In this document: positions 1 to 64,000 of the stretch, in pieces
Layout: each line of letters begins with the position of its first letter
Numbering within the stretch: position 1 is the first letter of the stretch
Assembly (NCBI RefSeq): GCF_000447755.1
Contig: NZ_AUNE01000010.1
Location: 62,001-126,000, forward strand
DNA length: 64,000 nucleotides
Direction of reading: 5' to 3'
DNA from: Bacteriovorax sp. BSW11_IV
GTDB taxonomy: Bacteria > Bdellovibrionota > Bacteriovoracia > Bacteriovoracales > Bacteriovoracaceae
The notes under the pieces: generated by a model
Database searches by the model: none
Told to the model about the DNA's origin: nothing
What the model saw: the letters and a program-made list of their open reading frames with translations, nothing else
Program-made: the position numbers and the translations under genes

Positions 1-398
1 AGAAACAGTGGGAGCACTATATCCAAGCGGGTTATGAATACCGTCTAACTGAAACATTCTCACTTGCTCTTTCGGGTGAGGCCGTCCTTGTAAAAAAATT
101 AAACCACGACAAGAACGACTATAACGGTGCAAATGAATCCGCTGACGGTGGTTATGGCCAAAGCAGATACAATAATGGTCAAGTTGCAAAGACTAACAAC
201 TACATGCTTGAGACGGCAGCAAAATGGCGACTTGCTAAGAGTGTTGACTTCAAACTTGGTCTAACTTACGAGAGAAAGTATATTTGGGAAGCAAGAAACC
301 CAAGCTCAAAGAACCAAACAGCATCAGACAAAGAATATTTGTACAAAGGATTCCAGTGGGCATATCAATTGGCCGCAGGAATTAGTTTCTGGTTCTAA
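1..398 (+). CDS. Outer-membrane beta-barrel protein, C-terminal part (5' end outside window)
   Basis: Open from the window edge in the frame that starts at base 3 and ends at TAA 396-398, giving 131 residues of a C-terminus. The sequence alternates polar and hydrophobic residues (ALSGEAVLV, FKLGLTYERKY, QLAAGISFWF) and ends in Phe, the usual terminal aromatic of barrel proteins recognised by the Bam machinery. It is probably an outer-membrane porin or transport protein, but the N-terminus and any plug or signal peptide are outside the window, so no specific function can be given. An intrinsic terminator follows directly. Confidence 0.7.
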   Translation, partial: KQWEHYIQAGYEYRLTETFSLALSGEAVLVKKLNHDKNDYNGANESADGGYGQSRYNNGQVAKTNNYMLETAAKWRLAKSVDFKLGLTYERKYIWEARNPSSKNQTASDKEYLYKGFQWAYQLAAGISFWF

Positions 399-428
399 AG
401 AAAACCAACTCACACAATCAACTATCTT

Positions 429-459
429 AAGGCCACTTGAAAAAGTGGCCTTTTTTTTC
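429..459 (+). terminator. Intrinsic terminator of the barrel-protein gene
   Basis: Perfect 8-bp stem GGCCACTT (431-438) / AAGTGGCC (443-450) with a GAAA tetraloop, followed by eight T (451-458). It lies 32 bp after the stop codon. Confidence 0.92.
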
Positions 460-541
460 TTAAATTATTGATTTAACACTTATCCGAATACCAAATCCAG
501 ACGATAATAAATTAAATGTTTTTATTAAAAAGGATTTGTTC

Positions 542-2494
542 ATGGTCTTTGACAAGCGTTCATTGAAGTTTAAGCTTTTATTTTCTGTTATTGGAGGGAT
601 CTTTATTCTCTCGGCCCTTATTATTGGAATAGGTGCAAAATACAATAGTGACCTTGCCTATGAAAAGGCCAATGCTGTTGCCGAAGGTAATGCAATTGAA
701 AGTGCTCTTACCATCGAGAGACTTTTTAACGAGACCATGGGTAAAGTGACAACTGTTAGAGAAGTCATGGAAACGAGCTTTAATGGTGAAGAAAAAACAA
801 AGTTTGAAAGATCAGAGATTTTTGCCATGTTACGCTATATCCTCGAGCGTGATCACAGCATGATTGGAAATTATGTTGGACTTGATGAAGGCTCTCTTCA
901 CGATAGTGACTCTCTTCACAAGGGAAAACCTGGTCATAGTGATGCAGGAAGATTCATTCCGTATATGACTAAATCTGCAGATGGGACGATTGCTCTTGAA
1001 ACTCTTAGTGATTTTAGTGGTGATTGGTGGTTGCAACCCAAGAATACTTTGAAAGAAACATTTACAGAACCATTTGTCTATAAAGTACAAGGAGTAGATG
1101 TTCTTATGACTTCCCTCACGACTCCAATTCTTAAAGAGGGAAAATTCATTGGACTCTCAGGTGCAGACATTGCCCTTAATAGATTGCAAGAAATCACAGA
1201 TGCCATCAATATCTACGACAACAAAGGGAAAATGATCCTCATTTCGGCCAAAGGAATGATTGCGGGATATTCTGGTAAAAAAGACTTAGTTGGAAAAATG
1301 ATTGCTGAAGAAAATAAGTCGTTTGAAAAAACTCTCGCTGACATTGCGGCAAAGAATCAAAAAACATATTTTTTCAAAGATGAAAACAATCTTCAAGTTG
1401 TAGCAAAAATACATTTAGGTGAACACAACCCATCTTGGCTGGCCGTTGTTGAAATCCCCTTATCCGTCATTGATCAAGAAGTAAAAGAAAGTATCATCAA
1501 CCTAGTTCTCATAGGTGTTTTATCGGCCATAATCATTGTTGCTATTGTTTATTTCACTATCAATCAAAGTTACAAGAAACTTATCGCTGTTGAAAATGAA
1601 CTTGGTGAAGCTGTTAAAGTTACTAATAGAAACTCTAAAAAACTCCAAGAGTCTTCTGAACAAGTGGCCGAATCCGCTACCGAACAAGCAAGCTCTATTC
1701 AAGAAACAGTTTCGACACTAGATGAAATCAATGCAATGTCACAAAAAAGTGCGATTGTGGCGCGAGACTCAAGTTCGAGATCTGATGCCAATTTGAGAGT
1801 TGCAAGTGAAGGTAAAAAAGCTGTTGAAAATATGATTCGTGTGATTGAAGAAATCCGTGACAGTAACAATGCCGTAATGAATCAGGTCGAAAGATCTAAT
1901 AATGAATTTCAAAAAATTGTAACGATTATCAATGAGATTTCAAATAAAGCGATGGTTATTAATGAAATCGTATCTCAAACAAAACTTCTAAGTTTTAACG
2001 CTTCTGTTGAAGCGGCCAGGGCCGGAGAACATGGAAAAGGTTTTGCAGTGGTTGCTGAAGAAGTTGGAAAGCTTGCAGGTAATTCTGGAGATGCGGCAAC
2101 ACAAATCGGAAGCATGTTGCAAGAAAGTATTGAGACTGTTCAAAAGATTATTAGTGAAACAAGTTCAGAAGTCGCAAAGCTTGTTGAATCCGCAAAAACA
2201 AAAGTAGATTCAGGTGTAAGTGTTGCACGTACATGTGGAGAAAGTTTAGATATGGTTTTGGGGAACGTGAATGAGATGACTGGTATGATGGGTGAAATTT
2301 CAAAGGCCCAAGATGAACAGGCCATAGGTGTTAGCAATATCACTGATGCCATGAACCAAATCGATGCGGCCATTCACCAAAACTCAACAGTTGCTGAGCA
2401 AACAGCAAAATTATCGACAGAACTAACTGAACAAAGTCGTAATTTAGAACACTCATTAAAAGAGCTTAAAAAAGAACTTTACGGTAGAAGCTAG
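542..2494 (+). CDS. Methyl-accepting chemotaxis protein
   Basis: Transmembrane chemoreceptor that would signal to CheA/CheW. Residues about 10-30 form a first membrane helix. A periplasmic sensor of roughly 280 residues follows, probably of the dCache type. The second helix is at about 317-340, and the rest is a long cytoplasmic coiled coil. The signalling hairpin tip is clear near residues 480-505 (QTKLLSFNASVEAARAGE, then GFAVVAEEVGKLA). I see no typical HAMP domain after the second helix; the linker is short. The ATG at 542 is preferred over the TTG at 536 because AGGA at 531-534 is seven bases from the ATG. The ligand is unknown. The stop codon overlaps that of the convergent PHB depolymerase gene. 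Confidence 0.93.
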   Translation: MVFDKRSLKFKLLFSVIGGIFILSALIIGIGAKYNSDLAYEKANAVAEGNAIESALTIERLFNETMGKVTTVREVMETSFNGEEKTKFERSEIFAMLRYILERDHSMIGNYVGLDEGSLHDSDSLHKGKPGHSDAGRFIPYMTKSADGTIALETLSDFSGDWWLQPKNTLKETFTEPFVYKVQGVDVLMTSLTTPILKEGKFIGLSGADIALNRLQEITDAINIYDNKGKMILISAKGMIAGYSGKKDLVGKMIAEENKSFEKTLADIAAKNQKTYFFKDENNLQVVAKIHLGEHNPSWLAVVEIPLSVIDQEVKESIINLVLIGVLSAIIIVAIVYFTINQSYKKLIAVENELGEAVKVTNRNSKKLQESSEQVAESATEQASSIQETVSTLDEINAMSQKSAIVARDSSSRSDANLRVASEGKKAVENMIRVIEEIRDSNNAVMNQVERSNNEFQKIVTIINEISNKAMVINEIVSQTKLLSFNASVEAARAGEHGKGFAVVAEEVGKLAGNSGDAATQIGSMLQESIETVQKIISETSSEVAKLVESAKTKVDSGVSVARTCGESLDMVLGNVNEMTGMMGEISKAQDEQAIGVSNITDAMNQIDAAIHQNSTVAEQTAKLSTELTEQSRNLEHSLKELKKELYGRS

Positions 2495-3504
2495 CGCTTA
2501 GAAATAACGTCTACCATATCCATAATGGCCTTCATCTGAAGGCCTTTTTTTGTGGCATATTGGCCGCCACTATAGCCCCACCAATCGAAGCAGCCCATTG
2601 GGTTATAAGGAAAAAGTGGTGTCTTTGTAATGGCCGGATAAAGAACGATGACATTATTTGACTCGGCCCAATTATTGTAACCAGCATGCCAAATAAAGGC
2701 ATCTCCAACTGTCTCTGGTGTTTGATCACATCCGTGTAAAGCAACATGTACCGAACAGTTTCCATGGCCCTCTTTACAAGCTTCGGGAATATAAACGTGC
2801 CCAGTACTCGCCATCCCTGAGAGCATGTCAGCATAAGGCCTTTGATTGAATGTATGAAGATTATTTCTATTGGCCATTTTAGAAAGAGAAAGTTTGCGGC
2901 CAAGAGTTTTTTCTAAAATTTCTTTAGCGAGATCCCTATTACAATTTAAAAGCCATGGCCTATTGTATAAACTAGTCTCTTCGCAAGTTGAACCTTTGTC
3001 TAAAGTCACAAAACCGTGGCCTGCTGGAAAAGAAAAATCCGCCTCTAACGTATCAACATCGAAGTGAGTATAAAACTTATCAAGGGCCTCCATAGCTGGA
3101 GTTTTAACAACGCGATCAAATTTTCCTGAAAAAAGAAAAACTTTATCATCATTTACATTTTCAAGGGGATCAATTAATCCCGTTGATTCATAGAGTTTTA
3201 ATGTTTGAATTGAAAATTGAATATCCCCTTCTGACAATTCTCCACTCATGCATTTTGTGAGTCCTTCCCACATTTGATTTTTAGCGCAATAAAAAAGACC
3301 ACCGGCCACAACAGCAACACCAGAGATATCTTTTGAAAAAGCAAACTGAAGCTGAACGGCCATAAAAGCGCCGGCCGACAGACCTGAGACCGTAATTTTA
3401 TCAACAGGACTTTTCACAACATTTAGAGGTGTTTCACTATAGGCATGGGCCTTAGTTATTATTAAAAGAACACTCAGGAATATGCGAAGGAAATTCATTT
3501 TCAT
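2491..3504 (-). CDS. Secreted poly(3-hydroxybutyrate) depolymerase-family esterase
   Basis: Predicted exported serine hydrolase of 337 residues. Residues 1-21 look like a Sec signal peptide ending AHA. The lipase box GLSAGA with Ser43 is near the N-terminus. The Asp is probably in SGKFDRVV and the His in PAGHGFVT, while the oxyanion-type motif HGCDQT lies C-terminal. That order (Ser, Asp, His, oxyanion) is the circularly permuted type 2 arrangement known in some extracellular PHB depolymerases. I see no separate substrate-binding domain. It lies 32 bp downstream of the acyl-CoA ligase gene and may share its operon. In a predator it could digest prey PHB granules, which is inference. Other short polyesters or esters are possible substrates. 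Confidence 0.85.
   Translation of the reverse strand: MKMNFLRIFLSVLLIITKAHAYSETPLNVVKSPVDKITVSGLSAGAFMAVQLQFAFSKDISGVAVVAGGLFYCAKNQMWEGLTKCMSGELSEGDIQFSIQTLKLYESTGLIDPLENVNDDKVFLFSGKFDRVVKTPAMEALDKFYTHFDVDTLEADFSFPAGHGFVTLDKGSTCEETSLYNRPWLLNCNRDLAKEILEKTLGRKLSLSKMANRNNLHTFNQRPYADMLSGMASTGHVYIPEACKEGHGNCSVHVALHGCDQTPETVGDAFIWHAGYNNWAESNNVIVLYPAITKTPLFPYNPMGCFDWWGYSGGQYATKKGLQMKAIMDMVDVISKR
2525..2552 (+). terminator. Terminator of the chemoreceptor gene, inside the opposing gene
   Basis: Stem GGCCTTC (2527-2533) / GAAGGCC (2538-2544) with loop ATCT, then seven T (2545-2551). It sits 33 bp past the receptor stop and within the last codons of the PHB depolymerase gene on the other strand. Confidence 0.85.
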
Positions 3505-3536
3505 TTTTTAGTCATACCTTTTTAGACAATCATTGT

Positions 3537-5012
3537 CTAGGCCATATTAGTACAGGCCAACTTCTTTAATTCTTGGCGATTTATTTTTCCATTCGCAAGT
3601 AATGGAAATTCCTCTAAACAGACAACTTCATGAGGATGCTTATAACGAGAAAGCTTATCTGATAAGAAATTGCGCATTTCATCTTTTGAAACAGGTGAAT
3701 TTGCTCTTACAAACGCAACGCCAACTTCGCCCCATCGCTCATCTTTTTTTGAGACAACAACGGCTTCACGAACAAAGGGATGAGTGAGAATTTGTTTTTC
3801 AACTTCACCTGGATAAACGTTTTCACCGCCAGAAATATACATATCTTTAATTCGGCCAACGACATAGAAAAAACCTTCTTCATCAAACTGAACAAGGTCT
3901 CCCGTCTTAAAATATCCTTCAAAAAGAGAATCATGATATTTATTCTCATCTTTGAAGTAACCACTAAAAACATGAGGGCCGCGAATAAGTAGCTCTCCAG
4001 GAGTATGAGCAGTTGTCACGACACCACTTTCATTCATCACCAAAACATCAGAGTGTTTCATGGGACGACCGATTGAACCTTTTTTAGAAATTCCAAATTC
4101 TTCAGGTAAATCGAAACAATTAGGACCGACTTCAGTAAGGCCAAATCCTTGCTTGATACCAACACCACATTCTGAAAAGGCCGTGATCACTGATACCGGA
4201 CAAGCGGCTCCACCACTTAGAAAAAAACGTAGGGAGCTAAAGTCACAAGTTTTGAAACGCGGGTGTTCTAAGAGAAGTTGAAACATCGTTGGAACACCAA
4301 AGTAAATTGTAATATGCTTTTTTTCAAAGTAATCGAAAGCGCTATCGACTTCAAATTTTGGTGCGAGATAAGCATGCCCTCCAACGAGAAGCAGAGGGAG
4401 TAAAAGAACATTAATACCACCAGTGTGAAAAAATGGTGTCTCAACCACCGTACTATCTGATTCAGTGATCTCCCATGCAGATGTGGTCTCAACTTGATTC
4501 GTATAAATCATGCGAGAAGAAAACAACGCGCCTTTTGGCTCACCAGTACTCCCAGAAGTAAAGAGCATGAGCACGGGATTTTCATCAGAGATTTCGTTCG
4601 GTAGTGTATCGAAATTTTCTAATACTTCATCTTCAATCGAAAATTCATCAAGATGAATGGGGTTAAAGCGAGAAAGCTCTGAGACGAACATATTCGCAAT
4701 AAATATCTTGGCCTCAACTTTATTTAATATAACTTCTAACTCACCTACACTAAGTCTAAAATTTAGAGGAACAAAAATCGCTCCAATTTTTGCACAAGCG
4801 AGTAAGTAAAGAATGTGTTCGAGTCGATTTGTCGCCAAAAAAGCAACACGATCTCCTGTGCGAACTCCTTGCTTATAAAAAGACTGAGCATATAGATTCA
4901 CAATATTATTTAGTTCTTGATATGAAAGATCGCGACCAGTGACAGCGTCACTCAGGGCGAGCTTTTCATTAAATCTTTTTGCGTTCTGTTCAATAAAATC
5001 AATCCAGGCCAT
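3537..5012 (-). CDS. Acyl-CoA synthetase (AMP-binding, class I adenylate-forming)
   Basis: Activates a carboxylic acid to an acyl-adenylate and then acyl-CoA, at 491 residues the usual length for a medium or long acyl-CoA ligase. The P-loop-like signature FTSGSTGEPKG, the A5 motif (GLTEVGPN), the A8 hinge (YISGGENVYPGEVE) and the catalytic lysine region NGKINRQEL are all present. The start is supported by GGGA seven bases upstream. It begins two bases after the upstream hydrolase stop, so the two are probably translationally coupled in the KAS III operon. The substrate cannot be told from sequence. Confidence 0.9.
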   Translation of the reverse strand: MAWIDFIEQNAKRFNEKLALSDAVTGRDLSYQELNNIVNLYAQSFYKQGVRTGDRVAFLATNRLEHILYLLACAKIGAIFVPLNFRLSVGELEVILNKVEAKIFIANMFVSELSRFNPIHLDEFSIEDEVLENFDTLPNEISDENPVLMLFTSGSTGEPKGALFSSRMIYTNQVETTSAWEITESDSTVVETPFFHTGGINVLLLPLLLVGGHAYLAPKFEVDSAFDYFEKKHITIYFGVPTMFQLLLEHPRFKTCDFSSLRFFLSGGAACPVSVITAFSECGVGIKQGFGLTEVGPNCFDLPEEFGISKKGSIGRPMKHSDVLVMNESGVVTTAHTPGELLIRGPHVFSGYFKDENKYHDSLFEGYFKTGDLVQFDEEGFFYVVGRIKDMYISGGENVYPGEVEKQILTHPFVREAVVVSKKDERWGEVGVAFVRANSPVSKDEMRNFLSDKLSRYKHPHEVVCLEEFPLLANGKINRQELKKLACTNMA

Positions 5013-5014
5013 CG

Positions 5015-5794
5015 TTAATTCCCATAAAACTTTTGAATAAAGGCGTGAACTCTTTTTGCAAATTGGAAAGGATACTCTAACGGTGCACCGTGACCACCAC
5101 TAAGAAGGGCGTATTCACAATCTTGTCTTTGCAATTGTTGATAAAATTTTTCGTGATAAGAAGCGGGTGTCAAAAGATCTTCATTTCCAACAAGAATTTG
5201 TAGCGGAAATTTAATCTCTGAAGGAGAGATCTCTCCACTCATTGCCCCTTCAATTAAACCTAGGGCCACATCACCATCAATTGTGTTGGCCCTTTCACGG
5301 TAATACTGAACAAGCTCAGGTCTCTTTTGCACTAAGGTCTCTCCCCAAATCCAAGGAGTGGCCACATCAAAACGAAGTAATCCTCCCCCATTTTTTTGGG
5401 CCTCATACCATGAATTGAGCTTAAGTTTCAAAAGTTCAGAAACTGTAAAATAGGTATCACTTACAGAAACGGAGATCACTTTCCCAGGATTACTAATGGC
5501 AAATGTCAATGCAACACGACCACCATTACTTAGACCAAAGAAGTGGCACTTCTTGATTTCGTGTTTTTGTAATAATGCTTCGAGATCGTTCACATGATCA
5601 TTTAATGTATAAGAGTTATCCTTTGCTTTCTCACTTTTCCCAAGTCCTCTTGGGTCATAGCTAAGAATATGATAATGCCCTAAGAGCATCGTCTTAAACT
5701 CATTAAAAGAAGAGTGCTCAGCAAATAGACCAGGCACCAAAACAAGCCAAGGTGCCTCATCATTATTTTTGCAGATATCAATATGGGAGAAAAT
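5015..5794 (-). CDS. Alpha/beta hydrolase, probable AUU start
   Basis: Alpha/beta-hydrolase fold enzyme with oxyanion motif LVPGLFAEHSS, nucleophile elbow GLSNGGRVA, acid region VGNEDLLTP and catalytic His in LSGGHGAPLE. The first ATG/GTG/TTG in frame (TTG 5740) would cut off the first beta strand (PWLVLV). The frame is open upstream to 5818 but contains no ATG, GTG or TTG. An ATT at 5794 lies two bases after the reductase stop and six bases after AGG (5803-5801), so I extend the gene to it. If that is wrong, the gene is 5015-5740. The substrate is unknown; the operon suggests an acyl ester, thioester or beta-lactone. Confidence 0.85.
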   Translation of the reverse strand: MFSHIDICKNNDEAPWLVLVPGLFAEHSSFNEFKTMLLGHYHILSYDPRGLGKSEKAKDNSYTLNDHVNDLEALLQKHEIKKCHFFGLSNGGRVALTFAISNPGKVISVSVSDTYFTVSELLKLKLNSWYEAQKNGGGLLRFDVATPWIWGETLVQKRPELVQYYRERANTIDGDVALGLIEGAMSGEISPSEIKFPLQILVGNEDLLTPASYHEKFYQQLQRQDCEYALLSGGHGAPLEYPFQFAKRVHAFIQKFYGN

Positions 5795-5796
5795 TT

Positions 5797-6528
5797 CTAA
5801 CCTAATACTAGGCCCCCATCAACATTGATTGTCGTTCCTGTGATAAACCTAGCATCATCACTAGCAAGAAATGCATAAGCGGCCGCAATTTCTTCTGGCT
5901 CACCGATTCTTTTTAATGGTGCTTTTTCATTCATCATGGCAACAACCTTCTCAGGCATCTTGCGAACCATTTCAGTACCGATGAATCCTGGAGCTACGGC
6001 ATTAACACGAATACCATATTTCCCCAATTCTTTTGAAAGTGTTTTTGTTAGCCCAATAACTGCGGCCTTTGTGGCCACATAATTTGTTTGACCAAAATTA
6101 CCGTAATGGGCAACTACACTTGCAGCATTTAGGATCGCCCCTTGAATACCATTGTCTTTCATATAAAGTGACGCCATTTGAGAAAGCTTCCAAACGGCCT
6201 TTAAATTAACGTCAATAACTTGATCAAATTGTTCATCTGTCATCTTATGAATAGTGGCATCGCGAGTAATACCAGCATTATTAACAAGTACGTCAATCCC
6301 TTTATCCATTTCACCTTGAATCATTGCAAGTGAATCTTTGTGAGTTACATTTGCTTGGAGATAAGTCATTCTTTCAGGAAAGAGTTCTTTAAGTTTGGTT
6401 TCTTCAATTGGCGGCATATCAATAAGAATTAAGTTAGCACCTTCTTCGTAGAAACGAGTGGCAGTAGCAAGACCAATTCCAGCAGCAGCACCAGTAATAA
6501 ATACTCTTTTATTCGACAATCCTCTCAT
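5797..6528 (-). CDS. Short-chain dehydrogenase/reductase, FabG-like
   Basis: Classical NAD(P)-dependent SDR of about 243 residues. It has the cofactor motif TGAAAGIG, NNAG, the catalytic Ser in the AASVVAHYG region, the YVATK Tyr-Lys pair and a C-terminal FITGTTINVDGG segment, all typical of 3-oxoacyl-ACP/CoA reductases (FabG, PhaB). AspIDMPP after strand 2 (LILIDMPP) suggests a preference for NADH over NADPH, which is inference. The second of two adjacent ATGs is chosen because AGGAG is then six bases away. In this operon it could reduce the beta-keto product of the neighbouring KAS III-like enzyme. Confidence 0.9.
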   Translation of the reverse strand: MRGLSNKRVFITGAAAGIGLATATRFYEEGANLILIDMPPIEETKLKELFPERMTYLQANVTHKDSLAMIQGEMDKGIDVLVNNAGITRDATIHKMTDEQFDQVIDVNLKAVWKLSQMASLYMKDNGIQGAILNAASVVAHYGNFGQTNYVATKAAVIGLTKTLSKELGKYGIRVNAVAPGFIGTEMVRKMPEKVVAMMNEKAPLKRIGEPEEIAAAYAFLASDDARFITGTTINVDGGLVLG

Positions 6529-6550
6529 CATGTTCTCCTATATAATTATA

Positions 6551-7588
6551 TTAAAATCGTAATTCGTTTTTATCTTCTTCAAAAAATGTATCAGTATCCC
6601 AACGAAGTGAAATAGCAGACCATGTATAACCAATTCCAGCACTAGCTAGAACAACATGATCCCCTTTTTTAAGAAGACCTTTTTTCTCAGCAAGTCCAAG
6701 GGACAAAACCTGGTCAGGGGCCCCAAAATGGCCGTAATGATCCATATAAATACTTTGTTCGTCTTGTAGCTCTAGTGCACGAACAATCTCATCATGAGCT
6801 GATTTTTTCATATGAAGAAGTGATAAGTAATCAATCGGTCTTTCAGGCATTGAGCGTGAAGCGGCCGTTTTAATTACTTTTAAAAAGTTTTCAATTGAAC
6901 CAGTTGCAAGTCTTTGTCTCATACCTTCTATATCTGGACATGTAAGGTAAGTGTCTTCATCGCTAAGACCATTACGAGATGGTTTTTTCGTACCTCCACC
7001 TTTAATAATAACATCTAAACTAAATGCACCATCTGTAATTACACTTGACTCAAGGATAGGATTTTCATCACCTCGCTCAAGAAGCATGGCCGATCCACCA
7101 TCAGAAAGATTGTATAAGAAACGACTCGTCTCATCTTTGTAATTTACAAGATCACCCGTCTTATGACCACCACATAGAAGAACACGGTTTATAGATGAAT
7201 CTGTTTGCATAAGAGTCTTAGCAAGCTTCAAACCAAGAACATTAGTAGAACATCGGGCAGCAACATCAAAGGCCCAAGCATTTTTTAGGCCAAGTTCTCT
7301 TTGAACATAAATTCCCGCAGACCAAACAGGAAAATCTTTATATTCTGAACCTGTCCAAATGATGAGGTCAATGCTATTTGGATCAATTCCTCTTAGAACT
7401 TTTTTGGATGCCTCTATGGCCATATATGAAGGGTGTGTTTCTTTATCAGCACGACACTTTCGAACGATCCCCATTTTTTCACGAACAACAAATTCTGGTA
7501 TTCCAGATTTTTCAGAAATATAGTGAGAGTCTTCATAACCTTCTGGCAACCATACGGCCGCGCGCTTAAGTGAGATGTTGGTAGTCAT
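6551..7588 (-). CDS. 3-oxoacyl-ACP synthase III-like enzyme with altered catalytic triad
   Basis: Thiolase-fold condensing enzyme of 345 residues, the KAS III length. The nucleophile is Cys113 (AARCSTNVLG) and the first His is probably His259 (LLHMKK). The usual third residue, an Asn in a GN(T/S) motif, is His287 here (YGHFGAPDQ). The Gly-rich ending (LASAGIGYTWSA) is kept. KAS III relatives with a changed third residue often do acyl transfer or unusual condensations rather than fatty-acid initiation, so primary FabH activity should not be assumed. AGGAG precedes the ATG, and the start overlaps the upstream hydrolase gene by 22 bp. Confidence 0.85.
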   Translation of the reverse strand: MTTNISLKRAAVWLPEGYEDSHYISEKSGIPEFVVREKMGIVRKCRADKETHPSYMAIEASKKVLRGIDPNSIDLIIWTGSEYKDFPVWSAGIYVQRELGLKNAWAFDVAARCSTNVLGLKLAKTLMQTDSSINRVLLCGGHKTGDLVNYKDETSRFLYNLSDGGSAMLLERGDENPILESSVITDGAFSLDVIIKGGGTKKPSRNGLSDEDTYLTCPDIEGMRQRLATGSIENFLKVIKTAASRSMPERPIDYLSLLHMKKSAHDEIVRALELQDEQSIYMDHYGHFGAPDQVLSLGLAEKKGLLKKGDHVVLASAGIGYTWSAISLRWDTDTFFEEDKNELRF

Positions 7589-8384
7589 CTTTTTCTCCTA
7601 ATATAAACTGATTCACAATACTGGCCACCTTGTCTGCTCTTTCAAGGAAAAAGTGATGATCAGCACGTTCAATATAAATCAATTGTGAGTTGGGAATTTT
7701 CTTATGTAATATTTCGCTGGCCACAGGCGGTACAAAACGATCGCTATCACCAGTTAAAATAAGAACAGGTTTTTCTATTTCATGCAGATTTTGTTCACGT
7801 GCTAAAAAAAGATCTACAGCACGCACTTGTTTCAAAACAGCATCAACATCTGGAATATTTGCTAAACGCAATTTTAAAATATGATTAAAAAGATCAGTGC
7901 CGAAAAAGTCGGGGTGCACAGTAGCATTTAAAACTGCACTCTCACGCATTTCATCGGGAAATTCTCTTCCTTTTAAAATGGCCTCCTCAGTAATTTTTTG
8001 AAGTTTAGGAAAATCTTCTCCACCACTTAAAGAACAGCCAAGAATAAGCGAGAGCACACGATGTGGGGCCATAAGCGTAAGTTCACTGGCAATAAAGCCG
8101 CCCATACTGACACCCATTACATGAAACTTTGAAATAGAAAGAGCATTCATTACTTTTAGAACATCACGGGCAAGATCTTTTAAATCAAATTCACCTTCAG
8201 AAGGAGCTGATTCACCCATTCCACGGTTATTGATTAGGACAACTTGAAAAGATGAGCTCAATAGATTTTTTAAGAGGTCATAATTCCAATCGCTGCAGCC
8301 GAACCCAGAGATACACACCAAGCTGGGCCCATGGCCTTTAACCTTTACAGAAATGCCTTCAATATTCATTTTGTTCCAATTCAT
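7566..8384 (-). CDS. Alpha/beta hydrolase, first gene of the KAS III operon
   Basis: Alpha/beta hydrolase of 272 residues. The oxyanion region ISGFGCSDWNY, nucleophile elbow GVSMGGF, acid region TGDSDRFVP and His in ADHHFFLE complete a plausible triad. It is the promoter-proximal gene of the leftward operon and is divergent from the TetR-type regulator. ATG 8384 is chosen; an internal ATG at 8369 is also possible. It may release the pathway product from a thioester or act on an ester; sequence alone does not decide. Confidence 0.85.
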   Translation of the reverse strand: MNWNKMNIEGISVKVKGHGPSLVCISGFGCSDWNYDLLKNLLSSSFQVVLINNRGMGESAPSEGEFDLKDLARDVLKVMNALSISKFHVMGVSMGGFIASELTLMAPHRVLSLILGCSLSGGEDFPKLQKITEEAILKGREFPDEMRESAVLNATVHPDFFGTDLFNHILKLRLANIPDVDAVLKQVRAVDLFLAREQNLHEIEKPVLILTGDSDRFVPPVASEILHKKIPNSQLIYIERADHHFFLERADKVASIVNQFILGEKDDYQHLT

Positions 8385-8428
8385 GTGAATGCTCTTTCCT
8401 CACCAAAAACTAACAGAATTCAAAAAAT

Positions 8429-8441
8429 CTCATTGAATGAG
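8429..8441. promoter_or_regulatory. Candidate TetR-type operator between divergent genes
   Basis: Perfect inverted repeat CTCATT-G-AATGAG, 45 bp upstream of the operon start and 75 bp upstream of the regulator ATG. Position and symmetry fit autoregulation plus operon control by the adjacent regulator. A second, imperfect palindrome TACGGGCGTA lies at 8462-8471. Confidence 0.45.
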
Positions 8442-8515
8442 TAATTTTGTCAATATTTTTATACGGGCGTACAATTTTAATTAAACTTCTGTAAAGTTTG
8501 TGTTATAAACCTCCC

Positions 8516-9136
8516 ATGAATCTTGAATCTAAAATTTTTGACATTGTGAGTTCAACACCAACAAAGGGTGATTTTAAACGCTTAGAAATCATTGAAGCGG
8601 CCATTCAATCTTTTGCACAGCATGGTCTCGAGAAAACAAATTATGAAACTCTCGCAAAAATGATCGGCACTAGAAGGGCCCATGTCGCCTATTATTTCAA
8701 GGACAAGGGACTCATCTTCACGAGCTCTGTACGCTACATTCTCGCCGTTTACCAAGAACTCTCTGAACAAAACTTAAAGAAAGCAAAATCCAAACAAGAA
8801 CGTTTACTTAAATATGTTGAAACAATATTTGACTGGGCCAAAAAATATCCCGAGCAAGTCAGTGTAATGCTGCTTTTATATTATCAATGCAGCGTGAATG
8901 AAGAGTATAAAATATTGAATGATGATATACGTGAGCAGGGTTTAAAAAAAATAGAGAGTATTCTCAAAGATGATCTAGATTTCAATAGAGAAGATGCCAT
9001 TATTTTTGCGAAACAAATTCAAAATCTTCTAAGCGCTTCTATAACGGAGGCCATGACTACGACTCATGCTGATCTGGAAAAAATCAAGAAAGACCTTGTG
9101 CACTTTTTAAAATTTCTTCTATCTGCAAAAGCCTAG
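8516..9136 (+). CDS. TetR/AcrR-family transcriptional regulator
   Basis: About 206 residues with an N-terminal helix-turn-helix (IIEAAIQSFAQHGLEKTNYE, then MIGTRRAHVAYYFKDKGLIF), which is the TetR DNA-binding domain. A helical, poorly conserved ligand-binding domain follows. It is divergent from the KAS III operon and is therefore probably its regulator, with an acyl-CoA or lipid-like ligand as a guess. The ATG at 8516 is chosen; a TTG at 8498 is in frame, and neither has a clear ribosome-binding site. The last 53 bp overlap the convergent gene. Confidence 0.88.
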   Translation: MNLESKIFDIVSSTPTKGDFKRLEIIEAAIQSFAQHGLEKTNYETLAKMIGTRRAHVAYYFKDKGLIFTSSVRYILAVYQELSEQNLKKAKSKQERLLKYVETIFDWAKKYPEQVSVMLLLYYQCSVNEEYKILNDDIREQGLKKIESILKDDLDFNREDAIIFAKQIQNLLSASITEAMTTTHADLEKIKKDLVHFLKFLLSAKA

Positions 9137-9509
9137 TAAGATGCTTGGGATCGTTGAAGTCCATTTTCTTGTCCATTGAAAAAAGAAAACGATCCCTTTC
9201 GAATGAATAATCAAAAAGCTCTCTAATCTCTAAAAAAGTTGAATGAGAAGAAATATCTTCCTCACCATTTTCAATAACTACACATGCGTAATCGATATCG
9301 AAGTCTACAACTTGCTTATAAACCGGATGATGGGGTTCAATGCTTTGATAGAGGCTAATTGTGAAGCGACCTATTTTTTTTCGTAAAAAAAGATCTCCAT
9401 TGAACATAAGTGTTTGATAGCCACGCTTATGAAGAGCGCCATTATTTGGCAGCTCTTCAAATAGGCGGTCTAAAAAACTCTTAATTTTTTTGAATAACAC
9501 CATGACCAT
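9084..9509 (-). CDS. Uncharacterised protein of about 141 residues
   Basis: I do not recognise this family. There is no signal peptide, and the sequence is rich in charged residues and aromatics. The ORF is longer upstream, but ATG 9509 (or 9503) puts the start just inside the end of the upstream exported-protein gene, a typical coupled arrangement. Its 3' end overlaps the TetR regulator gene by 53 bp on the other strand, an unusually long convergent overlap. It might be cytosolic; no catalytic motif is visible. Confidence 0.6.
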   Translation of the reverse strand: MVMVLFKKIKSFLDRLFEELPNNGALHKRGYQTLMFNGDLFLRKKIGRFTISLYQSIEPHHPVYKQVVDFDIDYACVVIENGEEDISSHSTFLEIRELFDYSFERDRFLFSMDKKMDFNDPKHLTRLLQIEEILKSAQGLS

Positions 9510-10200
9510 TAATTGTGAAGATTTCACTTGATTCAATTTCTTTGAATAGTGATTTTGCTTTATAGTCAATCTTCAGCATGGCCCCCGCAACTGGACTGTC
9601 AACAGACCCTAAGTTCATAGCGTTAACAAAGGAAACATCCGCGCTAAACTCAAAGCCCCAAGCAACAGAAATATTAGAAGCAACAACCTGAACGTTACCT
9701 ACGTAACTTCCTTTACCTTCATACTTTCCGCCACCTTGTCCAAGCACAGTGTAATTGAAACCAATAACTTCGGCCCCAAATCCATTTTTATAAGAAACGC
9801 GATAAGACTTAGAAACCGGCATATCCCAATCACTCATAGAATAGAATGTAAAGGCAGCATCTTGCCCAGCAACTTCAGGCAGCACATAAATGGGTTTGAA
9901 ATTGTTCATGCCATTATTGATCACTGGTTTTCCAGCTTTGATAATTGGCCATACTTTTTGTCCAAGAGCAATGAGCTTATCAACAATAGTAATAACAGAA
10001 CCGATATCACCCGCGATATCTTTGTCATCATAACTATCGAGAGTTTCAATTTCAGTTACAGTGATTTCAGAAATTGAAAAATAATCATTAGTATCAACAT
10101 TTTGGTAACCTTCGAAAGCAGCTACGTTGAAATCGATTGTTGTTGCGTGCGCCCATGCACTAAAAAAAAGAGTCAGTGTAAGTAGTGTGATTTTTCTCAT
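9481..10200 (-). CDS. Exported protein of unknown function
   Basis: 239 residues beginning with a clear signal peptide (MRKITLLTLTLFFSAWAHA, cleavage after AHA). The rest is beta-rich with a short helical stretch (IVDKLIALGQKVWPII), and no cysteines are seen. It probably acts in the periplasm or outside the cell. It is unrecognised. It overlaps the following leftward gene at the stop. Confidence 0.7.
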   Translation of the reverse strand: MRKITLLTLTLFFSAWAHATTIDFNVAAFEGYQNVDTNDYFSISEITVTEIETLDSYDDKDIAGDIGSVITIVDKLIALGQKVWPIIKAGKPVINNGMNNFKPIYVLPEVAGQDAAFTFYSMSDWDMPVSKSYRVSYKNGFGAEVIGFNYTVLGQGGGKYEGKGSYVGNVQVVASNISVAWGFEFSADVSFVNAMNLGSVDSPVAGAMLKIDYKAKSLFKEIESSEIFTINGHGVIQKN

Positions 10201-10229
10201 AATTCCATCCTAAATATTCAAAATCGTGA

Positions 10230-10262
10230 TGGAAAACGGTATCGAAATGCTTCGATACCGTC
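10230..10262 (-). terminator. Terminator of the tldD-pmbA operon
   Basis: Perfect 11-bp stem ACGGTATCGAA (10236-10246) / TTCGATACCGT (10251-10261) with a 4-base loop. On the minus strand the hairpin is followed by TTTTCC. Confidence 0.7.
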
Positions 10263-10288
10263 AACCAAGAAAACCTTACTCTTTTGCT

Positions 10289-11698
10289 CTATTCTTCAGA
10301 AATTTTAGCTGTGCCCGTAATTTGCACATTGTGCACTTTTGTAAATTTAGGGCATGTGATGCTTGAGCTCATGCGATGGCCATATGTTGTGGCCGTATTC
10401 ACATGAGTAAGTTCTTTTGAAAACCATTCAATATTATTGAAGATATTAAAATAGGAATCATTAAGACGCAGGTTGTAAAGATGGCCTTTAATTTGTCCAT
10501 CTTCAATAAGAAGAGTTCCAAAACGGCTAGAGCCAGTAAACTCCCCTTTAGCTGCATTGGTTATATTCATATAGTGAATATAGCCAATATAGAGAGTTCT
10601 TTCTTTAGTGCTTTTGACAATTTCCATTAGATCACTTGGGCCGTCACCACCCATGACTTTGATTTGGGCCACACTCATATCATTATTCACTTCCATATTG
10701 AAGCGATCACAAGTGTCTTTGTCAGAATAGAATAAATTTTGAATTACCCCTTCATTAATAAGTGGGAAATAATCTCTTTTCACACCATTAAGACCGACTT
10801 GGCGAGAATAAAGAATATCCGGATCATTGGGATTATCAACAATCGTGACATTGTCTCCGAAAATCTTTGAACCGATTTTATGAAGACCCTTTTTAAGCAT
10901 CCCCGCTTCATACTCAAAACTCTCACCAGAAAAAGTTAGCCATGAAGTATAATTCACCATCTCTGCAAGAGCGTCACTTGAGAAAATGACATCGTATGGT
11001 CCGGCCTCAACATTGAGCCTAGGAGTTTCTTTTTTAATATTGAGAAACATCATAAGTTCATCAATAATTTCTTTTTCATTAAACTCTTTCATCGTCTCAC
11101 CCATTTTGTGAGATCTAATTTCTTTTTTATCGTCATTCACAAGTTGCAAAACGACTTCGATATTCCAATCACTTCCTAAGAAATAGTGAGCGTGAGTAGA
11201 AAGAGTATTGACCACACAATAGGCATTAGCACCAGCACTAAAGGCACCTGAGACATCAACAGAATACTTAGAAAACTTATGAGCAAGATCTTTGAAAAAT
11301 GAAACAACTCGAGAGGCCTCAAAGTTTACAATTTCGTCATCACACTTATGTACTGATAAATTTCCTTCCTCTGCCACAGGACCCATTGGTCTCATATGGG
11401 GAACTTCTGGTAAAAAATCAATCGAAGCATAAAGTTTTTCAACAAATTCTAAAGCAGCTTCAGTGCCATTTTCCAACTGAATACTCATGGAGCCTTCAAT
11501 CTTCTTTTTACCTTTAAAAAGCTCCACAAAGAGAGTGTCATTTTGTTCACTGACATTAAGTGATACTTGCGATCTCCCAGCACGAATAAGGTGTGAAACT
11601 TCTCCTCTATAAGTTAGAGAGCCTTCAATATTTTTTTCTTTTAATTGCCCATTTAATTTTTCCAGGGCCAATTTAATGGATTCAATATTTGTAATCAT
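10289..11698 (-). CDS. TldE/PmbA-family subunit of a TldD/E-type protease
   Basis: 469 residues matching the PmbA/TldE fold: N-terminal domain, then conserved blocks such as GPYDVIFSSDALAEM, the FTGSSRFGT segment and a C-terminal THVNTATTYGHRMSSSITCP region. In E. coli the TldE subunit has no metal site and pairs with TldD to degrade unfolded peptides and mature microcin B17 and the CcdA antitoxin. Here it lies 15 bp after the tldD-type gene in the same operon. AAGGT precedes the ATG. Bacterial relatives often have several TldD/E pairs, so the exact substrate is unclear. Confidence 0.85.
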   Translation of the reverse strand: MITNIESIKLALEKLNGQLKEKNIEGSLTYRGEVSHLIRAGRSQVSLNVSEQNDTLFVELFKGKKKIEGSMSIQLENGTEAALEFVEKLYASIDFLPEVPHMRPMGPVAEEGNLSVHKCDDEIVNFEASRVVSFFKDLAHKFSKYSVDVSGAFSAGANAYCVVNTLSTHAHYFLGSDWNIEVVLQLVNDDKKEIRSHKMGETMKEFNEKEIIDELMMFLNIKKETPRLNVEAGPYDVIFSSDALAEMVNYTSWLTFSGESFEYEAGMLKKGLHKIGSKIFGDNVTIVDNPNDPDILYSRQVGLNGVKRDYFPLINEGVIQNLFYSDKDTCDRFNMEVNNDMSVAQIKVMGGDGPSDLMEIVKSTKERTLYIGYIHYMNITNAAKGEFTGSSRFGTLLIEDGQIKGHLYNLRLNDSYFNIFNNIEWFSKELTHVNTATTYGHRMSSSITCPKFTKVHNVQITGTAKISEE

Positions 11699-11713
11699 AG
11701 AAATAAACCTTTT

Positions 11714-13165
11714 TTAATCGCCGACTTGAACGTTAGAAAAAACACAAACAGGAACACCATGACCAAGTCTCATGACTTGATTAGGTTGTCCTTTGCCACA
11801 GTTAAAAACAGGAACAAGCTTCCAAGTTTGTTCATTGCCCACATATTTAAGTGCGTTCCAAAACTTTAAACTATCCCCTCGGTAACTTGGGTTTCTTACA
11901 ACACCTGTAATTTTACCGTTTTTCACACGCCAACCAATCTCGCAGGCGAAGTGAAAATTTTCACGATTTGAGCCAATTGACCAAGAGCGAGGAGCATCCA
12001 TAATGATCCCATTTTCAACTTTCGAAATAAGCTCATCAAGATTTCCATCTTGGCCAAAATCAACATTGATATTATTCATTCTTTCAATAGGCATACGATT
12101 ATAACTTTCAGCACGACAAGTCGCCCCTGATTCACTAAAAACTTCTCTACCAGCAACAGCGTTGGCCTCAGTAATCATTTGGCGTGACGTAATCGCATCT
12201 TTTAAAATACCATTTTCAATCATAAGAACATTTCTGGCCTTAACACCATCGTCATCATAACCAATACTTCCAGGACTATTTTTGACAGTTCCATCGGCCC
12301 TTGCGTTCAATTTCGATGAACCAAACTTCAAAGAACCAAAATGTTTAAGATCAATATGTGAACCGCCCGCATAAGAGAGCTCGTAACCAAGAATGCGGTC
12401 AAGCTCTAGCGCGTGACCAATGGTCTCATGAGTTTGCAGGGCCATCATGTCATTTAAAAGAATAAGATCAACAACTTCTTTTTCACAGACAGGGGCATCT
12501 AGCACAGCAAGAAGCTCATCTTTAATACGCAAGGCCTGATCAAAGCGATCTGTCATAAAGTTTTCCCAACCACTTGTTCCATTGTGATCAAGGTAGAGAG
12601 CATGGGTTCTTCTTTGAGTAAGTCCGTCAGCATCTTTTGCAGAAACAAAAATAGACCCATCTATTTCCATAAGATTTCTTTCAATCTGTGAACCTTCAGT
12701 ATCTACAATCATCATCTTTCTTTTATAAAAAGAAACGTAGGTCCCCCAAAAATCGAAACGCTCATGTGAAAGTTTATTATCAATACTTAAAAGTCTTTCA
12801 ACCTTGTCGGCAACGGGAACAGAAAAAGGGTCAATTTCAACTTTTGTATTATAAGTATCTTTAAATATATCTTTTACAGATAGTTGAATTGGAAACTTAA
12901 CAGCAAGCGATGATGCTCGTGCCTTATCAAGGGCCAATTTTGCACATGAGAGCATACCGTTTTCACTCAAATCTTCAGAGCTTGCAAACCCCCACGCACC
13001 ATTGAACAAAGCACGAATACCATATCCTTTTTTTGATTCTAGAGTATAGCTTCGAACTGAACCATTTAATGTTGAAATATGCTCGGCCTCATCCACCAAG
13101 TGGACGCGAACATCACCATAGCTTGCGCCTTCATGAGTTAAAAAATCTAAAATTGATTGGTACAT
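11714..13165 (-). CDS. tldD: TldD-family zinc metalloprotease subunit
   Basis: 483 residues, the normal TldD length. The metal-binding motif is seen as QTHETIGHALELDR (HExxxGH), with later conserved blocks GSIGYDDDGVKA and GATCRAESYNR. TldD forms a heterodimer with the TldE/PmbA-type product encoded 15 bp downstream and cleaves short unfolded peptides in its inner cavity. The start is supported by GGGAGGA just upstream. It is divergent from lexA across a 67-bp promoter region. Confidence 0.88.
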   Translation of the reverse strand: MYQSILDFLTHEGASYGDVRVHLVDEAEHISTLNGSVRSYTLESKKGYGIRALFNGAWGFASSEDLSENGMLSCAKLALDKARASSLAVKFPIQLSVKDIFKDTYNTKVEIDPFSVPVADKVERLLSIDNKLSHERFDFWGTYVSFYKRKMMIVDTEGSQIERNLMEIDGSIFVSAKDADGLTQRRTHALYLDHNGTSGWENFMTDRFDQALRIKDELLAVLDAPVCEKEVVDLILLNDMMALQTHETIGHALELDRILGYELSYAGGSHIDLKHFGSLKFGSSKLNARADGTVKNSPGSIGYDDDGVKARNVLMIENGILKDAITSRQMITEANAVAGREVFSESGATCRAESYNRMPIERMNNINVDFGQDGNLDELISKVENGIIMDAPRSWSIGSNRENFHFACEIGWRVKNGKITGVVRNPSYRGDSLKFWNALKYVGNEQTWKLVPVFNCGKGQPNQVMRLGHGVPVCVFSNVQVGD

Positions 13166-13197
13166 ATATCCTCCCTAGAATGGGACCAAAAAAGTGC

Positions 13198-13226
13198 TTG
13201 ACTTACGCACAACTTACGCACAAAAT
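13198..13226 (+). promoter_or_regulatory. lexA promoter with 11-bp tandem repeat
   Basis: TTGACT (13198-13203), 17-bp spacer, CAAAAT (13221-13226). Two perfect head-to-tail copies of ACTTACGCACA (13201-13211 and 13212-13222) fill the spacer. The predicted transcription start falls at about the lexA ATG at 13233, and no Shine-Dalgarno sequence is seen, so the mRNA may be leaderless. The repeat is a good candidate for a LexA binding site used in autoregulation. Confidence 0.5.
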
Positions 13227-13232
13227 AAGTCC

Positions 13233-13847
13233 ATGGCACTAACTAAAAAACAAAAAGAAATTTACGACTATATCTGCAGATACTACCAAGAACACGGCGT
13301 ATCTCCCACTCAAAAAGAAATAAAAGAGGAATTTTCTTTTAAATCTTTTGGCTCAGTTCAAAAATATATCAGTTATCTCAGTGACGCAGGTCTACTAGAA
13401 AATGATTGGAATGCTCGACGCGGACTTAAGCCTGCTACAACAAAACAAGAGCGCAATGACAACGAGATTGCTCTTCTTGGAAATGTCGCTGCAGGGATTC
13501 CAATTGAGGCCATTGAAAATCCAAGCGATACGATCACAATTCCTGACCATATGAGAAAAATAAGAGGTCCGCTTTTTGCTCTTCATGTAGTGGGTGATTC
13601 CATGATTGAAGATGGTATTCTCGATGGTGATATCATTGTTTGTCGCCATCAAGTGACGGCCAATCAAGGTGAAACGATTGTTGCTGTCGTTGATGGTGAG
13701 GCCACTGTTAAAAAGTTTTTTAAAAAGAAAAATCTGATAGAACTTCACCCGGCCAATAAAACAATGAGGCCTTTTATCATTGATCCAAATGAACAGGATA
13801 TTAAGGTTGCAGGAGTTCTTGTGGGACTCATGCGCTTTTATGAATAA
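13233..13847 (+). CDS. lexA: LexA repressor
   Basis: SOS repressor with self-cleavage activity, 204 residues. Residues 1-65 form the winged helix-turn-helix. The cleavage site is Ala87-Gly88 (NVAAG), and the catalytic dyad is Ser123 (GDSM) with Lys160 (ATVK). The ATG at 13233 gives the classical MALTKKQKEIYDYI start; the longer frame begins in the promoter repeats. RecA-stimulated cleavage would derepress target genes, and the overlapping dinB gene makes this a self-controlled lexA-dinB SOS operon. Confidence 0.95.
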   Translation: MALTKKQKEIYDYICRYYQEHGVSPTQKEIKEEFSFKSFGSVQKYISYLSDAGLLENDWNARRGLKPATTKQERNDNEIALLGNVAAGIPIEAIENPSDTITIPDHMRKIRGPLFALHVVGDSMIEDGILDGDIIVCRHQVTANQGETIVAVVDGEATVKKFFKKKNLIELHPANKTMRPFIIDPNEQDIKVAGVLVGLMRFYE

Positions 13848-15000
13848 TCCAGCAAAAAAAATCATTCATATCGATATGGATTGTTTCTATGCTCAAGTTG
13901 AAATGAGAGACAATCCAAAACTCCAGAACATTCCTCTGGCCATTGGCGGAAAACCAGGCACGAGGAGTGTTCTATGCACGGCCAATTATACTGCAAGAAA
14001 ATATGGCGTAAGATCGGCCATGCCAAGCAATACGGCCGTAAAACTATGCCCAGGGCTAGTTATTATGCCACCCAATTTTCATAAGTACAAAAAAGAAAGT
14101 GAAATCATTCAAGAAGTATTCTATGAGTACACTGATCTCGTAGAACCTCTAAGTCTTGATGAGGCCTATCTCGATGTTTCAAATTGTACAGAATGTCACG
14201 GCAGTGCGACTTTAATAGCGAAAGAAATCAAAAGAAAAATCTTTGAGCGCACAGGCCTGACAGCAAGCGCTGGCGTCGCCCCTAATAAGTTCTTGGCCAA
14301 AGTGGCCAGTGAATGGAATAAACCCAATGGGCTCTTTGTCATTACGCCTGATAAAGTCATGGACTTTGTTCCCACTTTGCCAGTGAAGAAAATTAATGGT
14401 GTTGGCCCAGTTACCGCAGCTCGCTTGAAAGAAGCGGGAATTGAAACCTGTGGCGATATAAAAAAACTTGGACTCAGAAAATTGCAAATGCATTTTTCAA
14501 GTTTTGGAGAAACTCTGTGGGATTACGCCCATGGTATAGATAATCGCGACGTTGTCACGGATTGGACAAGAAAGAGTTTAAGTTGTGAACAAACTTACAT
14601 GAGTGACATCGACAATTTAGACGCCTGTCTTTTTGAAGTCCCCTCGCTTCTTGAAGAGGTCACGGACAGACTCATGCGCTTTAAACAAAAACATGAGAGT
14701 AAAGGGGGTGGACCCCTGCGATTAAAAAAAGGATTTATAAAGCTAAAATTTCATAATTTTAAATCAGTCACGGTTGAAAAAACCCGCACCGATGACCTGC
14801 TTGATCAATTCTGGCAAAGCGGCTCTATTAATGCAGACATTATAGAATATTTCAAAGAGCTTCTCACTGAGGCCTACATGAGAAATCCCATTCCTGTTCG
14901 ATTAATTGGAGTTGGGCTTCGTTTTGAAGAGGCCACACCAGAAAATTGCAGTGACGCACAGGATGAAATTGATCTTTTTTCATTTGATTTTCCACTATAA
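13840..15000 (+). CDS. dinB: DNA polymerase IV (Y-family translesion polymerase)
   Basis: 386 residues with the Y-family catalytic core: HIDMDCFYAQVE near the N-terminus (first metal-binding Asp), the steric-gate region, and SLDEAYLDVS near residue 105 (second metal-binding acids). Two helix-hairpin-helix elements follow (NGVGPVTAARLKEAGI) and then the little-finger domain. I do not see a clear beta-clamp motif; the C-terminal DEIDLFSFDFPL resembles the QLxLF-type peptide loosely. ATG 13840 overlaps lexA by 8 bp, so the two are co-translated under LexA control. Confidence 0.93.
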   Translation: MNNPAKKIIHIDMDCFYAQVEMRDNPKLQNIPLAIGGKPGTRSVLCTANYTARKYGVRSAMPSNTAVKLCPGLVIMPPNFHKYKKESEIIQEVFYEYTDLVEPLSLDEAYLDVSNCTECHGSATLIAKEIKRKIFERTGLTASAGVAPNKFLAKVASEWNKPNGLFVITPDKVMDFVPTLPVKKINGVGPVTAARLKEAGIETCGDIKKLGLRKLQMHFSSFGETLWDYAHGIDNRDVVTDWTRKSLSCEQTYMSDIDNLDACLFEVPSLLEEVTDRLMRFKQKHESKGGGPLRLKKGFIKLKFHNFKSVTVEKTRTDDLLDQFWQSGSINADIIEYFKELLTEAYMRNPIPVRLIGVGLRFEEATPENCSDAQDEIDLFSFDFPL

Positions 15001-15007
15001 AATTTGT

Positions 15008-15039
15008 GCAAATATCTCATAACCCTCAAGAATATTTGC
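15008..15039. promoter_or_regulatory. Inverted repeat upstream of the MenE-MenH gene
   Basis: GCAAATAT (15008-15015) and ATATTTGC (15032-15039), perfect 8-bp arms 16 bp apart, in the 70-bp gap after dinB. There is no T-tract, so a regulator site is more likely than a terminator. Confidence 0.35.
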
Positions 15040-15070
15040 CTCAAACAAAGCAAAATGATAGCTTTTATTC

Positions 15071-16957
15071 ATGAATATTTTCTTTTGCGACAACACAAAC
15101 CCCGATGAATATCTTGCGAGCTTTTTAAAGTGCTTCAATGAGAATATTCCCTTTGTCGCATTAAATCCTCATTCCCCAGAGAGTGAAAAGCAACGTCAAA
15201 AAGAAGAAGTTCTTAAATCACAAAGAGAAGACTTTGCTTTAGTTGTTTTCACTTCAGGCTCAACAGGAACTCCCAAAGGAATCGTTCACTCAAAAGAAAA
15301 CCTTTTAATTGCAGCAAAAAGCTCCTGTGAGCATTATCATTTTCAAAAAGATGAAACCTATGGCCTAACACTCCCACTCTTTCACATTGGCGGTCTTATG
15401 ATTGCCCTAAGAATGCAGTTATGTGAAGGACATGTACAAATCTGTGACCCTAGCGATGTGAAGAGTTTTCTTGATCCAAAGATTAATTACCTCAGCCTAG
15501 TGTCGACACAATTATTAAGACTATGTGAATACCTGGAAAAGAATAAACCAACACATAATTTAAAAGGGATAATTCTGGGTGGGGCCCGTACACCAAAAGA
15601 AACATTAGAGCGGGCCTTGTCTCACAATCTTTTGTTATCGAATTCTTACGGTCAAAGTGAAACATGCGCCCAGGTAATGGCCACTGCTTTTACTAAAAAC
15701 CTCTCTGTACTGGAAAGCGTTGGCACAATCATGCCCTATAGAAATATTAAATTCGATCAAGGTAGCATCGTTATTTCCTCTCCAGGAATTATGATGGGTC
15801 ATTTGGATGAAAAAGAAATTTTAACAGAAATAAGACCAACAGACTCTTTTGAGTATAAAAACAATCTTTTCTACGTAACAGGAAGGACAGATCAGGTTTT
15901 TCAAAGTGGCGGAGAAAATATTAATCCTGAAGAAATAGAAAGAGAACTGCTAGAGCTGCCAGGAATTCAAGATGCTCTTATTACAAATGTTCATCACCCA
16001 CAATTTGATCAAGTGGCCGTATGCCATATTGAAGTTTCAAAAATTGAAAATGCTCTATTCTATAAAGAACTCTTAAAAACAAGGCTCTCTTCATACAAAA
16101 TTCCTAAATGCTTCTATATGAATACCAATAGCGAGTACTTACAAAAAGGAATAAAAAAGAACAGGCTTCTTGCAAAAGAGCATTCTTTACCAGAGAGCGC
16201 ATTTAGAAAAGTCTGCTATGGAGATCCGAGAAGGCCTATGATTGTTTTTCTTCATGGTTTCATGGGTCAAAAAGAAGATTTTAATGAAGTGATAGAAAAT
16301 TTATGGCAAGACTATTTTTGTGTGGCCATTGATCTTCCTGGACATGGAGAGAGCTCGGGTCTTCATTTCCCAAATTGGGAATCGCTCATAAATGAGCTTT
16401 CTAGCGAACTTAAAAGTTATAAGAGGGATATAATCCTTTACGGTTATTCCCAAGGGGCACGCGTGGCCATTGCTTTGAAAGAATGCTCTTCTTTTATCAC
16501 AAAACTTTTCATTGAATCTGGCAATGCAGGCATTCCTGAAGAAGAAAAAAAAGACAGAAAAAAATTTGAAGAATCTTTTTTCCAAAATATTCATAATGAA
16601 GAAGACTTTAAGAACTTTTTAAAAAAATGGTATCAGATGCCACTTTTTGGAAATATTCTTCATCATAAAAATGCTTTGAAACTTCTCGATAAAAAATATT
16701 CCCAACTCGAAGGTTTTAAAAAGACATTGGAATATATGTCTTTATTTAATCAAAAAAATTATTGGCCAGAGTTTGAAAACTTCAGTGCGAATACATACTT
16801 TGCGACAGGCGAGTATGACTTGAAGTATAAGGGCATTGGTGAGCGTTTTAAAAAGTATGGAACCGAACTAACACTTATACCAAACGCTTCTCACAAGGCC
16901 CATTTTGAGTCCCCAATGGCCATTTCCACATGGATTCGTGATAAGTTATCCTACTGA
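15071..16957 (+). CDS. MenE-MenH fusion: o-succinylbenzoate-CoA ligase plus SHCHC synthase
   Basis: 628 residues with two enzymes of menaquinone synthesis in one chain. Residues about 1-370 are an AMP-binding ligase like MenE: VVFTSGSTGTPKG, SYGQSETCA, GRTDQVFQSGGENINPEEIE and the A10 lysine in KGIKKNRL. Its N-terminus is about 60 residues shorter than usual. From about 380 there is an alpha/beta hydrolase like MenH: FLHGFMGQKEDF, DLPGHGES, the nucleophile in GYSQGARVA, TGEYDLKYKG (Asp) and ASHKAHFESP (His). MenH acts before MenC and MenE after it, so the fused steps are not consecutive. No other men genes are adjacent. There is no clear ribosome-binding site before the ATG. Confidence 0.85.
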   Translation: MNIFFCDNTNPDEYLASFLKCFNENIPFVALNPHSPESEKQRQKEEVLKSQREDFALVVFTSGSTGTPKGIVHSKENLLIAAKSSCEHYHFQKDETYGLTLPLFHIGGLMIALRMQLCEGHVQICDPSDVKSFLDPKINYLSLVSTQLLRLCEYLEKNKPTHNLKGIILGGARTPKETLERALSHNLLLSNSYGQSETCAQVMATAFTKNLSVLESVGTIMPYRNIKFDQGSIVISSPGIMMGHLDEKEILTEIRPTDSFEYKNNLFYVTGRTDQVFQSGGENINPEEIERELLELPGIQDALITNVHHPQFDQVAVCHIEVSKIENALFYKELLKTRLSSYKIPKCFYMNTNSEYLQKGIKKNRLLAKEHSLPESAFRKVCYGDPRRPMIVFLHGFMGQKEDFNEVIENLWQDYFCVAIDLPGHGESSGLHFPNWESLINELSSELKSYKRDIILYGYSQGARVAIALKECSSFITKLFIESGNAGIPEEEKKDRKKFEESFFQNIHNEEDFKNFLKKWYQMPLFGNILHHKNALKLLDKKYSQLEGFKKTLEYMSLFNQKNYWPEFENFSANTYFATGEYDLKYKGIGERFKKYGTELTLIPNASHKAHFESPMAISTWIRDKLSY

Positions 16958-17017
16958 AATAACGTGAATCTCATATATTCGACTAAAACCATCAAGAGAA
17001 AGTGTCGATAAGCTGTT

Positions 17018-17329
17018 ATGGCCTCAGTACAAAAAATTCTCAATTCCTTAACGCATTCATCCCGATCTAAATCGGTGGAAAATCTTGTTGAGGAGTTAAA
17101 AGAAAACAATCGCCACTTTGTCGAAGTACAAAAAGAGATTCGTCAAAAAGAACTCGCGCCCTCTCAAACAAAGAATTCACCTTATGTTGAAGATCGCCCC
17201 TTTCATGACCCCTTTGCAAGAAAGGGATCGGATTTTGAAACAGATTGGAAAAAAACGGCCACTCGTGATGAACAGGCCAATGAAATTTACCGCGAAGATA
17301 ATTTAAAAAAACTTAATATCATCTTCTAA
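17018..17329 (+). CDS. Small charged protein of unknown function
   Basis: 103 residues, no signal peptide or membrane segment. Residues 20-45 are predicted helix or coiled coil (VENLVEELKENNRHFVEVQKE) followed by a Pro-rich, probably disordered middle. I do not recognise it. It may follow the MenE-MenH gene in one transcript (60-bp gap). The stop shares the 4-bp CTAA with the convergent gene. Confidence 0.55.
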   Translation: MASVQKILNSLTHSSRSKSVENLVEELKENNRHFVEVQKEIRQKELAPSQTKNSPYVEDRPFHDPFARKGSDFETDWKKTATRDEQANEIYREDNLKKLNIIF

Positions 17330-18516
17330 TGATATTTCTTTAAAATATAATTCCCTATTTCTTCAAACTTATTAAAAATGATTTTTCCCATTTTTTGATG
17401 AAGGACTCCTCGAGTTTGATCTAGTTCGTTAATCTCATAGAATTTATGTTCATAGAAAGACCCACAATTTTTTGAGGTATTGTACTTATAACTACTCACA
17501 ATATGATCAAGAATATCATGGTCTAAGAAATCCCTATATTCTACTAATGATCGTGAATACTCAGGAGAAAGACCAAAATTCAAACATGATTTATCATTGG
17601 CCGTCACAATATTTAAAAGTAAAAATGTATAAGAAACAAGACCTTCATCTTGCCCGATACTGGCCCTTTCAGTGAATGCCTTATTAAAAATAGCACTTGG
17701 GTTAAGGCCATAGCGAAGACGATATTGAGAATAGATTGAAAACTCTAAAAGAGTTTGAACAAAGAAGGGATGAAAGTTTTCCAACATGCTAAGTCCATAA
17801 GTGACTGAGACAGTTGAACTCTCCATAAAAATAACTAGACTATGTCTAAAATTATCAAAAATTTTATTTTTATAACCTTTGTTAAAGTAATGCTCTCTAA
17901 GAGCGCCTGATTCATACACTCCCTTTTTATTCATTTCAAAGACATAGTCATCCCATGCTTTCTTCGCCATCTGATCCAATTCTAAAATAGCTTCCCAGTC
18001 GAGTGATTTTTCTAGATATGAATGTGAGAGTTCAAAAGTACTTTTTTCGGCCCTCCTCCTATAAGGAGGAATTAATATTAAACCAGAGTCATATTTATAA
18101 TCAAAATCAAGATTTTTATGTTGAAATGGCACTTCTCCATTATCTGTTGAAACAACTTTATAATGCCCATTATCTAAAAGCATACTTTGTGATCTCAAAA
18201 CAATATCAACTTCATTATCAAATGATTGCTTAAACCTTGCTCCCTCAAAATTCATCCTAGAAAATGGAATTCCTGAACTTTTAAACGGTTTTTTCAAATC
18301 AACGCTCATCAAAGAGGCACAGAAACTATATTCGAGATAGTTTAGACCTTCTTTTGCGAGGATTGAATAAACCCCTTGTGAAATCTTTATTCTTTGTGGA
18401 CAGTAAAACTGGGCCCATGAATATGTAGGAGCTAAGAGAAAAATGAAACAATAGACACTTGACGATTCTATCGACAATTTCCTCATCCAATTCTTCAAAA
18501 ATTCAATAACTTCCAT
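17326..18516 (-). CDS. Exported protein of unknown function
   Basis: About 396 residues with an N-terminal hydrophobic segment ending in TYSWA, read as a signal peptide. The segment around FEGARFKQSFDNEVDIVL resembles periplasmic solute-binding folds of family 3, but this is weak. The C-terminal 200 residues are helical and carry no motif I know. ATG 18516 is chosen because AGGGA is then seven bases upstream; ATG 18486 (MRKLSIES) would give a more normal signal peptide and is a real alternative. Confidence 0.65.
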   Translation of the reverse strand: MEVIEFLKNWMRKLSIESSSVYCFIFLLAPTYSWAQFYCPQRIKISQGVYSILAKEGLNYLEYSFCASLMSVDLKKPFKSSGIPFSRMNFEGARFKQSFDNEVDIVLRSQSMLLDNGHYKVVSTDNGEVPFQHKNLDFDYKYDSGLILIPPYRRRAEKSTFELSHSYLEKSLDWEAILELDQMAKKAWDDYVFEMNKKGVYESGALREHYFNKGYKNKIFDNFRHSLVIFMESSTVSVTYGLSMLENFHPFFVQTLLEFSIYSQYRLRYGLNPSAIFNKAFTERASIGQDEGLVSYTFLLLNIVTANDKSCLNFGLSPEYSRSLVEYRDFLDHDILDHIVSSYKYNTSKNCGSFYEHKFYEINELDQTRGVLHQKMGKIIFNKFEEIGNYILKKYH

Positions 18517-18721
18517 AATCATATCCCTGTTAAAGGCCTTATATTGCCAATACTATGCCAGTTTCTGGTTACTAGTATTATGATAAGTTCTGACAATTTG
18601 GGACCATTTATAGAGCTGTGACAAGCTTGCCCTACAAAATAATTTATAAATAAAACAATGCAGTTGCACAATTTTTGGGAAGCGATAAAAGCACAAACAA
18701 CATAAACAATGGGAGTCGAAT

Positions 18722-19024
18722 ATGAAATTATTAATGCTTACTTGTGCTTTCTTGATAACTCTAAGTTCCTCTGCAAATATTTCAAGAGAAGAAATTCAAC
18801 ACGCAATTAATCAGGCCGTTATTGAAACAGATCTTATTTTTTCATGCTCACCAGAAGCAGTTGGAGATGTCGAGGCCTTTATTCAAGAGATGAGAGAGCT
18901 TGATGAAGAATTAGAAAGTAAGTATAGGGCCTTATTTAATTGTTCAAAACAAATTGAGAAGGCCATTGAATTTGGTCTGAATTTAGATGAAATTACGAAT
19001 ATTATTAATGAAAAAAGCTTTTAA
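18722..19024 (+). CDS. Small exported protein of unknown function
   Basis: 100 residues. MKLLMLTCAFLITLSSSA is a signal peptide. The mature part is acidic and helical with two cysteines (FSCSPE and LFNCSKQ) that could form a disulfide bond. GGGAG lies six bases before the ATG. Its 3' end is separated from the convergent gene by a shared terminator. Confidence 0.65.
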   Translation: MKLLMLTCAFLITLSSSANISREEIQHAINQAVIETDLIFSCSPEAVGDVEAFIQEMRELDEELESKYRALFNCSKQIEKAIEFGLNLDEITNIINEKSF

Positions 19025-19030
19025 TATTAG

Positions 19031-19064
19031 TCATGCGACGTTCACCACAAATGAACGTCGCTAT
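19031..19064. terminator. Bidirectional terminator between convergent small genes
   Basis: Perfect 10-bp stem GCGACGTTCA (19035-19044) / TGAACGTCGC (19052-19061), 7-base loop. T-rich DNA follows on the plus strand; the minus-strand tail is weaker. Confidence 0.7.
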
Positions 19065-19074
19065 TTGTATTTTG

Positions 19075-19629
19075 TTATTCAACAAAAAACTCAGGTTTTC
19101 TAATATCGTTACCATAAAAAGTCATTGTAATACTTCCAGATTGCTCATTTGAATATTTGATCATATTCACTAAATCACGTGAATTTTCAATATTTAGACG
19201 ATGTCCATATAAGTAAACATTTTGATTTTTAAATGAAAAATTTTCTGATGATATATTCTTCAAAACGATAGTATCATCTCTAAACAAACTATTTTCAATA
19301 GTCTCACCAGATAAGGTCGCAATAAAGTGATCTCGATCTCCACGAGATTGGTAAAGATCAACTTTTTTGTTATGATGTAAGGCCACAATACTTGCAAGTC
19401 TTAAAGCATTCATATTTGGTAGATAAGGAAATAAGAAACCTAAGTCACTGGCCAAGGGCGTATTTGAAAGCTCTATTTGACAAACTGAGGCCAAACCGCC
19501 ACCTTGACATTCAGTTTTCAAATTATGTGCATCGACACTCTTATATTTCAAAACAAGATCACTCTCTAGATCAAAAAACTCACCATAACTAAATGTACTC
19601 AAAGATAAAATTAAAAATAAAAACTTCAT
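19075..19629 (-). CDS. Exported protein of unknown function
   Basis: 184 residues with signal peptide MKFLFLILSLSTFSYG. Two cysteines (TECQGGGLASVCQIE) are close together and likely bonded. The C-terminus is beta-rich. It is unrecognised. It stands alone between a shared terminator and a 145-bp gap in front of the nuclease gene. Confidence 0.62.
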   Translation of the reverse strand: MKFLFLILSLSTFSYGEFFDLESDLVLKYKSVDAHNLKTECQGGGLASVCQIELSNTPLASDLGFLFPYLPNMNALRLASIVALHHNKKVDLYQSRGDRDHFIATLSGETIENSLFRDDTIVLKNISSENFSFKNQNVYLYGHRLNIENSRDLVNMIKYSNEQSGSITMTFYGNDIRKPEFFVE

Positions 19630-19774
19630 AGGAATTCCTTGGTTGGAGATAATTACTAATGAGCAAGATCAATGCCAACTGATCAACCAATAAACAGAGA
19701 TTTATATTGCTCTTTCTTGGCCAGGCACAATATAAAAAGGAATATGAACAAACAATGGTCACTTTTATCTAAAA

Positions 19775-21340
19775 CTAGTTTCGACAATTAATCTCAATCG
19801 GTAAATGATCGCTTATAAGTTCTCGGTAGACACGGTAATAAGAATCATCACTAAACTGCGAATTAAAAACTCTTGAAGCAAAATCTTTCATTTCACTTTG
19901 AATGGATTTCTCATCATGAGTATCGACGATCTTAGAGCGGACAATGCGCTTTTTCTTTAAAAGTTCATCTTTTAATTCTGAAAACCTTAAAGAAACAATC
20001 TCTTTTGCTCTTTCATTGTGAGAATAAATATAACCCTCAAGTAATTCATCAGAGCGAATGAGATAGTGCTCGCGAATATATTCATCAACAACAGGATCTG
20101 TCATAAAATCCATGGCCTTAACAGAGTTCAAGTCACATTCACTAGTCTCTTTTTCATCAAGAATAAAGTGATCATAATTAGAAGCATGACCATCTGTTTT
20201 CTCACCCTTGCTATCATAGCGAATATCGGTAACAGATGAGAGATCACTATTTAAAAGCACAGCATTCTCATGCCCGTGAATTATTTTCTGAAGGGCATCA
20301 TTGTTAGACTCAAGATTAAAATCTCCCGTGTAGATAATATCTTTTTCACGGTATTTCTCTTTGATCATTGAAATAAAATCCAATGTCATCTTTACTTCAC
20401 CTAATCTAGCGTATGTTTCAGCAGTGGCGCCACTTCCAAGCTCTTCAATACTTTTAACATTGAAAACTTTTTGTAGGATTTCTTTTCTTAACCCCCCTGC
20501 ACTTGGAGATGTAAAGATCACATGTGCAGAAAGAAGAGTGAAATCGAACTTTCCAGAAACAAAACTTCCCATAAAAGGACGTCTAGAAAATAGATTTTTA
20601 TAATCATAACCCCTATCAAATTTTGAAAAGTGTGGAGTACAGGCAACAGGATTACCTTTATTCATTGTCACCATATCACGGCAATATTCATTTACCTTAG
20701 GGCGAACCTTTGTTGCTCGGTAATAGAAACCAACAAGCTCTTCTACGTCACCATCTTTTTGCGCCTCCCCTCTACTAGAGAGTAACAGCGCCCAAGAAGG
20801 ATCAAGCTTTCTAAGTTCAATGAGAATTTTAAAATATCCTGGAACATTATAGATGCGAACCAATTCATCCATCGTCGTATTAAGAGACTTATTCTCCGTT
20901 ATCTTTTGAATTTCTGAAATGATACGCTCATTATCACTTGCCTCATCACCAACAGTTGGTAGGAGTTCTTGTGCGGCCACGATGTCATAGCGATTTAAAA
21001 TTTGCGCAACGAGGGTCAAATCTTTAAAACGAGAATTCGATTTACCAGGGTGCCAGACATTAAAGCTGGCCAATTTAACGCCACCAGAGGCCTTTAAACC
21101 ACGCTTATAATACTTTCTTGAGGCATCTGAATGATAGTGATGGTAATTATTATTGCAATCAATTGAGATCCTTTGATCTAAAGGCAGCGCCTTCTCACTA
21201 TAGAGCTCATTTTGCTTGCACAAAGTTTTATAGGCGATGGTTTTTTGATCAACCACTTGATCTGTGACCTCTTCAATTGCGAATGAATAGTTCAAACTGA
21301 AGCTCAAAATTAGGAGCGATAGAAGATGAGGCCTTTTCAT
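19775..21340 (-). CDS. Secreted endonuclease/exonuclease/phosphatase-fold enzyme
   Basis: 521 residues with signal peptide MKRPHLLSLLILSFSLNYSFA. The DNase I-like fold is shown by SFNVWHPGKSN, AQELLP (metal-binding Glu), LLSAHVIF, TGDFNLESNND, ASNYDHFIL and SDHLPIEI (catalytic Asp-His). These are the standard metal and catalytic positions of the EEP superfamily. An insertion of about 100 residues carries many charged residues. It is probably an extracellular nuclease, which would suit a predator degrading prey DNA (inference). A phosphodiesterase role on another substrate cannot be excluded. Confidence 0.85.
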   Translation of the reverse strand: MKRPHLLSLLILSFSLNYSFAIEEVTDQVVDQKTIAYKTLCKQNELYSEKALPLDQRISIDCNNNYHHYHSDASRKYYKRGLKASGGVKLASFNVWHPGKSNSRFKDLTLVAQILNRYDIVAAQELLPTVGDEASDNERIISEIQKITENKSLNTTMDELVRIYNVPGYFKILIELRKLDPSWALLLSSRGEAQKDGDVEELVGFYYRATKVRPKVNEYCRDMVTMNKGNPVACTPHFSKFDRGYDYKNLFSRRPFMGSFVSGKFDFTLLSAHVIFTSPSAGGLRKEILQKVFNVKSIEELGSGATAETYARLGEVKMTLDFISMIKEKYREKDIIYTGDFNLESNNDALQKIIHGHENAVLLNSDLSSVTDIRYDSKGEKTDGHASNYDHFILDEKETSECDLNSVKAMDFMTDPVVDEYIREHYLIRSDELLEGYIYSHNERAKEIVSLRFSELKDELLKKKRIVRSKIVDTHDEKSIQSEMKDFASRVFNSQFSDDSYYRVYRELISDHLPIEINCRN

Positions 21341-21440
21341 AAATATAGTCCTGACAATAAATTAACTAAATTTTAATGAGCAAAAATGATGCCAGTAATG
21401 TGAGGGATTTTGGAGGGAAATTGACTACTTTTTAAACACA

Positions 21441-21470
21441 ATTAAAAAAGGGTGACATCGTCACCCTTTC
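21441..21470 (-). terminator. Terminator of the membrane-anchored exported-protein gene
   Basis: Stem GGGTGAC (21450-21456) / GTCACCC (21460-21466), three-base loop, extended by AAA/TTT. On the minus strand a run of T follows, just after the stop at 21476. Confidence 0.85.
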
Positions 21471-21475
21471 CTATT

Positions 21476-22258
21476 TTATGCGTCTTCTTTTTTCTTTTTT
21501 ACTTTTTTCTTGGCGACTTTTTTAGCACCTTTACCTTTGCCTTTTTTCATCTTCATGACAGCAAATCCAACAGCTGCAGCTCCAATGATATACATAAGCA
21601 TATCAGCAGCACCACCACCAGAGTTGTCTTTTTGTTTTTGCTTACCTGAAACTGAAATATCTAGTAGATCATTTTCACTACCAACGAAGGCACCTTCACC
21701 TGGAAGTGAGTCTCCACTACCTTTTTTAACCAGTTGGGTCCCTGTCTTTTTCATCTGAGCAAATACTTTTAATGATTCAACAATCTTATCAATAACTTTT
21801 TGATAGGCCTGATAGTGATCTTTTGAAACAGAGAAAGTTACAAGAACACCAAGATCACCTTTAACAGTCGCAAGATAACGAGTGTAGAAACCAGGAACCT
21901 CACTCGCTAGGTGAAGTGAATCAATCCACTGGTGGCCACTGATATCCTTAGCATTAGTATACTTTGGTTCAGACACTTGCTTCTTTCCTCCAGGGAGGTT
22001 GAAGGCACGAGAATTTTTTAAGTATGTTTGGTAGGCCGAAAGTGTATCTTCATCCCCGCGCAATTTTGCAGCAAGAATAATAATGGCCTCGCGCTTTCTG
22101 TCAGTATTTGTAGACTGACATACCCACTCCGATCCTTCTAGAGCACATTCCCAACCTGAGGGTAATTGAAACTCCGTGAACTCACTTGTGAACATTTTCG
22201 CTTCACTACTCAGTGACAGAATAAGAGCGAAACTCAATAAGAACTTTCTCATAAGCAT
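21476..22258 (-). CDS. Exported protein anchored by a C-terminal helix with lysine-rich tail
   Basis: 260 residues: signal peptide 1-20, a periplasmic domain with one cysteine pair (WECALEGSEWVCQ), a flexible Gly/Ser/Lys linker, a membrane helix near 218-236 (ADMLMYIIGAAAVGFAVM) and a tail of about 20 residues that is almost all Lys, Gly, Ala and Val. The tail should stop in the cytoplasm. I do not recognise the domain. A terminator follows. Confidence 0.68.
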   Translation of the reverse strand: MLMRKFLLSFALILSLSSEAKMFTSEFTEFQLPSGWECALEGSEWVCQSTNTDRKREAIIILAAKLRGDEDTLSAYQTYLKNSRAFNLPGGKKQVSEPKYTNAKDISGHQWIDSLHLASEVPGFYTRYLATVKGDLGVLVTFSVSKDHYQAYQKVIDKIVESLKVFAQMKKTGTQLVKKGSGDSLPGEGAFVGSENDLLDISVSGKQKQKDNSGGGAADMLMYIIGAAAVGFAVMKMKKGKGKGAKKVAKKKVKKKKEDA

Positions 22259-22343
22259 CTTGTTAATCCTTTAATATTGGAGACAAATTTATTGTAACCT
22301 AACTTAACCACAAGGCCCAAGATGTGGCCCTTTTTTCCAATTT

Positions 22344-23510
22344 TCAATTAGTTGCTCTGGCAACAAATCCTTTCATGATTGGCACTTTTTTATAAATCTT
22401 AGCGAGCTTAATGATGGACCAGTTCGCTCCAATTTCAACGACCACGCCAGAGGCCACAAGTGTGTTGCCTCCAAAATAATCTGTTTGATAAACATCGAAT
22501 TTCATACCCTTTTCGACATCTTGAGCAATTCCATGATCAATTTTTACAAACTTACCGCGCGGGGAAACTTTTAGCACAGTGGCCTCAATATCATATTCTT
22601 TAAAGGCCTCTACCTTATCAATCTTCTTATCACGACCCTTAGAGGCGATTGTGATAGAAATCCCCATGTCGTAGCCCTTGTCATATGAAGTTGCTTGTAA
22701 GGTTGATCCAAAAAAACCACCAATTCTGAAACTGTCAAAAGCATAGTAGGCCTTACCATAGGCCCTCGCAAAAGCTCTGTTCACAGAATTATACATACGA
22801 GTTTGTCCTGTGGCCTGGAAGCTTCTTTCCTCTCTTGCGTCTTGCCCCATAGAATAGACACCATTCATACCACCACCAAAAGCAAAGCGCGTAAAATGCC
22901 ACAATGTTGAGACGTCGTATTGAACTTCAGCACTCATTTCATTGGCCGGCATCACATAAGAAATAGAAGCATCAAAAGCATGATCTTTTTTTCTTAACCA
23001 TGAGGCATCTAACGTTAAAGATAGCTCAGTCCCACTATCGCCTAGTACTTGATCCTCGGAATCTATCGCGTCCTCAGTATCGTAATTTGTATTTGTATAG
23101 GAAGTTTGTAGCACCTTTCCACTAATTGCATAGCGCATATTACCAGTTGGCGAGAAAGGATATTTTATAGAGGCCCAATATGATTCGAGGCCTGAATTAG
23201 TATTTTCTTGTGCTTCAGTTGTTGATTTCACCATTCTGTAGCGGCCACCAAGTCCAAATTCGAGACTGCGTGAAAATCCGTAACGAACACCAAAGTCCAC
23301 ATCAGTTTTAGCAAAACCTGCACCCTCATCAAAGGCAACCTCGTTTCCTTCATCATCAATGCGAGCAGTAGATTCGTACTGAGAAGCGCTTACATCAATT
23401 TGAAAACCTTTCTCTGGAACGATTTCTCCCGCTGGACGATAAAGCATTTGAGCAGATGCCATAGGCATTAAGGGAATTAATAAAAAGGGTATCAGTATTC
23501 TTTTTTTCAT
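22344..23510 (-). CDS. Outer-membrane beta-barrel protein with C-terminal beta domain
   Basis: 388 residues with signal peptide ending ASA. Residues about 30-290 alternate in a barrel-like pattern (VDFGVRYGFSRSLEFGLGGRYRM). The last 90 residues (ATVLKVSPRGKFVKIDHG, GMKFDVYQ, VVVEIGANWSIIKL) resemble the small beta domain found at the C-terminus of FlgT and related proteins. This would be an outer-membrane protein with a periplasmic accessory domain. The function is unknown. AAGGAAGG precedes the ATG. Confidence 0.7.
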   Translation of the reverse strand: MKKRILIPFLLIPLMPMASAQMLYRPAGEIVPEKGFQIDVSASQYESTARIDDEGNEVAFDEGAGFAKTDVDFGVRYGFSRSLEFGLGGRYRMVKSTTEAQENTNSGLESYWASIKYPFSPTGNMRYAISGKVLQTSYTNTNYDTEDAIDSEDQVLGDSGTELSLTLDASWLRKKDHAFDASISYVMPANEMSAEVQYDVSTLWHFTRFAFGGGMNGVYSMGQDAREERSFQATGQTRMYNSVNRAFARAYGKAYYAFDSFRIGGFFGSTLQATSYDKGYDMGISITIASKGRDKKIDKVEAFKEYDIEATVLKVSPRGKFVKIDHGIAQDVEKGMKFDVYQTDYFGGNTLVASGVVVEIGANWSIIKLAKIYKKVPIMKGFVARATN

Positions 23511-23604
23511 AACCTTCCTTGGTGTATAGATATAGAATACTAATAAAGTTGTCTTTGCGCCAAAGTTTGAAAGATTTTCCTCGTTTAAAGATACAAAGGA
23601 AACT

Positions 23605-24900
23605 TTAAGCAGATTTTTTTAATTGTTCATTGCTAGGTCGAGGCAGAAAAATTTCATTAATCCAAAGTCCATTTTCAATTTTAAAAGAAAAGTCCCCTCC
23701 AATACTGTCTACCAGAGTATTTATGGACTCAAGCCCGTGACCAGTTGTCTTATCATTTTGGGCAAGTAATATGATTTTTCCAAGATCGCTATGAAGATTT
23801 GAGCGTTCAAGATCATTTAACTGAGTAATTTTGTTTTTTACCGTAATATGAAGTCCATCTTCTTTGTAATCAAAAATGAATTCTGCACTTCGCGATTTCG
23901 CTTCAGAGATATTCTTTACGATATTTGTCATGACTCTATGAAAAATAGGATAGTAAACCATACAATTGGCCCTAATCTCCAAAGGGGCCTCACTTGCCGC
24001 TCCACCTCTAAAAATGAAATGCCCTTCGACATTTGACTCCGGAAGATAATTATCCACGAGATTCAAAAGACCAATTTTAGCAAAATCAAAACTCACTACA
24101 TCATAATGGCCATGGAGATTCTTATGCCCTAGACCAAAATGATCCTTGATCAGAGCTTGCATCATTCTTAGCTCACCCAAAAGAAGAAGATTCTCATCTG
24201 TAGATGTTTCTTTGCCTGATGAAATTTTTGAATTTAAAAATAGAGAAAGCCCATGAGTGTGATTGATGAGATCGTGAAAAAAAAGTTTGTCTTTTTTATC
24301 ATTCGAAACGCTGGCCACATTTCCAGTCTTTTTCTTTAACAATACACCCACTAAAGAGCGTTGATTTTGAAGTACATATTCATTGGACAAATAAACAAGC
24401 CCCATAACCCAGAAAGAAAAAACGAAAAAAAGAATCCCCTCAGAATATGAGATGAATGTCATATCTTTGATGGCAGAGAAGGCCAAAAATGCACAGGCCC
24501 CCATGAGGTAGAGAAAAAGCCCTTTGCGTTCACTTTTATCAATGCCCTTTTCATCTCTATACATAAAGAAAAATGTACCGCAAACACAAGGCACAAGTCC
24601 TAAGTAGAGACCGCCCATATTTTGATACTTGAAGGTCAGGGCCACGCAGCAAATTGTCTGAAAAAGGAAATAAAGTGGATAGGTTTTAAGAAGTTTATAC
24701 TCTTCAGTCCTATGGTAATGACCTAAAAAGAAATAATAATTTCCTACTAGAAAAAGAGATTCAACAAATGAATGAAGGAGAAATAAGTCATTCTTGTAAT
24801 AGAAACCAAGCCAAAGAGAAAGACTCGCAAGAAAAGCAAAGGCCATATACAAATCGTATATGTGAAGTCTTTGTCCCAATTGTCTTAGCTTATGAACCAT
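23605..24900 (-). CDS. Membrane sensor histidine kinase
   Basis: 431 residues: about six membrane helices in the first 190 residues, no obvious extracytoplasmic sensor, then a kinase core. The H-box is FFHDLINHTHGLSLFL, the N-box HRVMTNIVKNISEAKS, and the G-box TGHGLESIN. The phosphoaccepting His is the one in HDLINH. The cognate response regulator is not adjacent. The first ATG (24900) directly follows the T-tract of the enolase terminator, leaving no room for a ribosome-binding site; ATG at residue 19 is an alternative. Multiple helices suggest sensing within the membrane. Confidence 0.85.
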   Translation of the reverse strand: MVHKLRQLGQRLHIYDLYMAFAFLASLSLWLGFYYKNDLFLLHSFVESLFLVGNYYFFLGHYHRTEEYKLLKTYPLYFLFQTICCVALTFKYQNMGGLYLGLVPCVCGTFFFMYRDEKGIDKSERKGLFLYLMGACAFLAFSAIKDMTFISYSEGILFFVFSFWVMGLVYLSNEYVLQNQRSLVGVLLKKKTGNVASVSNDKKDKLFFHDLINHTHGLSLFLNSKISSGKETSTDENLLLLGELRMMQALIKDHFGLGHKNLHGHYDVVSFDFAKIGLLNLVDNYLPESNVEGHFIFRGGAASEAPLEIRANCMVYYPIFHRVMTNIVKNISEAKSRSAEFIFDYKEDGLHITVKNKITQLNDLERSNLHSDLGKIILLAQNDKTTGHGLESINTLVDSIGGDFSFKIENGLWINEIFLPRPSNEQLKKSA

Positions 24901-24930
24901 AAAAAAGGCCTCTATTATAGAGGCCTTTCA
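24901..24930 (-). terminator. Enolase terminator, abutting the kinase start codon
   Basis: Perfect 11-bp stem AAAGGCCTCTA (24904-24914) / TAGAGGCCTTT (24918-24928). On the minus strand it ends in TTTTTT, immediately followed by the ATG of the histidine kinase. Confidence 0.9.
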
Positions 24931-24936
24931 ATATGA

Positions 24937-26217
24937 TTATTTTACAACATTGAAACTAGCTTCACTTCCTAGGGCCTCTTCAATTCTAAGAAGTTGGTTG
25001 TACTTTTCCATTCTGTCTGAACGGCTTGCAGAACCTGTTTTAATGTGACCAGCAGCACAAGCTACGGCAAGATCAGCAATAAAACTGTCACCAGTTTCAC
25101 CTGAACGGTGAGAAATGATGGCACTATAGTTGTTATTGAACGCAAGCTCTAGAGTTTCAAAAGTTTCAGTTAATGATCCAATTTGATTTACTTTTACAAG
25201 AATCGAATTGGCCATTTTCTTATCGATACCTTGTTGTAAGATTTTTTTGTTCGTTACAAAAACATCATCACCAACAAGAACAACTTTTGTCCCTAAGGCC
25301 TCAGTCAATTTTACCCAACCGTCGTAGTCAGATTCATCAAGACCGTCTTCAATAGAATAGATCGGATATTTCGCACAAAGATCTGAGTAATATTTGATCA
25401 TTTCTTCGCTTGAAAGTTCTTTTCCTTCCATTGTGTATTTACCATTTTTGTAAAACTCTGAAGAAGCAGCATCGAGTGAAAGTGAAATATCTTTACCTGG
25501 CTCATAACCAGCAAGTTTGATTGCTTTTAGGATACATTCAATGGCCTCTTCGTGAGATTGAAGATTTGGAGCAAATCCACCCTCGTCTCCAACGTTAGTT
25601 GAGTAGTTTTGTTCACTAAGCACTTTTTTAAGAGAATGAAAAACTTCAACACCAGCTCTGAAATTTTCAGAAAATGATTTTTTCATATGAGGAACAATCA
25701 TAAATTCTTGAATATCAAGATTGTTTGAAGCATGAGCGCCACCATTGATGATATTCATAAGTGGTGCCGGAAGCGTCATTGAATTTTGTGCCATTGGTAC
25801 TTTTAAAAATTTATTTAAATAAACAAATAGCGGCATACCTTCATCCATAGCACCCGCGCGAGCAGCGGCCATCGAAACAGCAAGAATAGCATTGGCCCCA
25901 AGATTGGCCTTATTTTCAGTTCCATCTAATTCAAGCATCGCCATATCAAGGGCGCGAAGATCAGTTACTTCTTTACCAAGAAGCATTGGACGAATTCTAT
26001 CATTAACATTACCCACGGCCTTTCTAACAGATTTTCCACAGTAATATGATTTGTCACCATCACGAAGCTCTAGAGCTTCTCTTGTTCCTGTTGATGCTCC
26101 AGAAGGAACAGCTGCTAAAGCAACGCTTCCCTTTTCTGTATGAATTTCAGCTTCAACTGTTGGGTTTCCTCTTGAATCTAAAATTTGTCGTGCGATGATT
26201 TTTGTAATTTTTGACAT
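24937..26217 (-). CDS. eno: Enolase
   Basis: Converts 2-phosphoglycerate to phosphoenolpyruvate in glycolysis and gluconeogenesis. At 426 residues it is the normal bacterial length. Conserved blocks: [14 protein letters not shown] at the N-terminus, PSGASTG loop, [10 protein letters not shown], the metal-binding Asp in SLDAASSEF, and the signature [14 protein letters not shown] followed by [17 protein letters not shown]. The gene stands as its own unit with a strong terminator. Confidence 0.98.
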
Positions 26218-26269
26218 ACGCTTATCCGTCCTTCGTGGAATTAATAATCGAGAAAATTATAACTGGCCT

Positions 26270-27040
26270 TTAAAGCTCTGGCCACGGCCCATTGCAACTA
26301 AATTCCATTGGCGAGAACTGCTCACCTTTGGAGCTGCGGGCAAACATAAATTTAACACTCTGTGTGCCAGCAGGGAGACTCTCAAGCTTTAGTAGAGAAA
26401 GGACCCTTTTGGAAATGGCCGAGCATGGAGAAATAACTTCGGCCCCAAGGGCCTGTTGAATATAGTGACCCACTAAGGGGTAATGTGTGCAGCCCAAAAT
26501 GACATATTGGTAATTGCGATCTTTTATTGGAGCTAGTTCTAATTGAATTTTTTGGGCAAGCTGAGTGTCTTTATGCCAAAAAGCGTGTTCAACAAGTTTG
26601 GCCATAGTTGGACAGCTAAAGTGATCCAATTTATTGTCGGGGTCCAATCTTTCTCGCAAGCGACAAAAACGCTCTGACTGACCAGTTAAAGGTGTAGTCA
26701 AAATAACAGCGCGATGCTCTTTTTGCCACGGGATATGATTAATCACGTTCACGTAGGGTTCAACTCCCACCAAAGTCATGTGAGGAAAACTGGCACGCAG
26801 ATCCTCGATGGCCATGGCGGTGGCCGTGTTACAGGCGACAACGACTAATTCTATGCCCATGCTTTCAAATATTTTAACGATGGCCTTAGAACGATCTTTG
26901 ACATATTCATCTGATTTAGACCCATAAGGAGCATGTGCGTCATCGGCCCAGTAAAAAACCTCTAAATCATGGCGCATGCAAAGCAAGTTTCTAAGAGTGC
27001 TCAGGCCACCGATGCCTGAATCGAACATTCCAATTTTCAA
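26270..27040 (-). CDS. murI: Glutamate racemase
   Basis: Makes D-glutamate for peptidoglycan. 256 residues from a TTG start (27040) that gives the classical N-terminus LKIGMFDSGIGGLSTL and has GAGG upstream; the longer frame to 27193 runs through the neighbouring promoter and is not credible. Both catalytic cysteines are present (VACNTATA and LGCTHYPL). It is divergent from the thioesterase gene across 76 bp. Confidence 0.95.
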   Translation of the reverse strand: MKIGMFDSGIGGLSTLRNLLCMRHDLEVFYWADDAHAPYGSKSDEYVKDRSKAIVKIFESMGIELVVVACNTATAMAIEDLRASFPHMTLVGVEPYVNVINHIPWQKEHRAVILTTPLTGQSERFCRLRERLDPDNKLDHFSCPTMAKLVEHAFWHKDTQLAQKIQLELAPIKDRNYQYVILGCTHYPLVGHYIQQALGAEVISPCSAISKRVLSLLKLESLPAGTQSVKFMFARSSKGEQFSPMEFSCNGPWPEL

Positions 27041-27116
27041 ATAGGTCCTCACAAAGTATGATGACAAAACTGATTGAATTATCTTAGCAACCCTCACAAG
27101 CTTTGTGGAGTAAAGT

Positions 27117-27542
27117 TTGGCCAGAATAAAAATTAAAATACCTTCAAACAAGCTTTTTGAAACTACTTTGAATGTGCGCATTGATGATATCAATTATGGC
27201 AATCACATGAGTAACGATAGCGTCCTGCGCTATGCCCATGAAATTCGCCTACAATTTTTAAAAACTCAAAACTTCAGTGAAATGAATTTTTACCAACAAG
27301 GCCTCATCATGGGTGATGCCGCCGTTGTGTATAAGAGCGAGGCCTTCCACGGCGACAAGCTTAAGGCCACTCTATACATAGACGATATAACAGATTATGG
27401 TTTTGATTTTATCTACAGTCTTGATAACGAACAAACCAATAGACCTGTGGCCATCATAAAAACTGGAATGGTTTTCTTCAATTATACAGAAAGAAAGATT
27501 GCAAAAACGCCTGAGGAATTTAGGACAAAATATGCTATTTAA
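27117..27542 (+). CDS. Hot-dog-fold acyl-CoA thioesterase
   Basis: 141 residues, the size of 4-hydroxybenzoyl-CoA/YbgC-type thioesterases. RIDDINYGNHMSNDSVLRY matches the conserved helix region (usual form D-x-D-x-x-x-H-x-N-N). It hydrolyses an acyl-CoA, possibly in the cytoplasm; the substrate is not identifiable. DHNA-CoA hydrolase in menaquinone synthesis belongs to this fold but I have no specific evidence for it. The start is TTG at 27117 with GGAG six bases upstream. The following gene overlaps by 11 bp. Confidence 0.82.
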   Translation: MARIKIKIPSNKLFETTLNVRIDDINYGNHMSNDSVLRYAHEIRLQFLKTQNFSEMNFYQQGLIMGDAAVVYKSEAFHGDKLKATLYIDDITDYGFDFIYSLDNEQTNRPVAIIKTGMVFFNYTERKIAKTPEEFRTKYAI

Positions 27543-28251
27543 CAGAAAGCTTACACAAGAAAAATACTTAGAACTTCTCGCAAAAACCGATTTTAAAAAA
27601 ACAAATTGGCTCGCAATTGCAAAAAATCAAACTAAAAAAGATGCCTTTATTCATGAACTTTCAATTAATCTTGATGGCGAAGAACAATTGGCCTTAACTT
27701 ATTTAAAAAAAGAATCTGACTGTGAAATCAACTGTTCAGTAAATAAATTCAAAAATAAATTTGGCCTCTTTAGTGACGAGGCCAACCTTGCCCAGAAAAA
27801 TACGGATCTGTTTGTCCATGAACTTTTAGACCTCTACATAAAAAGATATATTCATCTACTAAAAACAAGTGATGAGAAATTGGCCACCGATCCAGCGGGT
27901 GAACAAAAAGGTCATGAGTGGTTAAGAGTGAGTTTTGAAGTTCTAAAAAGGGCGATTGATCACGCTAGTGTTGAAGACGATCTATTATTTGATCCAGTAT
28001 TATTTATGGGTCAAAGGCCAGGAACCAACGAAGAAGTCCTACGCCTTCTTTGTTATAACTTAGATATAAATTATCAATTCCTAAGTGATGGAACTATTCA
28101 CGTACGTGTGTATGATGACAAAAACAAAGAACGTGAAGAAAATAGAAAACCTAGTTTTCATGCAGTGTTCATTGGCATGAAGAACCAGGTTTTCGATGAA
28201 ATGATCAAGCTATTAACTACTGTCGGTCGTGGCCTTGAACATAGAAGTTAA
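27532..28251 (+). CDS. Uncharacterised cytosolic protein
   Basis: 240 residues from ATG 27532, which overlaps the thioesterase end and has AGGA upstream. There is no signal peptide, membrane helix or clear motif; the sequence is rich in Lys and Glu with a conserved-looking DPVLFMGQRPGTNEEVLRLL segment. It is probably co-translated with the thioesterase. The stop shares TTAA with the convergent gene. Confidence 0.62.
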   Translation: MLFNRKLTQEKYLELLAKTDFKKTNWLAIAKNQTKKDAFIHELSINLDGEEQLALTYLKKESDCEINCSVNKFKNKFGLFSDEANLAQKNTDLFVHELLDLYIKRYIHLLKTSDEKLATDPAGEQKGHEWLRVSFEVLKRAIDHASVEDDLLFDPVLFMGQRPGTNEEVLRLLCYNLDINYQFLSDGTIHVRVYDDKNKEREENRKPSFHAVFIGMKNQVFDEMIKLLTTVGRGLEHRS

Positions 28252-29060
28252 GGGCAAGTTAGATCATATTTTTCCATTACAGAACGATACTTTAAACCTA
28301 CTCTCTTATAACTCTCATCTTTAGATGCAAGCAAAGGACAGTAGGTTTTCTTTGTTTGGGCCGCAATTTGTACATCGACAGCACTACTTGATAAAAACTC
28401 AGCAACATCATAAAGGGCCATTGAACTGCCTCGTTGAATAAATTTATTCAAACAATTCATGAGTTGTGTGTTGTCTTTGCGTTTATCAATTAACGTGAGT
28501 ACATTTAGTATATTTGAATTGGTAAAATCACCACAACGCTCGGCCACAAGTTGTGAGCTATTCAAAGCATCGGCCAATAGTAATCCTTCGGCCTGAACTT
28601 CATCATTGGAAATGGCCATAACTTTTTGCAACTGTTCTGGTGTGATGGTCACATCATCATTATATTGGGCCCTTTCACGCAAAAAACTTAAACTTTTAAC
28701 CAATGACCTATGATAACTTCCTTCATTTGGATCATAATAGCGCTCATTTTCTTTAAAATCTTGGCAAGTCTTCTTTAAGAGACAATCACTTAGATTATCC
28801 ACGACTTTAACAACATCAGCTATATCATCAGTGGAAAGGCCATCACTTTTGGCAGAACTTTGATCATCAACTCTATCATTAATTTTTGCAACAATGCTCT
28901 GATCTACTTCTGATGAAACATGATCTTGAATTTTTTTATTTTCACTTTCTTTCATTTCTAATGTTCTTAAATCTGTATCCTGTGGAATAGGAATATCACG
29001 CTTCATATAAAGCAGGGCCGTAATCCCAAGGATAAGAACTAAGCTAAAAAATTTCTTCAC
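28248..29060 (-). CDS. Exported or membrane-anchored protein of unknown function
   Basis: 270 residues. Residues 1-20 are a hydrophobic anchor or signal (FFSLVLILGITALLYM), with no clear cleavage site. A polar, probably disordered linker follows and then a helical domain with four to six cysteines. It starts four bases after the stop of the 708-residue SH3b protein, so the two likely work together. Confidence 0.65.
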   Translation of the reverse strand: MKKFFSLVLILGITALLYMKRDIPIPQDTDLRTLEMKESENKKIQDHVSSEVDQSIVAKINDRVDDQSSAKSDGLSTDDIADVVKVVDNLSDCLLKKTCQDFKENERYYDPNEGSYHRSLVKSLSFLRERAQYNDDVTITPEQLQKVMAISNDEVQAEGLLLADALNSSQLVAERCGDFTNSNILNVLTLIDKRKDNTQLMNCLNKFIQRGSSMALYDVAEFLSSSAVDVQIAAQTKKTYCPLLASKDESYKRVGLKYRSVMEKYDLTCP

Positions 29061-29064
29061 AACT

Positions 29065-31191
29065 TTACTCCAACGCTACGTTTTGCCACACCCAACCTTC
29101 AAAACCATCTTCTGTGACAATGTGATACCATGGATCTCCCCATACAACTTTTTCTATAACAACAACACGATCTCCTCTAGAGAGAACTCTCCCAGTCCAG
29201 GCCCCTCGTTTATATGTGGTACGAATTTTGACACCACTTGAAATCGTTCCGTACTGAAGGTTTTCTTCAACTTTCTCTTCTGCCTTAGTACTCTCTTTTT
29301 CTACGACAAAATCGGCCCAAACATAAGCGACAGAATCTTTGGCACAATCTGCACTTGAGAGTTCATTAAATAGATCTGAATGAACTTTATAAAAACCATT
29401 TATGACTTCTTTATCCACAATCTCAACTGTAACAACCTTTCCACCAAGATCACTTGTATTTCCACATCGATTATAAGAAACAATCTCTGGAGAATAGCGC
29501 AAGTTTATATTGCGTCCTTTCAGGATATAAACTTTACTCTCCTCACTCTTTGCGGGAAGGGCCCCTTCTTCATCAACGACGATTGTCGCCTCTGGTTCAT
29601 ACTCTTGAACGATTGGCGCCTCATTAACAACATCATTAACTTCTGGTTCAGGATCATGTTTAGCAATGACCTCTGGCCTAATCTCATTTTCTTCAGAATT
29701 GTTCTCATCAGAATTATTGTCTGGAGTTAGCGCCTGCCCTTCTTCATACTTTTCATCAAGGTAATCTTGATAATTTGTCACGAGGACTTGATCAAGATAT
29801 TGGCGTTTATTTGTTTTGTTTTTAACGTTTGTAATCAACTCGTCAAGGGCCTTACGCTCAATACTGGATTCTGGTAAGAACTTGTGCATATAGCTATTTT
29901 CATTATAAAAGAAGCTCACAAGATTGTTGAAAAAATGCCAATCATTTTCTTTAAAACGACAGGCAAAAGAATTTAAATCAATATTTGCATCGAGTGAATT
30001 TGTCTCATATTCAGTGATGAGTTTAATGAGCGCTTTATCATTTGATTGAAATGTATAATTATACTCATTATAAATTTTCTTATCCTCGGCCGAGGCACTA
30101 CCAGAGCTCATCTTCCCTACAGCAGAAGTATAATTGTTATAAATATGTTTTAAACAACTCATACTTCCAATAAAGCGACACGCTCTTTGATCAAAATGAC
30201 CACCATTATAATTTGACCATGTTCCACGAACGAGATTCAAATGATTGAGACCATTTTTCCCTTGAAAACAAGAGAGATATTTATTTGTTTTGTAATCTGA
30301 AGCATTTCTATTAAATGATTTATAAAGAAGGGAAACCCCCTCTGAAATAATCAAATTCGTGCTCAGAATGGAACCTCTTTCAAAGGGACCAGGATTGGCC
30401 TTCATATTGAACATCATAATTCCAACGTCATTATAGTCATATGAAAAAAGAAGCTGCTTAAATTCTCCTGCACTATCACATGGAACAAAAATATCAGAAC
30501 GATTAATCAGGCCTTTGAATTTTGAACTTGCACTCCACAAAGCGTTACTGCCGCCTGTAATTAATTTATTCAACTCTTTAATGCTTTTATCTTTTGCCTT
30601 AATAAGTGAATTTAATCGTGCGGCCTCGGCTCGATTTCTTCTATTATCTTCACGTGACATTTTCTTTTTATATTCTTCATTCACAAAATTTAGATCATAG
30701 CGATACGAATCCACTTCTTTTTGCAGTAAATCTTTTTCAGCTTTAATTGCAGTGATGGCCTCTTCTTTTGTTTTATGGGCAACGACTCCATTTGTTTTCA
30801 CAGAGCACTGCTCACTATCTCGTTGTCTTAGATGAACATAGCGTGATTCGTGATAAGGAACCATGGCCGCAGTTAATAAGAATGTATTATATGTTTGATA
30901 GACATTATCATTTGGATAGTACCAATCTTTTTTTGCAAGCTTGTCAGCTGCTTGAATAAGAAGACCAAAGACTCGTTTCATGTAACGACCTTCATCATCT
31001 CGACGCTCAATTGGCCCTTCTATGGCCTCATGTTTATCATTTAATGAGAAATAGATGGAATCGGGAAAATAATCTGGAAATGTACGAGTGGAAACAGAAG
31101 CAAGACCTCTGAAGTTTTCGACATTTGAAAAATAGACAATGCTAGTGCAAATGCTTAGGACAGCTATAATAAGTGTGGTTTTAAATTTCAT
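29065..31191 (-). CDS. Large exported protein with C-terminal SH3b domains
   Basis: About 708 residues from ATG 31191, which has GGAG six bases upstream. N-terminal signal peptide or anchor (LIIAVLSICTSIVYF), then a domain of about 400 residues with several cysteines and a coiled-coil stretch near residues 140-195. A Glu-rich linker follows, then two SH3b-like units (residues about 565-630 and 640-708, the last with SSGVKIRTTYKRGAWTG and EGWVWQNVALE). SH3b domains commonly bind peptidoglycan, and the N-terminal domain could be lysozyme-like (PYHESRYVHLRQ, TNGVVAH), although this is unproven. Operon with the gene downstream. Confidence 0.75.
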   Translation of the reverse strand: MKFKTTLIIAVLSICTSIVYFSNVENFRGLASVSTRTFPDYFPDSIYFSLNDKHEAIEGPIERRDDEGRYMKRVFGLLIQAADKLAKKDWYYPNDNVYQTYNTFLLTAAMVPYHESRYVHLRQRDSEQCSVKTNGVVAHKTKEEAITAIKAEKDLLQKEVDSYRYDLNFVNEEYKKKMSREDNRRNRAEAARLNSLIKAKDKSIKELNKLITGGSNALWSASSKFKGLINRSDIFVPCDSAGEFKQLLFSYDYNDVGIMMFNMKANPGPFERGSILSTNLIISEGVSLLYKSFNRNASDYKTNKYLSCFQGKNGLNHLNLVRGTWSNYNGGHFDQRACRFIGSMSCLKHIYNNYTSAVGKMSSGSASAEDKKIYNEYNYTFQSNDKALIKLITEYETNSLDANIDLNSFACRFKENDWHFFNNLVSFFYNENSYMHKFLPESSIERKALDELITNVKNKTNKRQYLDQVLVTNYQDYLDEKYEEGQALTPDNNSDENNSEENEIRPEVIAKHDPEPEVNDVVNEAPIVQEYEPEATIVVDEEGALPAKSEESKVYILKGRNINLRYSPEIVSYNRCGNTSDLGGKVVTVEIVDKEVINGFYKVHSDLFNELSSADCAKDSVAYVWADFVVEKESTKAEEKVEENLQYGTISSGVKIRTTYKRGAWTGRVLSRGDRVVVIEKVVWGDPWYHIVTEDGFEGWVWQNVALE

Positions 31192-31270
31192 AAAATTCTC
31201 CACCACACTTGTCGGTTATTTCAAATATTGGCCTAAAGATAAGACCATAAAATACCGTATTTTTAGATAC

Positions 31271-31951
31271 TTACTTTATATCGAAAGTAACTTCCACGGC
31301 CGCGCTAATACCAACACTCCCCCCTTCAATCACTGGGGCAGCAGACATGGCCTTGGCCTCGAAATGCATTGGTCTTGGGGCCGGAGTTGAATAAGCGCCT
31401 TCTTTTATTTCTTTTACATCGCCTATTTTTTTATTGGCCTTAAGGGCCAGCGCCTTGGCCTTACTAAGAGCATTTTCATAAGCAAGCTCCAGTGCCATGA
31501 CTTTTAACTTCTCTTCTTTACTTGTAGAAAAACGAATATTGTAAATTTCAGTAACTCCACTATCAGTTAAAAAATTAATAATAGCTGATACATTTTCAAG
31601 ATTTGCGATTTTTATCGCCACTTCATTTTGAATCTCCATACCAGAAAATTCTGGGGCCTTATCACGAGGGTAAGTAAAGCGAGGGATTAAATTATATGAG
31701 CTCGTCACAATATCTTTGTCGTGTAATGAATATTTTTTACGAAGACCTTTTGTAATCTTTTTCATAATTGTCGCATTTTCTTCTTGGGCCTTCATCGCCT
31801 CTTTGCTTTTTGTGGTTACTTTAAAAGTGAGTGCCGCTTGATCAGGATCGGAGCTCGCCACACCATCACCTTTGACAGTAATTGAGTCCGCAAAAGACGT
31901 AAAAGTAAGTCCCAGAAGCACTAAAGCACAGATAAAAGATCTATTTCTCAT
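31271..31951 (-). CDS. Exported SIMPL-domain protein
   Basis: About 226 residues of the SIMPL (DUF541) family, found in the periplasm or outer membrane of many bacteria. Signal peptide ending FTSFA, then the family start ITVKGDGVASSDPDQAALTF, and a conserved block ALSKAKALALKANKKIGDVK. The molecular role of this family is poorly defined. The ATG at 31951 has GAGGT five bases upstream. It is divergent from the peroxidase gene. Confidence 0.88.
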   Translation of the reverse strand: MRNRSFICALVLLGLTFTSFADSITVKGDGVASSDPDQAALTFKVTTKSKEAMKAQEENATIMKKITKGLRKKYSLHDKDIVTSSYNLIPRFTYPRDKAPEFSGMEIQNEVAIKIANLENVSAIINFLTDSGVTEIYNIRFSTSKEEKLKVMALELAYENALSKAKALALKANKKIGDVKEIKEGAYSTPAPRPMHFEAKAMSAAPVIEGGSVGISAAVEVTFDIK

Positions 31952-31977
31952 GATTAACCTCATTAAATTTTGAAAAA

Positions 31978-32008
31978 GTTTGACACATCAAACTCTATTC
32001 TCTTTAAT
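31978..32008 (+). promoter_or_regulatory. Promoter and overlapping inverted repeat of the di-haem peroxidase gene
   Basis: TTGACA (31980-31985), 17-bp spacer, TTTAAT (32003-32008): a near-consensus sigma-70 promoter. The perfect inverted repeat GTTTGA-CACA-TCAAAC (31978-31993) covers the -35 box, so a dimeric repressor could block it. Confidence 0.65.
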
Positions 32009-32038
32009 ATATTGTCCCTTAGAGAGAGAGTTTTTAAA

Positions 32039-33331
32039 ATGAAAATTTTTGTCATCTTAGTCATTTTTATGTCCATGACTTGTAAACTTGCCCTCGGTGC
32101 TAGTGCCACTGACGAGAAGTTGCGTCATTATATCAAACAATTTCGATTCAAGGCCGTGGAGCCAATGAACGACAAGAATGATCAAATCTATGAGTTAGGT
32201 GAAAAACTTTTCTTCGACAACAGATTGAGTGGAAATAACAATATTAGCTGTGCCACATGTCATCATCCAGACCTTGCAAGCGCAGACGCTCTCCCACTTT
32301 CAATTGGAGAGGGAGCACAAGGATTAGGAAAAGAGCGAATTGTAACAGATTCTCTGCAAATTATTCCAAGAAACTCTCCTGATCTTTTTAATAAAGGACA
32401 CGAAGATATCACAAGACTCTTTTGGGATGGACGTGTTTCCTTTGATCCAGACACTTGGGAATATGAAACTCCAGAAGAGGCCTTAAATGGAGAGGCACCA
32501 CAAAGAGAAGATATCACCAGCGTACTAGATGGAGCTTTATCGGCCCAGGCGCTTTTCCCACTTTTATCTCATGAAGAAATGAGAGGGAAAAAAGGCGACA
32601 ACCCCATCGCGGATGCAAAAACAAATCTCGAAGCTTGGCAATTAATTACAGAAAAAATTCTTGAAAATAACGAATACAAAACTCTTTTTGCCAAGGCCTT
32701 TAATCATCCTGAGCAATACAATATTGGTCATATCGGTCGAGCACTGGCCGAATTCATTCGCTACAGGTTTCAAGTTACGCAAACTCCCTGGGATAAATAT
32801 ATACGTGGTGATGATACTGCAATGACTGAATCACAAAAATTAGGGGCCATCGTATTTGTTGAAAGAGGTCGCTGTATCTTATGTCACAACGGGGCCCATC
32901 TAACGAATGAATCATTTCAAAATATCGCAGCACCACAAATTGGACCAGGAAAAGATATTTTCAATAATGACGAAGGACGCTTTCTCATTACAGGTAGGGC
33001 CAAAGATAAGTATATGTTCAAGGTTCCTCCCCTTAGGAATGTGGCCAAAACAGCTCCCTATTTTCACAGTGGTGTCTATACAACTTTAGAACAAGTTATT
33101 GAACACTACGAAAAAGGCGTTAATGCCCTAGATGATTACGATCAGATGATGATTAACAATCTTTATCGTACAAATTACGTTGAAAATCTTTTTGTAGAGA
33201 CAAATCAATACAGACTCTTTAGAAAAAAAGAAGGGGCCCATCCCGCAATGCAAGCAAGGGCCATCAGACTAAATCCAGATGAACGATCATATCTCCTGGA
33301 ATTTTTGAAATTTGGACTTACTGAAAATTAA
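32039..33331 (+). CDS. Di-haem cytochrome c peroxidase/MauG-family protein
   Basis: About 430 residues from ATG 32039 (GAGAG upstream), with a signal peptide (MKIFVILVIFMSMTCKLALG). Two haem c motifs: CATCHH near residue 75 and CILCHNG near 283. The flanking features (GRALAEFIRYRF, KVPPLRNVAKTAPYFHSG with a second haem ligand) fit the bacterial di-haem peroxidase family. It acts in the periplasm, reducing hydrogen peroxide with electrons from small cytochromes or oxidising another substrate, as in MauG. The stop overlaps the convergent coiled-coil gene by 4 bp. Confidence 0.9.
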   Translation: MKIFVILVIFMSMTCKLALGASATDEKLRHYIKQFRFKAVEPMNDKNDQIYELGEKLFFDNRLSGNNNISCATCHHPDLASADALPLSIGEGAQGLGKERIVTDSLQIIPRNSPDLFNKGHEDITRLFWDGRVSFDPDTWEYETPEEALNGEAPQREDITSVLDGALSAQALFPLLSHEEMRGKKGDNPIADAKTNLEAWQLITEKILENNEYKTLFAKAFNHPEQYNIGHIGRALAEFIRYRFQVTQTPWDKYIRGDDTAMTESQKLGAIVFVERGRCILCHNGAHLTNESFQNIAAPQIGPGKDIFNNDEGRFLITGRAKDKYMFKVPPLRNVAKTAPYFHSGVYTTLEQVIEHYEKGVNALDDYDQMMINNLYRTNYVENLFVETNQYRLFRKKEGAHPAMQARAIRLNPDERSYLLEFLKFGLTEN

Positions 33332-33891
33332 ACTTTGAATCGCTTAACGAGAGACTTTAAATCGCCTTGATGTTTCTCGTTAATCTCATTAATACGCTCT
33401 TCGAAGCCTTCGCGCATTGATTCAGCTCGTTCGTCAGACAATTCTCGTTGTTTTACTAAACGTTCTTCATAACGGGCCTTCAAATCGGCCAAATCACGGT
33501 CTTTACCAGCAACAACATTATTAAATGATTTAGTTATTGTTTCTATTTCTTGTTGAAATTTTTCATGCATATCACGGCGCTCTTTTTCAAATTGCTTCGT
33601 GATTTCCACTTTTTCTTTAGCATTATTTTCTTTGATATGCTCAACGTTTTGTTTCATATCCTTAGCAGCACGATCAATATTTACTGAGAAAGATTTTTCA
33701 ATATCTTTTTTCTCGTTTGAATAGGCAGTCTCTAAGCGATCAACACGGTCATTAGCAGCCGTTTCTTTGGCCTCAAGTGTTTCATCTTGATTCTTTCTAA
33801 GTTCGTCGATTTGCTCACGACGAGTGGCCTCCATTTTCTGAAGTCTTTGATTATAGTAGTGGCTATTTTGTTCAATGGCATTTGTGCTCAT
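33328..33891 (-). CDS. Coiled-coil protein of unknown function
   Basis: 187 residues, nearly all charged heptad-like helix with many Glu, Lys and Arg. It contains no cysteine and no signal peptide, so it should be a cytoplasmic rod-shaped protein. It starts MSTNAIEQNSHYYNQRLQ. It could be a structural or scaffold protein; no family recognised. Confidence 0.65.
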   Translation of the reverse strand: MSTNAIEQNSHYYNQRLQKMEATRREQIDELRKNQDETLEAKETAANDRVDRLETAYSNEKKDIEKSFSVNIDRAAKDMKQNVEHIKENNAKEKVEITKQFEKERRDMHEKFQQEIETITKSFNNVVAGKDRDLADLKARYEERLVKQRELSDERAESMREGFEERINEINEKHQGDLKSLVKRFKV

Positions 33892-33967
33892 AGATTCCTT
33901 CCTTTACTCTTAATAGAATACCCACCTTTGAGCACAGAAGAAATTGTGAAGAATTTTCCGAGGGGAC

Positions 33968-34687
33968 CTAAGGAGTAAAGAGAATCTGCAAGCTATGAAT
34001 AAAACGATCAAAGTCCCCTTTTGCCATAGTCTTTTCGTCAACAATCAAATGATGAAATTTATTATCGAGGGCCTTTTTTAAGAGAACTAAATTCGTTACG
34101 TTCTTTTCAATGACTTTCGCATCCACAAGCTCATCCTTCAAATCGATGGCAACCAGAGCTTTTTTGGAATCTAGCTGCGAATAATTAAAACGATTATTTA
34201 ACTCGCATAAACCCTCATAGGCCGTTCGAGTTGTTTCATCGTGCAGTCTATATTCTTTATAATTGCGACTTTTTAAATCATGCCAGAAAGGAATTTTCGC
34301 CATTAGACAAATAAGTTTCGGGGCCAATTTCAAAGAAAATGCTGGCGAGAGGTAGACAATTTTTTCAAAACGCTGTGACGACGGGTTAAACAAAAGCGCC
34401 CCAAGAGATTGAGCGATAAGAAAGAGCTTCGATTCACTATGATCAAATTTCTTGAAGAATTGATCGCGCTCATTTTCCCAATCAGCAACGCTTCCTTTAT
34501 TATAATCAATATTGAAATACTCGTAAGAGAAGTTATCTCCAAGGGCCTTCTCTATTTCAGAAAATTTTTGAACATTGAAATTTAAACCTGGAACAAAGAC
34601 AACTATATTTTTTGCCAATGTCAATTCACAGAAAAAAAACAAAAAAAAGGCCCCAAGAATTTGGGGCCAATATTTTTTAGAAATCAC
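33968..34687 (-). CDS. Exported alpha/beta-hydrolase-like protein
   Basis: About 240 residues if translation starts at GTG 34687, overlapping the end of asnS by 11 bp. This start gives a good Sec signal peptide (ISKKYW, then a Phe-rich core, ending LTLA). The mature part has VVFVPGLNF, nucleophile elbow IAQSLGALL, and a C-terminal HHLIVDE His, so it is probably an active serine hydrolase. The signal-peptide codons are the same DNA as the asnS terminator. A longer frame to 34723 lacks a ribosome-binding site. Confidence 0.7.
   Translation of the reverse strand: MISKKYWPQILGAFFLFFFCELTLAKNIVVFVPGLNFNVQKFSEIEKALGDNFSYEYFNIDYNKGSVADWENERDQFFKKFDHSESKLFLIAQSLGALLFNPSSQRFEKIVYLSPAFSLKLAPKLICLMAKIPFWHDLKSRNYKEYRLHDETTRTAYEGLCELNNRFNYSQLDSKKALVAIDLKDELVDAKVIEKNVTNLVLLKKALDNKFHHLIVDEKTMAKGDFDRFIHSLQILFTP
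34640..34669 (-). terminator. asnS terminator that also encodes a signal peptide
   Basis: Perfect 8-bp stem GGCCCCAA (34649-34656) / TTGGGGCC (34661-34668), loop GAAT. On the minus strand it is followed by eight T. The same bases encode the hydrophobic core of the next gene's signal peptide. Confidence 0.9.
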
Positions 34688-36077
34688 AACTTTTTGGAGT
34701 TCTTGGGAAAGCAATAACATCACGGATATTGCTCATACCAGTAATATACATAATCGCTCTTTCAAAACCAAGACCGAAACCAGCATGTGGAACAGAACCG
34801 TAACGTCTAAGGTCTAAGTACCACCAGTAACCAGACTTATCCATTCCATCCTTATCCATACGAGCAATAAGCTTATCGATATCTTCTTCACGCTGAGAAC
34901 CACCAATAATCTCACCAATTCCTGGTACAAGAACGTCCATAGCACGAACTGTTTTACCATCATCGTTTTGCTTCATGTAGAAGGCCTTAAATCCTGCAGG
35001 ATAATTTGTAACGATAACAGGACGCTGGAAGTGCTTTTCAGTTAAGTATCTTTCATGCTCTGTTTGAAGCTCATCACCCCAGTTTGTTGGGTATTCAAAC
35101 TTCACTCCACTTTTTGAAAGAATTTCAATGGCCTCAGTATAAGTAATTTTTAAGAATTCTGAATCGCGAACGTTTTCAAGAATATCTTTATGAGTCGCAT
35201 CCACATCAGAAAAAGGAAGTTTCCAGATAAAATCTAGCTCATGCGAACACTTATTAAGGGCATGTGAAACAAGATGTTTAATATAATCGGCCGCAAGATC
35301 TGCAATTTCATCAAGATCAGCAAAGGCGACTTCTGGCTCGATCATCCAAAACTCAGACAAGTGTCTTTTCGTATTTGAGTTTTCTGATCTAAAAGTTGGA
35401 CCAAAAGTATAAATGGCACCAAGACCTAGAGCATGACACTCACCTTCAAGCTGACCTGTAACGGCTAAGCTTACTTCTTTACCAAAATAGTCTTTAGAGT
35501 AATCAATATTGCCTTTATCAGTTTTTGGAGGATTTTCCATATTAAGAGTTGTTACTTTGAACATCTCTCCTGCACCTTCTCCATCAACTGCTGTGATGAT
35601 TGGCGAGTTTAGGTAGTAGAATCCGCGATTAGAGAAAAATTCATGTGTGGCCATAGCAAGTTCGTGACGAATGCGAAAAATGGCACCAAAAAGATTTGTT
35701 CTTGCTCTAAAGTGAGCGTTATCTCTTAAAAACTCAAGTGAAGAAGCCTTCTTTTGAAGAGGATACCCTTCTCCAGCTGCACCGATAACTTCGGCAGAGA
35801 AGGCCTGCATTTCGATGGCCTGCCCCTTACCACCAGACTTAACAACAAGTCCTGTAATAGCGACAGATGATCCTGTAAGAAGCGCACTGATTTCACTATA
35901 ATTCTCTAGAGAAGCATCAACAACAACTTGCATACTATCAAGATGCGTTCCATCGTTGACTACTAGAAATGAAAAAGCTTTTGAATTTCTAACTGAGCGA
36001 ATCCAGCCTTTAATTGTTACTGTTTCACCAACTGGGTTTGTTTCAAATAATTTTTTAATTGCAATTCTTGAACTCAT
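34677..36077 (-). CDS. asnS: Asparaginyl-tRNA synthetase
   Basis: Charges tRNA(Asn). 466 residues from ATG 36077 (GGAG upstream), the same length as the E. coli enzyme. The N-terminal OB fold (GWIRSVRNSKAFSFL) and class II catalytic core are clear: motif 2 near TFRSENSNTKRHLSEFWMIEPE and motif 3 GFGLGFERAIMYITG. Presence of AsnRS means Asn-tRNA need not be made by the amidotransferase route. It is 19 bp downstream of the PfkB kinase gene. Confidence 0.97.
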   Translation of the reverse strand: MSSRIAIKKLFETNPVGETVTIKGWIRSVRNSKAFSFLVVNDGTHLDSMQVVVDASLENYSEISALLTGSSVAITGLVVKSGGKGQAIEMQAFSAEVIGAAGEGYPLQKKASSLEFLRDNAHFRARTNLFGAIFRIRHELAMATHEFFSNRGFYYLNSPIITAVDGEGAGEMFKVTTLNMENPPKTDKGNIDYSKDYFGKEVSLAVTGQLEGECHALGLGAIYTFGPTFRSENSNTKRHLSEFWMIEPEVAFADLDEIADLAADYIKHLVSHALNKCSHELDFIWKLPFSDVDATHKDILENVRDSEFLKITYTEAIEILSKSGVKFEYPTNWGDELQTEHERYLTEKHFQRPVIVTNYPAGFKAFYMKQNDDGKTVRAMDVLVPGIGEIIGGSQREEDIDKLIARMDKDGMDKSGYWWYLDLRRYGSVPHAGFGLGFERAIMYITGMSNIRDVIAFPRTPKSCDF

Positions 36078-36096
36078 TGAATCGTTCTCCAAATAT

Positions 36097-37095
36097 TTAT
36101 GCTAAAACTTCTTTTTTAATAGTATGAGCTTGCTCTTTATCTAAACGTGCACCAAATTGTGTCACAAGAACACTGGCCGCGCTACAGGCAAGTCTTCCCG
36201 CACTCGCAAATGAATGTCCATTTGTGATGGCATAAAGAAATGAACCTGCAAAAAGATCACCCGCTCCGTTAGTGTCAATGGCCTCAACTTTATTTGTAAT
36301 GATATGAATTTCATTTTGACCATCAAAAATATAGGCACCCTTTGGACCTAAAGTAATAGCAAACGCCTTCGCCACTTTTTTAAGTTCTTTGGCCGCTTCT
36401 TCAAATGTTTTTGTATCAGTAAAGGCCAAGGCCTCACTTTCGTTACAAAAAAGAAGATCCACTCCCGTTTGTCCAAGGATCGTTTTAAAACCATCTTTAA
36501 AGTAAGAAACAATTCCTGGATCAGAAAAAGTTAGCGCAGTTTTAACACCTGTTTTCTCTGCATGGGCCTTAGCTTCAACGGCTGCTTCTAAAGAATTAGG
36601 TCCAGTTACAAGGTAGCCTTCAATATAAAGATACTTCGACTTTTCAATTTCATCATAAACAAGTTCGTTCTTAGAAAATGTCGCTGTAATACCAAGATAT
36701 GTGTTCATTGTACGATCAGCATCTGGAGTAATAAAAACCATACACTTTCCAGTTACACCTTCTTCGCGCTTATCAGTAATATTTGTATTAACGCCTTCTT
36801 TAACAAGGTCAGTATAATAGAAATCCCCTGTTTCATCAGAGGCAACTTTACAAGAATAGAAAGACTTCCCACCAAATTGAGAAACAGCAATAATTGTATT
36901 GGCGGCACTACCACCACAAGAGCGCTTGTGACCAAGTTTATCTAAATTATTAAGAAGCTCTTCTTGACGATTCTCATCCACAAGAGTCATCAATCCTTTT
37001 TCTACATTCATCTTCTGTAGAAATTCAGGTGTTACTTCAAACTCCATATCAACTAGAGCATTTCCAATTCCATAGACATCATACTTTGCCATAAA
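36097..37095 (-). CDS. PfkB-family kinase, adenosine kinase-like
   Basis: 332 residues from ATG 37095, which has AAGGA six bases upstream; the longer frame to 37218 is rejected. It contains GGSAANTI near the N-terminus and the catalytic DTNGAGDLFAGSFLY anion-hole and Asp motif near the C-terminus. Overall length and layout match ribokinase/adenosine kinase-type proteins; adenosine or another nucleoside or sugar is the likely substrate. It precedes asnS by 19 bp, so the two are probably in one transcript. Confidence 0.88.
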   Translation of the reverse strand, partial: FMAKYDVYGIGNALVDMEFEVTPEFLQKMNVEKGLMTLVDENRQEELLNNLDKLGHKRSCGGSAANTIIAVSQFGGKSFYSCKVASDETGDFYYTDLVKEGVNTNITDKREEGVTGKCMVFITPDADRTMNTYLGITATFSKNELVYDEIEKSKYLYIEGYLVTGPNSLEAAVEAKAHAEKTGVKTALTFSDPGIVSYFKDGFKTILGQTGVDLLFCNESEALAFTDTKTFEEAAKELKKVAKAFAITLGPKGAYIFDGQNEIHIITNKVEAIDTNGAGDLFAGSFLYAITNGHSFASAGRLACSAASVLVTQFGARLDKEQAHTIKKEVLA

Positions 37096-37300
37096 TAATC
37101 CTTCGCTATTGTCTAAAGAGGCCATTTTAAATCTAAATATTTGCTTTGTCACGGCACAAGGTACTGAAAACACGATCAAATCTAAAGTTTTCATTAAGCT
37201 AACCATTTGATAATACAAAATTTCCCTTTACCTTTTAAATAATTCCTATTACTTACCGATAAGAAAACAAACACACAAATCTAAATTTAGAGGATTGATT

Positions 37301-38035
37301 ATGTCATTGCAGGACTTTCTTAAAAAGAAAAATGAAAAGATTGAAAAGGCGCTAAAAACAAAAACGGAAGAGATCAAACACAACTGTGCTCACCTTCTTG
37401 AGGCCCTTAAGGAAGAAGGTCATGAAAAATATGAAGAGCTTTATAATCAATTTAAATTTCGTTATGACAAATTAAATGTACAAAGACAGAAAATTGAAAA
37501 ATTCTACGAGACACTTGTAGCAGAAATTGAAAATATTGGAAAAAATCCAATGGACATTATCGTTGATATGGAAAAACGTGCAGAAGAAGCTCTGACAAAA
37601 ACTCCTGCTGCTGATATGTACAAGGCCATCAAAAAATCGACAAAGCGTGTTGTTAGTGGGGCCATAAAAGTAAAAAAAGAAGTTAAAAAAGAAGTAGAGA
37701 AAGCTAAAAAAGAAGTAAAGAAAGAAGTTAATAAAGCTAAAATAGAAGTTGAAAAAGTTAAATCTGCTGCCAAAAGTGCTGCAAAAAAAGCAGTAAAAAA
37801 GGTTGAAAAGAAAGTTGCAAAAAAAGTAGAGAAAAAAGTTGAAAAGAAAGCAGCAAAAAAAGTTGTTAAAAAAGTTGAAAAGAAAACTGTAAAAAAAGCA
37901 GCTCCTAAAAAAGAAGCAAAAAAAGTAACAAAAAAGGCCAGTAAAAAAGTTGAAAAGAAGGCCGCCAAAAAAGTAACGAAGGCCAAAGCACCAGCGGCCA
38001 AAAAAGTCACAAAGAAAAAAGTTTCTAAAAAATAA
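37301..38035 (+). CDS. Lysine-rich histone H1-like protein
   Basis: 244 residues from ATG 37301 (GAGGA upstream). Residues 1-120 form a helical globular head. From about 122 to the end the chain is almost entirely Lys, Ala, Val and Glu in repeating KKVEKK/KKAAKK units, like eukaryotic histone H1 tails and bacterial proteins such as AlgP or chlamydial Hc1. It probably binds and compacts DNA in the nucleoid. The repeat codons are near-identical (GTTGAAAAG), so copy number may vary between strains. It is followed by a terminator. Confidence 0.8.
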   Translation: MSLQDFLKKKNEKIEKALKTKTEEIKHNCAHLLEALKEEGHEKYEELYNQFKFRYDKLNVQRQKIEKFYETLVAEIENIGKNPMDIIVDMEKRAEEALTKTPAADMYKAIKKSTKRVVSGAIKVKKEVKKEVEKAKKEVKKEVNKAKIEVEKVKSAAKSAAKKAVKKVEKKVAKKVEKKVEKKAAKKVVKKVEKKTVKKAAPKKEAKKVTKKASKKVEKKAAKKVTKAKAPAAKKVTKKKVSKK

Positions 38036-38036
38036 T

Positions 38037-38066
38037 AAAGGCCCACACAGTGGGCCTTTTTTTTTA
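38037..38066. terminator. Terminator after the histone-like gene (bidirectional)
   Basis: Stem GGCCCAC (38040-38046) / GTGGGCC (38050-38056) with loop ACA and flanking AAA/TTT, then nine T on the plus strand. On the minus strand T-rich DNA also follows, so it can serve the convergent gene. Confidence 0.9.
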
Positions 38067-38741
38067 ATTCAATTTATTTAATTCATAAACCAAACCAAGC
38101 ACGACCGAAAGAGAGTTCCCATAAAGTTCATGATGAGCTTTTCTATCAGGAAAATGTTCTTTTGAAATCACCTTCACCTTTGAAAGTTCTAGATCACTTG
38201 GAAAGACGAAATGTGAAGCGCTCACATGGCGACCAGATTGCTTTTTAGCCGAATAGGTCATCACATCAAATGAAATCCTTTTTCCAATTTCACTTTTGTC
38301 AAAATCCTCTCTTTTAACGAAGGGAATTCCAATGGCCAGCAAATTATAACTCTTCCCCTCTTGCCACTTCTTAGAAAAGGCCTCTTGCCAGGCCACGAGA
38401 TCATGTTCACCCGCATCGTTAAAAACAACGATAGGAGTGATTTCAATGATTCTTTTTCCCTTATATTCACGAATGAAACTCTCCAAAACTTTACGACCGT
38501 GATAACGGTCCATAGAAAAATCTTTTTGATCACAGCGCTTGGTCGCATTTTTGGCCAAAAGGACTTCTTTGTTGATTATAATTGTTGGAGAACTCGGCAA
38601 GGAATCTGCGCAAAAGAAAGCATCTATAATATTGATGCGAATAACTGGTGAGGCCCAAGAAGGGATATAAAATAGCAAGGGCACAAAGGCCCTTACTAAG
38701 AATTTAGTTATTTGTGTTTGGATTTGGGTCGTACTCTTCAT
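38064..38741 (-). CDS. Exported protein of unknown function
   Basis: About 225 residues. Residues 1-31 form a somewhat long signal peptide ending PSWA. It has an alternating beta/alpha feel (VIRINIIDAFFCADS, IIEITPIVVFND) with two cysteines, but I recognise no family. Its start lies 38 bp inside the end of the giant coiled-coil gene, so the two should be co-translated. Confidence 0.62.
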   Translation of the reverse strand: MKSTTQIQTQITKFLVRAFVPLLFYIPSWASPVIRINIIDAFFCADSLPSSPTIIINKEVLLAKNATKRCDQKDFSMDRYHGRKVLESFIREYKGKRIIEITPIVVFNDAGEHDLVAWQEAFSKKWQEGKSYNLLAIGIPFVKREDFDKSEIGKRISFDVMTYSAKKQSGRHVSASHFVFPSDLELSKVKVISKEHFPDRKAHHELYGNSLSVVLGLVYELNKLN

Positions 38742-41700
38742 AATCAAATGGTGCGTTCATCCCTTTTACTTTAGCAACTTTTTTATAAAGTGACTTACTG
38801 TAATCCTCAATGCGATCATCAGAATTTTTAAGTTCTTTCAACGCCGCTTTAATAAATAAAGCTCCGAAAAGTCTATTTGTAAGGGCCGTTGTAAATTCAT
38901 CTTTTAATGGTTTCCAAACTCTTGTCGCACTTGAAGTTACATAATAAAGCTCGTAGGCAAAAAGGAAAAGTCCAATTGTGTCTTTTTTAGCTTTAGTATC
39001 AACTTTCTTCATAACTTTATTGTGTAAAAGTGATGAATCATCTTTAACTTTGTTAGCAATATCCTTATCTCTTGAAAAAGTACTTCCACTTGCTAGGTAA
39101 AGTTCATTAATTCTAAGATTCTCATGAAGAGAGCGAACCATTGATCCTTGCACTAGAAGTTTCGCTTCTTCACTTAGCGCAAAGTATTCTGTTTCAGACA
39201 GACGTGAAAGCGCTGTTACGAGTTCATCGTTTGTTTTTGTAAGAACACTTGCAAGAGGCAGGAGCTCTTTTACGCGTGAGTTATCAGCAACAAGAACAAC
39301 GTTTGAATCGGCCAGTGATTTATTTAACAACTTATTTGTTAATACTGTTTGTACCGTTTTTCCTTTTGTTCCATATTTAAACGGAATTGTTTTTGAACTC
39401 TTCAGAGCTGATAAATTCCCTTGTACTCTAGACCAGTCTTTATTTTCTTCTGCAAAAATAAAAGTCGTCATTTTAGATTTAGTCATTAATGTATTAAGAG
39501 CAGCTGCTGTTCCATAAGGAAGAACAACGAGTTTCTGTCCAACTACACCATTTGTTAATACTTTAGCACTTGTTGTTCCAAGAGAAGTATCAATGACAGC
39601 AACAGTTCCAAGGCCACCAAGTTCATTGGCCATATCGAGAAGAAGTTTTGAAGACTCTTCACCGTTTGCTACAATCGCAACTTTAGAGCGAGCTTCAGCA
39701 TATGGAAGTTTGGCCATAGCGCGCATTTTACTCGGTAGACGACCAATAACAACACCATTTGTGCTTAATGTAACGTCGTAGGCCAAGGTTTCATATACAT
39801 CAGCAATATTATCTACTAATAAAGAAGCTGAATCTAGCTTAGTCGCTTTATCAAGAACAGCAATTGGCGTAAATCCTGTTTTAATTGTTCTTGGCGAAGA
39901 TGAACTCAACTCAACATTGATAGAAGATGCAATTTTCTTCGAGCTATTATTCGTCAGTGAGAGAGAGATCTTATTTTCTTTTTGGTACTCAAGCTCAGAA
40001 GCAAGAGATAATCCACTAAGAGAAACAGGGTACTCAACACTTACGTTTTTAGCATCATATCCATTTAAAACACCAGCTCCAGCATCTTTGAAGTAGCGAC
40101 CTTGAATGGCCTTCTCAAGAGTTAACGGGTAAGAAACGTAAGAAGAGATAGTCTCAGTTCGACCGATTGTACTCTCTTTTAGCTGTCCCTTTACTGCTCC
40201 CTTAACAACAACCGAAGATTTAGCAGGAATTGCAGGAAGAGCTACAACTGCTCCACCATTTAAGTGAACCTTCGCTCCTACTGCTTCTTTCTCGCCGTAG
40301 TTTGAAACTTTAACACTTACAACGAAATCTTCATTTGGCATCATGACGCTATCGTTAACACCAACACCTGTTGTTCCAACATCAGTAATGCTAGAATTTT
40401 CGTATTTTAAAACCGCACCGTTCTTATAAACACTTTCAACTTCTGCATAACGTGACTTTCTATACTTTTCAGTAACAGGTCCAATTTGCTTGTTATATGT
40501 CAATAGCTCGTGATGAGCGAATGACTGAGAACGAATGCTTTCATATACTGATGAGTAGACACTCTTATAATTAGAAGCATAAGTAGACTTATACTCTGGT
40601 GCTGTTGTATTTGGTGTTTGGGAAAATGCTGTTCGATATTTCTCAAAAGAATTTTCATAGGCCCCTGGGTATGTTCTATCATAGGCCAGTTTGTGTCCGT
40701 CACTGTATCCCTCTTTTTGGCTTTCAGGATACTTTGTCTGGAAAGCACGATCATAATTTGAATCGTATGATCTATTGTAGTTTAGATCAAACACCGGTCC
40801 AACTTGTTCACCGTAACTTGTGATAATTGAATCTTGGTAGCGAGCACGATAACCATCTTCGTAGGCCTTTCTCACAACCATTCTGTTAAATATTTTTGAA
40901 GGCTGAAATTTGTTTCCTTTATAGCCATTTGGAAAGCTTGGAATTGAACGAGCAAAAGTTCCCGCAAATTGACCACCAACAGTTAATTCTTTCAATCCTT
41001 GTGCTTCATTTTTCTTAATGGCCTCGGCCTGTCCTGCACGCTCACCAGTGGCCTTACCATCGCGATCAGCTCTTATATTACCTGCTGCAATACCTTGATT
41101 TTGTCCAATAACAGAAGCATCTGAAGCATTGGCCGCTCTCGTAGCATCTTCGGCAGAAATTCTATTTGCTGCTTGAGTATTTCCTTTTACAGTCCCATCG
41201 ATACGGCCGTTTTTCTCACCATCAACGCGAGCACTTGCCTCACCGTCTTTTAGGCCGATCTCTTGCCCAATTGTATAATCACGTCTTTGTCCTGCGCGAA
41301 CACCTTCATAGTGACCATCTCTCTCACCTTGCATTCTTCCTTCGCTTTCACCAATTCTGTAAGCAAGATCACTTCCGTCATAGCGACCATCGTCACTACC
41401 ACTAATAGCACCTTCTCTGTTAATTTTTAACACACGATCAACCAAAGACTGGCGATAGACATGTTTTCTTTGCTCAGCATGCTTTAGGGCCTGATCAACT
41501 TTCGCCAGATCATTTGCAATGCGTGAGAGTTCATTTGATCTTTGAGTAAGAACTCCTCTCAATCTGATTTTTTCTTGTTCTGAACGTGATTTTTGTTCAA
41601 CAAGTTTTTGCTTAACTTCTTTAAGATTCGCCACTCTTTTTAGAGCGCGATCTATCTTCTCATTTGCTGATACAATAAGTTTATCGTTGGCCTCAATTTT

Positions 41701-42276
41701 AGCTTTTTTCTTGGCAATTTTCTCATTATCTGCAGCGATATTTTTTGTTACATTATCAATTTTTGCATCGAGATCAGCGATCTCTTTTTTACACTCTTCA
41801 GTTGGAGTTGCACTACAAGTTGATTGAGCACTCGTTTTTTTCTCAAACAATTTTTGAAGTCTTTGTTTTTTTGCTTCAACTTCTGTTTGTAATTGTGGAA
41901 TTTCAGTCTTTAAAGAAGCCGTTTCAGTTTCACTTTTTCTTTTCAACTCTGTTTGTGCCGTAATCTGATTTTGCAGGTTCTGAATTTCAGTGGAATGAGC
42001 GGCCTGATCCTCGTCGATTTTTTTTAGGATCGCATTTTGGGCCTGAATTTGATCGCCAACGACCTTTACTTCTTTTTCTTTATCTTCGTGAACGCGCTTA
42101 ACTTGGTTATAACTTCTTTGTCTGTCATTCACAGATCTATCAAGAGAACTTAGCTCTGGATCGTCCATCAATCTAAATGTTGGTGTTCCGATGTAATCTT
42201 TTTCCCAGTTGGCCAAAACTTGTGAGCTCATGGCCCCCAGTAGCCCAACCACTGCTACGACGTGTAATTTTCCCAT
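38704..42276 (-). CDS. Giant exported protein: coiled coil, GxxxG ladder, YxxxY ladder
   Basis: About 1190 residues from ATG 42276 (GGAG upstream). Order: signal peptide 1-22 (GLLGAMSSQVLA); coiled coil to about residue 280; a stretch near 294-425 with Gly every fourth residue (GESEGRMQGERDGHYEG); a stretch near 470-595 with Tyr or Phe every fourth residue (YNRSYDSNYDRAF); a CARDB-like beta domain near 620-700 (FVVSVKVSNYGEKEAVG); and a C-terminal half with an alpha/beta domain. Four-residue periodicity is that of helices with one smooth or one aromatic face. It may be a fibre, stalk or scaffold at the cell surface or in the periplasm. The family is unknown to me. Confidence 0.75.
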   Translation of the reverse strand: MGKLHVVAVVGLLGAMSSQVLANWEKDYIGTPTFRLMDDPELSSLDRSVNDRQRSYNQVKRVHEDKEKEVKVVGDQIQAQNAILKKIDEDQAAHSTEIQNLQNQITAQTELKRKSETETASLKTEIPQLQTEVEAKKQRLQKLFEKKTSAQSTCSATPTEECKKEIADLDAKIDNVTKNIAADNEKIAKKKAKIEANDKLIVSANEKIDRALKRVANLKEVKQKLVEQKSRSEQEKIRLRGVLTQRSNELSRIANDLAKVDQALKHAEQRKHVYRQSLVDRVLKINREGAISGSDDGRYDGSDLAYRIGESEGRMQGERDGHYEGVRAGQRRDYTIGQEIGLKDGEASARVDGEKNGRIDGTVKGNTQAANRISAEDATRAANASDASVIGQNQGIAAGNIRADRDGKATGERAGQAEAIKKNEAQGLKELTVGGQFAGTFARSIPSFPNGYKGNKFQPSKIFNRMVVRKAYEDGYRARYQDSIITSYGEQVGPVFDLNYNRSYDSNYDRAFQTKYPESQKEGYSDGHKLAYDRTYPGAYENSFEKYRTAFSQTPNTTAPEYKSTYASNYKSVYSSVYESIRSQSFAHHELLTYNKQIGPVTEKYRKSRYAEVESVYKNGAVLKYENSSITDVGTTGVGVNDSVMMPNEDFVVSVKVSNYGEKEAVGAKVHLNGGAVVALPAIPAKSSVVVKGAVKGQLKESTIGRTETISSYVSYPLTLEKAIQGRYFKDAGAGVLNGYDAKNVSVEYPVSLSGLSLASELEYQKENKISLSLTNNSSKKIASSINVELSSSSPRTIKTGFTPIAVLDKATKLDSASLLVDNIADVYETLAYDVTLSTNGVVIGRLPSKMRAMAKLPYAEARSKVAIVANGEESSKLLLDMANELGGLGTVAVIDTSLGTTSAKVLTNGVVGQKLVVLPYGTAAALNTLMTKSKMTTFIFAEENKDWSRVQGNLSALKSSKTIPFKYGTKGKTVQTVLTNKLLNKSLADSNVVLVADNSRVKELLPLASVLTKTNDELVTALSRLSETEYFALSEEAKLLVQGSMVRSLHENLRINELYLASGSTFSRDKDIANKVKDDSSLLHNKVMKKVDTKAKKDTIGLFLFAYELYYVTSSATRVWKPLKDEFTTALTNRLFGALFIKAALKELKNSDDRIEDYSKSLYKKVAKVKGMNAPFDYEEYDPNPNTNN

Positions 42277-42518
42277 TCCTCTCTCCTGCGTGTTTTTTAG
42301 TGTCAAGGCGCCACCAATGTCATAATGACACTTGCAAAACGAGTCTTTTTGCAAATTTTGGTATCACTTTGAGCCGATTCATTCAGATCAGTTGATCGCT
42401 TGGGACTATAAAGGCAAAAGCTGTGCCATGACACATCAGGTCAAAAAATTACATGAGAAAAGATGTAAACAAGTAGAATTTACACAGATAAATTGAGAAA
42501 TTATCAAGATGAAAATGA

Positions 42519-42543
42519 AAAAAGGACCTAATCTAGGTCCTTA
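42519..42543 (-). terminator. Terminator containing the stop codon of the exported hydrolase
   Basis: Stem AAGGACCTA (42522-42530) / TAGGTCCTT (42534-42542). The right arm includes the TAA stop of the minus-strand gene. T-rich sequence follows on that strand. Confidence 0.82.
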
Positions 42544-43761
42544 ATAAGAAATATCAAGAAGTCTTTTATACCAACTCATTCCGCGATAACCATAATGACC
42601 ACCGGTTTCTAAGGTAATCGTTGATTCATTAGGAGCGAAATTCGATACAGGTTCATTTAAAAAATCGTTTTCAGAAGTCAAAATCCTAAAATTATCAAAG
42701 CCATTATCTCGAGCTTTTTGGGTCCAATAATTAAGGTCTCCAATCTCAGTCATCATCTCTGCCTTGGCCTCGGGTGCATAGGTTTCGAAATATTTATCGA
42801 ACGTAAAATATTTACGCCACAAAAGATGCTTGCGAGAAAATGTCCCAAGTTTGCGTCCCGGGATCTTATTTAAGTTTTTCATTTTATCGTAAAGCATAAC
42901 TGACCTTAGAAGCTCACGATGAAATCCAGCCCCAATAACGAGACTCATGGCCTTGTTTTCTTCAAACTCTGAGTCGTTTGAAATATTGGCCTCACGACAA
43001 AAAGTAATCAACTTATAAAGTGCTCTTAAAAGACTATTGTTGATAAATGGACGTGATTCACTCACCCAATGATCAAGACGTGAAATAGTCTCACCCAGTT
43101 GGTACGGAGGAGAAAGAATTGTACTATCAACGATATTCACTGGATTTTCTTCTTCACTATTTTTTGCTGCCACCATTGCGGCCAAGAAACTACCATAACT
43201 AACACCTAGAATACGAACGTCATCACCTTTAAAACCTAAGCGCTTCAAATAAGCATAAGAGTTTTTAAAAGTTTCATAGATAACATCACCTTCATAGGAC
43301 ACAGTCCCCGTAGGTTTTTTTACACCGTGACTTATGAAATCAGTTCCCCATGGATTTGGCACAGTAATGGCCACGTAGCCCTTTTTAAGGAGCAGACTCA
43401 TAAGATATCTTGCTTGGGAATCATCTAGATTGTTAAAGGCACCAGGGATAATAAAAACGATAGGTGAATTCATCACACTTTTTACATCTTCTTTGTAGGG
43501 CGTTCCTACTCTAATATCAATTTTGCCACTTTCTAAAAAAGAATTTTGAATTGAAACTTTTTCAACTTGTCCATTCATTCTCTTGTACTTAATGTCCGGC
43601 TCCATACATGTACCCACTAAAGTTGTAGCGAACATTCCTTGAAGCTGCATCGGAAAATGATCTGCATGATCATAAATATCATCGCTCCAATCAGCAAATG
43701 AATTTGATAATGCACTTGTCATCATTAAGAACAAAAATGCCCAAACTTTGCTTTTGAACAT
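42541..43761 (-). CDS. Exported alpha/beta hydrolase
   Basis: 406 residues with a signal peptide ending NSFA. The fold is visible in VFIIPGAFNNLDD (oxyanion strand), GVSYGSF (nucleophile), a Ser/Asp region TSENDFLNEP and TGGHYGYRG (catalytic His). No lid or carbohydrate-binding domain is obvious. It could be an esterase, lipase or peptidase acting outside the cytoplasm. The stop codon lies in the terminator stem. Confidence 0.75.
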   Translation of the reverse strand: MFKSKVWAFLFLMMTSALSNSFADWSDDIYDHADHFPMQLQGMFATTLVGTCMEPDIKYKRMNGQVEKVSIQNSFLESGKIDIRVGTPYKEDVKSVMNSPIVFIIPGAFNNLDDSQARYLMSLLLKKGYVAITVPNPWGTDFISHGVKKPTGTVSYEGDVIYETFKNSYAYLKRLGFKGDDVRILGVSYGSFLAAMVAAKNSEEENPVNIVDSTILSPPYQLGETISRLDHWVSESRPFINNSLLRALYKLITFCREANISNDSEFEENKAMSLVIGAGFHRELLRSVMLYDKMKNLNKIPGRKLGTFSRKHLLWRKYFTFDKYFETYAPEAKAEMMTEIGDLNYWTQKARDNGFDNFRILTSENDFLNEPVSNFAPNESTITLETGGHYGYRGMSWYKRLLDISY

Positions 43762-44021
43762 GTAAACTCCTAAAAAAAAAATTCCTTATTTCTCGTTACG
43801 GAGTATGAGTAAAATCCTTTAAACATTTTCACTGGACTAAAACCCTTGGTTTACAATATTCACAGTATCTTGCACCCTCGGGCCAAAGCTCTGACATTTT
43901 TGATCAAATTTTATTTTTCATTAAGAAGATCTCTATGTTCTTGAAACCCTTTACTAGGCACAAAACTCCACTTGAACCAAACTCGACACACCTTTAAAAC
44001 AAAAAGGACGAAGGAGAATTT

Positions 44022-44327
44022 ATGTTCAATCAACTGCTAAGAAGACCATTAAACAAAGAACAAGAAAGAGGTGTTCTTTGCTCAACTAATGAGTTTATGA
44101 CAACTATTGATATGGAAATTTTGAGTGTAGATGAAAAGACAATTCGTCTAGAGGTCAAAGATAAAAAGAAGCACTCTTTCACCGAAGTTGACTTAAGATT
44201 TTACGACCACAAAAATGTCATTCAATTTAAGGCCCTGAATCAATCCTCAGAGGATCAAATTGTTTCCATCGATATTGAAAACTTAGAAAAAAAGCAAAAG
44301 AAGTTTCTACAAAAACTTGTTAGCTGA
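44022..44327 (+). CDS. Small cytosolic protein of unknown function
   Basis: 101 residues, highly charged, no signal peptide; AAGGAG before the ATG gives a confident start. Predicted beta-rich middle (TIRLEVKDKKKHSFTEVDLRFY). The preceding 260-bp gap holds no recognisable element apart from AT-rich promoter-like DNA. The stop overlaps the RsmJ gene by 8 bp. Confidence 0.68.
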   Translation: MFNQLLRRPLNKEQERGVLCSTNEFMTTIDMEILSVDEKTIRLEVKDKKKHSFTEVDLRFYDHKNVIQFKALNQSSEDQIVSIDIENLEKKQKKFLQKLVS

Positions 44328-45081
44328 TTATATACATATCATAGCGCGTGCTTTTTCCTTTAAAGCTCGCGCTAGGCGACTTGAACACCTCCTCTTTAAT
44401 TGGTCTTTTAAGAACAACTCTTTTACTTCCAGAATTAAAAAGCTCTTCCATAAAACTATAGCTATCTTCATCGACGCCTACGACTTCATGGAAGACAACC
44501 ATTTCCTTGCGTGGCAGGGCCTTACGTTTTTCAGGGACCTTGGGATACATGGGATCGTAGTACAATGTCCATTGTGCACAGTTAAAATTCTCTTTAGAAA
44601 ATGCACCAAATTCGAGATGAAATGAATCTTTTAAAACAAGGGCCATGCTCTCATCGCTCTCACTGGCCAAGCGCAAAGCGTCTTTAAGAAGAAGATAGAC
44701 CACAGGATTTCTTTCATAGGCCCTGACCTCACAACCAAAGATCAAAAGTAACAACGAGTCCTTTCCCGTTCCACAAGTAAGGTCAATGACCTTAGGGCGT
44801 GGGTTTTTTGCACGACCCACGGCCTTAGCAAGAGGTTCACTTTTAAGTGAGTAATTGGCCTTTTTGTGATAGCGCCACTGTGAGATCCAATCAAAATTAA
44901 TTTTAAGTCCGTCCTCACCTAAATAAAAAAAACGACCCTGATCATAGTTGAGGGCCCCACTGTGATGCTGTGCTACAGTGTGAATTTCTAATGAAAATGG
45001 GAGATTGAAACCATGCAATAAAGTGAGACATTCGCTATGCGAGGCTTCATTTGTGACAAACACGTTTATAATCATACTCAT
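44320..45081 (-). CDS. rsmJ: 16S rRNA (guanine1516-N2)-methyltransferase
   Basis: Modifies G1516 of 16S rRNA using S-adenosylmethionine. Motif I is VIDLTCGTGKDSLLL, followed by the acidic YERNP loop, and the catalytic motif YYDPMYP with the conserved C-terminal SFKGKSTRYDMY. I choose ATG 45081, giving about 253 residues as in E. coli (250). The longest frame (45168) would start only six bases from the gcvP start on the other strand and is not credible. Confidence 0.88.
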   Translation of the reverse strand: MSMIINVFVTNEASHSECLTLLHGFNLPFSLEIHTVAQHHSGALNYDQGRFFYLGEDGLKINFDWISQWRYHKKANYSLKSEPLAKAVGRAKNPRPKVIDLTCGTGKDSLLLLIFGCEVRAYERNPVVYLLLKDALRLASESDESMALVLKDSFHLEFGAFSKENFNCAQWTLYYDPMYPKVPEKRKALPRKEMVVFHEVVGVDEDSYSFMEELFNSGSKRVVLKRPIKEEVFKSPSASFKGKSTRYDMYIIS

Positions 45082-45174
45082 AGGCCCATTATACTCGTGA
45101 TTAATAGTAGATAAAGCCTTTTTAAACGTGGTAAAACAAGGTGCATTTTTTACAATGAATAAGGACATCGCATC

Positions 45175-48171
45175 ATGAAAAAAGAATTTGAAAAATTGGG
45201 TTATGACCCAGAAAAATTGGAAAGAGAATTAACTCCTTACTATATTAGTGCCACAGAAAGTGAAATCAACGAAATGCTTGAGGCCATTGGTGCAAAAGAT
45301 CTTAACGATCTTTACTCACACATCCCAGCACACTCGCGTTTTGAGAAAGCTCCTTTTGTGACAGAGAGACTAGAATACACTGATCTTATCAATCATGTAG
45401 AGGCCCTTGCAAAGAAAAATAAAATCAAAACTTCTTTTTTAGGTGACGGTCTTCAACAATACAAAGTACCACAAATCACGCCATTTGTTTGTTCAATTAG
45501 AGGACTTACTACGGCCTATACTCCTTACCAACCGGAAAGAAGTCAGGGTACTCTTCACACACTTTGGTTGTATGCAAGCTCAATCTCAATGCTGACTGGA
45601 TTTGAGGCCATCAATGCTTCTTTCTACGATAGATCAACATGTTTATTCGAGGCCTTTAACACGGCCATGCGTCTAGTGAAAAACTCTTCAGTTGCTCTAG
45701 TGAGTGAAGGAATTTTTCCAAATGATATCGAAGTTGTGAAAACTCACGCTGAACATACTCCAATGACAATTGTCACTGTACCTCTTAAAAACGGTCGCAC
45801 TGACATGGATGCACTTAACAAACTTATGCAAGAGCATGCTGGAAAAGTGGCCGCTGTTGCATTTGCTCAAGTCAACAACCTTGGTGTTCTTGAAGATGTA
45901 AATGCTCTTACAGATTTCTGTAGCGAGCACAAAATCAAGTCTGTTGCCTTAATCGATCCAATGCTTCTTGCTACTGAAGGACTTCTTCAACCAGCGAAGT
46001 ACGGTTCGAAAGAGCAAGGTGCTGATATGTTCGTTGGAGAAGGACAACACTTAGGTTTAGGTCCAAACTTTGGTGGTCCAGGTCTAGGAATTTTCGGTAT
46101 TCGTTTTAACGAAAATGATAAAATCTCAATTCGTTCTACAGCAGGACGTTATGTGGGAAGAGCGAAAGATTCACAAGGCAGAGAATGTCTTGCCATGATT
46201 CTTTCAACTCGTGAGCAACATATCAGACGTGAAAAAGCGACAAGTAATATTTGTTCAAACCAATCATTTCTGGCTACAGTTGTAGGTGCTGCAATTTTAG
46301 AACGTGGTGAAACAGGTATGACTAAGGCCATGCAAAAAGGTCGTCTAAATGCCTTACGCGCCCTTGAGCACATGGTTTGTCACAAAGGAATTACGCTTTC
46401 ATACGAGCTTCCCTTTTTCAATGAATTCACTGTAACAGTGGATACAGATGCTGATGAACTAATTAAAAAAGCTGACGCTGCTGGCATTCAGTTAGGTGTA
46501 AATGTTTCTGCTCGTGCAGGCCTAAAAAATGCGATAAAAATGTCATTCTCAGATCTTCAAGAAGAAGCAGATCTTGAGAAGCTTAACGCCTTCATCAGTG
46601 CGAATTTTGAACACATTAAAGATGAGGCCAACATTATCGATGTACCTTATGAACTTAAGAGAAAAGATGCTGTTGATCTTCCAAATTTTGAATACTCTGA
46701 ACTTCAAAAGTTCTATATTGAACTTGGTGAACTAAACGTATCACCAGATGACAATATCTACCCTCTTGGTTCATGTACTATGAAGTACAACCCTTATATC
46801 AACGATTATGCAGCATCACTTCCTGGCTTTACGGATCTTCACCCTCAATCAAAAGATGAAGATTCACAAGGATCATTAGAAGTTCTTTTTGAAATTCAGG
46901 AGATGTTTAAGAATATCACAGGTCTTGCAGGTGTTGTAACTCAACCAGTTGCTGGTGCCCAAGGAGAACTTGTTGGTCTTAAAATGTTCCAAGGCTACCA
47001 CAAAGATCGTGGTAATGAGAAAATTAAAGACATCATTCTTATCCCTCGCTCGGCCCACGGAACAAACCCAGCAACTGCAACAATGGCCGGATACGACACA
47101 AAAACTGTTGGTGGTGTAAAATACGGAATCATTACAATTGAGGCCAATGACCACGGTCAAATTAACTTTCCTCAATTAGAAGAAGTTGTAAAAGAATTCG
47201 GTAATCGCATTGCCGGTATTATGGTGACGAACCCAAATACTTCAGGAATCTTTGAATCACAATTTAAAGAGATGGCCGATCTTATTCATAGCGTAGATGG
47301 TCTTGTCTATATGGACGGCGCCAATATGAATGCTATCGCTGGTTGGGTTGATCTCGGTGCGATGGGAGTCGATGCAGTTCACAACAACCTCCATAAAACA
47401 TGGACGATTCCACACGGTGGTGGTGGTCCAGGTGATGCTATTGTAGCGGTAAGTGAGAAACTTCTTCCTTTCATTCCTGGTATGCAAGTTGTAAAAGAAA
47501 ACGGCGTTTTCAAATCTGTAAAAGCACCAAAGAGTATTGGTTCTTTCCACAGACACCACGGTAACTTTGCTCACAAGGTTAGGGCCTATACTTATATTAA
47601 GGCCCTTGGTACTGATGGTGTAAGACAAATGTCTGCTATCGCCGTACTTGCAGCGAAATACTTATATGAAAATCTAAAGGATCTTTACCCTACTCTTCCA
47701 GAGAAAAGTGAAGAGGTTCCAAGAATGCACGAATTCATTCTGACAATTTCAGCTGATACTTTCAAAAGAATTGCAGAAGGCGGAACACCAAAAGCACAGG
47801 CCATTGCAAAAATCGGTAAGCTATTTCTAGACTTTGGTCTTCATGCACCAACTGTTGCTTTCCCAGAAGTTTACGGACTTATGATTGAGCCAACTGAAAG
47901 TTTTTCTAAAAAAGAGCTTGATGAATTTACAGAAGTTGTAAAGGCCATTCACCATATCGTTAACGAGAGCCCAGAAGTTCTTACAACGGCACCACACTTC
48001 ACACCTATTTCTAAAGTAGATGAAGTTGATGCAAATAAGAACGTTATGATCACAGAAAAAATCACAAAACTTCCAACGCTTCCTAAGAACGTTGTTTCTC
48101 CAAAGGAGCTTGTGAAGTTACCGACAACTGAAGTTTACAAGAAAATCATTGAGGCCCATAAAAAGGCATAG
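45175..48171 (+). CDS. gcvP: Glycine dehydrogenase (decarboxylating), P protein, one-chain
   Basis: PLP enzyme of the glycine cleavage system; it decarboxylates glycine and passes the aminomethyl group to the lipoyl arm of GcvH. At 998 residues it has both halves. Residues to about 450 resemble GcvPA (TAYTPYQPERSQGTL, SRFEKAPFVTERLEY). From about 490 it resembles GcvPB (YPLGSCTMKYNPYINDYA, VTNPNTSGIFESQF). The PLP lysine is Lys741 in NLHKTWTIPHGGGGPG. AAGGA precedes the ATG at a longish distance. gcvT and gcvH are not adjacent. A strong terminator follows. Confidence 0.95.
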   Translation: MKKEFEKLGYDPEKLERELTPYYISATESEINEMLEAIGAKDLNDLYSHIPAHSRFEKAPFVTERLEYTDLINHVEALAKKNKIKTSFLGDGLQQYKVPQITPFVCSIRGLTTAYTPYQPERSQGTLHTLWLYASSISMLTGFEAINASFYDRSTCLFEAFNTAMRLVKNSSVALVSEGIFPNDIEVVKTHAEHTPMTIVTVPLKNGRTDMDALNKLMQEHAGKVAAVAFAQVNNLGVLEDVNALTDFCSEHKIKSVALIDPMLLATEGLLQPAKYGSKEQGADMFVGEGQHLGLGPNFGGPGLGIFGIRFNENDKISIRSTAGRYVGRAKDSQGRECLAMILSTREQHIRREKATSNICSNQSFLATVVGAAILERGETGMTKAMQKGRLNALRALEHMVCHKGITLSYELPFFNEFTVTVDTDADELIKKADAAGIQLGVNVSARAGLKNAIKMSFSDLQEEADLEKLNAFISANFEHIKDEANIIDVPYELKRKDAVDLPNFEYSELQKFYIELGELNVSPDDNIYPLGSCTMKYNPYINDYAASLPGFTDLHPQSKDEDSQGSLEVLFEIQEMFKNITGLAGVVTQPVAGAQGELVGLKMFQGYHKDRGNEKIKDIILIPRSAHGTNPATATMAGYDTKTVGGVKYGIITIEANDHGQINFPQLEEVVKEFGNRIAGIMVTNPNTSGIFESQFKEMADLIHSVDGLVYMDGANMNAIAGWVDLGAMGVDAVHNNLHKTWTIPHGGGGPGDAIVAVSEKLLPFIPGMQVVKENGVFKSVKAPKSIGSFHRHHGNFAHKVRAYTYIKALGTDGVRQMSAIAVLAAKYLYENLKDLYPTLPEKSEEVPRMHEFILTISADTFKRIAEGGTPKAQAIAKIGKLFLDFGLHAPTVAFPEVYGLMIEPTESFSKKELDEFTEVVKAIHHIVNESPEVLTTAPHFTPISKVDEVDANKNVMITEKITKLPTLPKNVVSPKELVKLPTTEVYKKIIEAHKKA

Positions 48172-48176
48172 ACAAA

Positions 48177-48207
48177 AAAAAGGCCCACTTAATAAGTGGG
48201 CCTTTTA
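48177..48207 (+). terminator. gcvP terminator
   Basis: Perfect 10-bp stem AGGCCCACTT (48181-48190) / AAGTGGGCCT (48194-48203), loop AAT, then TTTTATAT. Confidence 0.9.
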
Positions 48208-48210
48208 TAT

Positions 48211-48476
48211 AAAAATCGCAGGTTCCGATGATTTAACTTTGGGAATCACACGAACTTGAACATCATATGGGAACTTTTTTATTTTGAGCTTTAAACACCA
48301 ACAACAACTTAAATAAAAAAAGCAACCAAATCGGTCCCTGCGAAGTATGAGGGGCGTTTTATACTAAAATTGAATGCGTGTCATGTAATTAAACACACGG
48401 TGTAATAATTACATAGACCATTTTAAAGTGCACTGTTATAAAAAACCAAAATGCACTTAAATTAAAGGATTTCTAT
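48211..48476 (+). promoter_or_regulatory. prfC leader with two nested inverted repeats
   Basis: No gene is seen in this gap. An inverted repeat ATGTAATTA (48383-48391) / TAATTACAT (48406-48414) encloses ACAC-ACG-GTGT. Further on, AAGTGCA (48426-48432) and TGCACTT (48452-48458) flank TTATAA, a possible -10 box. No T-tract follows the first repeat, so it is more like an operator or leader hairpin than a terminator. Confidence 0.45.
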
Positions 48477-50087
48477 ATGTCAGAGTTTTCTCCAGAAAAC
48501 GCAAAACGCGCGACTTTCGCGATCATCTCTCACCCCGATGCCGGTAAAACTACAATGACGGAAAAGTTATTGTGGTTTGGTCGAGTTATTCGCGAAGTGG
48601 GAATGGTAAAATCAAAACAAGGCAATTACGCTAAGTCCGACTGGATGGAAATGGAAAAAGAGCGTGGTATCTCTATTACATCTTCTGTTATGAGTTTTCC
48701 ATACGAAGAAAGGGCCATGCACCTTCTCGACACTCCAGGGCACAAAGACTTCTCTGAAGATACATACCGTACACTTACTGCAGTTGAATCTGTACTCATG
48801 ATGATTGACTCGGCCAAAGGGGTTGAGGAACAAACGAAAAAACTTATGGAAGTATGTCGTCTAAGGGATACACCAATCGTCACTTTCATGAATAAATTTG
48901 ACCGCGATACAATGGATGCCTTTGAACTTATTGATGACGTTGAAAAAACGTGTTCAATTTCATGTGCCCCAATGACATGGCCAATTGGTTCAGGAGTAGA
49001 CTTCAAAGGAGTGTACGACCTTAGAACAAAAATCATTCAAAGTTTTAAAAATAGTAAAGATCCATTTAATCCCGTAACAATTGATGCCTCTGACTTGGAC
49101 TCTCCAGAGGTTGTAAATTATATCGGTGCGGCCTTACTTGAAAAACTAAAAGAAGACCTCTTAATGGTAGAAGAGCTAATGCCAGAATTTGATCAAGAAG
49201 AATTTTTAGCGGGAATTCAAACTCCAGTTTTCTTCGGTTCAGCTCTTAACAACTTTGGTGTTAAAGAAGTACTCGACATGATCGCCAGTGAAAGCCCTGG
49301 TCCAGCAGAGAGAGAAGTTCTTCTTTTTCCTTATAATGAAAATAGCGAAACAAGAACAATTCAACCTGAAGAAGATAAATTCACTGGTTTTATTTTTAAG
49401 ATTCAGGCCAACATGGATAAAAACCACCGCGACCGCGTTGCTTTTATGCGAGTTTGCTCAGGTCGCTTTACTCGTGGTCAAAAGATTTTCCACACAAGAA
49501 GTGAAAAAGAAATAAAAGTTGCAACTCCTCTTATGTTCCAAGCACAAGATAGAGAGATCACTGAATTTGCACTACCGGGAGATATCATCGGTCTTCACGA
49601 CACTGGAAAATATCAAATTGGTGACACATTCACAGAGGGTGAAAAAATTCAATTCACAGGAATTCCAAACTTTGCCCCAGAGATCTTTAAAAAAGTGCTT
49701 TTAAGAGATCCTATGAAAGCAAAGCAGTTGGATAAAGGTCTCCAACAACTTTCAGAGGAAGGGACTGTTCAGCTCTTCAAAAGACATACGACAACTGAAA
49801 AGATTCTTGGGGCCGTTGGTGTTCTTCAATTTGAAGTTGTTCAGCACAGATTAGAAACTGAATATAGCGTACGTGGTGAATACGAATCATATCCTTTCAC
49901 AGGTGTACGTTGGTTGCGTTTTCCCAATGAACTCAAGCAAGATGAGTTTATTATGAAAAATGCCAATAATATCGTGTATGACAATAAAAATAGGCCATGC
50001 TTCGCTGTAAGAAGTGAATGGGACCTTAAGCTTGCTATGGAGAAAAATCCAGAGGTTGAATTCTTTAAGACAAGTGATTATCGTTAA
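48477..50087 (+). CDS. prfC: Peptide chain release factor 3
   Basis: GTPase that removes RF1/RF2 from the ribosome after termination. 536 residues with G1 SHPDAGKTTMTEKLL, G3 DTPGHKDFSEDTYR, G4 NKFDRD and the C-terminal domains typical of RF3. The start has AAGGA upstream. It is not essential in many bacteria. A hairpin follows the stop. Confidence 0.96.
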   Translation: MSEFSPENAKRATFAIISHPDAGKTTMTEKLLWFGRVIREVGMVKSKQGNYAKSDWMEMEKERGISITSSVMSFPYEERAMHLLDTPGHKDFSEDTYRTLTAVESVLMMIDSAKGVEEQTKKLMEVCRLRDTPIVTFMNKFDRDTMDAFELIDDVEKTCSISCAPMTWPIGSGVDFKGVYDLRTKIIQSFKNSKDPFNPVTIDASDLDSPEVVNYIGAALLEKLKEDLLMVEELMPEFDQEEFLAGIQTPVFFGSALNNFGVKEVLDMIASESPGPAEREVLLFPYNENSETRTIQPEEDKFTGFIFKIQANMDKNHRDRVAFMRVCSGRFTRGQKIFHTRSEKEIKVATPLMFQAQDREITEFALPGDIIGLHDTGKYQIGDTFTEGEKIQFTGIPNFAPEIFKKVLLRDPMKAKQLDKGLQQLSEEGTVQLFKRHTTTEKILGAVGVLQFEVVQHRLETEYSVRGEYESYPFTGVRWLRFPNELKQDEFIMKNANNIVYDNKNRPCFAVRSEWDLKLAMEKNPEVEFFKTSDYR

Positions 50088-50101
50088 CTTCTAAAATATT
50101 C

Positions 50102-50135
50102 CAAGGCCTTGAAATCCCTTTCAAGGCCTAATCTA
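50102..50135 (+). terminator. Probable prfC terminator
   Basis: Perfect 11-bp stem AGGCCTTGAAA (50104-50114) / TTTCAAGGCCT (50119-50129), loop TCCC. The T-tract is poor (AATCTATTAATATTT), so termination may be incomplete. Confidence 0.65.
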
Positions 50136-50243
50136 TTAATATTTAGTAATTATCAAAATTTATTAACAAAAATCTTAGAACCTTGCCATTTTTCGTCATC
50201 TAAATAAGTGTTACAATACTTAAGACTTAGCAGAGGTTGAAAA

Positions 50244-51116
50244 GTGTTAAAAGACATTATTTTTTATTTCTTACCGGATCGTTTAAAAACTGGGATGAAC
50301 TTTGGTCCCAGCTCTTTAGATTCTCTGAAAAAATCATCATTTCTCATCGGACTGATCCTCCTTTGCAGTTGCTCGGCCATTTTGTTATCAATTGTAAAAT
50401 CAATTATTTTTGCAGAAATCTCTCTAATTACTCTTATGGGTTTCTCAATGTCGGTCATTTTAGTCGGACTACTTTTTATCCATAAGAAATATGATTACCA
50501 CCGCCCAATCTCAATTGCGACATGTGCAGTTCTATATAGCTTCATTGTATGGAGGAGTATGATGTGCTGTGGCTTCAAGTCACCCTTCATGATGCTCTTT
50601 ATTGGTCTTCCACTATTTTTTGGTCTGATTCTAGATCGTAACACCAATCGATTTTTCCTATTTCTGTTAAATGCAACTGTGCTTACTCTGTTCGCAATGA
50701 CAAAGGATTATCCGCCTGCACTTCCTGAAAGATTTGTCTTTATTCAACTTATGATTCAAATTCTCGGAATCAATACTGTGTATGTGGCCACAACATTTTT
50801 CAAAACACAAAAATCACAATTTATCGATATCTTCTTTTCACAAGAAAAGCAGCGCCTAGTATGTGATATGGTGACGATGTACAATCATGAAATCATCAAC
50901 CCCCTTGCTAAGGCGAAAGGTCACCTTGAAATTTACAAAGTAGATAATCGCAAAGAACAAATCGCTAAAATTGAAAATGCTCTCGATGAAATCGAAAAAA
51001 TTATTGATGATATTAATGAAATTAATAAGGCAGAGTCCCTTGGAAAAGGGAAATGGGATGATCTTGAACACCTCGCAGGTCTAAAGAAGAAAAGCGGAAT
51101 ATATAATGGCCAATGA
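50244..51116 (+). CDS. Histidine kinase-like membrane protein without ATPase domain
   Basis: 290 residues. Six predicted membrane helices fill residues 30-200. A DHp-like helix follows with a likely phosphoaccepting His215 in MYNHEIINPLAKAKGHLEI, then a second helix to about 270. The catalytic ATP-binding domain that should come next is absent; the chain ends in SGIYNGQ. This could be a histidine phosphotransfer protein or a partner activated by another kinase. GTG start with AGAGG seven bases upstream. The receiver gene overlaps the end by 11 bp. Confidence 0.8.
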   Translation: MLKDIIFYFLPDRLKTGMNFGPSSLDSLKKSSFLIGLILLCSCSAILLSIVKSIIFAEISLITLMGFSMSVILVGLLFIHKKYDYHRPISIATCAVLYSFIVWRSMMCCGFKSPFMMLFIGLPLFFGLILDRNTNRFFLFLLNATVLTLFAMTKDYPPALPERFVFIQLMIQILGINTVYVATTFFKTQKSQFIDIFFSQEKQRLVCDMVTMYNHEIINPLAKAKGHLEIYKVDNRKEQIAKIENALDEIEKIIDDINEINKAESLGKGKWDDLEHLAGLKKKSGIYNGQ

Positions 51117-51477
51117 TGCAAAAATCCTGTTCATAGATGATGAAGTTGATCTGTTAGAACTCTTCCAATTTTTTATGGAAAGACACGGAATTAACGCCAC
51201 CTATTCAAGCAACCCTCAGGAGGCCCTAGGCCTAATTCAAGACAAGCACTTCGATTTTATTTTCTCCGATGTTAAAATGCCTGGACTCTCAGGCCTTCAA
51301 CTCCTAGAAAAAGTACTATTGGCCGGAAGCCCCTTTGGCCATTTTGTCTTTGTAACCGCCTATAAGAATCTATCAAAAGAAGAAGTCATTGAAATGGGGG
51401 CCACAGACATCCTCTACAAACCCATTTCCATAAAAAATATCCTTTCTTATATTCAAAATCATCCTCCTAAAAACTAA
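51106..51477 (+). CDS. Single-domain response regulator
   Basis: 123 residues, only a receiver (CheY-like) domain. The acidic pocket is Asp11-Asp12, the phosphoacceptor is Asp55 (FIFSDVKMPG), with Thr in VTAYK and Lys in LYKPIS. No output domain is present. It starts inside the upstream kinase-like gene and is probably phosphorylated in the same pathway, acting by protein-protein contact. Confidence 0.93.
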   Translation: MANDAKILFIDDEVDLLELFQFFMERHGINATYSSNPQEALGLIQDKHFDFIFSDVKMPGLSGLQLLEKVLLAGSPFGHFVFVTAYKNLSKEEVIEMGATDILYKPISIKNILSYIQNHPPKN

Positions 51478-51533
51478 GCGTTGTCATCTCTCACATTTTG
51501 ATTCATAACTAGGGTTCACATTAAGGAATTCAA

Positions 51534-52451
51534 ATGGAAAATATACTCGCCTCACGTTTAAAGAAACTCTATAAACACAAAAAAAAATGGGCCAAGAGAC
51601 AAAACATAGAGGCCTATAGACTCTATGAAAGAGATATTCCGGAATTCCCCCTTATCGTAGATATCTATGGTGCATATGCTCTAATATATGATCAAACAGA
51701 TGATCGTGATCTTGATCGCGACGTTATTGGTATGGCCAAAGAGGCCGTTATTTCTTTACAAGACTTCAGCGATGATCAAATCATCATAAAAGAAAGAAAA
51801 GGCCAATCAGGGCTTAGCCAATATAAGAAACTCGAAGATCAAAAAGATTATTTTATCGTCACTGAAGGCGAGCTGAAATTTTGGGTAAACCTAAAAGACT
51901 ATCTCGACACGGGTCTTTTTCTAGACCACCGTTATATGAGACAGTGGTTTGCAAAAAATAGTGCGAATAAAAAAGTTCTCAATCTTTTTAGCTACACAAG
52001 CTCAATTGGTGTTGCGGCCGCGGCCGGAGGAGCCTATACAACAAATGTCGATATGTCTAAGACCTATCTCGATTGGTCAAAGCGAAATTATGCTATCAAT
52101 TCTTTAAATCCTGATAAGCATGGTTTTGTGAATGCGGATATCCTAGAATACCTTAAAGATAGTTCTGGTCAAAAGTATGATGCGATCTTTTTAGATCCAC
52201 CTACATTTAGCAACTCAAAGAAAATGACTGAAACATTTAGTGTTGAAAGTCATCACGAATTTCTCATCGATAGTTGTATGAAAAAACTCACCCAAAGCGG
52301 CGTCCTCTTTTTTTCTAACAATAAAAGAGGCTTCAAACTTGAGCCCTCAATTTTAGAAAAATATGATGTTAAAGATATTTCACTTAAAACAATTCCAGAA
52401 GATTTTAGAAATCAAAAGATACACGTTTGTTTTGAGATTCGAAAAAAATAA
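51534..52451 (+). CDS. rlmK: 23S rRNA methyltransferase, RlmK-type
   Basis: 305 residues matching the C-terminal half of E. coli RlmKL, the RlmK part that makes m7G2069. Seen here: YRLYERDIPEFPL, FWVNLKDYLDTGLFLDHR, motif I NLFSYTSSIGVAAAAGG, and the catalytic-loop motif FLDPPTFSNSKKM. The RlmL half (m2G2445) is absent from this gene, so RlmK is free-standing, or the RlmL partner is elsewhere. AAGGAATTCA precedes the ATG. RlmI is a more distant alternative. Confidence 0.82.
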   Translation: MENILASRLKKLYKHKKKWAKRQNIEAYRLYERDIPEFPLIVDIYGAYALIYDQTDDRDLDRDVIGMAKEAVISLQDFSDDQIIIKERKGQSGLSQYKKLEDQKDYFIVTEGELKFWVNLKDYLDTGLFLDHRYMRQWFAKNSANKKVLNLFSYTSSIGVAAAAGGAYTTNVDMSKTYLDWSKRNYAINSLNPDKHGFVNADILEYLKDSSGQKYDAIFLDPPTFSNSKKMTETFSVESHHEFLIDSCMKKLTQSGVLFFSNNKRGFKLEPSILEKYDVKDISLKTIPEDFRNQKIHVCFEIRKK

Positions 52452-52462
52452 ATCATATTTTC

Positions 52463-52885
52463 TTAGAACGGAATATCATCAGTCGTTAGATGAAATTGCC
52501 CCTGCTCATCTTCTTCGAGACCTTTTCTAATTTCTGATAGGCTTGGCGTTTTTTCTTTCGTGCGCTCTAAGAAGTCAATGGTAATAGCGCGTACTTCATA
52601 GATCGTATGCTTGACCTGATTTTTATCAACATATTGATTCGTTTGCAGTGAGCCTTCGACATAAACCATTTTACCTTTGGTCATATATTCGGCGGCGATC
52701 TTAGCAAGGTTGCCAAAAGCAATAATACGATGCCAATCTGTGCGCTCGTTTTTTGCTCCATCCTTACCTTGCCAAGTTTGTGTTGTGGCCAAAGAAAAGG
52801 TGCAAACGGGAACTTGGTTCTTTGCATATTTAAGTTCCGGATTTGAACCTAAGCGCCCAACCAGAATTACTTTATTTACTGACAT
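52463..52885 (-). CDS. ssb: Single-stranded DNA-binding protein
   Basis: 140 residues with the OB fold (VILVGRLGSNPELKY, WHRIIAFGNLAKIAAEY, GKMVYVEGSL) and the acidic C-terminal tip DDIPF that recruits partner proteins. It binds ssDNA as a tetramer in replication and repair. It lies two bases downstream of the PurE-like gene and probably shares its transcript. Confidence 0.97.
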   Translation of the reverse strand: MSVNKVILVGRLGSNPELKYAKNQVPVCTFSLATTQTWQGKDGAKNERTDWHRIIAFGNLAKIAAEYMTKGKMVYVEGSLQTNQYVDKNQVKHTIYEVRAITIDFLERTKEKTPSLSEIRKGLEEDEQGQFHLTTDDIPF

Positions 52886-52887
52886 TG

Positions 52888-53616
52888 CTAAAAGGCCGCC
52901 CTTAAACGCAGAAATGATAAAACTGCATTTCGTGTATTATTAACCCCTAGCCAAATACCACCTTTTTCAATCCATTCAAAGACCATTATGGCCTCTGTGG
53001 GCTTGTCGCGTGTAGTATTTTCAAGGATTGGTACATGAAGGCAAAGTTGATCTGCATGGATGAGATCTTCTTCAGTTACCAAAGAAATATTGAAAGAGTT
53101 CTCATCTACACTCTCGCTTACTGACAGGGTAAGCCCCTTATCTTCACACAAGTAACGTGTACGATTTATTTCATGAGTAATATACTCATAGTTCATAACG
53201 CCAGTATCTACGATTAGATTTATATTATTAGAGTTTATCTTTTTATTTCTCATCCCTTTGAGAAATTGCAAAATTGCATTATGACGGCCAGGACCAGTTG
53301 TCATTACAGGAGTACCAAGTGGCAACTGTATCATAGAAAGAAGAGCATCTAATCCACCAAAATTAGTTTCCACAGGCAGACCAAAAACGGGAACTTTTGT
53401 AAGTGCTGAGACAATACCAGCATTAGCACCGGCCAGACCAGAGCCCGCGATAATAATATCTGCCCCATGGCCATGCAACATATTCTCAACTTTTCTCAGG
53501 TCATCGTAAACAGAGATAACTCTCAATTCAGCATCGAAGCTTTCTTTGAGTTCATTCATTAGCGGCGAGAAAGAATAGGTCTCTTTTTCAGACTCAAATA
53601 ACACCAAAACCTTCAT
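52888..53616 (-). CDS. PurE-like (AIR mutase family) protein
   Basis: 242 residues. Residues about 1-130 resemble PurE: GADIIIAGSGLAG, ALTKVPVFGLPVE, LDALLSMIQLPLGTPV. The usual catalytic GSxSD and His near the N-terminus are not seen in their usual form (MKVLVLFESEKET), so purine activity is doubtful. Residues 130-242 are a separate domain I do not recognise. Close coupling to ssb is unusual and unexplained. Confidence 0.7.
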   Translation of the reverse strand: MKVLVLFESEKETYSFSPLMNELKESFDAELRVISVYDDLRKVENMLHGHGADIIIAGSGLAGANAGIVSALTKVPVFGLPVETNFGGLDALLSMIQLPLGTPVMTTGPGRHNAILQFLKGMRNKKINSNNINLIVDTGVMNYEYITHEINRTRYLCEDKGLTLSVSESVDENSFNISLVTEEDLIHADQLCLHVPILENTTRDKPTEAIMVFEWIEKGGIWLGVNNTRNAVLSFLRLRAAF

Positions 53617-53698
53617 ACAATACTCCGTGAAAAAGTAGGTACATTTTTTATTATTATATCATAAGAACAAACGTTTGAATTCTAAGGAGTCTAAATAC

Positions 53699-53718
53699 AG
53701 GCCCAAGATTGGGCCTGA
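53699..53718 (-). terminator. Hairpin after the exported-protein gene
   Basis: AGGCCCAA / TTGGGCCT, an 8-bp stem with a two-base centre, just after the stop at 53721. T-tract on the minus strand is weak (TGTATTT). Confidence 0.55.
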
Positions 53719-53720
53719 TA

Positions 53721-54257
53721 TTAATCATGTAAACTAGATGGGTCGTAGTAAGAAACCATTGTATATGGTGCGATAACTTTGACACTAAGAAGAGTAATTT
53801 CAAATTTTGCCCAACCAACAGAGTTGATACTTGGGTGGTAGTAAACCTTTCCACGCCACTTACCAGAAGCTGGATATATTTCAACAACGTGACAGTCTTT
53901 GAAACGACCAACGTCTTTACGGCCAACGTGAACAAGTTTTGCCCCTCTAAACTCTCTCTCTTTTTCAATTTCAAGCTGAAGATAACCATCTTCAGTGATG
54001 AAATCAATTGGAAGGACTTCGACAGTTTCCCCATTTAGGTATTTCTTTTTAATGAAGCTTACAAACCACTTTGGATCAAGGTTGTACTTAATCTCAGCAG
54101 TGAAAGATTCATCATTAACATCATAAGTTTTAAACTTAAGACTTCCACCTTTATGGTACTTCCCTTCTGTTACATAGTGAGAAACCGCTTCAGTGTCATC
54201 AGTAGCAAAACTAAGCGAAGAAAATAAAACAGCAATTAACAATGTGAGCGTTCGCAT
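53721..54257 (-). CDS. Exported protein of unknown function
   Basis: 178 residues with signal peptide ending SLSFA. The mature part is beta-rich (LKFKTYDVNDESFTAEIKY) with one cysteine (FKDCHVVE). It has no motif I know. It lies 17 bp after the next gene upstream and probably shares its transcript. Confidence 0.62.
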   Translation of the reverse strand: MRTLTLLIAVLFSSLSFATDDTEAVSHYVTEGKYHKGGSLKFKTYDVNDESFTAEIKYNLDPKWFVSFIKKKYLNGETVEVLPIDFITEDGYLQLEIEKEREFRGAKLVHVGRKDVGRFKDCHVVEIYPASGKWRGKVYYHPSINSVGWAKFEITLLSVKVIAPYTMVSYYDPSSLHD

Positions 54258-54274
54258 AAATTCCCCTTAACTAA

Positions 54275-54829
54275 CTAATCACAATAATTTTCGTCTTGAA
54301 AATATTTTTGGCAAATAAAAGATGAGTTACGACAATCCTGAAGGCTGCGTGAAAAGTAAGTGCGAGAAGTACATTGTCTATCTTCTCCACGAACAACTGA
54401 AACTGTTGTATTTTCACGACGAACTACTTGACCATTTTTTGTGGCCACAAATTCTAATTGATTGTCACCTGAGTGCAGCAGTGGTCTTTGCAAAAGTGTA
54501 CCAATCCATAGATTCACTCTTTTCGTTGAGCGCTGCTTATTAGCATCAAAGTTTACTGACTTTGATCTATTCTTCCCACGAGAGTCCGTATAATTCACAG
54601 TAACTTTGTCAGCATTTAATTCAGAAGAGACGATATAATCAAATTCGACTGGAGACAGGGCGACTGCACCACAATTGTAATAAGCAGTGTCTCTTTGATT
54701 GTTTTCTGAACAATGAACAATCACACGACCTTCCATAGAAATCGTTTCAAAATGGTTTCCACTTGCAAGTCCTAGACCCCAAGACTGAGTAGATACGGCA
54801 AGAAATAGGCCAAGTACGATAGCTTTCAT
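54275..54829 (-). CDS. Exported cysteine-rich protein of unknown function
   Basis: 184 residues, signal peptide ending SWG. Six cysteines, four of them in the last 40 residues, suggest disulfide bonds in the periplasm or outside. A central beta-rich domain (KVTVNYTDSRGKNRSKSV) is seen. It is unrecognised. Confidence 0.62.
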   Translation of the reverse strand: MKAIVLGLFLAVSTQSWGLGLASGNHFETISMEGRVIVHCSENNQRDTAYYNCGAVALSPVEFDYIVSSELNADKVTVNYTDSRGKNRSKSVNFDANKQRSTKRVNLWIGTLLQRPLLHSGDNQLEFVATKNGQVVRRENTTVSVVRGEDRQCTSRTYFSRSLQDCRNSSFICQKYFQDENYCD

Positions 54830-54972
54830 AGATCCTCCATAAACTAAGAAATATTTAATATTTTAGAAATTTGCCCCTCACTTTGGCCAAGAATTTTTCC
54901 GTGCAATTTCTAACATTTAATTACTTTCAAGGGGGTAATATTTGGATGATTCCTTACAATTTCAAACACTAT

Positions 54973-55002
54973 TTGTTTCCAGAAATTAATTTGTGCTAAA
55001 AT
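54973..55002 (+). promoter_or_regulatory. Candidate promoter of the HNH gene
   Basis: TTGTTT (54973-54978), 18-bp spacer, TAAAAT (54997-55002), giving a start about 35 bases before the ATG at 55041. Confidence 0.4.
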
Positions 55003-55040
55003 AGATATTGGGAGATGAAGATAGAAGAAGAGGAGCTTAT

Positions 55041-55568
55041 ATGCGGACCTTGCTACTAGATAACTCCTTCTACCCGGTCCAGATCATTAGTTGGCAAAAG
55101 GCCATACTTTTATTGTTCACTGGCCGAGCAGAAGTGGTAGACCACTATGAGGATGATCTCAACATCCAGACCGTCAACGCCAATTTTCCACGTCCAAAAA
55201 TTCTTCGCCTTTTCAATCGTCATCACACCAATCAATTTGTTAAATTTTCGCGCCAAAATGTATTCTTAAGAGATAACTACACATGTCAATATTGCGGTGA
55301 GCGACACTCTTATCAAGAATTAACTTTTGATCATGTCATACCGCAATGTCGAGGTGGGAAGACCTCCTGGACAAATATCGTGACTTGTTGCCGTCTGTGC
55401 AACGGCCAAAAAGGCAGTAAACTTCCCTCTGAGTTTAAATACAAATTAAAATCCGAACCTCGTATCCCCGATTGGCATCCATCAATGTGTTTAAAACTCA
55501 AACAAGGTGATCCAGAAGAGTGGTTCAATTGGTTTATAAGACCAGAAGTTGATAAATTGAGTGCGTAG
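55041..55568 (+). CDS. HNH endonuclease
   Basis: 175 residues from ATG 55041, with GAGGAG five bases upstream. The HNH fold is clear: DNYTCQYCGE, LTFDHVIPQCRGG, WTNIVTCCRLCNGQKG. Two Cys pairs (CxxC) probably bind a structural zinc. The N-terminal domain (LLDNSFYPVQIISWQKA) is shared by small standalone HNH proteins of this group whose role is unknown. No methyltransferase is adjacent, so a classical restriction system is not indicated. Confidence 0.92.
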   Translation: MRTLLLDNSFYPVQIISWQKAILLLFTGRAEVVDHYEDDLNIQTVNANFPRPKILRLFNRHHTNQFVKFSRQNVFLRDNYTCQYCGERHSYQELTFDHVIPQCRGGKTSWTNIVTCCRLCNGQKGSKLPSEFKYKLKSEPRIPDWHPSMCLKLKQGDPEEWFNWFIRPEVDKLSA

Positions 55569-55583
55569 TTTTAAAATCCAACT

Positions 55584-56633
55584 ATGGAATCAACATTAAC
55601 AAAACTGCAGTTCTCTCATACTTGTCTCGATCTTCTTTTATCAGATAACTTTCCTCCAACAAAAGAAAGCGCCACCATTAATGAAATGAATTGGCTTATT
55701 CATGATACAGGAATTTTAGAATGTTCGGCCGTGGCCGAGAAGTTCCATTTGAATGGAAAGAATGCAAAGAATGTAAAGAAAGCCTATATCATCAGTGCAG
55801 GCATCCACGGCAATGAAACGGCACCGATAGAAATTCTAAACGATATTATCAATAAACTTATAAGGGCCGAAACTCAACTTGTTCATCCAACACTTTTTAT
55901 CTTTGGTAATATCGAGGGCATGAAAAAAAGTGTAAGAGAAATTGAATATAATCTCAATCGTCTTTTTTGTGGTAGGCATCAAAAGATTGCCCCATGCTAT
56001 GAAACCCAGCGGGCCGAACTCTTCGAGAAGGTTTGCAGTGAATTTAGAGACAAATATTTGGATCACGATCTCATTCATTTTGATCTACATACGGCCATTA
56101 AAGAATCGGCCCATGAAAAATTTGCGATCTATCCCTTTGTCGAAAAAAGAGAACTCAATACAGAAGTTTTGGATAATCTCGAATCCATGGGAATAGAGGC
56201 CATATTATTTTCGAACAAAAAAGCAACGACATTCTCCCACTACACAAGCGAGTTCTTAAAGGCCTGTGGCATAACTGTGGAGCTTGGAAAGGTTCATCCA
56301 TTTGGACAAAACCCGCGAGAGAGTTTTGTAGCATGTAAGCAAACTTTGATAGAGCTCATTGCAGACAAAAAACCAACAATGAAAAATAAAAAGGCCATTG
56401 CTTATAACGTAAAATGTGAAATCATAAAAAAGTCCGAGGACTTCAAATTTAACTTTGATAAAAACACTAAAAACTTCACTCGCTTTGACAAGGGCACTCA
56501 TCTTTATACAGATGGCGAGCAGCAATGGCACACTGATGAAGATGGACTACGCATTGTTTTTCCCAATGAGAAAGTGGCCATTGGAGAGCGCACTGGACTT
56601 CTTGTAAAAGAAGTACTTGTCGATCGCAATTAA
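55584..56633 (+). CDS. Succinylglutamate desuccinylase (AstE)-like metallopeptidase
   Basis: 349 residues of the AstE/AspA M14-like family. The zinc ligands His75 and Glu78 are in GIHGNETAPIE, and a third His in HFDLHTAI. AstE releases succinate from N-succinylglutamate in arginine catabolism. No other ast genes are nearby, so another amide or N-acyl amino acid may be the substrate. The start at 55584 follows the HNH gene by 15 bp and lacks a strong ribosome-binding site. Confidence 0.82.
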   Translation: MESTLTKLQFSHTCLDLLLSDNFPPTKESATINEMNWLIHDTGILECSAVAEKFHLNGKNAKNVKKAYIISAGIHGNETAPIEILNDIINKLIRAETQLVHPTLFIFGNIEGMKKSVREIEYNLNRLFCGRHQKIAPCYETQRAELFEKVCSEFRDKYLDHDLIHFDLHTAIKESAHEKFAIYPFVEKRELNTEVLDNLESMGIEAILFSNKKATTFSHYTSEFLKACGITVELGKVHPFGQNPRESFVACKQTLIELIADKKPTMKNKKAIAYNVKCEIIKKSEDFKFNFDKNTKNFTRFDKGTHLYTDGEQQWHTDEDGLRIVFPNEKVAIGERTGLLVKEVLVDRN

Positions 56634-56679
56634 ATTCCCTATTCTATCAAATGCACACATAATTACAGGGAAGTAACGC

Positions 56680-57393
56680 ATGGATCAAATCGATGAGTTT
56701 CCACTCGGTGGAAGAAAATTAGGTGATATTCTCACTAAGAATGAAATCAAAAAACCATCTTCAGGACTTTCAAAGCTCCTAGGACAAGCAGCATCAGATC
56801 TTAACGCCATCTCTGAGAAGCCTCAAGAAAATGCAGGCTATCCAGATGATCAAACTCTGCACAATGAATTCCTAAGACTTGAAAGAGAAAAAAACGATAA
56901 ACTCACACAAACAATTAGCGACATTCAATCTAAGATTGAACAAATGTCTCAGGCCATAAGTGCAAATAATGTAGAAAAAGAGCTTCTTCCTAAGCAAGCT
57001 ACAGAAGACAAAAAACCAGCTTACCCTATTCACAATATTATTGTGGCCCTGGCCCTTCTAGTCGGTATCATTCTTGGAGCGACCGTTCTTTCAACAAAAG
57101 AAAAAACTGACGTCAATGAGATCGCTCTTCAAGAAACTAAAGAAGCTGTTGCAGCAGCTCCAGTAGAAGAAGTGAAGAAAATTGAAACGACAAAGTATGT
57201 CACAACAAAATTTGCCAATATGAGAGACAATTCATCTCCAGAGGGCGCACTTCTTAAAACGATTACACCAAATCAAGTCCTAGAACTCGTTGAGCAAAAA
57301 GGTGGCTGGCTTAAAGTGCGCTACAAAGACCTTGTGGAAGAGAAATCTTACGAAGGTTGGATTTGGTATGAATTATTAAAGAAGTTGAACTAA
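56680..57393 (+). CDS. Single-pass membrane protein with C-terminal SH3b domain
   Basis: 237 residues: a cytoplasmic N-terminus with coiled coil (residues about 70-100), one membrane helix near 118-138 (NIIVALALLVGIILGATVL), an Ala/Glu/Val linker, and an SH3b domain from about 175 (TKFANMRDNSSPEG, WLKVRY, EGWIWYELLKKL). The SH3b domain should face the periplasm and probably contacts peptidoglycan. It is 45 bp upstream of an amidase gene, so the two may act together on the wall. Confidence 0.82.
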   Translation: MDQIDEFPLGGRKLGDILTKNEIKKPSSGLSKLLGQAASDLNAISEKPQENAGYPDDQTLHNEFLRLEREKNDKLTQTISDIQSKIEQMSQAISANNVEKELLPKQATEDKKPAYPIHNIIVALALLVGIILGATVLSTKEKTDVNEIALQETKEAVAAAPVEEVKKIETTKYVTTKFANMRDNSSPEGALLKTITPNQVLELVEQKGGWLKVRYKDLVEEKSYEGWIWYELLKKLN

Positions 57394-57438
57394 AGGCCAC
57401 CTCTTTTCTTGGGTTTGATTTTCAGTTATCATTTGATC

Positions 57439-58197
57439 ATGAAATATTTTGGGGCACTTTTTCTACTATTCATAATTACTTTTAATGCAAAGGCCGGGGT
57501 CGTTCTCATTGATCCTGGTCACGGCGGCGAAGACTGCGGGGCCAAGGCCCAAATTTGGAAAGATAAAAAGCTAATTGTGCAATGTGAAAAAGATATTGCT
57601 TTAGAAATTGCAAAAAAAATTCATGCAAAAATTAATAAGACGTCTCACATTAAGGCCTATCTCACGAGGACAGTGGACAGTACTTTAACTTTACAACAAC
57701 GTGCGGATTACGCAGATAAAATTGGTGCTGATATTTTCATCAGTATTCATCTTAACTCAAGTCATTCACGCAGTTCTAATGGTGTAGAGACCTATTACTT
57801 GGACAATCACGACAATGCGGCCGTAAAGAAAATCGAGAAAGTAGAAAATAGTGACGCCAAAGGCGAAGAAGTCATTATCAATCAAATTCTTGCGGACTTA
57901 GTTATTCAAAGAACAGCACCAATTTCAAAGAAGCTCGCATTCTATGTTCATGCCAATCTCCAAAAAAGAGTGGTACCCACTTATAAAATTGTAGACCGTG
58001 GTACAAAACCGGCCCTTTTCTATGTTTTGGCCCTATCAAAGCGCCCAAGCATTCTCTTGGAGGCAGGCTTTCTTTCAAATCAAGAAGAGGTCGATAAGCT
58101 TTTAAGTGAAAAGTTCCAAGAAGACTATGCCCAGGCCGTCTATCGTGGCGTTGTGAGATTCTTTGGAAAACCCAAAAAGAAAATCTCACTTTTTTAG
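57439..58197 (+). CDS. N-acetylmuramoyl-L-alanine amidase
   Basis: About 252 residues from ATG 57439, with a signal peptide (GALFLLFIITFNAKA). The Amidase_3 zinc site is seen in DPGHGGEDCGA (His28 and Glu31), SIHLNSSHSR, and the catalytic Glu in ILLEAGFLSN. It cleaves the bond between muramic acid and the stem peptide. An insertion in the middle (KKIEKVENSDAKGEE) may be the regulatory helix found in AmiB/AmiC. Neighbouring SH3b protein could target or activate it. Confidence 0.93.
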   Translation: MKYFGALFLLFIITFNAKAGVVLIDPGHGGEDCGAKAQIWKDKKLIVQCEKDIALEIAKKIHAKINKTSHIKAYLTRTVDSTLTLQQRADYADKIGADIFISIHLNSSHSRSSNGVETYYLDNHDNAAVKKIEKVENSDAKGEEVIINQILADLVIQRTAPISKKLAFYVHANLQKRVVPTYKIVDRGTKPALFYVLALSKRPSILLEAGFLSNQEEVDKLLSEKFQEDYAQAVYRGVVRFFGKPKKKISLF

Positions 58198-58266
58198 GTA
58201 ATTTGACGTTTCCCAATTCATCCATTCTAATAAATGAATATTCTTTTATCTAACAACGAGGTTTGA

Positions 58267-58602
58267 ATGAACTTTTTATTGCCCGCACTTATTGGATTGG
58301 CCATAGAAACAGCGGTTCCAATGTCATGTTTCAATTTTGGGGATAACCTACAATCAAGTTTTGTGAGCTGTGTGAATTACAATACGCAAAACATGGCCCG
58401 AGAACTCAATATCTTTTTGCCAACGTGTTTTAACTTTGGCAATGACGTATCTTCAAGCTACACGAGTTGTGTAAATAACAATTTTCAACGCCTAAGTTTT
58501 GAAACGGGTATCTTCGTTCCAAGTTGCTTTAACTTTGGACCAAAAGTACAGTACGGCTTTACAAGCTGTATCAACTCAAATTTCAACTATCTGTCACGTT
58601 AA
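58267..58602 (+). CDS. Small exported protein with three 33-residue cysteine repeats
   Basis: 111 residues. Three near-identical units start at Cys21, Cys54 and Cys87, exactly 33 residues apart: CFNFG, then a second Cys 14 residues later in SSFVSCVN, YTSCVNNN and FTSCINSN. Each unit holds two cysteines and should carry one disulfide. The first residues (FLLPALIGLAIETAVP) form a short signal peptide. ACGAGG lies before the ATG. I know no such family. The stop shares TTAA with the convergent redoxin gene. Confidence 0.72.
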   Translation: MNFLLPALIGLAIETAVPMSCFNFGDNLQSSFVSCVNYNTQNMARELNIFLPTCFNFGNDVSSSYTSCVNNNFQRLSFETGIFVPSCFNFGPKVQYGFTSCINSNFNYLSR

Positions 58603-59183
58603 TATTTAACTGAACAACCATAGGGGCGAGACTTTGCGACAGCAGGGTTCTTGCCTTCTTTTATGCTTGCAATGGCCTCTTTGACATAATTTGACGCCCT
58701 TTTTAAATCACCCTTGTCAGCACTGGCCACACTATCAATGGCCCCCATGTATATGATCTTTCCACTAGGATCAATAATAAAAATCTCAGGAGTTGTCTTA
58801 GCATTATAGGCCCTACCAATATCACCCTTTGTGTCTAAAAGCAGATGATGGGCCTTAGAATCTTCTGAACTTAATTGAGATTTGGCCGCTTCAAAATTTG
58901 CAATATATCCCTGTTTTCCTGGAGCAGATGAAGAAATTGTTAACCATATCATATCTGATGATCGTGCAAGCTCTTGGGTCATTTGCATATTTTTAGAGTC
59001 GTAATGTTTTCTAACAAAAGGGCAACCATCATTGTACCACTCTAGAACAACATGCTTTCCCTTGAAGTCATTCAAAGAAATGCTTTTACCTTCTTGGTTT
59101 ACTAAAGAAAAAGTTGGGGCCAAGTCGCCTGGAGAAAGAGCAAAGGTTAAACTCGTGAATATGTATAAGAGAAAATTAATCAT
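58599..59183 (-). CDS. Exported redoxin/peroxiredoxin-like protein
   Basis: 194 residues, signal peptide MINFLLYIFTSLTFA. Thioredoxin fold of the AhpC/TSA-redoxin type: DLAPTFSLVNQEGKSISL, EWYNDGCPFVRKHY with a single active-site Cys, and TPEIFIIDPSGKIIYMGAID. A single Cys is typical of this redoxin subgroup. It probably acts as a periplasmic thiol peroxidase or a factor for cytochrome or metal maturation. A conserved C-terminal Cys (GCSVKY) could resolve the sulfenic acid. Confidence 0.85.
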   Translation of the reverse strand: MINFLLYIFTSLTFALSPGDLAPTFSLVNQEGKSISLNDFKGKHVVLEWYNDGCPFVRKHYDSKNMQMTQELARSSDMIWLTISSSAPGKQGYIANFEAAKSQLSSEDSKAHHLLLDTKGDIGRAYNAKTTPEIFIIDPSGKIIYMGAIDSVASADKGDLKRASNYVKEAIASIKEGKNPAVAKSRPYGCSVKY

Positions 59184-59229
59184 AATGACCTCATAGAAAT
59201 TCTACTAAAGGTATTATGACATAAAAATG

Positions 59230-59270
59230 AAACTCTGGAAGTTTTGTTTACAACATTAACTTCCAGAGAT
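59230..59270 (-). terminator. Terminator of the six-repeat exported protein
   Basis: Perfect 11-bp stem CTCTGGAAGTT (59233-59243) / AACTTCCAGAG (59258-59268), 14-base loop, followed on the minus strand by TTTCATTTTTAT. Confidence 0.78.
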
Positions 59271-59284
59271 TATAAGTTGATAAA

Positions 59285-61372
59285 TTAATTTTTGTCTTCT
59301 ACTGGAATATTGATAATGATCTTATTATCATCAACTTCAATATTTTCATCGGCCACAAAAGCATTAAGAATAAGCTGAACTAAAAATCTTGCTGGGATAA
59401 TTTTATAAAAGTACGTATTCTTAACATCCATGACAATTTTCTTCTCCCCTCTCAGGTAGTAGATATTTCCATTAATCGTCACGTGGATAGGAATAAATGA
59501 GAAAACCTCTGGACTAATATTGAGTTTAAAATCAGTGCCATCAACTGACGAAGAGTCAAATGTTACTTTATTAACCCCTTTAATTCCGAAATTCTTAACG
59601 GCATTACCGAATTTTCTCATCGTGCTATCACCGTTATAGATAGACTGCAGTGAATCGAGTTTAATCTTTGTTGAGTGGAGACAATTCTCTAAGATTGATT
59701 CCCAATCATAATTTTTTGCAACATCATATGAGGCATTAAGTGCACAATTAACTTTAAAATTCTTATAAACGTTATCAAAACCATTAAGGACATACTTACC
59801 TTTTGGACTATTGAAACGTAGCTCTCTTTTGTCAATTGACACTTCTTTAATCTGAATCTCACTATCAATTCTTTCATGCTTAATATCAATTGATTGAACA
59901 TTAATCTTCGAACTATCAAAACATCCTCTTAGGATATTTTCAGCAGAAATATCTTCGGTATTCACACGTGAACACTCAATTGAAGGTTGAACAAAATCTA
60001 CTTTAAGAGATCCAAGAGTATCTAAAAAAGTTAAAACGGGAGCATTAAAAATAAGTTTGTTCTTATTTACATTTAAATTTGCTGTTTTTAAGACTATGGC
60101 CGAATTCGCATCTTCCATTGAGAAGTCTTCTATTGAACCAATACTTTCTTCAAAACACCCCTCTGCAATTTGTTGATTTTCAAAACCACCAGAAAAAGGA
60201 ATATTTTTACAACTATAAGAAATATTTTTGATACGATACTGACTACCATCACGCCAAATATTGATATCAGGTGTTTCTAAACGGAGACGATCACCTAAAA
60301 ACTTCAAAGAGGCACTTTCAACTTTTACATGTCCTTTAGCATCATTCATATTGAATTGATTAAGAACAATTGCAGATGAATCCATACAGCCATGAATGAG
60401 ATGATTATACTCAAAACCTTGCCCAAGAGGAGGAAGCTTACAAAAAGCATCAAGGTTAGAAAATTCGATGGTCTGTTCACCGTTAACAATAGAAACATAA
60501 GGGCCCAGAAAGTGCATGCGCTTACCATTAGAGATAAGCTTTTCAACTTCAACTTCCCCACGCATGTCATTATCAGGTGCTTCAAAAACGATACGAGGAG
60601 CGTGAATACTTGCTCTTTCAAGACAAGTGGCCACAGCTAATTTATCATTAAAATCTTTTTGATAATGATTCTTAGGACATTCAAGAGAAACAGTTTCAGT
60701 TCCAACGATAAATGTATCATTGGCCACGGCCAAATTTTGGGCCTTAATGAGAAGTTCTTTTTCACGAACCTTCAAATCTTCAAGACGAAATGAAGTTTGT
60801 GTTAGTCCACTATTGAAAACAATATGCGTGTTACTTTCATTTTTATCAAACTTAGATATAGTTGAATTGTTTAAACAAGACTCAATAATACTTTCGGAAC
60901 CATCAATAATATTATTTTCAAGTCCACAATCAAAATCTATATTTTCGATTAGAAAGGTAGACTCATCAAAATGAAACTCTCCTCTTTCCCCCATAAGATT
61001 CAAACTTAAATCATCTGTAAAAAGAGAAAGATTCTTGAAATCAGCGAATCTGATTTTATCAAATTTTGGGATATCATTAATTGAATATGTAAGTTCGAAC
61101 ATATCGTTATCAAGAATCAACCAATTATCTTTGCGAAATATAGCACCCGAAAATTCAAAATTATTCTTTAAGACAAAATTCGCTCTCGGTGTATTAATTC
61201 TAAAGCTTGGGGCATGTAAATGACCTACAAGTGTTTTTTCAACGAGTTCATGTGGTTGCTTATCTCCTTCATAACGAAGCTCCGAGACCTTTACATCCAA
61301 CTCTAAAGAGTAGGCCATAGAGGGAAGCATTGTTAGAAGGACTAAAAGATTAATTGAATTCACTTTTTTCAT
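59285..61372 (-). CDS. Exported protein with six paired-cysteine repeats
   Basis: 695 residues, signal peptide ending MAYS. All 12 cysteines form six pairs: 149/166, 232/250, 311/329, 388/406, 467/484 and 543/564. First cysteines lie 76-83 residues apart, so this is a tandem repeat of about 79 residues. Each unit has a beta-rich half and then Cys-x17-20-Cys followed by (L/F/M)-x-SS. The C-terminal segment (INGNIYYLRGEKKIVMDV) and a short final unit resemble lipid-binding beta proteins such as DUF2993. It may be a periplasmic or outer-membrane lipid-contact or structural protein. The family is unknown to me. Confidence 0.75.
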   Translation of the reverse strand: MKKVNSINLLVLLTMLPSMAYSLELDVKVSELRYEGDKQPHELVEKTLVGHLHAPSFRINTPRANFVLKNNFEFSGAIFRKDNWLILDNDMFELTYSINDIPKFDKIRFADFKNLSLFTDDLSLNLMGERGEFHFDESTFLIENIDFDCGLENNIIDGSESIIESCLNNSTISKFDKNESNTHIVFNSGLTQTSFRLEDLKVREKELLIKAQNLAVANDTFIVGTETVSLECPKNHYQKDFNDKLAVATCLERASIHAPRIVFEAPDNDMRGEVEVEKLISNGKRMHFLGPYVSIVNGEQTIEFSNLDAFCKLPPLGQGFEYNHLIHGCMDSSAIVLNQFNMNDAKGHVKVESASLKFLGDRLRLETPDINIWRDGSQYRIKNISYSCKNIPFSGGFENQQIAEGCFEESIGSIEDFSMEDANSAIVLKTANLNVNKNKLIFNAPVLTFLDTLGSLKVDFVQPSIECSRVNTEDISAENILRGCFDSSKINVQSIDIKHERIDSEIQIKEVSIDKRELRFNSPKGKYVLNGFDNVYKNFKVNCALNASYDVAKNYDWESILENCLHSTKIKLDSLQSIYNGDSTMRKFGNAVKNFGIKGVNKVTFDSSSVDGTDFKLNISPEVFSFIPIHVTINGNIYYLRGEKKIVMDVKNTYFYKIIPARFLVQLILNAFVADENIEVDDNKIIINIPVEDKN

Positions 61373-61468
61373 AATTTATAACCGGTTAAATAAAGTACTT
61401 GGAAAGTGATGTGCAAAATGAGTGCCGAAAATCTCCCTCTCAGAAATGCGAAAGGGAGATTATTTTGA

Positions 61469-62170
61469 CTATTTTTTAGACAGATGACCTAGAACTTCAC
61501 GGATAGAAGTCGCATTAATAAACGACTTATCACAATACTGATCTTTGGCCACTGTTTCATGTACCCATTGAACATCACAAGGAATGTGAACAGCATGGGC
61601 CCCGAGCTCTACGACTGGTAATATATCAGACTTTAAAGAGTTGCCCACCATCAAAAATTCAGAGGGTTCAATTTCATAACTGGCGATAATTCTTTTATAG
61701 GTTTCAGGGTTCTTCTCATTAACCACATGAACGCGTTCAAAATAATCACCAAGACCGCTGCGAGCAACTTTACTCTCTTGGTCTAAGAGATCGCCTTTTG
61801 TAATACAGATGACTCGGTAATTATTTTCTAGGGCCTTAAGCACTTCCTCTACTCCATCGTAGATATTAATGGGATAGGCCAGAATTTCTTTACCCATATT
61901 AATAATTTTTTGTATATCCTCACCTTTAATTGAATACTCCGTTAACTCAAGGGCCGTTTCAATCATCGAGAGCATGAAGCCTTTGGCACCATAACCAAAT
62001 AGCCCAAGATTTTTTACTTCGTTGGCATAGAGCTCTTCAGTGAAATCACGTTTATCGATATAGGCCTCTAGAATTTGAAAGAACTTGGCCTCTGCACTTC
62101 TAAAAAAAGGTTCATTAACCCAAAGAGTGTCGTCAGCATCAAAGGCAACAACTTTAATATCAGAAAGCAT
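61469..62170 (-). CDS. HAD-superfamily phosphatase
   Basis: About 233 residues from ATG 62170 (AAGGAG upstream). The catalytic Asp motif is FDADDTLW, motif II ICITKGD, and motif IV MVGNSLKSD. It resembles phosphoglycolate phosphatase- or YjjG-like nucleotidases. A weak 9-bp hairpin AATCTCCCT/AGGGAGATT (61430-61461) follows the stop. Substrate unclear. Confidence 0.88.
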   Translation of the reverse strand: MLSDIKVVAFDADDTLWVNEPFFRSAEAKFFQILEAYIDKRDFTEELYANEVKNLGLFGYGAKGFMLSMIETALELTEYSIKGEDIQKIINMGKEILAYPINIYDGVEEVLKALENNYRVICITKGDLLDQESKVARSGLGDYFERVHVVNEKNPETYKRIIASYEIEPSEFLMVGNSLKSDILPVVELGAHAVHIPCDVQWVHETVAKDQYCDKSFINATSIREVLGHLSKK

Positions 62171-62338
62171 AGAATCTCCTTTACATAAAAGATGACGTGA
62201 ATTTGTCATAAAAACCTTTAAAAATCAAGGCCATGGCCTTTACGGTGTAAAAACGAAAGTATGGGCCAATCATCATAATTCCCCATCATTAATTGCACTG
62301 TACTCATTACAATAAAAGTCATCTAAAGGAGTAAAATT

Positions 62339-62842
62339 ATGGGTGAAAGATTAACCATCACAAAAAAATTTATGGGAACCCCTGAAACAATATTTTCAGA
62401 CTTTGTGGTTCCTGAAAAACTTGAACACTGGTTTTTCGAAGAGGATTACTGGACAGCACAGGCCAATGTGGATCTAAGACCAGGAGGAAAGTACTCAATA
62501 GAAATGCTCACAGATATTGGTAATAGCTTCACACATGACGGTAAATTTTTAGAAGTATCGCCAAGAAAAGATAGATTAAAATTTACCTGGGGTTCCTCTT
62601 TGGTAGAAGAGAGCATCGTAACTGTTGATTTTGAACCGAGTGCCGGTGGCATGACCATGGTCAAAATAACTCACGATAATTTGCCAAATAATGAAATGGT
62701 CAATGTCCATAGAAGAATATGGGAAGGTTGTTTGAAACATCTGAATGAATACACAATAAATCCTACGCCTTTTCCAATTTATCGTGACCCCGACTACAAC
62801 GACACACCAACCCTAAAAAATAAAGATGATGACTTCTATTAA
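62339..62842 (+). CDS. AHSA1/SRPBCC-fold protein
   Basis: 167 residues with the START-like cavity fold of AHSA1 relatives: RPGGKYSIEML, FTWGSSLVEESIVTVDF, and ITHDNLP followed by WEGCLKHLNEY. These proteins bind hydrophobic ligands or, in eukaryotes, stimulate Hsp90. Function here is not known. AAGGAG precedes the ATG. A terminator follows. Confidence 0.88.
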   Translation: MGERLTITKKFMGTPETIFSDFVVPEKLEHWFFEEDYWTAQANVDLRPGGKYSIEMLTDIGNSFTHDGKFLEVSPRKDRLKFTWGSSLVEESIVTVDFEPSAGGMTMVKITHDNLPNNEMVNVHRRIWEGCLKHLNEYTINPTPFPIYRDPDYNDTPTLKNKDDDFY

Positions 62843-62873
62843 AAAAGGGCCAGCACCATGCTGGTCTTTTTTT
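62843..62873 (+). terminator. Terminator of the AHSA1-like gene
   Basis: Stem CCAGCA (62850-62855) / TGCTGG (62859-62864) with loop CCA, extended by a weak GG/TC, then seven T (62867-62873). Confidence 0.88.
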
Positions 62874-62875
62874 AT

Positions 62876-63556
62876 CTACTCTCCAACCATAGGAACAAAA
62901 CGAACTGGTAGTAATGGTCTAGTATTGATCGTTCCATCCATGCCCTTAGAGATTAGAACGAGACTTTGTTCATCAACACCAAGAGGTAAAATCATAAGTC
63001 CACCTGGGGCCAATTGTTGTATTAATTTTTTGGGGATATTTCTCGGGGCCGCGGTTACAATAATTTTCGAATAGGGTGCAAAGTCAGACCATCCTTCAAA
63101 ACCATTTCCCGATTTGAGATAAACATTGTGGACGCCGATTTTTTTAAAAGTTTCTTTTGCGCGCTCAGACAGCTCAGGAATTATTTCAACAGAGTAAACA
63201 TCTTTGACGAGTGCTGCTAAAACAGCAGATTGATAGCCAGACCCCGTCCCGATTTCCAAAACTTTATCAGTGCTATTTAGCTCAAGAACTTGAGTCATAT
63301 AGGCCACAACATAAGGTTGAGAAATAGTTTGTCCAAAACCAATAGGCAGAGCGATATTGCTGTAAGCATAGTTTTTATACTCTTGGAGAATAAATTCATG
63401 CCTTGGCACATCGGCCATGGCCTTTAGAACTCTTTCATCTTTGATTCCTTCTTCTCGTAAATACTCTTCTACCATATTCATTCGCTCATCCTTGTATTGA
63501 GTGAAATCCGCACCATAAAGGGAGAAAATAAGCGTGATCAAAATTAAGTTTTTCAT
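62876..63556 (-). CDS. pcm: Exported protein-L-isoaspartate O-methyltransferase
   Basis: 226 residues of the Pcm family: EIGTGSGYQSAVLA (SAM motif), SGNGFEGWSDFAPYSKI and the LAPGGLMILPLG ending. It repairs isoaspartyl residues in aged proteins using SAM. It has a clear signal peptide (MKNLILITLIFSLYGA), which is unusual for this cytoplasmic enzyme; SAM is not normally found in the periplasm. The C-terminal terminator is shared with the convergent gene. Confidence 0.85.
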   Translation of the reverse strand: MKNLILITLIFSLYGADFTQYKDERMNMVEEYLREEGIKDERVLKAMADVPRHEFILQEYKNYAYSNIALPIGFGQTISQPYVVAYMTQVLELNSTDKVLEIGTGSGYQSAVLAALVKDVYSVEIIPELSERAKETFKKIGVHNVYLKSGNGFEGWSDFAPYSKIIVTAAPRNIPKKLIQQLAPGGLMILPLGVDEQSLVLISKGMDGTINTRPLLPVRFVPMVGE

Positions 63557-63670
63557 TGGATACTCCCACTAAGTTTACCATGTCACAACAGTGAGAGAAA
63601 AACACAGGCCTGGGTGAAAATCCTTTAAAAGTTTTGCTATTTAGGGCATTTGCCTTCTATAATATTTATT

Positions 63671-64000
63671 ATGGATCATCATATACTCATGGATTTTTTT
63701 GTCGTTGCGGCGTCGATCACTGTCATCGTAACTTTCTCTCACGTGCTTCGCATTCCAACTCTTGTTGGCTTTATCGCCACTGGAATTCTCATTGGAAAGT
63801 CAGGGCTCAACCTCATCGATTCAGTACCTGTAACAGAACTTATTACTGAGGCCGGTATTCTTCTTTTGATGTTCTCGTTAGGAATCGAGTTCTCTTTGGC
63901 CCATCTAAAAAAAATCATGCGTCCTTTAATCACATTGGGCATCGGGCAAGTTGCATTGACGATGGGAGTTTCTTTTATTGCGTTCAAGTTCTTACTCGGC
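63671..64000 (+). CDS. CPA2-family cation:proton antiporter, N-terminal part
   Basis: Open to the window edge, 110 codons. First two membrane helices and a third one are seen: FFVVAASITVIVTFSHVL, TLVGFIATGILIGKSGLNLI, EAGILLLMFSLGIEFSLAHL. LRIPTLVGFIATGILIG and LLMFSLGIEFSL are typical of KefB/KefC-type antiporters, which exchange potassium or sodium for protons. Whether a C-terminal TrkA-N domain follows cannot be seen. The ATG at 63671 is chosen although its ribosome-binding site is weak. Confidence 0.88.
   Translation, partial: MDHHILMDFFVVAASITVIVTFSHVLRIPTLVGFIATGILIGKSGLNLIDSVPVTELITEAGILLLMFSLGIEFSLAHLKKIMRPLITLGIGQVALTMGVSFIAFKFLLG

Follow-up and report, generated by a model that had tools for sequence, protein, structure and literature searches.

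Why would a bacterium export a protein of 1190 residues in which glycine, and then tyrosine or phenylalanine, comes back at every fourth position? This question is raised by one gene, P0001, carried by a 64,000-nucleotide stretch of Bacteriovorax sp. BSW11_IV DNA (the whole stretch that was analysed, hereafter the window). An earlier note, made from the letters alone, had described a coiled coil followed by two long helices, each with its own ladder, in an exported protein that may form a fibre, stalk or envelope-spanning scaffold, and had found the tandem of the two ladders new. The open reading frame is real, and its ATG is preceded by an AGGAGAG Shine-Dalgarno sequence. The elements of the locus are the following:

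42522-42542, minus strand: predicted intrinsic terminator between an upstream hydrolase gene and the giant gene
38704-42276, minus strand: giant Gly/Tyr-ladder gene P0001, 1190 aa (ATG at 42276, stop at 38704-38706)
42211-42276, minus strand: Sec-type signal peptide of the giant, residues 1-22, called by eye (cleavage between ...SSQVLA and NW)
41425-42159, minus strand: predicted coiled-coil hairpin, residues 40-284, arms 40-154 and 160-284 (AlphaFold2 helices; Foldseek and hmmsearch)
41791-41817, minus strand: hairpin tip with Cys154 and Cys162, C-x-A-x-P-x-x-x-C (sequence comparison)
41032-41412, minus strand: Gly ladder, residues 289-415 (shuffle statistics, conservation)
40402-40863, minus strand: Tyr/Phe ladder, residues 472-625 (shuffle statistics, conservation)
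39679-40410, minus strand: two predicted Ig-like beta-sandwich domains, residues about 623-866 (AlphaFold2 strands, Foldseek)
39277-39678, minus strand: predicted alpha/beta domain, residues about 867-1000 (AlphaFold2; conserved residues)
38707-39276, minus strand: C-terminal helical region, residues 1001-1190 (AlphaFold2, alignment)
38064-38741, minus strand: subtilisin-like partner gene with a small exported product (ATG at 38741, stop at 38064)
38037-38059, minus strand: predicted intrinsic terminator directly past the partner gene

The export proposed earlier agrees with this signal peptide and with the hydrophobic N-terminus common to the relatives of the giant. The partner gene starts before the giant gene ends, with an overlap of 38 nt, and the two look like a two-gene transcription unit because predicted terminators bound the pair. 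Convergent with the partner gene, at 37295-38035 on the plus strand, lies a gene whose 246-aa product has a long tail of Lys and Ala (AAKKVEKK...) and resembles histone H1-like bacterial proteins.

The two ladders are real. In residues 289-415 (about 127 residues), 18 pairs of glycines were counted at i,i+4, against 4.4 +/- 1.8 after shuffling, and the periods 1-3 and 5-7 gave 0 or 1 pairs each; in residues 472-625 (about 154 residues), 15 Tyr/Phe pairs were counted at i,i+4, against 4.6 +/- 1.8. None of 20,000 shuffles of the local sequence reached the observed count for either ladder. The lengths first given for them, 80-130 and about 120 residues, were thus slightly low. The register is briefly broken in the Gly ladder near 366-388, and twice in the Tyr ladder, near 513-516 and 554-559. 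The strongest evidence for the ladders is their conservation. Indeed, among 34 relatives, which share about 25-35% identity with P0001, 14 positions of the Gly ladder hold Gly in 100% of the sequences and most of the remaining ones in at least 85%, and most Tyr-ladder positions are 90-100% Tyr, Phe or Trp. Moreover, a 162-residue block containing the Gly ladder is gap-free in 23 of 24 proteins, including the remote L064, whose block is 31% identical. Given this gap-free alignment and the near-invariant positions, the Gly ladder is a fixed structure, in contrast to the repeat of FliH, rather than an elastic one. One could still take the ladders for compositional drift, or for a disordered repeat without structural meaning, as the sequence is repetitive and polar. 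This reading is barely credible and is refuted by conservation: the ladder positions stay near-invariant while the rest of the protein diverges to 25-35% identity, TRF found no tandem repeat in the ladder DNA, and helices are predicted over both ladders with a pLDDT of about 80-90.

These helices come from an AlphaFold2 model of the giant, built on an alignment of 25 sequences (mean pLDDT 81, pTM 0.45). They span residues 40-154, 160-382, 387-424, 466-512, 517-553 and 560-619, with pLDDT mostly 75-90, so that the succession of a coiled coil and long helices is recovered as first read, with helices and not disorder over the ladders. The helix 160-382 extends the coiled coil into the Gly ladder, most of which it covers. 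Past the ladders, the model places the two Ig-like domains and then the alpha/beta domain, in which G887-G888, D896 and S898 are conserved; this C-terminal Ig pair and alpha/beta domain go beyond the earlier note, as do the spread of the family across the phylum and its link to a subtilisin-like gene, both described below. The arrangement of the helices is not fixed by the model because its pTM is low. When the whole giant was submitted to Foldseek, only Ig and generic coiled-coil pieces were recognised. The Ig pair matches transglutaminase beta-domains and C3, and the Ig region of one family member gives a weak CARDB match. The hairpin matches SMC and other coiled coils in Foldseek and hmmsearch. 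Like an SMC-type hairpin, the giant has antiparallel coiled-coil arms on either side of a tip; unlike SMC, it is exported and has neither ATPase heads nor hinge, and the SMC and myosin matches were set aside as generic coiled coil. At the tip, Cys154 and Cys162 are a possible disulfide, and these cysteines are missing from a genus with a shorter hairpin.

The period of the ladders constrains how such helices could pack. Since the repeat of 4.0 residues exceeds the 3.6 residues of a helical turn, the stripe winds by about 40 degrees per step, i.e., 10 degrees per residue, and a partner helix could track it only in a tight right-handed superhelix, for which geometry alone gives a pitch of about 54 A and a crossing of about -41 degrees at a helix spacing of 6.5 A. 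A crossing angle near -40 degrees is the known value for GxxxG helix pairs, and a close right-handed pair near this angle characterises GASright-type packing. Because both ladders share the same period, we propose that the Gly groove would accommodate the Tyr stripe, either of the same chain or of a second one; the main alternative would be Gly-on-Gly packing in a dimer. Taken to its full extent, the idea would be that of a new four-residue coiled coil, in which a Tyr-striped helix in a Gly-striped groove forms a long right-handed rod, used phylum-wide as an exported scaffold and controlled by a protease in one branch; we hold this only tentatively. Across 58 proteins, the lengths of the two ladders correlate moderately (Spearman 0.59, relatedness being ignored), and one paralogue group has ladders of 84 and about 135 residues. 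This moderate correlation and this exception disfavour a strict one-to-one pairing of the ladders, and strict pairing by equal length was dropped.

The Gly-on-Gly alternative leads to the known glycine ladders. In FliH, a cytosolic protein, 2 to 10 Gly repeats (m), the number of which varies by species, have been argued to dimerise helices (PMC2674601). Yae1 and Lto1 are eukaryotic cytosolic adaptors carrying a 40-residue motif, and their binding to each other needs the GX3 motif (PMC4523923). The earlier note had likened the glycine ladder to these two families. As a motif, the likeness stands: like FliH and YscL, the giant has Gly at every fourth residue of a soluble, polar helix, and like the Yae1/Lto1 deca-GX3 motif (PF09811), it has a GX3 ladder. 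As membership, it fails by profile and by anatomy. Unlike FliH and YscL, the giant is exported and carries about 25 Gly over 32 tetrads, at a length fixed in the family and followed by a Tyr ladder; it does not fit the pattern AxxxG(xxxG)mxxxA, with m about 2-10 and a species-variable length, as its ladder is far longer and constant in 23/24 proteins. Pfam and NCBIfam found no FliH/YscL domain in the giant, and the PF09811 profile gave no match to P0001 up to E = 1. Two distant giants score 26.2 and 24.7 bits on Yae1_N, under the cut-off of 27.5.

The closest rival of the scaffold that we favour below builds on these precedents. The Gly ladder would self-dimerise in the way suggested for FliH; the Tyr ladder would act independently, for example as a surface for glycan, peptidoglycan or prey envelope, the giant being a dimeric adhesin or tether. 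The part played by Gly repeats in FliH and by GX3 in Yae1-Lto1, the sub-threshold Yae1_N matches of distant giants, and the Ig domains of an exported protein all speak for it. We nevertheless consider it doubtful, since no binding domain was recognised in the giant and since the shared four-residue period and the constant order of the ladders suggest structural coupling.

How far does this architecture extend? With a C-terminal profile, the giant family was found in 49 of 129 Bacteriovoracaceae genomes, among them Halobacteriovorax marinus and several Bacteriovorax assemblies, and a whole-protein search matched 51 of the 129, two of them weakly; the genome of the window has a single copy. A scan of the genome contigs with P0001 alone confirmed no relatives, which were found with an alignment of closer relatives. 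Weak matches elsewhere in the phylum mostly come from proteins that are about 970-1400 residues long and keep the domain order, i.e., a coiled coil, a Gly ladder, about 190-220 residues on a Tyr ladder, and an Ig region. Of 368 genomes examined from the phylum, 173 matched a profile including these distant giants, and the weak matches may be convergent Gly repeats; both ladders were checked as present in 24 proteins outside the main group. Searches of Pfam, NCBIfam, PHROGs, plasmids and phages yielded no member of the giant family, and the ladders had no relative in Pfam, NCBIfam, PDB sequence or fold searches, so that no close known family emerged. Matches of the Gly ladder to PDB sequences (OCM3, pyridoxal kinase, an ARID protein) were dropped as low-complexity. 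As to novelty, the Gly-Tyr tandem in one exported protein was absent from the libraries and open-access papers searched, the genomes covered being those of this phylum. The main text of a comparative genomics study of the Bdellovibrionota contains none of the words "subtilisin", "serine protease", "coiled" or "glycine" (PMC11656739).

Shorter Gly/Tyr-ladder paralogues, of about 770-925 aa, adjoin no subtilase and lie beside a small related lipoprotein of about 175-200 aa (four loci, L124:3457-4050, L125:3596-4171, L123:6439-6978 and L126:6793-7314), with which they constitute a second partnered system. Elsewhere, at L089:6303-9335, two lipoprotein-like genes (511 and 499 aa) stand in tandem; their GYxxG ladders are very long, and the product of the first gene matches Yae1_N (E 1.4e-13).

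The giant and its subtilisin-like partner are genetically linked. At each of the 18 well-flanked loci examined, which come from the window and from 17 relatives, the gene adjoining the giant belongs to one family. Among the 129 Bacteriovoracaceae genomes, 46 have both genes and 79 have neither, the giant occurring alone in 3 and the partner alone in 1; hence the partner is present in 46/49 giant-bearing genomes against 1/80 giant-free ones (Fisher p 4e-30, kinship ignored), and, at the genus level, in 19/19 genera with the giant against 0/29 without. In 39 of the 46, the partner directly follows the giant on the same strand. Five genomes with other gene orders (G011, G022, G023, G070, G082) still keep it within about 5 kb of the giant; a contig break separates the two genes in G049, and G083 carries them on different contigs. 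Six loci from other families of the phylum also place a subtilase beside the giant. Four of these neighbours pass the Pfam Peptidase_S8 cut-off (L080, 1.9e-20; L083, 1.3e-16; L081, 4.1e-9; L082, 3.7e-5), that of L084 gives a weaker match (0.017), and that of L128 was found only with a profile purpose-built for the partner family (2e-22); judging from these matches, L084 and L128 are likely further giant-subtilase pairs. Several distant giants (L077, L127), as well as the paralogues, have no neighbouring subtilase. In several relatives, genes for a VanY-type D-Ala-D-Ala carboxypeptidase and an MscS-type channel lie near the pair (L057:14486-15169 and L057:6061-6939), and the window lacks them there.

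The partner-family profile found nothing in the PDB by sequence, and for this reason the fold was tested by structure. The AlphaFold2 model of the L057 copy, a Bacteriovoracaceae partner taken in place of that of the window, has a pLDDT of 90.7 and a pTM of 0.84, and its fold matches subtilisins: of 187 PDB matches at E <= 0.001, the best 50 are all of the subtilisin family. Asp, His and Ser stand in subtilisin order in every partner aligned, including that of the window (D42, H83, S212, in the numbering of window:38067-38747). Prediction and alignment thus give the partner family a subtilisin fold with its triad, as in family S8. The partners differ from S8 subtilisins in being small, giant-linked, without propeptide and mostly without the oxyanion-hole Asn, which by alignment only L083 and L059 have. 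The PF00082 cut-off is passed by four partners in other families, and by neither the window copy nor the Bacteriovoracaceae copies scanned. The window copy, also without this Asn, has Asp-Ala-Phe in place of the family's Asp-Thr-Gly, a deleted internal segment and a short C-terminus from which the cysteine region of its relatives is gone, as if it were decaying or specialising; these losses make its proteolytic activity doubtful. More generally, to judge from the alignment, the family may be slow, specialised or partly non-catalytic despite its kept triad.

In the partners, the catalytic domain starts about 10-20 residues past the signal peptide, which leaves no room for an inhibitor-I9 propeptide. 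This could mean that the giant serves the protease, as a chaperone, inhibitor or display platform for an enzyme lacking that room, and the near-perfect co-occurrence would fit. We regard it as unlikely: a chaperone of 1200 residues is out of proportion for an enzyme of 250, and other paralogues pair with a small lipoprotein, so the ladder scaffold is useful without a protease.

We prefer, at about even odds (roughly 0.5), a two-gene secreted system in which an exported tetrad-helix scaffold would work with a dedicated subtilisin-like partner. The first gene would give a Sec-exported, elongated and mostly helical scaffold, made of the coiled-coil hairpin, the Gly-ladder helix, the Tyr-ladder helix, the two Ig domains and the alpha/beta domain, and probably standing as a rod in the envelope or outside the cell. 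Its tetrad helices would pack in the tight right-handed way described above. The second gene would give a small exported subtilisin-like protein acting on the scaffold or held by it; we infer both its protease activity and its direct contact with the giant.

In conclusion, the giants form a large, strongly conserved family of exported proteins without a Pfam or NCBIfam name, and their phylum has bacterial predators among its members. Should the two ladders pair, the result would be a right-handed tetrad coiled coil usable in design. Finally, the strict link with a subtilisin-like gene offers a direct experimental handle on the role of these envelope or secreted structures, possibly in predation.

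What the first reader, a model, noticed from the sequence alone, without database searches (positions are those of the whole stretch)
59285..61372. Six-fold paired-cysteine repeat protein of about 79 residues per unit
All 12 cysteines lie in six evenly spaced pairs (first Cys at 149, 232, 311, 388, 467, 543). Each pair spans 17-21 residues. The protein is exported, starts with a unit without cysteines and ends in a lipid-protein-like domain. This could be a long beta solenoid or bridge across the envelope stabilised by disulfides.
Basis: partly seen in the sequence, partly recalled or inferred. Interest (0 to 1): 0.65.

Follow-up and report, generated by a model that had tools for sequence, protein, structure and literature searches.

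The report
Disulfide-stapled modular lipid-groove protein
A predatory marine bacterium makes an exported protein built from six similar disulfide-pinned units that are predicted to form one long gutter with a greasy inside, probably for carrying lipids between membranes, and its relatives come in natural lengths of one to six units.

Summary
In detail: a 695-aa exported protein whose only 12 cysteines form six pairs about 79 residues apart. It belongs to an unnamed family, nearly confined to one bacterial family (Bacteriovoracaceae-like), whose members hold one to six such units. In 66 family ORFs, 334 of 336 cysteines past residue 60 pair up, and protein length tracks pair number (r = 0.98). 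The genome's size matches the obligate predator Bacteriovorax sp. BSW11_IV exactly. AlphaFold models give each unit four bent antiparallel strands plus a short helix lying between the two cysteines; strands alternate hydrophobic and polar as in TamB. The best-modelled part resembles LptC/LptA, the beta-taco lipid slides. It is neither Lpt nor TamB: the genome holds separate genes for those, and profile comparison gives no homology. Weak hits tie the C-terminal domain of one-unit members to DUF4403, a lipid-binding TULIP family. Best reading: a soluble periplasmic beta-taco, disulfide-stapled, that carries or bridges lipids; length evolves by adding units. The fold is predicted; disulfides, lipid binding, cargo and membranes served are inferred. 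The neighbouring redoxin is not conserved. New variant of a known kind.

The parts
59285..61372 (-). gene of the 695-aa six-unit protein
   Evidence: cysteine positions; no solid Pfam family, no PDB relative by sequence
61307..61372 (-). signal peptide, about residues 1-22 (ending SMAYS before LE)
   Evidence: hydrophobic run followed by a small-x-small site; a crude survey of 66 members gives such a site in 66 of 66 and a lipobox-like motif in 1 (L002, not this protein)
61112..61306 (-). N-terminal module without cysteine, residues about 23-87
   Evidence: sequence; beta-rich but low confidence in the full-length model
60875..61111 (-). unit 1, residues 88-166, Cys 149/166
   Evidence: poorly modelled
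60623..60874 (-). unit 2, residues 167-250, Cys 232/250
60386..60622 (-). unit 3, residues 251-329, Cys 311/329
60155..60385 (-). unit 4, residues 330-406, Cys 388/406; the unit most likely missing from the 5-unit H. marinus relative
   Evidence: most like unit 3; unit-by-unit comparison
59921..60154 (-). unit 5, residues 407-484, Cys 467/484
59681..59920 (-). unit 6, residues 485-564, Cys 543/564; best conserved unit (61-62% identity to the G001 and H. marinus relatives)
59288..59680 (-). C-terminal domain, residues 565-695, with a hydrophobic, probably amphipathic helix near 655-673; shared by the members
   Evidence: relatives' version hit weakly by DUF4403
58599..59183 (-). downstream same-strand exported redoxin (AhpC/TSA); neighbour, not shown to belong to the system
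   Evidence: Pfam Redoxin 6.2e-15; no relative of it beside the related six- and five-unit loci

Best explanation
It is a soluble periplasmic lipid-handling protein shaped as one long beta-taco. Each ~79-residue unit adds four bent antiparallel strands to a continuous gutter; residues facing in are hydrophobic, residues facing out polar or charged. A ten-residue helix closes each unit, and the cysteines at the end of the last strand and the end of the helix are expected to form a disulfide that pins helix to sheet. An N-terminal module without cysteines and a C-terminal domain with an amphipathic helix cap the ends. Acyl chains would ride in the groove, so that the six-unit protein acts as a covalent counterpart of an LptA oligomer, carrying or bridging lipids across the envelope; shorter paralogues (one unit and three units in the same genome) would act as shuttles or shorter bridges. 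Shown: sequence, repeats, paired cysteines across the family, unit-number series. Predicted: fold. Inferred: disulfides, lipid cargo, bridge or shuttle role.
For: Paired cysteines in 334 of 336 cases past residue 60 in 66 ORFs; length = 192 + 86 x pairs, r = 0.98, n = 65. Aligned units (161) alternate hydrophobic/polar: lag-1 autocorrelation -0.36, lag-2 +0.23, shuffle sd 0.12; TamB alignment -0.28/+0.22, LptCA -0.12/+0.10. Model of units 5-6 plus C-terminus, pLDDT 80.6, pTM 0.76; LptC Z 8.0, rmsd 4.3-4.4 A, 119-126 residues; LptA Z 6.9, rmsd 4.5 A, 115 of 135 residues; Foldseek probability 0.72 for LptH and 0.75 for LptA, though E-values only 0.04 and 0.29. DUF4403, a TULIP lipid-binding family by PMC6791001 (passages), weakly hits the C-terminal domain of relatives: 13 of 17 hits in 125 genomes are members. 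DsbB present in the own genome.
Against: No homology to any lipid-transfer family by profile comparison. All DUF4403 hits are below that family's cut-off and the window protein itself has none. Full-length model is only moderate (pLDDT 66.3, pTM 0.48) and residues 1-180 are poor. ApoB, a Bdellovibrio OmpA and TamA score as high as LptC, so the match could be a generic beta meander. No membrane anchor or partner gene found; no conserved neighbourhood.
Confidence: 0.57

Rival explanations
1. TULIP-type lipid shuttle: the C-terminal domain, with the last unit, is a DUF4403/LmeA-like TULIP that picks up single lipids, and the extra units are an extension rather than a bridge.
For: DUF4403 profile hits on the C-terminal domain of members (best 6.1e-5; 13 of 17 hits are members; 4 of 4 at 1e-3 in 356 genomes); one member of 27 weakly matches LmeA (0.086); P47, a TULIP protein, is rank 9 in Foldseek (E 0.048). 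LmeA sits in an operon with a periplasmic thioredoxin in mycobacteria (PMC7643837, passages), like the redoxin here.
Against: All below cut-off; LmeA profile has no match in 125 genomes; VIA rows show LptC/LptA, not BPI-like chains (an absent row excludes nothing).
Confidence: 0.2
2. A rigid disulfide-stapled spacer, tether or adhesin with a single-layer beta sheet, not a lipid carrier.
For: OspA and CPAP single-layer sheets appear among the matches to the full-length model (Z 8-9, rmsd 6-12 A).
Against: Strand alternation is one-sided hydrophobic across 161 units; LptC/LptA fit the better model with lower rmsd.
Confidence: 0.15
3. A highly diverged true member of the AsmA/TamB or Lpt family.
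For: Fold resemblance to LptC/LptA; similar amphipathic alternation to TamB.
Against: hhalign probability 0.5% to LptCA and 0.6% to TamB against 98.6% between one-unit and six-unit members; separate LptCA, LptD_N and TamB genes in the genome; four strands per unit plus helix, not five strands plus loop.
Confidence: 0.08

Closest known systems
LptA / LptC / LptD_N beta-taco (LPS slide)
   Same: predicted bent antiparallel strands forming a groove; LptC Z 8.0 and LptA Z 6.9 with rmsd about 4.4 A; LptA too is a periplasmic beta-taco that elsewhere oligomerises to span the periplasm (PMC10353723, passages)
   Different: several units in one chain; a helix between paired cysteines in each unit; own C-terminal domain; no sequence homology; the genome has its own LptCA fusion and an LptD_N protein
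AsmA-like proteins / TamB / repeating beta-groove (RBG) bridges
   Same: repeat-built groove, hydrophobic inside and polar outside; unit number sets the length
   Different: RBG is described as five strands plus a loop (PMC12066543, passages), here four strands plus helix; no transmembrane anchor found; no homology to TamB
TULIP proteins DUF4403, LmeA (DUF2993)
   Same: weak DUF4403 profile match to the C-terminal domain of relatives
   Different: below cut-off; repeats and cysteine pairs have no counterpart there that I know of (recalled)

Membership tests
LptA/LptC/LptD_N | matches the LptC (PF06835) or LptD_N (PF03968) profile | tested here: not met
   In the own genome the profiles hit contig C12 and C10:238505-238786 only, not this gene at C10:121288-123372; hhalign 0.5%
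LptA/LptC/LptD_N | beta-taco fold | tested here: inconclusive
   predicted resemblance, Z 6.9-8.0, within the range that can be a common arrangement
AsmA/TamB | TamB domain profile PF04357 | tested here: not met
   only hit in the own genome is C38; hhalign 0.6%
AsmA/TamB | N-terminal membrane anchor | tested here: inconclusive
   cleavable-type signal peptide by eye and no 19-mer past residue 80 above mean hydropathy 1.6 in the window protein; no dedicated predictor run
RBG bridge proteins | five strands per repeat ending in a loop | tested here: not met
   units 2-6 have four strands and a helix in the models
RBG bridge proteins | hydrophobic groove along the length | tested here: inconclusive
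   alternation pattern fits; no coordinates were available to trace the groove
RBG bridge proteins | N-terminal chorein domain | tested here: inconclusive
   no Pfam match at E 1; N-terminus poorly modelled
TULIP / DUF4403 | over the Pfam cut-off | tested here: not met
   best 22.4 bits against 28.3; none for the window protein
TULIP / DUF4403 | TULIP core fold | tested here: inconclusive
   P47 at Foldseek rank 9 with low probability 0.20
lipid-transfer proteins in general | binds lipid | not testable with these tools
   needs purified protein

The most novel reading that the evidence does not exclude
In an obligate predator that grows inside its prey's periplasm, this anchor-free gutter family works between cells: secreted, disulfide-stapled lipid slides of tunable length that draw lipids from prey membranes to the predator's outer membrane.
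Probability: 0.06. Interest if true: 0.9.

Novelty: new variant of a known kind. Interest (0 to 1): 0.55.

Why it matters
Bridge or shuttle is a live question for groove-type lipid transfer proteins. Here nature supplies one family with one to six units, sometimes several lengths in one genome, and a cysteine pair in each unit that would let groove stiffness be tested. It would also be a lineage-specific addition to envelope lipid traffic in predatory bacteria, which keep the usual Lpt and TamB genes besides.

Tried and rejected
Single-protein scan of genome contigs found no relative. Sequence search of the PDB: nothing convincing for the protein (best E 0.056) or for the 27-row profile (best E 0.43). 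Pfam: nothing for the protein (PAS_6 at 0.068 is noise) or, beyond noise, for ten members. LmeA profile: no match in 125 genomes. Full-length Foldseek: ten rows under 0.001, DDB1, ApoB100 and LptD, all with TM-scores near 0.1, taken as generic beta meanders. Foldseek on the fragment: no match under 0.001. BPI-, SMP- or TamB-type chains did not appear in the VIA rows; that excludes nothing. Neighbourhood gave no partner: three-unit genes lie between Sua5/SPFH and methylmalonyl-CoA mutase genes, one-unit genes beside a MurG-like glycosyltransferase. No match in plasmids. Promoter scan at chance level. A first set of shifted-unit rows aligned out of register and was not used. Papers: no hit for Halobacteriovorax with AsmA; searches gave no paper on this family that I saw; only listings were read there, apart from passages of PMC6791001, PMC7643837, PMC11656739, PMC11014939, PMC4511183, PMC12066543 and PMC10353723.

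Limits: the 66 ORFs are best-scoring and hand-chosen places, not a random sample; two of them (L060) look like pieces of one interrupted gene. Pairing is greedy, and cysteines in the first 60 residues were left out (except in one L060 piece); the pair counts of L082 and L054 are doubtful as unit counts. Six of 167 units were dropped by length. No negative-control protein was run for the alternation test; choosing hydrophobic columns and then finding them uncharged (0.8% against 33.7%) is partly circular, so I rest on the autocorrelation.

Full report
Window 59285-61372, minus strand, encodes 695 aa with exactly 12 cysteines in six pairs, first-cysteine spacing 76-83 and pair distance 17-21; no random placement out of 1,817,376 met both criteria. 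Unit sequences are weakly alike beyond the cysteines: 7 of 15 comparisons reach z of 4 or more, unit 2 does not stand out.

Host. The genome totals 3,650,096 bases in 59 contigs. PMC4511183 (passages) gives exactly that size for Bacteriovorax sp. BSW11_IV, an obligate predator; the match by size is my identification. Four related loci carry names: Halobacteriovorax marinus isolate 36_234_T64, a Bacteriovoracaceae MAG and two Bdellovibrionales MAGs.

The family. A profile of eight members found matches in 79 of 129 genomes of the bacterial family. A profile of 27 one- and two-unit members found 99 of 368 genomes of the phylum, 97 of them in the same family and 2 outside; reading both lists together gives 107 of 129 for the family. 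Plasmids gave nothing for the window protein. Other phyla could hardly be tested: the two genome-contig scans reach only near patterns.

The unit series. Among 66 ORFs (two of them probably pieces of one gene) 26 have one cysteine pair, 5 two, 23 three, 3 four, 4 five and 5 six by greedy pairing (L082 and L054 are doubtful as unit counts); 334 of 336 cysteines past residue 60 pair up at 10-28 residues, and length fits 192 + 86 x pairs with r = 0.98, n = 65. One five-unit-long member, L052, lacks both cysteines where a pair is due (254 to 428; alignment), as expected if the two work together; this is a single case. The own genome holds three members: six units here, three units on contig C24 (L009) and one unit on C9 (L043). 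One genus, g3, holds neighbouring two-unit genes in G003 and a five-unit gene in G091, so unit number changes within a genus. One-unit and six-unit members are the same family by profile comparison (hhalign 98.6%, E 1e-15).

Structure. The full-length AlphaFold model from five sequences has pLDDT 66.3 and pTM 0.48; residues 1-180 are poor, 180-690 mostly 65-90. Units 2 to 6 each show four strands, many split by a kink, then a helix that lies between the two cysteines. A second model of units 5-6 plus C-terminus (13 rows, part of them other units of the same proteins set in register, which can favour a repeat-like answer) has pLDDT 80.6 and pTM 0.76 and the same make-up. Its highest-scoring solved chains are ApoB (Z 9.8 but rmsd 9.4 A), a Bdellovibrio OmpA (Z 8.9, 7.2 A), TamA (Z 8.4, 3.9 A over 130), then LptC (Z 8.0, rmsd 4.3-4.4 A over 119-126 residues); LptA follows at Z 6.9 (4.5 A over 115 of 135). 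Such Z values can be a common arrangement. Foldseek had no match under 0.001.

Groove. Averaging 161 aligned units gives columns that alternate: lag-1 autocorrelation of hydropathy -0.36, lag-2 +0.23 (shuffle sd 0.12). The TamB alignment gives -0.28 and +0.22, LptCA -0.12 and +0.10. So one face of the sheet is greasy and the other polar, as in beta-tacos.

Not a known member. In the own genome the LptC and LptD_N profiles hit one fused LptCA frame of 347 residues on C12, and LptD_N also an 866-residue frame elsewhere on C10; TamB hits C38. hhalign of the family with LptCA and TamB gives 0.5% and 0.6%. The DUF4403 profile, a TULIP family by PMC6791001 (passages), lands on the C-terminal domain of one-unit members: 13 of 17 hits at 0.05 in 125 genomes, the best twelve all members, all below the cut-off, and 4 of 4 at 0.001 in 356 genomes.

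Mechanism. With about 33 strands at roughly 4.8 A (recalled spacing; strand count), the six-unit protein would be near 16 nm. For scale, PMC11014939 (passages) gives 17.8 nm for the TamB model and PMC10353723 (passages) 55 A for a Borrelia LptA beta-taco. A soluble protein of that length could bridge or shuttle. I prefer a periplasmic lipid carrier or bridge (57%). The own genome has DsbB, so disulfides are plausible. LmeA, also lipid-binding, sits in an operon with a periplasmic thioredoxin (PMC7643837, passages); here a redoxin lies 101 bases downstream, but no relative of it turned up beside the related loci in G001 and L085-L088, so I give it little weight.

Novelty. I know of no described family with a cysteine-paired unit repeated one to six times in a lipid groove; the paper searches are listed under Tried and rejected and are limited to open papers. 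The kind (beta-groove lipid protein) is known, the build is new.

Noticed in passing
58267-58602 (+): A second paired-cysteine repeat protein: 111 aa, three 33-residue repeats (CFNFG...SC), cysteines 21/35, 54/68, 87/101; no solid Pfam match; relatives in 41 of 124 genomes of the bacterial family. Its last 4 bases overlap the end of the redoxin gene on the other strand.
   Followed up: partly
L143 (own genome contig C12) and 26 further ORFs listed: LptC and LptA appear fused in one polypeptide of about 320-375 aa in this phylum: LptC and LptD_N profiles hit the same open frame in many genomes, the own one included.
   Followed up: partly
whole genome G000: Assembly size 3,650,096 bases equals that published for Bacteriovorax sp. 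BSW11_IV (PMC4511183, passages).
   Followed up: yes
L045 7677-8486, L049 6686-7507: The one-unit paralogue lies between a MurG-like glycosyltransferase gene and an HI0933-like flavoprotein gene in both genomes of the genus, yet its own sequence is only 32% identical between them while these two neighbours are 60-64%.
   Followed up: no
L056 6544-7587 and 8493-9527: Two two-unit family genes lie close together in G003, one gene apart.
   Followed up: no
L060 6488-7033 and 7289-8431: A family gene in G080 appears split into two ORFs by an in-frame stop or frameshift.
   Followed up: no
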